This document shows, piece by piece, positions 1 to 22,774 of a stretch of DNA of 22,774 nucleotides (positions within the stretch are counted from its first letter, which is position 1; each line of letters opens with the position of its first letter). The notes below the pieces were generated by a model, which worked only from the letters and a program-made list of their open reading frames with translations, was not told the DNA's origin and did no database searches. The position numbers and the translations under genes were made by a program. The stretch spans positions 1 through 22,774 of the IMG/VR virus record IMGVR_UViG_3300028571_002268; one strand, given 5' to 3'. This DNA comes from a virus.

Positions 1-84
1 TGTGGCTGTTGGTGTCTCTGTTGGTGTCTCTGTTGGTGTCTCTGTTGGTGTCTCTGTTGGTGTCTCTGTTGGTGTGGCTGTTGG
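1..84. repeat. 12-bp tandem repeat encoding PTET/PTAT
   Basis: Seven head-to-tail 12-base units. Units 2-6 are identical (tgtctctgttgg) and units 1 and 7 carry tgtggc instead. Read on the minus strand in the gene's frame, they encode PTAT, five PTET, then PTAT. The array runs off the left edge, so its full length is unknown. The alternation of a PTAT unit with five PTET units hints at a higher-order repeat. Confidence 0.95.
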
Positions 85-651
85 TATGGGACCACTTGCT
101 GGAATTATGAAAAATTCACTGAAATGATCAACAAGAGCACATATGGTACGACTGGGATAATTCGGAGCACTTGCCCCGCTTAATATTGTGGCGTCGTATG
201 TAACCCCCAGGGAATCGCTGTGGAATACCCTTGTGCTGTTGAACAATTCCTCAGAGATTTCCTCCGACACCTCGAAACACAATGTGATTTCTCCCACGAA
301 GGTTGCCGTCGTGTTGATCCTATAGATTCCGAGGTTGTTGTCTATTGAAAACACATTTGGCAAGACAGGGCTGGTGGAGGGAGATGAAATTATTTCAATC
401 ACGACATCCCCAGGGGAGAGGATATTATCAAACGCCAACACCACGGTGTCACTAGCCACCGTCTGACCAACCCCAGAGGAAATCGGCAGAACAACAGATA
501 AGTTTGGTGTTGGAACAAGAGGATTCCGTTTACCCAGAAGATTACTATACACTACATCATATATAGATAGATACTCGTATTTTGCCCACAATCGCTTTAA
601 TAAACCCCTGGTTAATCCATATCTTCCAGAGCTTAGCCATTTGTTCGCCAT
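1..651 (-). CDS. Adhesin-like virion protein, C-terminus cut by window edge
   Basis: I translated this by hand. The frame is open from an ATG at 651 to base 1 with no stop, so only the first 217 residues are present. The ATG follows GAGG about 6 bases upstream, and the previous gene's stop is just 11 bases away. Residues 1-45 are basic and aromatic and look like an attachment segment. Residues 50-185 form a beta-rich domain (TATFVGEITLCFEV, then RVFH, then ICALVDHFSEFFI). It resembles a domain I associate with bacterial exported proteins, where a VTVCF-type strand is followed by a Cys-containing strand. Residues 190-217 are Thr-Pro-rich repeats. The GC content is higher than in neighbouring genes; one 60-base line (301-360) counts 43%. 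I infer a tail-tip or adhesin subunit with a stalk. The exact role is not known. Confidence 0.75.
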   Translation of the reverse strand, partial: MANKWLSSGRYGLTRGLLKRLWAKYEYLSIYDVVYSNLLGKRNPLVPTPNLSVVLPISSGVGQTVASDTVVLAFDNILSPGDVVIEIISSPSTSPVLPNVFSIDNNLGIYRINTTATFVGEITLCFEVSEEISEELFNSTRVFHSDSLGVTYDATILSGASAPNYPSRTICALVDHFSEFFIIPASGPIPTATPTETPTETPTETPTETPTETPTAT

Positions 652-662
652 TTACATCCTCA

Positions 663-1475
663 TTACGGTGTTACAAAATCACCATCTGCCAACACATATG
701 GCACTTCTGTAACCTTTGAGGGATTAGTATTGCTGCCACTATATGTGTAGTTTATTTTTCGAGCAAAGTCACCCGCTACTGCTCCTGCTGGATATTCTAT
801 TATTTGAGTTATTCTGTCACTGCCGTCCACAGTTATTTTTTGAAAAGTAAATAACCCAGACCTTCCCTTAAGAAGATCATAGTCTTCTTTTGCTGGAATT
901 GTGAATCCTGCATCTTCAACCACAGATTCATCTATGGGATCTGTTGTGTCTAATTTGATTAACATCCCGAGGCTATCAGGATAGTTTAATCTATTTTCTA
1001 TTGTGTGTCTTTCAAAATAGCTTGGAAGATCTGCAACACTTGCATATTTGTTAAATTTTAATAAAGATTCGGCGCCTGTATTACTAAAATAAATCTTTAT
1101 GTCCTGACGCTTTAGATTATTTTTAGATACAACAACTGTATCCGCATTATTCAGCTCGGTGACAGAAGCAACAAGTAGTTCTGAAAAAACTGGGTTTGCA
1201 TTCAATGTGGATGCTATTTCCGAAGCCCTTGTTTGTGAGGCAGAAGCCCCAGCTATATTTATTTGAATTGAGCTCCATATTTTAAAATCTCTGTCCCAAG
1301 AATAATTTAGAGTCAAAGTATTCAAAGAAGAAAGATTATACGGACCAGAGTTCCAAGCTATTTGTTTTGTTTGAGCGTTTTTGTTCGCTGGTATCTTATA
1401 AGTGATAGATGCTTGTCTATCGCCTAAAACTAAATAGCCTTGAAATTCTTGATCAAATAAATTTTGAAAAAACAT
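663..1475 (-). CDS. Virion-type beta-rich protein, function unknown
   Basis: A 270-residue protein starting at an ATG with AAGGA 6 bases upstream. It has no signal peptide or membrane segment. The N-terminal third is beta-rich (YLVLGDRQASITYKIP, then a Trp-Asn-Ser-Gly-Pro-Tyr turn). The middle contains IKIYFSNTGAESLLKFN and a charged YFERHTIENR segment. The C-terminal 60 residues contain LFTFQKITVDGSDRITQI and INYTYSGSNTNP, which resemble surface-exposed beta strands. It sits immediately upstream of the adhesin-like gene, with 11 bases between stop and start, so the two are probably co-transcribed. I recognise the style as a conserved structural or tail-associated protein of uncultured tailed phages, but I cannot assign a biochemical role. 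Confidence 0.7.
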   Translation of the reverse strand: MFFQNLFDQEFQGYLVLGDRQASITYKIPANKNAQTKQIAWNSGPYNLSSLNTLTLNYSWDRDFKIWSSIQINIAGASASQTRASEIASTLNANPVFSELLVASVTELNNADTVVVSKNNLKRQDIKIYFSNTGAESLLKFNKYASVADLPSYFERHTIENRLNYPDSLGMLIKLDTTDPIDESVVEDAGFTIPAKEDYDLLKGRSGLFTFQKITVDGSDRITQIIEYPAGAVAGDFARKINYTYSGSNTNPSKVTEVPYVLADGDFVTP

Positions 1476-1484
1476 TTTTAATCC

Positions 1485-1766
1485 TTATTTAACTAGCAGG
1501 TAAACTAAACCCAATACTTGAAGAGCAATGAATACAACTAAAACTTTATCTACAACTTTCGAAAGATCTAATTTTGTGTCGCTCTTTTTCACATACATCT
1601 TTTCTTCAATTTTTTGTATCATTGATTTTTTGACATCAACTTTTGACTCAACTGCCTTGGGGGCTAAAGATTTATCTTTTGAAGGCTGTTTTTTGTTTTT
1701 AGGAACCATAGGCTTTTGTTTTTGATCCAATGGTTTTGTTTCATTTTTCTTGTTAGGTTTTTTCAT
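1485..1766 (-). CDS. Small lysine-rich tail-anchored membrane protein
   Basis: A 93-residue protein with a strong AGGGAG Shine-Dalgarno site about 6 bases before the ATG. Residues 1-70 are dominated by Lys, Pro, Gln and Ser, with no predicted fold. Residues 75-92 (VLVVFIALQVLGLVYLLV) form one hydrophobic helix that ends one residue before the C-terminus. The layout fits a C-terminally anchored protein with a basic cytoplasmic tail. Possible roles include an antiholin-like or superinfection-type membrane factor or a membrane tether, but nothing in the sequence decides between them. It lies 9 bases upstream of the next gene in the same minus-strand operon. Confidence 0.72.
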   Translation of the reverse strand: MKKPNKKNETKPLDQKQKPMVPKNKKQPSKDKSLAPKAVESKVDVKKSMIQKIEEKMYVKKSDTKLDLSKVVDKVLVVFIALQVLGLVYLLVK

Positions 1767-1798
1767 TTTATCTCCCTTTTAAGTATAGGTATATATAA

Positions 1799-2314
1799 TT
1801 ATATGCCCCATTTATTACTTAAGTAATTTATCAATTTTTTCTTATTTTTTTCAAAATTTGATTTGGATAATTCTTTTTGCTGCTCTCTATGCTTAATTTC
1901 TTTTTCTTTAGCCCTTTTGTATAGTGGGTTTATCTTTTCTTCCCAAACAATATTTGGAACATAAGCCTCTAATTCTCCTGAAACTTCTTCATAAACATTT
2001 TGGGATTCATATGCTACTTTAATTTTTTTATCATTTTCAAAAACAAATATTTCTAAATTAACACCCATTCCAAGTCCATCAAAAAACCATCCCACACAAT
2101 CTACGTTTGATTCTATGTCCATTTCCTGTATGTCTTCACCGGAAGTTTTCCAAAAATCATCATATGATAAAGTCTCGCTAACCACGCCTTGATCTAATAT
2201 CTCATGACCAAGATTCCTAGCTATACAAACAAGTTTACCTTGAAAGCCCATGTATTCTTTTTGTATGGCTTCTACGGTTCTTTTTTCTTTTATTTGTTGT
2301 TCGTTAAATTTCAT
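1799..2314 (-). CDS. Unknown protein, 171 residues
   Basis: I do not recognise a family. The protein is acidic in its first two thirds. It contains a motif-like stretch around residues 70-90 (NVDCVGWFFDGLGMGVNLEI) and a Lys/Glu-rich C-terminal helix from about residue 130 that could form a short coiled coil. It is the first gene of the leftward unit and diverges from the metallopeptidase gene across 49 bp. There is no convincing Shine-Dalgarno site. A TATATATT element lies about 10 bases before the ATG. It has no signal peptide and no transmembrane helix. Confidence 0.65.
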   Translation of the reverse strand: MKFNEQQIKEKRTVEAIQKEYMGFQGKLVCIARNLGHEILDQGVVSETLSYDDFWKTSGEDIQEMDIESNVDCVGWFFDGLGMGVNLEIFVFENDKKIKVAYESQNVYEEVSGELEAYVPNIVWEEKINPLYKRAKEKEIKHREQQKELSKSNFEKNKKKLINYLSNKWGI

Positions 2315-2363
2315 GGCTTCACGTAATATATATCTATAGAGTCAAAAGAAAAAGGAGTTTCTT
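2315..2363. promoter_or_regulatory. Divergent intergenic region with TATA-rich core
   Basis: These 49 bases separate two divergent start codons. The core (about 2324-2340) is TAATATATATCTATAGAG, read rightward. The rightward gene has a good AAAGGAG site before its ATG. The leftward gene does not. Similar TATATATC/TATA strings occur before other gene starts (1785-1797, 13742-13755). A promoter for at least one direction is very likely here, but its exact limits are inferred. Confidence 0.45.
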
Positions 2364-3782
2364 ATGCTAAACAAATTATATAATTGGATTTTTCCAACCA
2401 AAAAAACAAACATTCTAAATAATAATCAGCCAATAGAATATTGGGTAAACGATCCGTCAATACCAGAATTAACGGGTAGCACCATGTATTCTGGTTCTAT
2501 TTTGCCTATTAACGTAAGCGGATTCGTAGGTGGCGGACATAAAATGACCACGCCAGAAGGCAGAGCAGCCAATTGCTATGCCATAGTCAATAATACTGTT
2601 GGTAGTATTACGCCAAAAATGAAAAAATTCCCTGGGCGTTGGGCAGCAACTAATACTTTGAATGTATATCCAGCAGCCGGACAAGATTTAAATGCTTTTT
2701 ATGATAGAAGCAGCCTGAAGTTTTTTTATGCCCTCGATCCTGTTGTTAAGAAGAACATCTACACATCCGACAGCAGCGATGTTGTTTCTCACGAAACCGG
2801 TCACGCCCTTCTGGATGCCATAAGACCAGATTTTTGGAATGTTCAATCTTATGAAGTTTGGGCTTTGCATGAATCTTTTGGAGATGTGGTTGCAATCTTA
2901 AATATAATTGAAAATAAAGATCTTGTAAACATGGCTTTAAAACAAACTTCTGGAGATCTCAGCAAGAGTAATGTTATATCAAAGCTCGCAGAAGAACTTG
3001 CTAAAGCTATATTCAATATAACAAAAGGAAAAAAAGGATATAGTCCTTTATTTTTAAGAGATGCTGCTAATGATTTTCACTATGTATCCCCAGACAGATT
3101 GTCTGATAACACGCCAGACAACGTTTTAAGCAGAGAATGTCATAATTTTAGTAGAGTTTGGACCGGTGCTTGGTACGCCTGTCTCGTTGGAATTTATAAT
3201 TTTAATATTAAAAATAATAATTCTAATCAATTTGATGCTTTGATGTCTGCAAAAGATGTTATGGCAAGTTATTTTTTTGAAGCGGTTCAAAATGTACCCA
3301 TGACTTCAAGATTATTTGAAGCTTTAGCTAAAAAAATAATATTAATTGATTCTGAAAATGGATCAAAATATTCTGAAGTTTTAAATAAAGTTTTCACAGA
3401 AAGAAATATTATTGGAAAATTAGGAATATTAAGCGATTTTTCTTTCAATGATCTTAAATCTGATAAAAAATTTGTTCAGACAGAATTTGATGGAAATAAA
3501 ATCTATAGGGATATGGAAAAAATAAAAGTATTGAAAATTTCAGACTACGTCAGCAAAAAAGAAGTTTTAAACAAAAATCTTTACAATGTTGAAATAGAAG
3601 TTCCTTTCGAAGACAGATACGAACTATCAAAAGATGGAATATTTATACAATCTACAAATAATATTGAAGAAAATGTAAATATTGCGGTCATGTGCTTAAA
3701 TAGTTTAAGTGAAAATAATTTATTGGGAAATCTATTTAAAATAGAAAATAATAAATTGATTAGAAATAAATTCATAAATTAA
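2364..3782 (+). CDS. Gluzincin (thermolysin-like) zinc metallopeptidase
   Basis: A 472-residue protein with a strong AAAGGAG Shine-Dalgarno site. Residues 143-147 are HETGH, the HExxH zinc site with catalytic Glu144. A HESFGD segment at 169-174 supplies Glu170, which matches the third zinc ligand in the M4/M36 pattern (ExxxD). His260 in ECHNFSRVWTGAWY lies where thermolysin-type enzymes carry their substrate-binding His. This three-part arrangement supports an active gluzincin fold rather than a chance HExxH. It has no signal peptide, so it probably acts in the cytoplasm or inside virions. The C-terminal ~130 residues are Asn/Lys-rich and of unknown role. It lies upstream of the packaging genes. 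Possible roles include head maturation, a virion-borne peptidase or an attack on a host protein. The peptidase call is good; the role is speculative. Confidence 0.82.
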   Translation: MLNKLYNWIFPTKKTNILNNNQPIEYWVNDPSIPELTGSTMYSGSILPINVSGFVGGGHKMTTPEGRAANCYAIVNNTVGSITPKMKKFPGRWAATNTLNVYPAAGQDLNAFYDRSSLKFFYALDPVVKKNIYTSDSSDVVSHETGHALLDAIRPDFWNVQSYEVWALHESFGDVVAILNIIENKDLVNMALKQTSGDLSKSNVISKLAEELAKAIFNITKGKKGYSPLFLRDAANDFHYVSPDRLSDNTPDNVLSRECHNFSRVWTGAWYACLVGIYNFNIKNNNSNQFDALMSAKDVMASYFFEAVQNVPMTSRLFEALAKKIILIDSENGSKYSEVLNKVFTERNIIGKLGILSDFSFNDLKSDKKFVQTEFDGNKIYRDMEKIKVLKISDYVSKKEVLNKNLYNVEIEVPFEDRYELSKDGIFIQSTNNIEENVNIAVMCLNSLSENNLLGNLFKIENNKLIRNKFIN

Positions 3783-3807
3783 CTAGTATATTTATGCTAA
3801 AGATACG

Positions 3808-3836
3808 TTGACTTAAAGTTAATTTGATGGTAAATT
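3808..3836 (+). promoter_or_regulatory. Sigma70-like promoter for the acidic gene
   Basis: TTGACT (3808-3813) and TAAATT (3831-3836) are separated by exactly 17 bases and lie 35 bases before the acidic gene's ATG. The -35 box matches five of six consensus bases and the -10 box four of six. The arrangement differs from the short TATA-at-ATG pattern seen before other units, so it may be an early, host-polymerase promoter. Confidence 0.5.
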
Positions 3837-3871
3837 TTCACCTCTGTTGTTAAAAAGAAAGGAAAAAGAAG

Positions 3872-4180
3872 ATGCCCCAGATTATAGACTTTGAAACCAT
3901 GCTCCCAGAAACGCTTCTTAATATTTTTTGTTTTGCGAGAGACGAAGATTATTTCGTTGATGACAACGACGATGAAGAAGAAGATTATAATGACTATGAA
4001 GAAGATGAAGAAGAAGAAGATGACGATGATGAAGATTGGGAAGAGAGCGAGTGGGAAGAAGTTGGAGATGATGAGGATGAGGATGAGGATGAGGATGATG
4101 ATGATGATGAGGATGAGGATGAGGATGAGGATGAGGATGAGGATGAGGATGAATGGGATGACGAAGAAGAAGACGATTAA
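3872..4180 (+). CDS. Hyperacidic Asp/Glu-repeat protein
   Basis: A 102-residue protein with AAAGGA about 9 bases before the ATG. Residues 1-27 are ordinary and rather hydrophobic (IIDFETMLPETLLNIFCFA). From residue 28 onward it is almost entirely Asp and Glu with a few Trp and Tyr, ending in a long (Glu-Asp)n tract. It sits alone between a sigma70-like promoter and a rho-independent terminator, so it appears to be a self-contained transcription unit. Proteins of this charge can mimic DNA (inhibitors of restriction enzymes, nucleases or nucleoid proteins) or act as charged tails. That function is inferred from charge only. The second frame across the repeat gives a Met/Arg/Lys string and is an artefact. 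Confidence 0.75.
   Translation: MPQIIDFETMLPETLLNIFCFARDEDYFVDDNDDEEEDYNDYEEDEEEEDDDDEDWEESEWEEVGDDEDEDEDEDDDDDEDEDEDEDEDEDEDEWDDEEEDD
4067..4153 (+). repeat. GATGAG hexanucleotide microsatellite
   Basis: A run of GAT and GAG/GAA codons, mostly strict GATGAG units, interrupted once by five consecutive GAT codons around 4095-4109. It encodes the Asp-Glu tract. Repeat-number change by slippage would alter acidic-tail length in 2-residue steps without shifting the frame. Confidence 0.9.
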
Positions 4181-4209
4181 TTAAAAATTAAATTTTCCTT
4201 TCTTTTTAA

Positions 4210-4236
4210 AGCTCCTAATTTTTAGGGGCTTTTTTT
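4210..4236 (+). terminator. Rho-independent terminator after the acidic gene
   Basis: A 9-bp stem (AGCTCCTAA, paired with TTAGGGGCT and including one T-G pair) with a 3-base loop, followed by a run of T through 4236. It lies 29 bases after the acidic gene's stop and ends 12 bases before the terL ATG, separating the two transcription units. It is the only convincing intrinsic terminator I found in the window. Confidence 0.85.
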
Positions 4237-4248
4237 ATACATATAGCT

Positions 4249-6012
4249 ATGGACTTTAAAGAATATTATTCAAAACACTATAACCCTAAATACTTTACTT
4301 TAAGTAACTATGAGCTCACCATAGATCCAACAGAAACAATGGATGAGGTGAATTCATATGACATGGATAGACAAAAAAAAGAAATTGTTAAATGTGTCAA
4401 TAGTTTTGAGTATTTTTGTCACAAGTATATTAAAATTCTCCATCCTGTTAAGGGATTGATACCGTTTGTTCCTTTTAACTATCAAAGAAAAGTAATAAGT
4501 GATTACGAAAAGAACAGGTTTAATATAATTTCTAAGTTTCGTCAGGGCGGTCTAACCACAGTTACTCTTCTTTGGGGTTTGTGGAGATGTATGTTTAAAT
4601 TAGATCAACAAATAATGTTGATATCTAAAACAGATAGAGAAGCCACGGACACAGGAGCCATAATAGACAGGGCTGTTGAGCACTTGCCTTCTTGGCTTAT
4701 TCCAAAAAAAGACAAGAAATGGAATGATCATTTAAAAGAATTTTCTGATACCGGTGGGGCTTTGAAATTCTATTCACCGGAAGCTTCCCGTGGTAAAAGC
4801 GTTACATTTCTAATAATAGACGAGGCTGCATTCATACCTGATATGGATAAACATTGGAAAGCTATGTGGCCAGTTTTGAGCACAGGTGGTAGCTGCGTTT
4901 TGATATCCACAGTTAATGGTATGGGAAACTGGTACGAACAAACATATAATGATGCAAGAGAAAAAAGAAATATGTTTAACGTCATAGACCTAGATTATTG
5001 GGAGCACCCAGAATATAATAACGAAAAATGGATTGATGAACAAAAACGTCAGCTAGGAGAAAAAGGATTTCTGCAGGAAGTTTTAAGAGAATTTCTTGGC
5101 TCTGGTGAGACTTATATACCTTCTAATATAATAAGAGAATTGACAGAATACACAGGAAAGATGCCTCCCATTAAAAAACTATTTCCAAAATGGACAAATA
5201 AAAGCGGAAGAGCGGCACAATTAGAAACAGACGATAGCAATAAAGGCGCTTTATGGGTTTGGAAAGAGCCAAATGAAAGTAAAGAGTACATAATTGGAGT
5301 TGACTGTGCTGATGGAATGGGAGAAGATGCAGATAATAGTTGTTTTCAAGTTTTGGACATGGAAACACTTGAGCAGGTCGCAGAGTTTTATAGTAATTTA
5401 ATACCTCCGCATTTATTTGCACAAATAATAAAAGAAGTGGGCGTGTATTATAATACAGCCTTAGTAGTAGTTGAAAACATGGCTGCTGGTGGAGCTGTCT
5501 TGAGTTCTCTACAAAACACACTATTTTATGAAAATATATTTTTTGAAACTAAGAAGAGTGGATCACAAACAATAGGATTTAAGGTCAATAGAATAAACAG
5601 ACCAATACTGCTAGAGGCTATGCAAAGTAGAATTCTTAGCAAATCAATTAGAATAAACAGCGCCAGGCTAACTTCTGAGTTACAAACATTTGAATACAAT
5701 CCAGTTACCAAGAGAGCTGAAGCCCAAAAAAGAAAGCATGACGATGCAATCTCAGCCTTATGCTTATCTTTGTATGTCAGAAACCAGATGATTCAAGACT
5801 TGCCAGTTGGAGCAAACGCTCCCCAAGAGGCAACAAGTATTTTAAGCAATGACGTTTGTCAAGAAATCAAAAGAGAGCTTTTTGATTCAAGATATGAAGA
5901 TTTTATTGAAGAAGAAATAAGCACAAGTTCCTCTATTAATGAAGACGAACAAGAGACTCTGCTTAATTTATACAGAAAAAACAACAAAATACTAAAAGAG
6001 TTCGGGTGGTAA
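4249..6012 (+). CDS. terL: Terminase large subunit (T4 gp17-like packaging ATPase/nuclease)
   Basis: A 587-residue two-domain packaging motor that translocates DNA into the prohead and cuts the concatemer. In the N-terminal ATPase, residues 96-104 (KFRQGGLTT) occupy the Walker A site with Lys at the start of the loop rather than before Thr. Walker B is LIIDEAAF at 188-195 (Asp191, Glu192), and the coupling motif is LISTVNG at 218-224. In the C-terminal RNase-H-like nuclease, Asp352 (GVDCADG), Glu409 (VVVEN) and Asp498/499 (KHDDA) form the metal site. Length and motif spacing match T4 gp17. The ATG lacks a Shine-Dalgarno site. A TATACATA box lies 5 bases before it, right after the terminator. 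The call is secure; the start codon is less so, since Met31 or Met39 are possible. Confidence 0.96.
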   Translation: MDFKEYYSKHYNPKYFTLSNYELTIDPTETMDEVNSYDMDRQKKEIVKCVNSFEYFCHKYIKILHPVKGLIPFVPFNYQRKVISDYEKNRFNIISKFRQGGLTTVTLLWGLWRCMFKLDQQIMLISKTDREATDTGAIIDRAVEHLPSWLIPKKDKKWNDHLKEFSDTGGALKFYSPEASRGKSVTFLIIDEAAFIPDMDKHWKAMWPVLSTGGSCVLISTVNGMGNWYEQTYNDAREKRNMFNVIDLDYWEHPEYNNEKWIDEQKRQLGEKGFLQEVLREFLGSGETYIPSNIIRELTEYTGKMPPIKKLFPKWTNKSGRAAQLETDDSNKGALWVWKEPNESKEYIIGVDCADGMGEDADNSCFQVLDMETLEQVAEFYSNLIPPHLFAQIIKEVGVYYNTALVVVENMAAGGAVLSSLQNTLFYENIFFETKKSGSQTIGFKVNRINRPILLEAMQSRILSKSIRINSARLTSELQTFEYNPVTKRAEAQKRKHDDAISALCLSLYVRNQMIQDLPVGANAPQEATSILSNDVCQEIKRELFDSRYEDFIEEEISTSSSINEDEQETLLNLYRKNNKILKEFGW

Positions 6013-6014
6013 AA

Positions 6015-6284
6015 ATGAAGTCTGATTATGAAACAGTAATACAACAGCTAGAATTAGCATATAAAAATTGTGGTTCTTCAAGTGAGTCTGAAGGTCTAAA
6101 AAGTATTATCAAAAATCTTATAGTTAGCTTCAATAAACTAATCATCAAAAATGAAAGAAGAGTTAACAGAAGATTAAGTGAAATCAAACATCCCAAATAT
6201 AATTATCCAAAAGAAACCCTTCAATTAATAGAAGAATTAATTGAAAAAGAAAAAGGAAAATCAAATGAGACTGTTGACAATTGA
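6015..6284 (+). CDS. Small helical protein following terL, unknown
   Basis: An 89-residue protein from the ATG at 6015, which has GGGTGG about 5 bases upstream inside the last codons of terL. A GTG at 6006 would add three residues and overlap the terL end. The protein is highly charged and helical, with many Lys, Glu and Ile and no recognisable motif. It overlaps the next gene by 20 bases, so terL, this gene and the next are probably co-transcribed. A packaging or head accessory role is suggested only by position. Confidence 0.62.
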   Translation: MKSDYETVIQQLELAYKNCGSSSESEGLKSIIKNLIVSFNKLIIKNERRVNRRLSEIKHPKYNYPKETLQLIEELIEKEKGKSNETVDN

Positions 6285-6747
6285 AAGTATAAAACTATTT
6301 GATAAAAACAATAATATAAAATATGAACAAAAAAACATAAAAAATACGTTACATCAACCTGGTGAGTTTTATATGTTAAACTCTCTGTTTGTGAGCAAAA
6401 ACACAAGAGTTGATTTTTACTATGCTGGGCTTGATAATCGAACTACTTTAAACACAACAGATACTATGGCTTCTCTGGTGGATGAGCCGTCCTCAAATGG
6501 TTATAGTAGACAAAAAATAACTTCTTGGAGTTCTCCTGTAATCTCTAATTCTGTATATGTTGTAAAAAGCAATAGCATAACTTTTTCCTCATCATCAACC
6601 GGATGGGGACCAGTTAGGAATATATTCTTAGCCACAACACAGAACCCTAGCGGATTTTTAATTTCTTCTGTCAAATTAAATCAAGAATTAACTTTAAAAG
6701 CAGGAGACACGGCTATTTTGATCATGAATTTATCTCTAAGTAATTAA
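6265..6747 (+). CDS. Small beta-sandwich virion-type protein
   Basis: A 160-residue protein with the start chosen at 6265, where AAGGA lies 7 bases before the ATG. The longer open frame begins at a TTG with no site. The order of segments is characteristic of small phage structural proteins: YYAGLDNRTT, then DTMASLVDEPSSNGYSRQ, then SITFSSSSTGWGPVRNIFLAT, then a late LKAGDTAILIM strand. Proteins of this pattern often decorate phage particles or tails. Whether this one does is an inference. The gene ends in convergent overlap (12 bases) with the next leftward gene. Confidence 0.65.
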   Translation: MRLLTIESIKLFDKNNNIKYEQKNIKNTLHQPGEFYMLNSLFVSKNTRVDFYYAGLDNRTTLNTTDTMASLVDEPSSNGYSRQKITSWSSPVISNSVYVVKSNSITFSSSSTGWGPVRNIFLATTQNPSGFLISSVKLNQELTLKAGDTAILIMNLSLSN

Positions 6748-7179
6748 AGATTCATTTAAAGTCTCTATTTTTTGAATCTCTATGCTGTGTATTGTGGTAA
6801 CTTTGTCTGAAATATCATATACTTTAAAATTAATCCATTCTGCCCCACCATCTTTTACATCAATCAATAGTTTTGAAAAAGGAATATAGTCTCTTTTTTT
6901 AAAAAACTTTTTTATCTTAGACATACTGCCTTCCCCACTGGATAAGTATATTTCGTATCCTTCTTCTGTAATTTCTATTCCTTTTGATTGATTTATATCG
7001 TCATTAGCAATTATATATTTGCAAAAAATTTCTGAAGAGGGTCCTGATACTTCAACTTTATTGTAAAACCAAACAGGAACGCTTACACCCACTACTTCCA
7101 CCTTTTCTCCTCTATAAATATCATATCTCTGTTCTCTTGTTAAAAAAATGTTATGAGAAACACATAATATAGAATTCAT
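6736..7179 (-). CDS. Unknown protein, 147 residues
   Basis: Not recognised. The sequence is beta-rich with alternating hydrophobic residues (VEVVGVSVPVWFYNKVEV near the N-terminus, IHSIEIQKIETL near the C-terminus) and a Lys-rich KIKKFFKKR stretch in the middle. There is no Shine-Dalgarno site. A TTATAGTA box ends 2 bases before the ATG. It diverges from the exported protease gene across 44 bp and overlaps the end of the preceding rightward gene by 12 bases. It has no signal peptide or transmembrane helix. Confidence 0.6.
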   Translation of the reverse strand: MNSILCVSHNIFLTREQRYDIYRGEKVEVVGVSVPVWFYNKVEVSGPSSEIFCKYIIANDDINQSKGIEITEEGYEIYLSSGEGSMSKIKKFFKKRDYIPFSKLLIDVKDGGAEWINFKVYDISDKVTTIHSIEIQKIETLNESLIT

Positions 7180-7223
7180 AATACTATAAGAGTAATATTT
7201 CTATTGAAAAACATAAATACATT
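7180..7223. promoter_or_regulatory. 44-bp divergent start region without Shine-Dalgarno sites
   Basis: Both flanking ATGs lack a Shine-Dalgarno site. Leftward, the last bases are CTCTTATAGTATT before the ATG. Rightward, they are AACATAAATACATT before the ATG, in which CATAAATA differs at one base from the T4-type late box TATAAATA. The space is very short for two promoters with ordinary leaders. Promoter assignment is an inference. Confidence 0.4.
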
Positions 7224-8102
7224 ATGATAAAATATCTATGTTTTTTACTTTTGTTAGTATTCCTTACACCGCCAGCTTTTGCCCAAAGAATTAAACATCC
7301 AATGGATAATATGCCGTTGGTTCCTCCTGTTCCTCTAACGGGGGAGAATGATCTTTATGGTATGCCGGTAGAAGAAAGAGGCGAAGAATACAAAAAATTC
7401 TTATCTCCTTCTTTGAAAATCATGGTAAGCGGCGCAAGTGGATCTGGAACTATAATTTATTATGATAAAAAAGAAAAATCAGCATATGTTGCCACCTGCG
7501 GGCATCTTTGGAGTCCTGGTGTTTTAAATTATGATCAAGCAAAAATTAAAAAGCTAAAGTGCAAGGTGCTAACCTGGTTTCATAATGATAAAAAATTAGA
7601 TGAAACAAAAACATATGAAGCAAGTGTTTTATTCTACAGTTATGTTGAAGGTTGTGACACTGCTCTAATAAAGTTTACGCCTGATTGGATCCCTGATTAT
7701 TTTCCAATTGCACCAAAAGATTACCCATACATAAAAGGTAGTATGGCGCATTCTATGGGTTGCGACGGGGGAGAAGAAGTCGCTCACTATAAAGTAGAAA
7801 TAGTCGGAATAAGAAACAGAGGTGATCTGGTAACAATTCAAAATAGTCCAAGACCAGGAAGATCAGGAGGGGGTCTTGTTGATGATAACTTTTTATATAT
7901 TGGAACTTGCTGGGGAACTACAGCGTTTGATGGTGGAGGACAAGGATTCTTTACATCATTGCCTGTTATTCACGATTTTTGGAAAAAGAATAGTTTTGAT
8001 TGGCTATTAAATATTAAAAAACAAAAAATAATTGTCTTAGATAGGAACACAAACAAAAAAGAAATAATTGAAGGCGAGTATATCTTAATGCCATCACTCT
8101 AA
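7224..8102 (+). CDS. Exported trypsin-like serine protease
   Basis: A 292-residue protein. Residues 1-20 are a textbook Sec signal peptide: Lys3, then a Leu/Phe-rich core ending in AFA before Gln21. The mature part is a chymotrypsin-fold peptidase with all three catalytic residues: His94 (ATCGHLW), Asp145 (GCDTALIKF) and Ser214 in PGRSGGGL. Length fits a single peptidase domain, without a PDZ. It should act outside the cytoplasm, in the periplasm or at the cell surface. Serine proteases with export signals are unusual in phage genomes. Roles could include degrading envelope proteins at lysis or receptor modification, but nothing proves either. There is no Shine-Dalgarno site before the ATG. 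The gene ends in a 4-base convergent overlap with the nuclease gene. Confidence 0.85.
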   Translation: MIKYLCFLLLLVFLTPPAFAQRIKHPMDNMPLVPPVPLTGENDLYGMPVEERGEEYKKFLSPSLKIMVSGASGSGTIIYYDKKEKSAYVATCGHLWSPGVLNYDQAKIKKLKCKVLTWFHNDKKLDETKTYEASVLFYSYVEGCDTALIKFTPDWIPDYFPIAPKDYPYIKGSMAHSMGCDGGEEVAHYKVEIVGIRNRGDLVTIQNSPRPGRSGGGLVDDNFLYIGTCWGTTAFDGGGQGFFTSLPVIHDFWKKNSFDWLLNIKKQKIIVLDRNTNKKEIIEGEYILMPSL

Positions 8103-8854
8103 GTGAGAGAATAAAATGGGCACATTTTTCTAAAATCACACCTTCGGCAGTGTTCGCCTGTTTTCCCAAAAACATTATCTGGATCCTTAACTTGAATATC
8201 ATTATAAATACTCAATAGCATCTTTTCTACTCCATCAAGCATAGATTGATTAAACTTTGTGGGTATTAAATCTCCCCCATCCAAGTAATAAAGAGCAGCT
8301 CGTATATTTTCTGCTTTTATCCCAAAAAGTTTTTGAACAACCTTTGCGTAACACAACATCTGCGTGTCTTGTCGGATTGTTTTGGGGGTTTTTCTCCATC
8401 GCCCCTTTTTTGTGGTTTTATAATCTATTATAAAACACATATCATCTTTAATAATTAGACGATCTATAACGCCTGTTAAGTATTTCTCATGCGGAGGATC
8501 CAAGTCATACTTAAAAAAGTATTCTGTTTCTCCATCAAAACCAACTCTATCACTTAATTTTTTAATATTTGTTATATGTTCGTTTAATTTATTTTTATAT
8601 TCAGATGTCAACTCTACTTTTTTGTCTTCTAACAGTAGTTCGCCTTTTAAATATGGTTGAAGAAATTTATTTATTTCTATTTTACCTTTATTTTTAACGT
8701 ATTCTTCTGCAACTTTATGAACAAGTTTTCCATAAAGAAAATATTCTGGTTCTGGCTCTTGAGACGATAGCTTTAAATGATATTTATATTTGTATGCCTG
8801 GTTACATTGATCCCAAAGCTGTTTTCTACTCACAGATAAGTGTTCTATTTTCAT
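8099..8854 (-). CDS. Cas4/RecB-like PD-(D/E)XK exonuclease with Fe-S cysteines
   Basis: A 251-residue protein from the ATG at 8854; the frame extends nine codons upstream but lacks a better start. Motifs in order: an N-terminal Cys17 (LWDQCNQAYKYKY), His46, Asp131 (TGVIDRL), Asp144 and Lys146 (IIDYKT), Gln165 (QMLCYA), then C-terminal Cys236, Cys239 and Cys245 (HCRRC and MCPF). This is the Cas4/AddB-type pattern, in which one N-terminal and three C-terminal cysteines hold an iron-sulphur cluster around a PD-(D/E)XK nuclease. It probably processes DNA ends in recombination or replication. No CRISPR genes accompany it. It diverges from the primase gene and has no Shine-Dalgarno site. Confidence 0.83.
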   Translation of the reverse strand: MKIEHLSVSRKQLWDQCNQAYKYKYHLKLSSQEPEPEYFLYGKLVHKVAEEYVKNKGKIEINKFLQPYLKGELLLEDKKVELTSEYKNKLNEHITNIKKLSDRVGFDGETEYFFKYDLDPPHEKYLTGVIDRLIIKDDMCFIIDYKTTKKGRWRKTPKTIRQDTQMLCYAKVVQKLFGIKAENIRAALYYLDGGDLIPTKFNQSMLDGVEKMLLSIYNDIQVKDPDNVFGKTGEHCRRCDFRKMCPFYSLT

Positions 8855-8875
8855 AAAATATAGGAGTAAATCGAA

Positions 8876-8904
8876 TTGCAAAAAAGAACAAAAATCTATA
8901 TAAT
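8876..8904 (+). promoter_or_regulatory. Promoter placing the transcript start at the primase ATG
   Basis: TTGCAA (8876-8881) and a perfect TATAAT (8899-8904) are 17 bases apart. A start 7 bases after the -10 falls on the A of the primase ATG at 8911. The sequence between has no Shine-Dalgarno site, which is consistent with a leaderless transcript. The boxes are seen directly; the transcript start is inferred. Confidence 0.6.
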
Positions 8905-8910
8905 TTAAGC

Positions 8911-9969
8911 ATGAGCATCTTTGAGAACTTCCAAAAATGGGCAGAAGATCGCTTTGACGGAGATGTAGTCGTCAAAGGAAACGAGATTGTATTAAATTCC
9001 ATTTTTGCAGATGACACAAAATATCATCTTTGGTGCAGCCCATCAGGGGGTAAAACAGAAAGAAAAAATGGTGTTTTTCATTGCTTTAAAACAGACAAAA
9101 AAGGCTCACTTCCAAAATTAATACAAATTGTAGATAAGTGTAGTTTCGAAAAAGCTATCTGCGTTCTACATGGCAGATCAACAATATCAGAGTTAGAAGA
9201 AAAGCTCTTTGAATTTTTTGAAAATATAGATGAAAATCAAGATGTTAAAATAAGTAAGCCTACAAAAGTCCAGTTGGTGTTGCCAGAAGGAAGCTGTCAA
9301 ATAAGCTCTTTGCCAAAGAATAATTTTTGGAGAAATTTAGCTGCAGACTATCTTGCCAAAAGAAAAATACCCACAGATGGATTATATATCTGCAAAACAG
9401 CACCATACAAAGCCAGAATAATAATTCCATATTATGATTCTTCTGGCGATCTTTTTTATTGGAATGGCAGACATGTTGGAAATTCAAGAATTAGATATTT
9501 AGGACCACCCAAAGAAGTCGGAATAGGCAAGTCTGAGGTTTTGTTTTTCGCTGGTGGAAACTGGGCTGAGAAAAACGAAGAAATATATCTTTGCGAAGGA
9601 GAGTTCGACGCACTCAGCCTTTTTTACAGCGGATTAAACGGGGTGGCTTGTGGCGGCAAAAACCTAAGTGAAAAGCAAATGAATTTAATAAAAGACTATA
9701 AGATAATAATATGTCTTGACAACGATAAGGCTGGTCTTGGTGGTATGACCACAATGACCGACATGATTAACAAAAATATTGAATCAAAAAATTTAAAAGA
9801 ACGATTGATGTTCGTGAGTCCTCATAAGTCTTATAAAGACTGGAATGAGATGTTTGTAAAAGAAGGTCCATCTGTGATGAAAAATTATGTTTTGGCTACA
9901 AGAAAAAATTTAGATTTCCAAGCTCCTATGGGTATGGGTGGAGATTACTTCAGAATAAAGGGAATGTAA
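8911..9969 (+). CDS. TOPRIM-domain DNA primase
   Basis: A 352-residue protein. Residues 40-60 contain Cys42, His57 and Cys58, a reduced version of the zinc finger of DnaG/T7-type primases. The TOPRIM core follows: Glu229 in LCEGEFDAL (227-235) and Asp270/Asp272 in CLDNDKAG (268-275), with a downstream KDWNE. RYLGPP at 195-200 is a common phage primase feature. There is no helicase domain, so a separate helicase is expected elsewhere. It makes RNA primers for phage replication. The ATG is preceded by a promoter rather than a Shine-Dalgarno site. The next gene's ATG overlaps its TAA stop. Confidence 0.88.
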   Translation: MSIFENFQKWAEDRFDGDVVVKGNEIVLNSIFADDTKYHLWCSPSGGKTERKNGVFHCFKTDKKGSLPKLIQIVDKCSFEKAICVLHGRSTISELEEKLFEFFENIDENQDVKISKPTKVQLVLPEGSCQISSLPKNNFWRNLAADYLAKRKIPTDGLYICKTAPYKARIIIPYYDSSGDLFYWNGRHVGNSRIRYLGPPKEVGIGKSEVLFFAGGNWAEKNEEIYLCEGEFDALSLFYSGLNGVACGGKNLSEKQMNLIKDYKIIICLDNDKAGLGGMTTMTDMINKNIESKNLKERLMFVSPHKSYKDWNEMFVKEGPSVMKNYVLATRKNLDFQAPMGMGGDYFRIKGM

Positions 9970-10328
9970 TGAATGCAAATTTAGAAAAATTCAAATATTT
10001 TGTTGGCAAACCAATAACAGTTTTCACTGTGCATACAGGCAGAAATTTCACAGAAGCTCAGTTTAACGACTACTTCACTGGTGTTTGCCAAGCTGTACAT
10101 GTGGATGCAATAGAAACCTTACATCCTATTACAAATTGTAAAAACCTTTTCTTTTTCAGCAACATTGTTGGAATTTGCGAAGAGCAACAGCTAGATCCAG
10201 AGAATCCGGAACATCAGGAAATTATAAAAGAAATTAAGAAAGAAGTTCCGGTAGAACAAAATGATCTACAGCCAAATAATTCTGTAAACATAGACATAGA
10301 TCTATTAAACAAAATAATATCTAAGTGA
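9969..10328 (+). CDS. Small protein coupled to primase, unknown
   Basis: A 119-residue protein. Its ATG shares one base with the primase TAA, and AAGGG lies about 6 bases upstream, so translation is probably coupled. Residues 10-77 are beta-rich (YFVGKPITVFTVHTGRNF, then FNDYFTGVCQAVHVDAIETL, then KNLFFFSNIVGICEEQ), resembling a small SH3-like barrel. The C-terminal ~40 residues are acidic and end in a helical tail (DIDLLNKIISK). I recognise the pattern as recurring in phages but know no function. Pairing with the primase suggests a replication-linked role, by position only. Confidence 0.6.
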   Translation: MNANLEKFKYFVGKPITVFTVHTGRNFTEAQFNDYFTGVCQAVHVDAIETLHPITNCKNLFFFSNIVGICEEQQLDPENPEHQEIIKEIKKEVPVEQNDLQPNNSVNIDIDLLNKIISK

Positions 10329-10347
10329 CTAACATACAAGCCATCAG

Positions 10348-11388
10348 TTACTCATCTTCATCTTCATCTTCATCTTCATCGAGGTGTGTTCTGAATCCTG
10401 ATATTGATATAGGTAGATGGGTAGCGAGAGTGTCTTTAACTTCGGCTGTCAAAAAAGTTCTCCAAGGAAATTCATCAGACTTATTTTCTATTTTCAAAGC
10501 TTCTTCTGGGGAATTTTTAAAATTCTTACCTTCTTTGATTAAAACATAACTTAACGCTCTTTTGAAATCAGATTCGAAGTTATCAAGAAGATCAGAATAT
10601 TCTTTTTTCAATTCTTTGTGGACCGTTTCTTTTATTTGATTTATCAAATAAACTGGAAAATCCCCAGCCTTTGTCGAATAATCTCCCAAAGCAAAGATCT
10701 TATCGGAAGGATCTTCTGGCTTTGGACCCCAGCTCCAACCCTCGTCTTTATTCCAATAAATTCTTGGAGACTTAGGTCTACCCCTAGATCTTCTGCTGAC
10801 CTGATCAGTGTTCGAACTATTTCCTTGACTCGCAGATCTGTTGCCAACTGATGTTGTTGACGATCCTGTTGGAATAGTTTCCATATTCTGAGTTCTGGCG
10901 GCATTTGTCTCCTCCTCACCACTAGCTTCTTCCTCATTCCCAACATCTGATGACGAACCAGAAGAAAATTGCTTTATTATTGCTTGTTTAAACTTACTAG
11001 CCCAGCCATCTATTATTCGCCAGAGCTTTAGCTTCTTGAGGTTTTCTGATTCAGTTTCTATATCTTCATTTAAAACAGATAAGTCCAGTTCTAGTTTATT
11101 GTATTGTTCTTTAATGAAGTTGTATTGAGATAAAGATAATCTTATTGACTCTTTTTTTGTATTATCTTCATGCCCAAGTGCGCCAAACTTATTTTTATAC
11201 ACATATGGATTATCTGGGTTATTACCACCCATCACAGTGTTGTGCCACCAATTTTTCATTCTGTTCCAAACACCAGGTAGAATACCAGTTGTTGTGGGTT
11301 TATATTGAACAACAAGCAGGTCTTTTTTTAACTGTATTACAAAATCGTCTACTAGTTTTGTAAGTTTGTCTAATTCTACTTTTTCCAT
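10348..11388 (-). CDS. Unknown protein with AT-hook-like motif and acidic tail
   Basis: A 346-residue protein. Residues 1-130 are helical with a Trp-rich patch (WNRMKNWWHNTV, 41-52). Residues 141-215 are low-complexity Ser/Gly/Glu and probably disordered. Within this, residues 199-209 read RRSRGRPKSPR, which fits the AT-hook core RGRP flanked by basic residues. Residues 245-300 are helical again. The end is DEDEDEDEDE (residues 337-346), encoded by an alternating GAT/GAA-GAG tract. The AT-hook would bind the minor groove of AT-rich DNA. Whether it does is an inference. There is no Shine-Dalgarno site; TATAATATATATTATC precedes the ATG. It begins a few bases after the stop of the gene upstream. 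Confidence 0.68.
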   Translation of the reverse strand: MEKVELDKLTKLVDDFVIQLKKDLLVVQYKPTTTGILPGVWNRMKNWWHNTVMGGNNPDNPYVYKNKFGALGHEDNTKKESIRLSLSQYNFIKEQYNKLELDLSVLNEDIETESENLKKLKLWRIIDGWASKFKQAIIKQFSSGSSSDVGNEEEASGEEETNAARTQNMETIPTGSSTTSVGNRSASQGNSSNTDQVSRRSRGRPKSPRIYWNKDEGWSWGPKPEDPSDKIFALGDYSTKAGDFPVYLINQIKETVHKELKKEYSDLLDNFESDFKRALSYVLIKEGKNFKNSPEEALKIENKSDEFPWRTFLTAEVKDTLATHLPISISGFRTHLDEDEDEDEDE

Positions 11389-11399
11389 GATAATATATA

Positions 11400-11852
11400 T
11401 TATACTTTATCAGAAATATATTCGTTTATTTTCTTCAGACTCATCAAGCAAGAGTCAAATCTATGGAAGTCACTTGTTAAATATTCAAAGGCAAGTTCGT
11501 CAAATTTATTGTCACTCTCGACCTCAAAATAGATATATTTACCTTTTTTTCCAAGCACCTTATACTTATGCATTAATATGTAAGCAGCAACACCCAAGTC
11601 TGTGGAGAATCTAATATTGCCTGTTTCATTAAAGTTATATTCTCTAATTTTCTTCAAACTCATTATGCAAGAATCGAATCTATGAAATTCGCTGCTTAAA
11701 TAATCAAGGCATATTTCATCAAATTTCTCTTCGTTTTTTTCTTCTTCTATATCAAAAAGAACCTCTCTGCCTCTTCTTCCTGCCAATTTATAATTGTGCA
11801 TAAGGACATACGAAGCAGTCCCCAGATCTTCTACGCTTTTTATTTTTTGCAT
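11400..11852 (-). CDS. Tandem DUF5659-like two-repeat protein
   Basis: A 150-residue protein made of two copies of a ~65-residue domain. Copy 1 (residues ~9-74) and copy 2 (~84-146) share DLG(T/V)A(S/A)Y(V/I)LMH, a basic GRRG/GKKG turn, KFDE, and FHRFDSC(I/L)MSLKKI. The pattern matches the small phage/bacterial domain I know as DUF5659 (short N-terminal helix, beta hairpin, acidic-aromatic segment, C-terminal helix), whose function is unknown. The duplication is recent enough that the FHRFDSC motif is intact in both copies. It lies 27 bases downstream of the actin-like gene in the same direction. There is no Shine-Dalgarno site; AATATAAGTTT precedes the ATG. Confidence 0.72.
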   Translation of the reverse strand: MQKIKSVEDLGTASYVLMHNYKLAGRRGREVLFDIEEEKNEEKFDEICLDYLSSEFHRFDSCIMSLKKIREYNFNETGNIRFSTDLGVAAYILMHKYKVLGKKGKYIYFEVESDNKFDELAFEYLTSDFHRFDSCLMSLKKINEYISDKV

Positions 11853-11879
11853 AAACTTATATTAGTTAAAAATTTAAAA

Positions 11880-12887
11880 TTAATTGGCAGCTTCAGAAGC
11901 TAGCAAGCAACCTCTAGCAACACTGAAAAGTGGATCTTTTGGCTGGATAACTTCACCTATTTTAACAGATAAATCTGCTTCTTTTAAGCATTGGGCAAGT
12001 AAATCTTTGAAGCCCGGCGGGCTTGATGTACCACCGGCAACAACGAAGTCTATTTCTTGATCTGTCTTAACACTCTTTGATGTATTTTGAAGACCTTTTT
12101 TAATGCCTGTCACAGTGTGCTCCAACATTAGCCTATACTGGGTTTGTATGGCTCTTTCAACAAGAGTTGTGGCAGGTTTTGTTAAGTCTATCTTGGTCTT
12201 CTCTTTGTTTATAAATGTTGTGCTCTCTCCTGTTGCCTTGGCAGCCATTTTATCAATCCAGTCACCACTATTAACAATAGAAAATGAAAACAATGGATTG
12301 CCAAACATTGCAAAACAAACATTTACCATGCCCCCACCAAAACTCATTCCAATGCCCGTAAAGGCTTTGTGAGATAATTCGGCATAAACTAAGGCTAATG
12401 CTTCGTTTATCGGTCTGGGGTCAACTGTATAGCCTTGCTCTGATTTATAAGCCTTGAATATAGCCTCTAATATTTTTCCGTGATAATCAGCGTCAGTTTC
12501 TTCGTTTATAGCGTTTGCGGGTACGCAATAATATAATATTTCTTTATCCTTGCTCACTTCGCCAATTAAACTGTGAATCATAATGCTTAATATTTGAAAA
12601 GCATCTTTTTCCTTTGGATTAACACACCCGGAAGTCATCGGTCTTTTTAGCTCAAGACCACTCATCGTGTACGCCATATTAACAGCAGCCTCGCCCAAAG
12701 CATACGCAACTTTTTCTCTTTCAATCAAAGGAACTCCTGCGTTTTTCATCATATTGAAAACAAACTTGTTCTCTAAGGGCATTTCTAAAAAAGCATTTAT
12801 TTCTTTTTTATAAGAGAAATTATTTGATTCATCTCTTTTGCAACAAACGAGCGTATAAGTTCCGACATCAAATCCGATTTTAGACAT
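11880..12887 (-). CDS. Actin-like (ParM/MreB-fold) ATPase
   Basis: A 335-residue protein from the ATG at 12887, chosen because GGAAAGG sits just upstream in the end of the previous gene. The longer frame starts at an unsupported codon. Actin-fold landmarks in order: phosphate-1 GFDVGTYT (5-11), connect-1 INEALALVYAE (160-170), phosphate-2 GMSFGGGMVNV (180-190), adenosine loop VVAGGTSSPPGF (282-293), connect-2 ARGCLLAS (324-331). In phosphate-2 a Ser-Phe replaces the usual Asp before GGG, so activity may be altered. Phage actins known elsewhere (such as Alp6A and AlpC) form filaments that move DNA or plasmids. Here a filament role is likely but inferred. It could instead be a non-polymerising sugar-kinase/Hsp70-fold enzyme. 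Confidence 0.8.
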   Translation of the reverse strand: MSKIGFDVGTYTLVCCKRDESNNFSYKKEINAFLEMPLENKFVFNMMKNAGVPLIEREKVAYALGEAAVNMAYTMSGLELKRPMTSGCVNPKEKDAFQILSIMIHSLIGEVSKDKEILYYCVPANAINEETDADYHGKILEAIFKAYKSEQGYTVDPRPINEALALVYAELSHKAFTGIGMSFGGGMVNVCFAMFGNPLFSFSIVNSGDWIDKMAAKATGESTTFINKEKTKIDLTKPATTLVERAIQTQYRLMLEHTVTGIKKGLQNTSKSVKTDQEIDFVVAGGTSSPPGFKDLLAQCLKEADLSVKIGEVIQPKDPLFSVARGCLLASEAAN

Positions 12888-12888
12888 A

Positions 12889-13122
12889 TCAATTACCCTT
12901 TCCAAAATTAATTTTTTCAGATACAAAGTCTGGAATAGCCCAAGCTACTTTGTCTTCTGCGTTACCCATAGAGGTTTCTTTACTAGCAGTAGATTTGCCA
13001 TCAACAGACAAGGCTTCTATGGAACCATTCATGTTTATATTTAAATCCAAAGTTATAGAAACTTTTAACTCGCCATCTTTTGTTATAATTTTAACATCAC
13101 TTGGTCTTATTAGTTGTGCCAT
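12889..13122 (-). CDS. Small protein coupled to the actin-like gene
   Basis: A 77-residue protein with AGGTGA about 5 bases before the ATG. Residues 10-40 hold beta strands of alternating polar and hydrophobic residues. Residues 57-75 carry VAWAIPDFVSEKINFGK, a hydrophobic-aromatic peptide that looks like a docking segment. Its stop codon (TGA) lies one base before the actin-like ATG, and its last codons supply that gene's Shine-Dalgarno site. Coupled small proteins beside phage actins are typically DNA-binding adaptors, but nothing here resembles a known ParR. The function is unknown. Confidence 0.65.
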   Translation of the reverse strand: MAQLIRPSDVKIITKDGELKVSITLDLNINMNGSIEALSVDGKSTASKETSMGNAEDKVAWAIPDFVSEKINFGKGN

Positions 13123-13130
13123 TATTTCAC

Positions 13131-13700
13131 CTATTTCTTGGTGGACTCAGTAACTACTATTGCCGAGATAACTTGTAGGGAAACAGGACCAGAAGAACCA
13201 TCAGGTAATTTAGCTTCTATTTTCTGAATATTCAGATCTCCCACATTAAAAACTTGAACTTCTTTTGCTCCAAGATCAAAAATAGCACTATTTATGCCGT
13301 TTAGTTTTATTTGAACTGGATCTTCTGATTGATTTGCTATTTGAACAAAGTCTGCAAAACTATTCGTGTCACCTTGTATATCAATTACATTGTCTGTAAA
13401 ATCTGTACCATCTTGAACAGTTATTTTGTAAACCCTAGGAATATTATTGCTATCAGTCTTATCATACCAGGCTGAACCATCGTCTTCCAGAATAATAAGG
13501 AAAGCTAAATCAGCAGAAGTATTGGGAAAAACATACCTTTTCCAGTAGTTGGAGCCAGAAAACGTTTCTCCATCTTTTAGCTCACGGCTAATTCTGTCTG
13601 GACCCATAGCGTAAACACTTCTTTGTATGCTTAAGCCATTAGGGTCATTATCTAGCAAGCCTTGTGTGCCATTGTTCAATTTTACTTTAAATATGCTCAT
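13131..13700 (-). CDS. Beta-rich protein, unknown, first gene of actin operon
   Basis: A 189-residue protein with no signal peptide. The sequence is dominated by alternating strands and turns (FLIILEDDGSAWYDKTD, then DFVQIANQSEDPVQIKLNGI, then LGAKEVQVFNVGDLNIQKIEA), consistent with a small beta-sandwich. I recognise no family. It begins a leftward transcription unit running through the actin-like gene. It lacks a Shine-Dalgarno site; TATATAAG ends 2 bases before the ATG, and it diverges from a plus-strand gene across 55 bp. A structural role would fit its fold, but that is a guess. Confidence 0.62.
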   Translation of the reverse strand: MSIFKVKLNNGTQGLLDNDPNGLSIQRSVYAMGPDRISRELKDGETFSGSNYWKRYVFPNTSADLAFLIILEDDGSAWYDKTDSNNIPRVYKITVQDGTDFTDNVIDIQGDTNSFADFVQIANQSEDPVQIKLNGINSAIFDLGAKEVQVFNVGDLNIQKIEAKLPDGSSGPVSLQVISAIVVTESTKK

Positions 13701-13755
13701 ATCTTATATATACAGCTCTGTTATAAAACCCACCAGATTTAGGCTATATATCTAT
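13701..13755. promoter_or_regulatory. 55-bp divergent start region with mirrored TATA boxes
   Basis: Leftward, the sequence reads CTGTATATATAAGAT before the ATG. Rightward, GGCTATATATCTAT stands before the ATG. Neither has a Shine-Dalgarno site. The two boxes mirror each other around a central AAAACCCACCAG, so each gene seems to carry its own TATA element right at the start codon. Confidence 0.45.
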
Positions 13756-13890
13756 ATGGACGAAGAAAAAATAGAAGAATCAAAAGATGCACTTGAAACT
13801 TTTTTCGGTCAATTTGGTCAAAATGATTTATACACACAAACAATATTAGAGATGATATTCGAGGAGATGTTCAAAAAAAATGAAAAGTAA
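13756..13890 (+). CDS. Small acidic protein, 44 residues
   Basis: The start is placed at the ATG at 13756. The frame runs further upstream, but only across the divergent promoter region and the neighbouring gene. The product is short, acidic and helical (Glu/Asp-rich with a Phe-Gly-Gln-Phe-Gly-Gln centre), with no family I recognise. It overlaps the start of the next gene by 11 bases. It may be a leader or a small regulator. Confidence 0.5.
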   Translation: MDEEKIEESKDALETFFGQFGQNDLYTQTILEMIFEEMFKKNEK

Positions 13891-14239
13891 TTTAAAAATT
13901 TTATGGTTATATTTGGCTAAAAGAGACAAAAAAGGAGTAAAAATACTTTCTAAATTCTACTCCAGAGATATTGGTCCAATTCCTCTGGAAGATCTAAAAA
14001 TGTTAAACTTACCTTCAAGCTGGTATGGAAAAGTAAAATCATATATAGATGAAAATATGCTTTACTGGCAGCCTTGGCTGCAAACAGCAACGAGCTTTGA
14101 TGAACTAAAAGCTAATTTGAAAATTAGAGGCTATTCAGAACTACCAGCAAACGGAAGACCCATGGTTCTGGTCACTCCAACATTGTTCGTAAATAGTAAT
14201 TTTTTTGAAAAACAAAAGGTTATGCTTAAAAAAAATTAA
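13880..14239 (+). CDS. Unknown basic protein, 119 residues
   Basis: Not recognised. Lys-rich, with an aromatic cluster (WYGKVKSYIDENMLYWQPW) around residues 48-66 and a short hydrophobic strand (MVLVTPTLFVN) near the C-terminus. A weak GGAG site lies 13 bases before the ATG. It is probably translated with the 44-residue gene that overlaps it. The two genes form a short plus-strand island inside minus-strand operons. It ends with a 4-base convergent overlap. Confidence 0.58.
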   Translation: MKSNLKILWLYLAKRDKKGVKILSKFYSRDIGPIPLEDLKMLNLPSSWYGKVKSYIDENMLYWQPWLQTATSFDELKANLKIRGYSELPANGRPMVLVTPTLFVNSNFFEKQKVMLKKN

Positions 14240-14517
14240 AAGTAAACTTCTTTTTCATTTATATAAAATGTACCAGAGTGAACCTCTACCATGAGCATTT
14301 CTCCATCTGCTCTGAGTATTGTGCCGCCTCTTTTAATAAAATCTTTTGTTAATTCTTTATAACAACCTTCTTCTACAACTATTTTAGAAGACAATTTCTT
14401 TAAATGCTTTGGATATACTTTTTGATTTTTCTTTATATTAAAGTCTTTGTTTACACTTTCCTCTTTCATCCATTTGCTGAAGTCGTTTATAAAAGAGAAG
14501 TCTATGTTGTTTTTCAT
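14236..14517 (-). CDS. Unknown basic protein, 93 residues
   Basis: A Lys-rich protein with a beta-type C-terminal half (GGTILRADGEMLMVEVHSGTF). I recognise no family. Its ATG overlaps the last bases of the DUF115-like gene upstream (4-base overlap). Its stop overlaps the stop of the opposing gene by 4 bases (TTAA). It is at the end of the leftward structural operon. Confidence 0.55.
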   Translation of the reverse strand: MKNNIDFSFINDFSKWMKEESVNKDFNIKKNQKVYPKHLKKLSSKIVVEEGCYKELTKDFIKRGGTILRADGEMLMVEVHSGTFYINEKEVYF

Positions 14518-15347
14518 GTTAGATAATTCTTTATGTCCTCTTTCTTTATATACTCAGCATTATCAAGTTTTTTTCCGTTACAATGATAATATGCTTTTCT
14601 TCCATTTTTTGCAAACCAATATAAACAACAATCTATAATTTCGTTGGCTATATTTTGTTGAGGATAAGTATAAAGTCCGTTTTCCAACAAAACACTTCCT
14701 GGTTTATTATCTTTAAAAGAATCATCACAACACAGTAGTATTACTTCACTACAATTAAATTTGTAAGCCAGGTTTATTGAAGCACAAATTGAATTTCTAT
14801 AATCATCTATTTGGCAATAACCATCAGATGATTTATTAAAATTTATACTTTCTTCGTTTGCTGGGCTATACTTGTATTTTACTCCATTATAATTTTCTAA
14901 AAATTCTGGGTATGTTCTGTTTGAAGCTATGCATTTGGGTAGACTTCTTTTGTTTGGAAGAAATCTTAAACAATCTTCATATGGATTGTTAACAACATAA
15001 TACCCCAGAGAAGTTGAAGTGTTATTCCATTTTTTCAAAGAATTATTAACACCAATTAAACAAACTCCATCAATCTTTTTCAACAAAAGATGAATTTCAT
15101 CAAAATCATAACCATCTGATACTATTATTGCGGTGTTAAAGTTATTGTTCTCAGAGTCTGCCCAAGGGTACTTTTTTCTGTTGTTTTCAAATTCATTTTT
15201 TAAAAGAAGAAAGTATTCACTCTCGTTAATAGTTTTGTTTATATCTATAACTTGAGAAGAATTGTTACAAAAGTTTCTTATCCAAAAACCATGATTAGGG
15301 GTTTTTATAAATTCGTTGTTTTTTATTTTTTTTGTTCTAATTGGCAT
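14514..15347 (-). CDS. DUF115/Maf-like Rossmann protein
   Basis: A 277-residue protein from the ATG at 15347 (weak AAGTGA upstream); the longer frame begins at a TTG inside the previous gene. Residues 70-102 look like a first Rossmann beta-alpha unit (NTAIIVSDGYDFDEIHLLLK, then GVCLIGVN). Residues 181-211 carry YRNSICASINLAYKFNCSEV followed by a hydrophobic strand and CCDDSF. This matches the DUF115 layout of Maf flagellin-modifying and MptE-like proteins, in which a Ser-rich helix, AYKLG-type turn and a DxSF motif follow the first domain. I infer transfer of a sugar or related group, perhaps to phage fibres. The family call is moderate; no catalytic residues are certain. Confidence 0.45.
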   Translation of the reverse strand: MPIRTKKIKNNEFIKTPNHGFWIRNFCNNSSQVIDINKTINESEYFLLLKNEFENNRKKYPWADSENNNFNTAIIVSDGYDFDEIHLLLKKIDGVCLIGVNNSLKKWNNTSTSLGYYVVNNPYEDCLRFLPNKRSLPKCIASNRTYPEFLENYNGVKYKYSPANEESINFNKSSDGYCQIDDYRNSICASINLAYKFNCSEVILLCCDDSFKDNKPGSVLLENGLYTYPQQNIANEIIDCCLYWFAKNGRKAYYHCNGKKLDNAEYIKKEDIKNYLT

Positions 15348-15355
15348 TTTGTTTA

Positions 15356-17341
15356 TCACTTGCAGGGAACGATTGCCACGCAATTAAGTTTTTGATCATC
15401 TCCTGTGATCTTACTTATATCCAATTGTATTTTAACATCTATTGGCGCTCCCTTGTAGACCATTTCTATTTCTGGTTTCTCAGGCATCAACAATTGGATG
15501 GTTGATGGGATGTTTCCATTTATCTCTATCACAGGAGGTATTCCGACAACTTGTATTTGGCTAGGTATACCAGAAGCATCAATCTTAATTTCTCTTGGGA
15601 AGTTTTCTGGAATATTCAATCCAATAAATTCTGGAATATCACTCTTTATTTGAATTATAGTAGGAACACTTGTTGCATCCAAAAATATAGATTTTGGTAT
15701 ATCTGCCTCAGAAACAATTTTAATTTCAGATGGAAGCCTCACATCTGGCGATATTATTTTAATTTGTTCCGGTAAATCTACTTTTTCTATTCTTATTGAA
15801 GACGGTATGTTTGAAGCATCTACTGTCAATGGGGGTATATTTGGAGGAACAATATTAATTACAGAAGGTATCCCCAAGCTATCAACTTCTATTGTGGCGT
15901 TCATAGAGGGGTTTTCTGAGTAGCCTCTGCTACCCATAGCACTCATTCCTGGCTCAATAAACTGCCCAGAAGAATCTTTGAGGAATCCCACACCAGTAGG
16001 GCATTGCACCGTAACTATCGCGCTGATAATTGGGGGCAAGTAGCCACCTCTAGGATTTCCAAACTGGTCCACCGCGGGATTTGGAGCACCACCCCAGTCC
16101 ATAACCATAGTGGGTGTTGTGAAAGATATGATAGATGGTAGGGCTTCCATATCAAGAACTTTTATTATAGATGGAATGAAAGGAGGTCCCCCATCGAACG
16201 TTATGATAGATGGTATGGCTTCCATATCGAGAACTTTTATTACAGATGGAATAAAAGGAGGCATACCGCCTACATTTATAGGAGACAAACTAATAAACGA
16301 TGTTAATGCTCCACTAATATTTATTGATATTGGAGATATTCCTATTGCAGGTATATTTATGGGAGTTATCGATATTGGGGGTATGTTTATTGGAGTTATC
16401 GATATTTTAGAAGGTATATTAATTGGTGATATTCCTATAAAAATATTGGAAGGCACAGAGTTAATATTACCAACATCAAGACACGGAAATACAATTGGAG
16501 GTATATTATATTTATTAGGAAGTGGAGAAAAAGGAGTTATTAATATTGGAGGTATATCTGGTGGAGGTGGTATGGGTATTTCTAAAGGAGTTATGACTGC
16601 AGTAACAACAGGTTCTATTGAAGCAGTTCTATCTGTTGGGGTGAAAGTTACTGAGCACTTATCATTAAAAATTGTTAAAACTGGATCTGGAGTTGAGTTT
16701 GGAGAATATGTATGAGTGCCTTGCAATACATTTGTGGTATAGTTTCCATCTCCAAAATCTAATCTGAAACTTGTAAAAGATCCGCTTACTTCTATTAAAT
16801 ATTGAGCAATTATTCCTGTTGTTAAACTGTTTTCAAGTATATTAAATGTGAAATTTACATCTGGACAATTAAAATCATCAAATATGACTGGGAGAGCCTG
16901 TAGATTTCTTATTCTCCAATCAAGCGTGGATTTATCATCAGAAAAATTATTTCCTATGAATTCTTGTATATTTATAACAGCGTCTACTATTTGATTGTGA
17001 TGCTCGGCTATTACAAACCCTCGTACCTTGACGCCGAGTGGGTTATATTTTGTTTCCTCTCCTCCCAAGTTTCTGACACATTCTTTAAACTTGAAAACTC
17101 TTTTTTCTCCATTTACAATTTTTTTATCTACATTATTATAATAAAATAATTCTCCATCTATGTTCGCAAAACCATTATCTGACCAAATTTCATCCCCATC
17201 AGAGGGTCTTATTTCTATTTCATCTGACCAAGGAGAGTTATCTTTAGCCAACAATGCTTCCGATGTGTTGAACACAAGAAACAATGTCTCATCAGAGTCA
17301 TACTTGCTAGGATATAGTGGGTTTGGCGGCGGTCTGGTCAA
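15356..17341 (-). CDS. AEHHN-PKD protein with beta-repeat fibre shaft
   Basis: A 661-residue protein. The start is TTG at 17341, supported by AGGAGAG 4 bases upstream and no in-frame ATG nearby. Residues 10-150 form the shared N-terminal domain (PLYPSKYDSDETLF, then AEHHN at 112-116). Residues 160-235 are PKD-like (RLDFGDG at 193-199, THTYSP at 209). Residues 250-410 and 486-620 are proline- and isoleucine-rich short repeats (IPxxIxI spaced 10-15 residues), including a 25-residue duplication at 363-412. They look like a triple-stranded beta-spiral or beta-solenoid shaft. Residues 411-485 form a Gly-rich non-repeat insert. The gene lies in the tail-type operon, so I infer a tail fibre or adhesin. 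Confidence 0.78.
   Translation of the reverse strand: MTRPPPNPLYPSKYDSDETLFLVFNTSEALLAKDNSPWSDEIEIRPSDGDEIWSDNGFANIDGELFYYNNVDKKIVNGEKRVFKFKECVRNLGGEETKYNPLGVKVRGFVIAEHHNQIVDAVINIQEFIGNNFSDDKSTLDWRIRNLQALPVIFDDFNCPDVNFTFNILENSLTTGIIAQYLIEVSGSFTSFRLDFGDGNYTTNVLQGTHTYSPNSTPDPVLTIFNDKCSVTFTPTDRTASIEPVVTAVITPLEIPIPPPPDIPPILITPFSPLPNKYNIPPIVFPCLDVGNINSVPSNIFIGISPINIPSKISITPINIPPISITPINIPAIGISPISINISGALTSFISLSPINVGGMPPFIPSVIKVLDMEAIPSIITFDGGPPFIPSIIKVLDMEALPSIISFTTPTMVMDWGGAPNPAVDQFGNPRGGYLPPIISAIVTVQCPTGVGFLKDSSGQFIEPGMSAMGSRGYSENPSMNATIEVDSLGIPSVINIVPPNIPPLTVDASNIPSSIRIEKVDLPEQIKIISPDVRLPSEIKIVSEADIPKSIFLDATSVPTIIQIKSDIPEFIGLNIPENFPREIKIDASGIPSQIQVVGIPPVIEINGNIPSTIQLLMPEKPEIEMVYKGAPIDVKIQLDISKITGDDQKLNCVAIVPCK
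16128..16261. repeat. 75-bp tandem duplication in fibre gene
   Basis: Two copies of a 75-base unit begin at 16128 and 16203. The second copy matches for about 59 bases. Each starts with atgatagatggta and continues through tccatatc and aacttttattayagatgga. On the minus strand they encode two copies of FIPS(V/I)IKVLDMEA(I/L)PSII, 25 residues apart. Confidence 0.88.
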
Positions 17342-17352
17342 TTTACTCTCCT
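17342..17352 (-). promoter_or_regulatory. Shine-Dalgarno site fixing a TTG start
   Basis: AGGAGAG (17346-17352, minus strand) is followed by TAAA and then TTG at 17341-17339. No ATG or GTG is nearby in this frame, so the site supports initiation at TTG. Confidence 0.6.
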
Positions 17353-17356
17353 AGTC

Positions 17357-19966
17357 CTAATATATTGAAGATAACCATTGTCTATCATCCAGTCCTCCAG
17401 GTCTACCTCCAAGATATCTGAAAGTCAGATCTATATCATTAAACTTTATGAAAGATTTAGCACTATAGTCATAGCTTATATATACATTATGATCTTCATC
17501 TGATGTTGCAAATAATGTCTGATTTAGATCATCAAACCCTGTGACAGTAGAGTCTTGGAGTGACTTAAAGTTAGTGGAGCCAACACCTGGACCACCCGTG
17601 GACCAAACTCCCGTCATTGAATTAAATACAGAGATAGCACCAGAGTTATTGAACAAGAATATAGCGCTAGATAAATTTACCAATTGACCCTCTGTTTTCG
17701 TAGGACCAGAAAGATCGTTTATTTTCTTGATTTCAGAAATTGGGTTTGATGTGGTTCCACCTGTCTTATAGAAGTTTTTGAGCCTGAAAAATTTACCCTC
17801 ACCAGAGCTTTGAAGTATATAACCAGAGCCATCTCTCCAAACAGATCTGTGGAAGCTGTAAAGATCAGAAGGAAGGGTGTAATTTTTTATATCCTCCGCA
17901 CCATTCTTAAAAGATTTTGAATTCAGACAGCAACTTTCATAAGTATAATTAGACATAGATACCGAATCAACATTTGTGTTAACTTCAGAATTACTATTTG
18001 AGGCAGATACAGTTGTTGGATCTCCACAGTCTTTTTTGTTTATACATGTATTAACACCAACACCTTTATTACCTAGCGCAAAATAAAGATTATCACCCGA
18101 AGAAAAACCTACCCACCCCCACTGTCTCGTTATACTTGAGCCTAAGTAATATGCAGAATACACATCATAAAAAGCATTATATATTTGCAGATGCACTCTT
18201 TCAAAAGAAGTAGGATCAACATCTTTACGACCAGTAGCCCAGAACATTAAACCAAAAGAGTTTTTATCGCTAGAGCCATAGTTGTCCATTTTTGCAAAGC
18301 CATTATTTCTTTCAAATTCTCTTATAACTCTGCATTTTTCACTGTAAGAATAACAACTATCGCAGCATTTTGTTCCGCAATCACAAGCTTCTTTTGTGTT
18401 TGGATCAAAGTCCGGTTTTACAGTTCCTAAAAAACTACTATCAAAATTACTTTTTATACTGCAGAAGTTATTTAGAGATTTAAAAGTTTCGCTTATTAAT
18501 CCAAATTCATGAGAAGAAATATTATTATCTTGACTCTTTGTCCAAATCCATAGATTTGAATTTTCTATAATATCTATGGCTGATTTAAAATTTGTGATTC
18601 TATAGTTTCCACTATTTGTATCTGTTCTTAAAACAACATCATAAATTCCGCCAACGCTAAAGGAAGCAGTTGTGTAGTTTTGGTTGAGATGAGATAAATC
18701 GTCACTTATTCCCCATGTGTAAGAATTTATTGGATCTGAAGAATTTTGACCATTTTTTAAAATACCATCAGTACCAGTAGCAACATTTATTGAAACATAT
18801 GTATTTATTGGAGATGTGATTCTGTATAATCTTTTGTTAACAGGTGGTATCTCTCCCGTCAAAGATTCTATTGATATTTCTTGACCCAAGAAAGTTTGAG
18901 AATTACTGGGGACAAACTCTATTTCGGCTTCTGATGGGCAAAAATCTCTAACATTTACTACATTTTTAAGGACGCATGTATCTTCTCCAAAATCATTTGT
19001 GACTGTTAAAGACACATCATTAAAACCAGAGTTTTCATATGTGTAAATTAGTTTGTCCTGATCTAGATTCAGATAAACAGTAAGACCACCTGTCTTATCT
19101 CCTCCTTCTCCTATTAACAATCTGTACTGTGGATTAACCACTGTAGAAGAATATGTTATACTAAAAGCTTCATCTTCATTTCTCACATCATTATGCGTAA
19201 CCCAATCATCAGTAGATTTTTGTAAAACATAATTTTTTTGTAAGAAGTTTTCTGTCAACTCTATGTTAACAGTTGTTAAAACTTCACCCGTTCCAAGTGT
19301 TTTAAAACTAAAAGATTTTTTATATGCAAAATAATCTGTAGATCCATAGTTAAAATTCCATTTATGTTCCGTGAATCTGGACACTCCATCAGTACCGAGT
19401 CTAAAGCTTAAATCAGTAAATGTTACCACGCTTGGCTTTAATCCTATTTTTTTATCCACGCTAAACCAAGCTTTTGGAGCTAAAGCTAAATATCTTATAT
19501 AATTAGTTCTTTGTTCAATTGTGCCCTCCAAAGGTTTAGCTGATCTCTCCCCCCTGACGCCCGCAAATTTTTCTATGCTCAACACAGCATCTTTTAAAGA
19601 ATTATGATGCTCAGCCATTACATTTTGAGTAATATTTGTTATATCTTTATATTTTTTAACATCTTCAAATCCAGGAAGAATTTTAAGTCCACTAAAATAT
19701 GCTGTTGTTGAAGATATTGTTGTTTTTGTTGTATAATAAAAAGATATAGCTCTTTGTTTTATTTCTTCACACTGATCGGTAAGGGTTATTATTCCGCCAC
19801 CCCTCGATTGATCAGGAAATCTTGCTATGGCTTCTGCTGTTCCATATACATATATTTCCGTAGATCCTGGCATATAATCTTCAGCTAAATGTAATCTCAG
19901 ATAATCATGAACCTCATACAGGTTTTTATTTGTATCAAAATTTTCTGGATATTTACTGAGACTCAT
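17357..19966 (-). CDS. AEHHN-PKD virion protein with cysteine-rich insert
   Basis: An 869-residue protein with AGGA about 6 bases before the ATG. Residues 5-160 carry the shared N-terminal domain (KYPENFDTNKNLYEV, AEHHN at 118-122). PKD-like region 1 spans about 165-340 (FTDLSFRLG, HKWNFNYGS, then TYENSGFNDVSLTVTNDFGE). PKD-like region 2 spans about 345-466 (SYTWGISDD). Residues 470-869 alternate strand and turn motifs (FWATGRKD, RQWGWVGFSSGDNLYFALGN) and may form a propeller-like or other large beta domain. A Cys cluster at 528-545 (Cys528, 530, 534, 535, 538, 545) and further Cys at 641, 647, 679 and 680 suggest metal binding or disulphides. This is probably a tail or baseplate-periphery protein that contacts host surfaces. 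Confidence 0.75.
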   Translation of the reverse strand: MSLSKYPENFDTNKNLYEVHDYLRLHLAEDYMPGSTEIYVYGTAEAIARFPDQSRGGGIITLTDQCEEIKQRAISFYYTTKTTISSTTAYFSGLKILPGFEDVKKYKDITNITQNVMAEHHNSLKDAVLSIEKFAGVRGERSAKPLEGTIEQRTNYIRYLALAPKAWFSVDKKIGLKPSVVTFTDLSFRLGTDGVSRFTEHKWNFNYGSTDYFAYKKSFSFKTLGTGEVLTTVNIELTENFLQKNYVLQKSTDDWVTHNDVRNEDEAFSITYSSTVVNPQYRLLIGEGGDKTGGLTVYLNLDQDKLIYTYENSGFNDVSLTVTNDFGEDTCVLKNVVNVRDFCPSEAEIEFVPSNSQTFLGQEISIESLTGEIPPVNKRLYRITSPINTYVSINVATGTDGILKNGQNSSDPINSYTWGISDDLSHLNQNYTTASFSVGGIYDVVLRTDTNSGNYRITNFKSAIDIIENSNLWIWTKSQDNNISSHEFGLISETFKSLNNFCSIKSNFDSSFLGTVKPDFDPNTKEACDCGTKCCDSCYSYSEKCRVIREFERNNGFAKMDNYGSSDKNSFGLMFWATGRKDVDPTSFERVHLQIYNAFYDVYSAYYLGSSITRQWGWVGFSSGDNLYFALGNKGVGVNTCINKKDCGDPTTVSASNSNSEVNTNVDSVSMSNYTYESCCLNSKSFKNGAEDIKNYTLPSDLYSFHRSVWRDGSGYILQSSGEGKFFRLKNFYKTGGTTSNPISEIKKINDLSGPTKTEGQLVNLSSAIFLFNNSGAISVFNSMTGVWSTGGPGVGSTNFKSLQDSTVTGFDDLNQTLFATSDEDHNVYISYDYSAKSFIKFNDIDLTFRYLGGRPGGLDDRQWLSSIY

Positions 19967-19973
19967 ATTTTTC

Positions 19974-21350
19974 CTAGTCTATTGTTATTTCTTCTTTTAA
20001 AAATGCTTTTTTAATTGTTTGATTGTTGAATAAAACAAAAACAGAAGGGTTGTAAACAGAAGATGGATGATTTATTTTATACATAAAATTTATGGTATGT
20101 ATGTTTGGATCTGCTTCTGTATAAGTTCTAACTATATCCGGACGCCAGTCATTTTTAGAGTCATAGCTTCCTATTATTGGTCCAAGCTTGCCGCCGGATA
20201 TTCCTGATAAATCAATTCCATTTACGATAATGTTCAAGCCTTCAAGATCGATACTGGATATGGTCGCCAGATTTGTTTTGGTTTCTCCGTATTCATCATA
20301 ATATGCAAACACTACACCTTGTTTGTAATTTAAAATTTTCCTCATATCATCTTTAAATTTAAGTTCGTTTCCAACTACATCACATGAATAAAACTTTTTG
20401 ATAACACAACCATCTCCATTAAAATTCCAATATCTTTCTTTTACATCCCCATCTGTTTGATCCACAAATTCAAAAACAGTTGGTTTTTCTCCAATAAGTT
20501 CTTCTTTTTCGTTAAGAGAAAAAGAAGAGCCACTTGTTGCACTAGGGGTTGTTGCCAAAACATCAAATCCATCTGGAGAATTTTTAACATAAAAAAATGG
20601 GGATCTTAATGTATTGTCAACTATTATATAATTATTTTTTGTTACTATTCCTTGACCACCTAGCACACTCACAACCACCAATTCGACAGAATAAGACCCC
20701 TCTTTTGTGTATGTGTGCACAGGATTTTTTTCAGTAGATGTTGTGCCGTCTCCAAAATCCCAAAAACATCTAATTAATGGTCCGTTTAATTTATTAGGAG
20801 CCATCCCAAGGCTAAAATTCTGAAAAGAAACAGTAAGAGGAGCACCACCAGAAGTAGGATATGCTCTAAACAAAGGTTTGGGTGTAAGAAATCTATTTTC
20901 TTGAGTTTTTAATATACCATTCAAGGAAATATCATTGGGGTTTGATTTTAAACCCAAATTAATTTCTGTTTTAATAATAGCATCTTTAACAGCATTATGA
21001 TGTTCTGCGCTTACCGAGTTTGTCACACTGCTACCTAAATTCCATAGATCCTGCCTAGATCCTGCAAAACCACGAACCAAGTTATTGAAGGTGTTTCCAG
21101 TCCTATTTGCATAATAAATTAACTCCCCTGAATTAATTTTGTTATTTGTAATTCTTATTAATCCTTGAGGCGGAAAACCAGAAGCATCTTCAACTATGAT
21201 TTTTTTAGCAGAATAGCCAACACTTTGTTTCAAGACAGTTGTTGCGTTGTTTCTAACTTCGTATAAGCTATCTTTGTTATCAACAGCTTCAGGATATAAA
21301 GAAAGATCTCCTGTTGTGTATCCTGTGTTTAAACTATCAATTCTTGCCAT
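19974..21350 (-). CDS. AEHHN-PKD virion protein, two PKD-like domains
   Basis: A 458-residue protein from the ATG at 21350, supported by AGGTG 6 bases upstream; the next start upstream gives three extra residues without a site. The N-terminal domain (residues 15-150) has LSLYPEAVDNKDSLYEV and GELIYYANRTG, with AEHHN at 115-119. A classical PKD domain covers about 160-246, with FWDFGDGT at 196-203 and THTYTKEGSYSVELVV-type strands. A second, degenerate PKD-like unit follows at about 285-360 (WNFNGDG at 308-314). The C-terminal ~90 residues are unassigned. PKD domains are usually extracellular interaction modules. I infer a structural role in the tail. It starts inside the end of the coiled-coil gene (14-base overlap). 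Confidence 0.8.
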   Translation of the reverse strand: MARIDSLNTGYTTGDLSLYPEAVDNKDSLYEVRNNATTVLKQSVGYSAKKIIVEDASGFPPQGLIRITNNKINSGELIYYANRTGNTFNNLVRGFAGSRQDLWNLGSSVTNSVSAEHHNAVKDAIIKTEINLGLKSNPNDISLNGILKTQENRFLTPKPLFRAYPTSGGAPLTVSFQNFSLGMAPNKLNGPLIRCFWDFGDGTTSTEKNPVHTYTKEGSYSVELVVVSVLGGQGIVTKNNYIIVDNTLRSPFFYVKNSPDGFDVLATTPSATSGSSFSLNEKEELIGEKPTVFEFVDQTDGDVKERYWNFNGDGCVIKKFYSCDVVGNELKFKDDMRKILNYKQGVVFAYYDEYGETKTNLATISSIDLEGLNIIVNGIDLSGISGGKLGPIIGSYDSKNDWRPDIVRTYTEADPNIHTINFMYKINHPSSVYNPSVFVLFNNQTIKKAFLKEEITID

Positions 21351-22011
21351 TTGACGCACCTAATTTTTTAGTATATTCATTTTGTAAATTAATCATATTA
21401 GCCTGCAAAGCATTTAATTTATTTAAAACTTGTTGCTTTATTGGTATGTCATCAGGAAGAGACAAAACAGTTTCGACTAACTCTATATCTATATTATTTT
21501 CAAGTAAAATTTTAAGATTCATTTTTTCTAAAAGCTTTGTTCCCCAATATTCTTTTTGTGCATCAATATCATCGAAATTCTTAATAGGTTCTATTTTTTC
21601 AATATTGTTGTATGTTTGCAAAAAGAATTCACACTCTTCTCCTATGAATTTTTGTTTTTCTTGGAGATCCAGTATTGTGTTTTTAACTCCTTCTACCGCT
21701 CTGTTTAATTGCCTTTGTTTTACAACCAACTCTTTAGCTGTAATTTCGTCTATTTCTTGATCTTTTAATTTATTTAATTTAATTATATTGATTTCGTGAA
21801 GCTCCAGCTTGTCTTTTTCTTCTTCAATTTGTAATAATAAATTTTTTAAATTGTCTTTTCTCAGTTTCAGTTCTCTTAAACATTGCCACATCTTAGCTTG
21901 ATTTGTTGGCTCTTTTCCAATTAGGAAATATTTTAGTTGAAAATAACTGTGTCTTGAAACAACATCGTTTTTCAATAAATCATCCATTTTTTTAATTAAT
22001 TCAGTAGACAT
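21337..22011 (-). CDS. Coiled-coil virion-associated protein, unknown
   Basis: A 224-residue, helix-rich protein. Residues 20-48 carry a motif-like stretch (HSYFQLKYFLIGKEPTNQAK followed by MWQCLREL), and residues 50-150 are heptad-like Leu/Ile/Lys/Glu (a coiled coil). A weak GAGAG precedes the ATG. It opens the leftward structural operon and its end overlaps the next gene. I recall similar proteins in uncultured tailed phages, but no function is established. A chaperone or scaffold for the long tail proteins would fit its position, by inference only. Confidence 0.62.
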   Translation of the reverse strand: MSTELIKKMDDLLKNDVVSRHSYFQLKYFLIGKEPTNQAKMWQCLRELKLRKDNLKNLLLQIEEEKDKLELHEINIIKLNKLKDQEIDEITAKELVVKQRQLNRAVEGVKNTILDLQEKQKFIGEECEFFLQTYNNIEKIEPIKNFDDIDAQKEYWGTKLLEKMNLKILLENNIDIELVETVLSLPDDIPIKQQVLNKLNALQANMINLQNEYTKKLGASNGKN

Positions 22012-22135
22012 TCATTGCTCTCTTTAAAAGGTTTATTGCTTCTCTAATATAGTAAAATATTAGTTAGTCTAACTGATTAAATAATAACATTTTTGTCCCG
22101 TTGTTGGGAAAGATATTGTACCCACCAACCCAATA
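22012..22135. other. Intergenic spacer with two short inverted repeats
   Basis: The largest gene-free stretch in the window (124 bp). It holds CTAATAT-AGTAAA-ATATTAG (22044-22063, perfect 7-bp arms) and, overlapping it, AGTTA-GTC-TAACT (22062-22074). There is no clear terminator: a possible CCCGTTGTTGGG pairing near 22097 lacks a stable stem and a T-run. It lies at a sharp GC boundary between the two flanking genes. It could be a promoter or operator for the leftward operon. Confidence 0.5.
22044..22063. repeat. Perfect AT-rich inverted repeat
   Basis: CTAATAT and ATATTAG arms around a 6-base loop (AGTAAA). It may be an operator or promoter element; no T-run follows, so termination is unlikely. 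Confidence 0.5.
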
Positions 22136-22774
22136 TCAAAAAGACGGTAAGCCAGACCGGGCAATATTACGCACGCAGCATTCGTTGTTGCCAAACGCAA
22201 TAAAATTGGTCGATGATGCTGTAATGCATGAAAGTGCTCTACCGGCGATTGGTATAGGCTCAGTGACCCAAGTTTCCGCAGTAGTATCAACGCACACAGC
22301 AGCCTGCTCCCTATCACCAATCACAACTATCTTGGATCCGCTTGGAGAAGCGCACGCAATCTTAAAGACGTCTGTGAACGGTAGAGGTTTAAGTTGCCAT
22401 GTTCTAAAATCGGATGTGACGGCGTACTGATTACCGGTGGTAAACAAAAAGAACTTACCACCTGCATACGCTGAGAAATTCCAAGTCTTTCCTGTTATCA
22501 CTGGAGTCGGCGTTCTGGCAGTCCATGTAAGCCCTGCGTTGGCAGAAATCGACAACCTCGACGTTCCCACGCGTTCCCACGCCACCAAATTTAGCCCGGC
22601 GCTGGCCAATAGTGCTCCGTTTATAGTCGTCGTTCCATTTAGATTAAATGAAGGTAGACCAGCGTTTGTCCACGTAATGCCATCCAAAGACCTAAATGCC
22701 TTTGATGGATTCTGACCACCTCCTAACTGCCAGCCATAAAAGCCAGCTGTGCTCATGCCAATGTAGGTCAAAGA
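22136..22774 (-). CDS. Beta-propeller-like adhesin, N-terminus beyond window
   Basis: The frame is open from the right edge to a TGA at 22136-22138, giving at least 213 residues. The recurring pattern is a hydrophobic strand, then S-D/A-G-TWT-like turns (SLDGITW, SANAGLTW, TSDFRTW, then TTAETW) about every 40-50 residues. This resembles BNR/Asp-box or related sialidase-type propeller blades. The GC content is far higher than its neighbours: 22501-22560 counts 35 of 60 GC, whereas 21781-21840 counts 16 of 60. I infer a host-recognition or carbohydrate-binding propeller of recent foreign origin. No catalytic residues are assigned. The apparent start at 22771 (TTG) is not credible as a real start because the frame continues. 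Confidence 0.72.
   Translation of the reverse strand, partial: SLTYIGMSTAGFYGWQLGGGQNPSKAFRSLDGITWTNAGLPSFNLNGTTTINGALLASAGLNLVAWERVGTSRLSISANAGLTWTARTPTPVITGKTWNFSAYAGGKFFLFTTGNQYAVTSDFRTWQLKPLPFTDVFKIACASPSGSKIVVIGDREQAAVCVDTTAETWVTEPIPIAGRALSCITASSTNFIAFGNNECCVRNIARSGLPSF

Follow-up and report, generated by a model that had tools for sequence, protein, structure and literature searches.

Late transcription in phage T4, a textbook system, keeps the promoter apart from the ribosome site. Read by gp55, the T4 late box occupies positions -13 to -6 of the transcript and lacks a -35 element (PMC2988020). Across the late region of T4, the end of TATAAATA lies mostly 24-28 nt and never less than 14 nt before the ATG, with a Shine-Dalgarno (SD) site in between; boxes at 4-8 nt number zero in each of the control phages Vibrio schizoT4, Syn9 and Microcystis, and one in P-SSM2. 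Among bacteria, the accepted in silico criterion for leaderless genes is a TA signal some 10-12 bp ahead of the start (Zheng et al., 2011, PMC3160421). Among huge phages that are poor in SD sites, the missing sites have been linked to a phage ribosomal protein S1 (rpS1; Al-Shayeb et al., 2020, PMC7162821), while the late promoters of phage phiKZ, as cited in PMC5312081, consist of TATG with the G as transcript start. Here we follow up an initial annotation of a viral contig which proposed leaderless messages for ten genes that open transcription units, all without an SD site and all but one with a TATA-type string just before the ATG.

The virus fragment and its relatives

The window, meaning the whole stretch of 22,774 bases that was analysed, is an IMG/VR virus contig that carries a T4-type terminase gene (4249+) together with genes for a Toprim primase (8911+), a PDDEXK exonuclease (8854-), a trypsin-like peptidase (7224+), a volactin-like actin (12887-) and PKD-type structural proteins. 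A terminase search yielded 52 relatives on contigs of up to 381 kb, the best named match being LR756511, an uncultured phage of 595 kb (51% in the terminase, 63% in volactin). With its T4-type terminase and large relatives, the window is a piece of a huge phage. Our comparisons draw on about 1.8 Mb from eight relatives (designated by G numbers) and on 200 kb of LR756511. Genes were called with our own caller, which placed start codons by coding signal, without upstream signals or protein data; the called starts are backed by conserved N-termini (gp13 and terminase, and many best-hit pairs that align from residue 1). A GTDB scan for the host with the gp13 alignment gave no match. The widespread use of SD sites in the family speaks weakly against a Bacteroidota-like host; in a Flavobacterium phage control, SD sites precede 0-9% of genes.

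Boxes at start codons in the window

All ten genes were found where the initial annotation had placed them, and GGAG, GAGG, AGGA and AAGG are absent from the last 18 nt before the start in 10/10. The observation as such holds. When a matrix derived from G010, a relative of 43% GC, is used for scoring, strong boxes are found in six of the ten genes (4249, 7224, 8911, 11388, 13700 and 13756; Table 1) and 11852 a weaker one, while 7179 (CTTATAG) and 8854 (CCTATAT) score poorly taken singly. The orthologues of 7179 read CATATAATGTT-ATG or CATATAATAAC-ATG, and the orthologue of 8854 in G004 reads CCTATAGTTT-ATG. Gene 2314, which had been set apart as an exception, is one in the relatives too, its box ending 12 nt from the ATG, which probably gives its message a leader some 7 nt long. 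The operon-internal genes named in the initial annotation do have SD-like sites (that of 12887 is weak), as do 2364 and 3872, whereas 6015, 14517, 15347 and 22011 have neither an SD site nor a box.

The summed box score of the ten genes is 41.9 versus 12.8 +/- 8.4 (z = 3.5), above all 3,000 dinucleotide shuffles. Owing to the AT-richness of the region, single window genes get no further than p = 0.03-0.07; the window alone is therefore modest, suggestive evidence and it is the relatives that carry the case.

Table 1. Boxes and ribosome sites at start codons of the window, with their state in related phages.
Feature	Position	Strand	Gene and distance to ATG	Score	Remarks
Palindromic TATATA	2327..2332	.	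Common to divergent pair 2314(-)/2364(+); 12 nt from ATG of 2314 (short leader, no SD), 31 nt from ATG of 2364 (leadered, AGGAG)		Read from sequence; both distances kept by close-clade orthologues
SD AGGAG (SD-led register)	2353..2357	+	2364		Read from sequence; conserved in relatives
TACATA	4238..4243	+	Terminase large subunit gene (4249-6012), 5 nt	4.87	TAGATA at same distance in relatives
Weak CTTATA	7185..7190	-	6736-7179(-), 5 nt		Alone not significant; orthologues CATATA, 5 nt
TAAATA	7214..7219	+	Trypsin-like peptidase gene (7224-8102), 4 nt	7.70	Identical in seven close relatives
Weak CCTATA	8859..8864	-	PDDEXK exonuclease gene (8099-8854), 4 nt		Alone not significant
TATATA (overlaps TATAAT)	8897..8902	+	DNA primase/Toprim gene (8911-9969), 8 nt	7.20	Kept in eight close loci
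TATATA	11394..11399	-	10348-11388(-), 5 nt	7.68	Kept although protein identity falls to 34-47%
AATATA	11858..11863	-	11400-11852(-), 5 nt		Weak alone; kept in close relatives; GA-rich or SD-type sites instead of box in more distant relatives
TATATA	13705..13710	-	13131-13700(-), first gene of volactin operon, 4 nt	7.68	Retained in G001 (75% protein identity) and G003 (51%); orthologues in G014, G006 and G010 are SD-led
TATATA	13745..13750	+	44-aa gene 13756-13890(+), 5 nt	7.20	Relatives read CTATATA-TCTGT-ATG

A box close to the start codon across the relatives

Across about 1.8 Mb of relatives, the box TA[A/T]ATA (consensus [A/C]TAWATA) has its positional peak 4-8 nt ahead of the ATG in genes that open a unit. 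The initial annotation had proposed, as a check, motif discovery on first versus internal genes: for SD-less genes at the head of a unit in the window clade and G010, de novo EM returned TATATA/TAWATA at -13 to -6, with ATATATA/TATATA concentrated at -14 to -10, and nothing comparable emerged from the internal genes. EM on the last 20 nt gave aTAWATAa in G010 (with the last A of the matrix at 0.97), aATATATA in the window clade and nnTAaATA in G014, G006 and G007 together; the [A/C]TAWATA and nnTAaATA matrices match ATAAATA, which is the core of the late box in T4. No -35 motif stands in the 32 nt that precede the aligned boxes, only a weak A/T-rich patch.

The peak at spacers of 4-8 nt occurs in every relative, as the criterion used for TA-led leaderless genes in bacteria would have it, with observed versus expected TAWATA counts of 65 versus 10.9 (window clade), 38 versus 3.9 (G010), 18 versus 3.8 (G014 and G006), 19 versus 7.2 (G007), 10 versus 2.8 (LR756511) and 8 versus 2.3 (G011). 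ATGs other than gene starts give a flat profile without a box peak. Boxes at 4-8 nt stand before 15.3% of divergent but 3.9% of internal genes; as strict TAWATA thus makes only 15% of divergent genes leaderless-type, the window is richer than average. For LR756511 the peak was seen by the fixed pattern only, and width-8 EM on its pieces alone returned the unrelated TTGgctaa. LR745208, a distant, volactin-bearing relative of 55% GC, has no box in 100 kb, and therefore the feature does not track volactin. The box, its 4-8 nt spacing and its bias to unit-opening genes are all reproduced in the relatives by de novo motifs, positional peaks and orthologues.

One box type in two registers

Pooled box counts per 5-nt bin are 158 (4-8 nt), 24 (9-13), 48 (14-18), 52 (19-23) and 62 (24-28), against an expectation of about 20 taken from the far-upstream rate. 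Sorted by distance of the nearest box, SD sites are found in 5/136 genes at 4-8 nt, 5/20 at 9-13 nt and 133/168 (79%) at 14-33 nt, the last differing from the 467/949 (49%) among genes without any box (Fisher p = 2e-13). The scarcity of SD sites at 4-8 nt is partly forced, because there the box occupies the SD position. Not forced by box position are the near-empty zone at 9-13 nt and the SD excess at 14-33 nt, both of which are expected from an RNA start some 5 nt past the box; a 9-13 nt spacing would then yield a message that is not leaderless and yet, with a leader of 4-8 nt, has no space for an SD site. In these distributions the family uses a single box type in two registers, one at 4-8 nt without an SD site and putatively leaderless, the other at least 14 nt upstream and SD-led.

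Leaderless-type genes include those for gp13, gp15, gp25, a baseplate wedge, a tail-tube paralogue, polynucleotide kinase and RusA as well as, in the window's clade, terminase and primase, whereas major capsid, prohead protease, sheath and most portals are mostly SD-led. We sought a functional sorting of the two sets and rejected it, as virion genes occur in both and no clean rule emerges; there are hints that very abundant products keep SD leaders, although the split is not clean. It is conceivable, if doubtful, that the two registers form a regulatory system in which late genes are sorted into leaderless and SD-led messages and phage translation factors (IF3, S21) bias the ribosomes of the infected cell between the classes. 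Homologues of IF3 and S21 are present in G004 and G007, and of IF3 in LR756511.

Orthologues and switching between registers

Close relatives keep the window boxes at the same distance. The initial annotation had counted SD sites at orthologous starts as evidence against leaderless messages, and such sites do occur in some distant relatives, but the same box is there often 14-35 nt upstream, with the SD site between box and ATG (for example, in more distant orthologues of 2314, 7179 and 7224). A box shifted upstream where an SD site is present supports the box as a promoter rather than refuting it. Among the reciprocal best-hit pairs of leaderless-type genes, 42% have an orthologue of leaderless type as well, versus a baseline of 7%, and 35% still do below 45% identity; the box is conserved between orthologues down to 23-50% protein identity, where upstreams are otherwise different.

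The gp13/Ad2 head-tail adaptor gene (phrog_211) was compared in 56 distinct viral upstreams. The box lies at 4-8 nt in 35 of these, or in 40 with the variant TAGATA and spacers of 3-9 nt, while 15/56 are of the SD-led type and 0/56 have it at 10-13 nt. On the protein tree the leaderless register appears on both sides of the midpoint root, and 5 changes of register are required against a shuffled mean of 13-14; switches of this gene to the SD-led register number about 4-5. Single genes, it appears from these upstreams, switch between the leaderless and SD-led registers over evolution.

A gp55-like sigma factor

A small sigma of about 170-190 residues is encoded by G001 (whose terminase is 81% identical to that of the window), G010, G011, G014 and LR756511. 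The decisive evidence is its match, over most of its length, to phrog_234, 'late sigma transcription factor' (PHROGs); phmmer against the PDB gave weak sigma-region-2 matches only. The likeness to T4 late promoters remarked on in the window is thus found again in the relatives, together with a gp55-like sigma, which was not found in the incomplete G003 and G004 or in the window. We searched 14 records, including the 595-kb LR756511, for the beta-prime subunit of RNA polymerase (PF00623) without a match and on these grounds rejected phiKZ-type transcription by a phage multisubunit RNA polymerase. The gp45 clamp search (PF02916) matched no genome, controls included, and is therefore uninformative. 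By analogy with T4, host polymerase with the gp55-like sigma would be the simplest reader of the box.

Proposed mechanism and alternatives

We consider it highly probable that these phages use T4-late-type boxes to make leaderless messages. Specifically, [A/C]TAWATA, without a -35 element, would be a T4-late-type -10 box for host RNA polymerase carrying the phage gp55-like sigma. Given the T4 geometry, with the box at -13 to -6 and the transcript start about 5-6 nt downstream of it, boxes that end 4-8 nt before the ATG would place the RNA start on the first base of the AUG or no more than about 3 nt away, leaving no room on the mRNA for an SD site, and the message would be translated as a leaderless one. 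Ordinary SD sites would serve the operon-internal genes and those with a box at least 14 nt upstream. What we infer are the exact 5' end, translation from a 5'-terminal AUG and recognition of the box by the sigma, with the sigma-box link drawn by analogy with T4.

Leaderless messages might also arise from a host sigma-70 promoter with an extended or plain -10 element (TANNNT) of the kind known from Actinobacteria or Deinococcus. Leaderless genes that have TANNNT some 12 bp ahead of the start are widespread in bacteria (PMC3160421), and TATAAT lies within some window boxes (8911). We nevertheless regard this origin as improbable: the matrix ends in A and not T (TAWATA) and has A/C before it, like the ATAAATA core of T4, with no -35; the identical box also precedes SD-led genes for head, packaging and tail, at 14-33 nt; and the relatives encode the gp55-like sigma.

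Two further readings would do without leaderless translation. The TATA strings might be AT-rich, unstructured ribosome standby or initiation sequences on longer, leadered mRNAs with promoters farther upstream, and the AT-rich regions and modest p-values of single window boxes would agree with this. Such a role is very unlikely for a specific heptamer at a specific distance that so strongly prefers divergent over internal genes, nearly vacates the 9-13 nt zone, sits at a T4-like distance when an SD site is present, is retained in orthologues of 23-50% identity with otherwise different upstreams and peaks strongly even in 43%-GC G010. Least probable of all, to our minds, is that RNA begins at the annotated ATG and translation at a downstream codon preceded by an SD site. 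The box position would then fit ordinary SD initiation, and our gene caller did pick starts by coding signal and not by protein data, but gp13 orthologues have conserved residues only a few codons past the ATG, the alignments of many best-hit pairs of leaderless type start at residues 1-8, and terminases of close relatives align from residue 1-2.

Comparison with known systems

In the literature searched, with most subscription journals outside its scope, we found no earlier report of gp55-type promoters driving leaderless messages in jumbo, T4-like or cyanophages. This huge-phage family seems to have fused promoter and start site on a subset of its genes. As the same gene appears to have moved several times between leaderless and SD-led forms while keeping its box, the family may offer a natural experiment on the evolution of translation initiation, and the box rule may be a simple aid to calling starts and operons in huge phages. 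For some phage genes that lack an SD site, leaderless transcription could be an explanation in addition to phage S1 proteins.

The jumbo phage phiKZ, as far as the citation of its promoters goes, likewise has late promoter signals that are very short, and an ATG can form part of them; unlike phiKZ, which has its own multisubunit RNA polymerase, these relatives have none that we detected. Similarly, genes without a recognisable SD site are shared with the SD-poor huge phages of Al-Shayeb and colleagues, but S1-domain proteins are rejected here as the cause, since the 13 relatives searched have none, and leaderless transcription would account for the SD-less genes instead. With TA-led bacterial genes the family shares the lack of an SD site and a -10 signal some 10-12 bp ahead of the start codon, that is, the same in silico criterion; those genes have sigma-70 TANNNT signals in cellular genomes, whereas the present box is of late-phage type and belongs to huge phages that use SD sites elsewhere. 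There is also a likeness to T4 late promoters (TATAAATA; gp55, the co-activator gp33 and the sliding clamp gp45 with host RNA polymerase): a TATA-type box of about 8 bp at -10 with no -35, placed before virion genes in both orientations, a gp55-like sigma in the relatives and, presumably, a host polymerase core. The differences are that many family boxes end 4-8 nt before the ATG, where those of T4 lie mostly 24-28 nt away behind an SD leader, and that the family consensus [A/C]TAWATA tolerates T at the W position. Leaderless genes are of a known kind, and so are late promoters of the T4 type; what is new is their probable combination across a whole phage family.

Start sites, sigma factors and translation genes

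The minus-strand gene starting at 2314 and its orthologues in the window's clade, G001 and G003 included, lack a Shine-Dalgarno site and carry the probable T4-late-type promoter box (TAWATA) at a conserved 12 nt from the ATG; such starts possibly represent a third form, beside the predicted leaderless and Shine-Dalgarno-led ones, in which the predicted leader would be about 7 nt long. Where two divergent genes are separated by 15-50 bp, they frequently have a single palindromic TATATA in common, which may act as a bidirectional promoter. The relative G010 and LR756511, a 595-kb uncultured phage, each encode a second, divergent paralogue of the gp55-like sigma, the proposed box reader.

Features of the window and related phages (C1, contig label)
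Feature	Genome	Coordinates	Strand	Remarks
Volactin-family actin gene	window	11880-12887	-	PF25216, E = 6e-66
Shared palindromic TATATA	window	2327-2332
Divergent pairs, shared TATATA (further examples)	G010	63503/64315; 92542/93538
Second gp55-like sigma	G010	C1:66085-66504
Second gp55-like sigma	LR756511	400597-400923
IF3 homologue	G004	C1:137628-137888	-
S21 homologue	G004	C1:140590-140712	-
IF3 homologue	G007	C1:149543-149803
S21 homologue	G007	C1:143297-143419
IF3 homologue	LR756511	325993-326250	-
Direct repeat ggtgtctctgtt	window	1-90		contig edge
Asp/Glu-rich low-complexity protein, 102 aa	window	3872-4180		conserved across close clade

The window, a piece of a huge phage, codes for an actin of the volactin family, which takes its name from haloarchaea; relatives occur in LR756511 (63%) and the distant LR745208 (34%), and two small conserved genes share its operon.

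Three phage genomes (G004, G007 and LR756511) encode homologues of IF3, and the first two also of ribosomal protein S21. Because IF3 discriminates against leaderless mRNAs in E. coli, the co-occurrence of phage IF3 and predicted leaderless genes is a lead worth following.

Follow-up and report, generated by a model that had tools for sequence, protein, structure and literature searches.

A volactin-family actin and its coupled 77-residue partner encoded by huge phages

Descriptions of volactin present it as a shape protein of haloarchaea; in Haloferax volcanii it is HVO_2015 (VolA). We know of no experiment on any phage volactin. In Haloferax, volactin has been reported to form dynamic filaments in vivo, the tips of which meet the membrane (PMC10869688), and salactin, a haloarchaeal actin of Halobacterium salinarum, has been reported to form dynamic filaments as well (PMC10746226). 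The main text of Al-Shayeb et al. (PMC7162821) mentions PhuZ and has no word beginning with 'actin', and no phage volactin or huge-phage actin was found in the open literature, outside the coverage of which lie most subscription papers and preprints. The volactin family is already known; its huge-phage and bacterial range, its partner genes and the tails shared between them are not found in the literature searched. Here we describe a volactin gene and its small upstream neighbour on a viral fragment of 22,774 bases (the window, meaning the whole stretch of DNA analysed), which also encodes a terminase (TerL), a Toprim primase and a PD-(D/E)XK nuclease, as judged by Pfam and PHROGs.

Table 1. 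Positions of the volactin locus features in the 22,774-base window
Feature	Position	Strand	Basis
Volactin, predicted actin-fold ATPase, 335 aa	11880-12887	-	Pfam, AlphaFold, PDB fold match
Gene of the 77-aa partner, immediately 5' to volactin	12889-13122	-	Coupling counts in clade-1 loci
N-terminal region of the 77-aa protein, conserved, with a predicted beta-hairpin (9-14/17-22)	13030-13119	-	Alignment of 41, weak AlphaFold
C-terminal motif of the 77-aa protein, W61-x-I-P64-D-F66...K-x-x-F73-G-K75, after a variable linker	12898-12942	-	Alignment of 41
Phosphate-2 loop S182-F-G-G-G-M-V-N189, Ser for the usual Asp	12321-12344	-	Alignments
189-aa conserved neighbour	13131-13700	-	76/82 clade-1 loci, same strand
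150-aa conserved neighbour, two internal repeats	11400-11852	-	81/82 clade-1 loci, same strand

The TGA of the small gene (12891-12889) is followed by a single base (12888) before the volactin ATG at 12887, and a ribosome-site-like stretch for volactin, GGAAAGGG, can be read within the 77-aa gene at 12903-12896 (-). The original prediction, that the small gene supplies the ribosome site and stops one base before the actin start, thus agrees with the letters. An alternative upstream TTG start at 12926 would give an actin-like frame of 348 aa; the ATG start (335 aa) is preferred as it fits relatives that begin MSRVGFD... and MIGMDCG.... The 77-aa protein and volactin are probably made from the same message. 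Scans of the DNA for promoters gave background numbers (22 found against 21.5 expected), and one terminator was found against 2.8 expected. The Pfam score, the confirmed viral relatives and the retention of the small frame beside volactin confirm that both genes are real and not chance frames.

The 335-aa protein matched the Pfam family Volactin (PF25216) at 5.6e-66, with 223.6 bits against a cut-off of 35, over positions 3-320 of the 321 in the profile. Its scores lay below the curated cut-offs for MreB (Pfam PF06723, 22.8 bits against 27), MamK (NCBIfam NF040964, 28.3 against 400) and salactin (NCBIfam NF053533, 12.6 against 400), and on these scores we rejected MreB, MamK and salactin as general names for it; PHROGs gave no match for volactin or for the 77-aa protein. 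Judged by sequence, the actin-fold protein is a phage-encoded volactin. The claim of a phage actin-like ATPase therefore holds as to a phage-encoded actin-like protein and is replaced as to a generic phage actin, the family being volactin by PF25216.

An AlphaFold model, built from an alignment of 58 sequences of the window and other phages, had a pLDDT of 91.1 and a pTM of 0.89. When it was aligned with 987 PDB chains, the best match was the MamK filament 5ljv (Z 28.9, rmsd 2.8, 294 residues aligned, 16% identity), followed by BeeR (Z 28.0) and MreB (Z about 26). The best 50 of the 987 chains were actins, actin-related proteins, MreB/Mbl, MamK, BeeR and FtsA, with no Hsp70 and no sugar or metabolic kinase; the match to a metabolic kinase that had been named as speaking against an actin did not turn up among them. 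A sequence profile of the 58 proteins found MamK in the PDB at 1.9e-4, and a single volactin sequence searched against solved structures gave just chance matches to a potassium channel. In a Foldseek search against viral models, Hsp70 homologues were among the first rows, at 8-18% identity. Together with the Asp-to-Ser change at phosphate-2 in every member (below), these rows could be read as pointing to a non-polymerising actin-fold regulator, or a chaperone-like ATPase (of the Hsp70 or the kinase type) whose pocket is altered. We regard this as very unlikely, because the filament formers MamK, BeeR and MreB lead the best 50 of the 987 PDB chains, the volactin of Haloferax polymerises in vivo (PMC10869688), and the phosphate-2 Ser is common to the two haloarchaeal relatives.

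The motifs of the actin fold were located in the order originally predicted, namely phosphate-1 (D7-x-G-T10), connect-1 (N161-E162), phosphate-2 (S182-F-G-G-G-M187-V-N189) and adenosine (G285-G286), and the named positions were invariant in 58 aligned phage proteins except F183, G185 and V188. In profile alignments with MamK and MreB, S182 corresponded to their Asp, M187 to Thr, and N189 to Asp or Glu. Residues were counted in 128 volactins, comprising 82 of phage clade 1, 30 of clade 2, 14 bacterial and two haloarchaeal proteins and omitting the intein-bearing L084, L112, L116 and L117 and the fragment L085. The phosphate-2 Ser, E162, G184, G186 and N189 were kept in 128/128, and D7 in 127, with one gap. 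Position 187 was changed from Met to Leu in all 14 bacterial volactins, and the haloarchaeal plasmid volactins have the motif SFGAGM; the loop Ser-x-Gly-x-Gly-Met/Leu, a signature drawn from the present alignment, was found in all 128, the window included. Since Ser occupies this position throughout, the phosphate-2 change is a family hallmark, and its reading as a defect specific to the window was rejected. As the signature of the family, SFGGGM does not by itself point to a damaged enzyme. The departure from the Asp-type motif was seen correctly at the outset. The Asp-to-Ser substitution could mean slow or no hydrolysis, and the Ser found throughout at phosphate-2 raises a well-defined question of enzymology about volactins in general.

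A tblastn search over phage records identified the unannotated huge-phage genomes LR756511 (595 kb, 63%) and LR745208 (485 kb, 34%). In IMG/VR, 154 of 171 candidate viral stretches were confirmed as relatives, 80 of which were kept (L004-L083), and a search from the LR745208 protein added 32 more (L086-L117). Clade 1 consists of 82 proteins (from the window, L001 and L004-L083; 43 clusters at 95% identity) and clade 2 of 30 intein-free proteins (22 clusters at 95% identity), with longest contigs of 532,729 bases (L024) and 528,957 bases (L109), respectively. Four volactin genes, L084 (4995-7133), L112 (5959-8172), L116 (5968-8052) and L117 (5929-8052), are interrupted in frame by intein-like insertions, with Pfam intein plus LAGLIDADG or HNH matches in the three scanned. 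The insertions occupy three places: one immediately follows the phosphate-2 Ser, another comes behind the MTN next to that Ser, and the third precedes GDWID. The residue after each insertion is Cys.

Outside phages, the PF25216 search scored above its cut-off in the genome of H. volcanii, used as a control, haloarchaeal plasmids carry two volactins (L118 and L119; 32-33% identity), and bacterial volactins with a cellular neighbourhood exist. Among 299 genomes from the phylum of the metagenome-assembled genome G001, 69 had matches at E ≤ 0.001 and only 16 passed the cut-off; these were 14 full-length proteins, a fragment in G096, and the match in G001, which is the phage-like contig of L084. 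Among 194 genomes from the phylum of G002, only its own phage-like fragment passed, and a scan of genome contigs turned up just two fragments, both phage-like and from metagenome-assembled genomes. A tree of 44 proteins, calculated by maximum likelihood, kept the members of phage clade 1, those of phage clade 2, the bacterial and the archaeal volactins together as four single groups (bootstrap values 98-100); the tree is unrooted and says nothing on the direction of transfer.

The 77-aa gene was found on the same strand, 5' of volactin, in 80 of the 82 clade-1 loci (L001, L004-L084) by a small-protein profile and BLAST, and in the two others, L006 and L032, volactin lies 525 and 88 bases from the contig end. 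Searching with only the small protein as query yielded 77 loci, many on the same contigs as in the volactin-based IMG/VR set, and volactin was downstream on the same strand in 76 of them; in the sole exception the contig ends 46 bases after the small gene. The coupling that had been proposed from the window alone is thus borne out from both sides, and the 77-aa protein is, on this sequence evidence, a strictly coupled and probably dedicated partner of clade-1 volactin. It belongs to no family in Pfam, PHROGs or NCBIfam, and as far as these reach, the statement that it resembles no known filament adaptor is upheld. In four loci an open frame of 210-247 aa lies between the small gene and volactin (L007, 9258-10001; L014, 9262-9993; L021, 2966-3598; L028, 9263-9982). 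That of L007 matched GIY-YIG and NUMOD3 in Pfam and the other three look alike by eye, so homing endonucleases seem to target the junction of the two genes.

In 41 aligned small proteins, P64, F66, F73, G74 and K75 were invariant and W61, D65 and K70 were conserved in at least 90%, while the middle varied in length and sequence and both ends were conserved. The AlphaFold model was poor (pLDDT 56, pTM 0.19), with a hairpin at 9-14/17-22 and a slightly better C-terminus. All 74 matches to the C-terminal motif pattern in the open frames of 119 loci were the small protein itself. Conserved ends flanking a variable linker give the protein an anatomy as in a tether, and it probably links the filament to something else.

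The 189-aa neighbour gave no Pfam match above the cut-off and none in PHROGs or NCBIfam, and the 150-aa neighbour (median 67% identity) has an internal 102-nt repeat that is 75% identical. The cassette lies among virion-type genes, with weak PKD and baseplate-type matches at 17357-21359, within which 19974-21359 gave PHROGs matches of virion type (1.9e-8) and baseplate type (2.8e-6). Elsewhere in the window were noted a 472-aa protein with a HETGH zinc-protease-like motif (2364-3782; thermolysin match weak, E 0.11, below the cut-off), a 102-aa protein made mostly of Asp and Glu runs (3872-4180), and a trypsin-like protease (7224-8102; Trypsin_2 over the cut-off) with a signal-peptide-like start by eye. 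The tubulin family PF00091, searched with this one Pfam model, was found in 0/13 large volactin phage contigs. PhuZ and the nuclear shell protein of phiKZ were found in 0/9 large volactin contigs, with single phiKZ proteins as queries and phiKZ itself as the positive control for these searches alone. Distant homologues may escape searches of both kinds, and most contigs may be fragments.

We consider it probable that the locus is a huge-phage cytoskeletal cassette, in which a volactin filament and its dedicated 77-aa partner position capsids, virions or phage DNA. Volactin would bind nucleotide and polymerise in the infected cell, as its family, fold and invariant pocket suggest. In the 77-aa protein, the N-terminal beta part probably binds cargo or associates with itself, and the C-terminal WxIPDF...FGK peptide, on its loose linker, probably docks on volactin and so nucleates or tethers filaments; expressed as one unit with volactin, the small protein would use its two conserved ends to join the filament to its cargo. 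Because the cassette sits among virion-type genes, late use is likely, and the most likely task of the filaments would be to place or transport capsids or the DNA centre of the phage, a job done by PhuZ in phiKZ-like phages. We favour a spindle-like or transport role since no tubulin, PhuZ or shell was found in the volactin contigs searched.

The same location could equally reflect a role in the virion or its assembly, with volactin and the small protein built into, or scaffolding, a large virion. The flanking genes for large PKD-type and virion-like proteins (19974-21359) and TerL agree with this, as do neighbours that are conserved together and the mean identity of 73.8% within clade 1. However, the family and its closest folds are intracellular filaments, and the chromosomal relatives adjoin membrane-type proteins, not virion genes, which makes a virion part improbable. 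DNA segregation of the ParM/AlpC type, in which phage genomes would be pushed or pulled by volactin filaments, with the 77-aa protein as a DNA-binding adaptor, has precedents in AlpC with its adaptor AlpA, a known phage actin case (PMC4446434, PMC5539076), and in salactin, which affects DNA partitioning (PMC10746226). We think it unlikely here, as 10300-14300 holds just two-copy repeats and no centromere-like array, the 77-aa protein matches no DNA-binding family in Pfam, PHROGs or NCBIfam, and its weak model is a beta-hairpin with a disordered linker and not a helical DNA-binding part.

Clade 2 yielded no relative of the 77-aa protein (0/33 loci). Its volactins are instead preceded by a protein of about 180-260 aa whose C-terminus is a FIPS...DAxxALKxLRK-like tail. 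When a model from 11 of these tails (among the 30 matching loci) was searched against 9,719 C-termini of 119 loci, the tail was found in 30 of the 33 loci, -19 to 1,900 bases before volactin, and the three loci without a match start 19, 47 and 959 bases from the contig end. Only two further matches were obtained at E ≤ 0.5, to an unrelated frame (0.22) and to a Haloarcula DUF7139 protein (0.11) encoded just 5' of the Haloarcula volactin. A DUF7139 protein with a long acidic tail is encoded directly 5' of both haloarchaeal volactins (L118, 3971-4894; L119, 3917-4825) and is a candidate membrane anchor for volactin tips. In part of clade 2 (L097-L111 in part), a ferritin/Dps-like gene lies between the tail-bearing partner and volactin; the example in L108 (5286-5939) was scanned and the other cases were recognised by eye.

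In bacteria, a small protein A with a hydrophobic N-terminus precedes 12 of the 14 volactins and a larger protein B, with FimV_N over the cut-off in the one scanned, precedes A; in L131 and L132, FtsH and a SpoIIE-type phosphatase stand before volactin instead. The operons of L131-L144 thus typically read FimV-like protein, small membrane-like protein, volactin, often followed (by eye) by a gene resembling cysteine synthase. They may form a cytoskeleton module of bacteria, whose partners appear by eye to be membrane-anchored. Tails were compared with hhalign, using 12 from A, 11 from B (without that of L143, which extends further) and 11 from clade 2, with nine pairs tried and 100 column shuffles for each. 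None of the shuffles was as good as the real pair for A and B (91%, E 9.9e-7), for B and clade 2 (56%, E 1.1e-4) or for the weak match of A and clade 2 (8%, E 0.0043), and a FIP-plus-helix C-terminal tail common to bacterial A/B and clade-2 partners is well supported by these alignments. Haloarchaeal tails matched clade-2 tails better than any of 100 shuffles and bacterial tails no better than chance (35 of 100 as good for A, 42 for B); their partners' membership in the same tail family is a lead. The 77-aa family gave no significant match to the other tails (18 of 100 shuffles as good for A, three for clade 2, 71 for archaea), and by eye its likeness to the FIP-tail partners is limited to an IP-containing motif.

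A wider scheme, which we put forward only tentatively and hold for less likely than the cassette itself, is a modular tether spanning archaea, bacteria and huge phages. The volactin filament would stay constant, and the 5' partner would keep its docking tail and swap its head, a membrane anchor in cells and a soluble coiled or beta part in phages. Huge phages would then lack the membrane anchor and, if the scheme is true, use volactin as the actin counterpart of the PhuZ spindle.

Compared with known systems, the cassette shares with AlpC/AlpA of prophage CGP3 a phage-encoded actin and a small partner; AlpA is reported to bind DNA sites, whereas the window has neither a repeat array in 10300-14300 nor a DNA-binding family for the 77-aa protein. 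The PhuZ spindle of phiKZ-like phages is a possible functional counterpart, likewise a phage filament in a large phage, but PhuZ is a tubulin without the actin fold and was not found in the volactin contigs searched; the cassette offers a ready hypothesis, in which phages whose contigs gave no tubulin spindle would build a skeleton of actin that has a partner of its own. MamK and MreB, together with BeeR, are the closest solved folds (16-20% identity of the window protein to MamK/MreB), and their phosphate-2 Asp and Thr are replaced in volactin. Salactin is likewise an actin, of a different family. Haloferax volactin belongs to the same family over the curated cut-off, as do the haloarchaeal plasmid members; the volactin of the window differs in being phage-borne, in forming a separate clade and in following a 77-aa partner, whereas the two plasmid volactins follow a DUF7139 protein. 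The layout of a partner followed by volactin recurs in parallel in the second phage clade, in bacteria and in the two haloarchaeal plasmids, where a membrane protein adjoins, and the two separate large huge-phage clades and the bacterial members constitute a new range for the volactin family.
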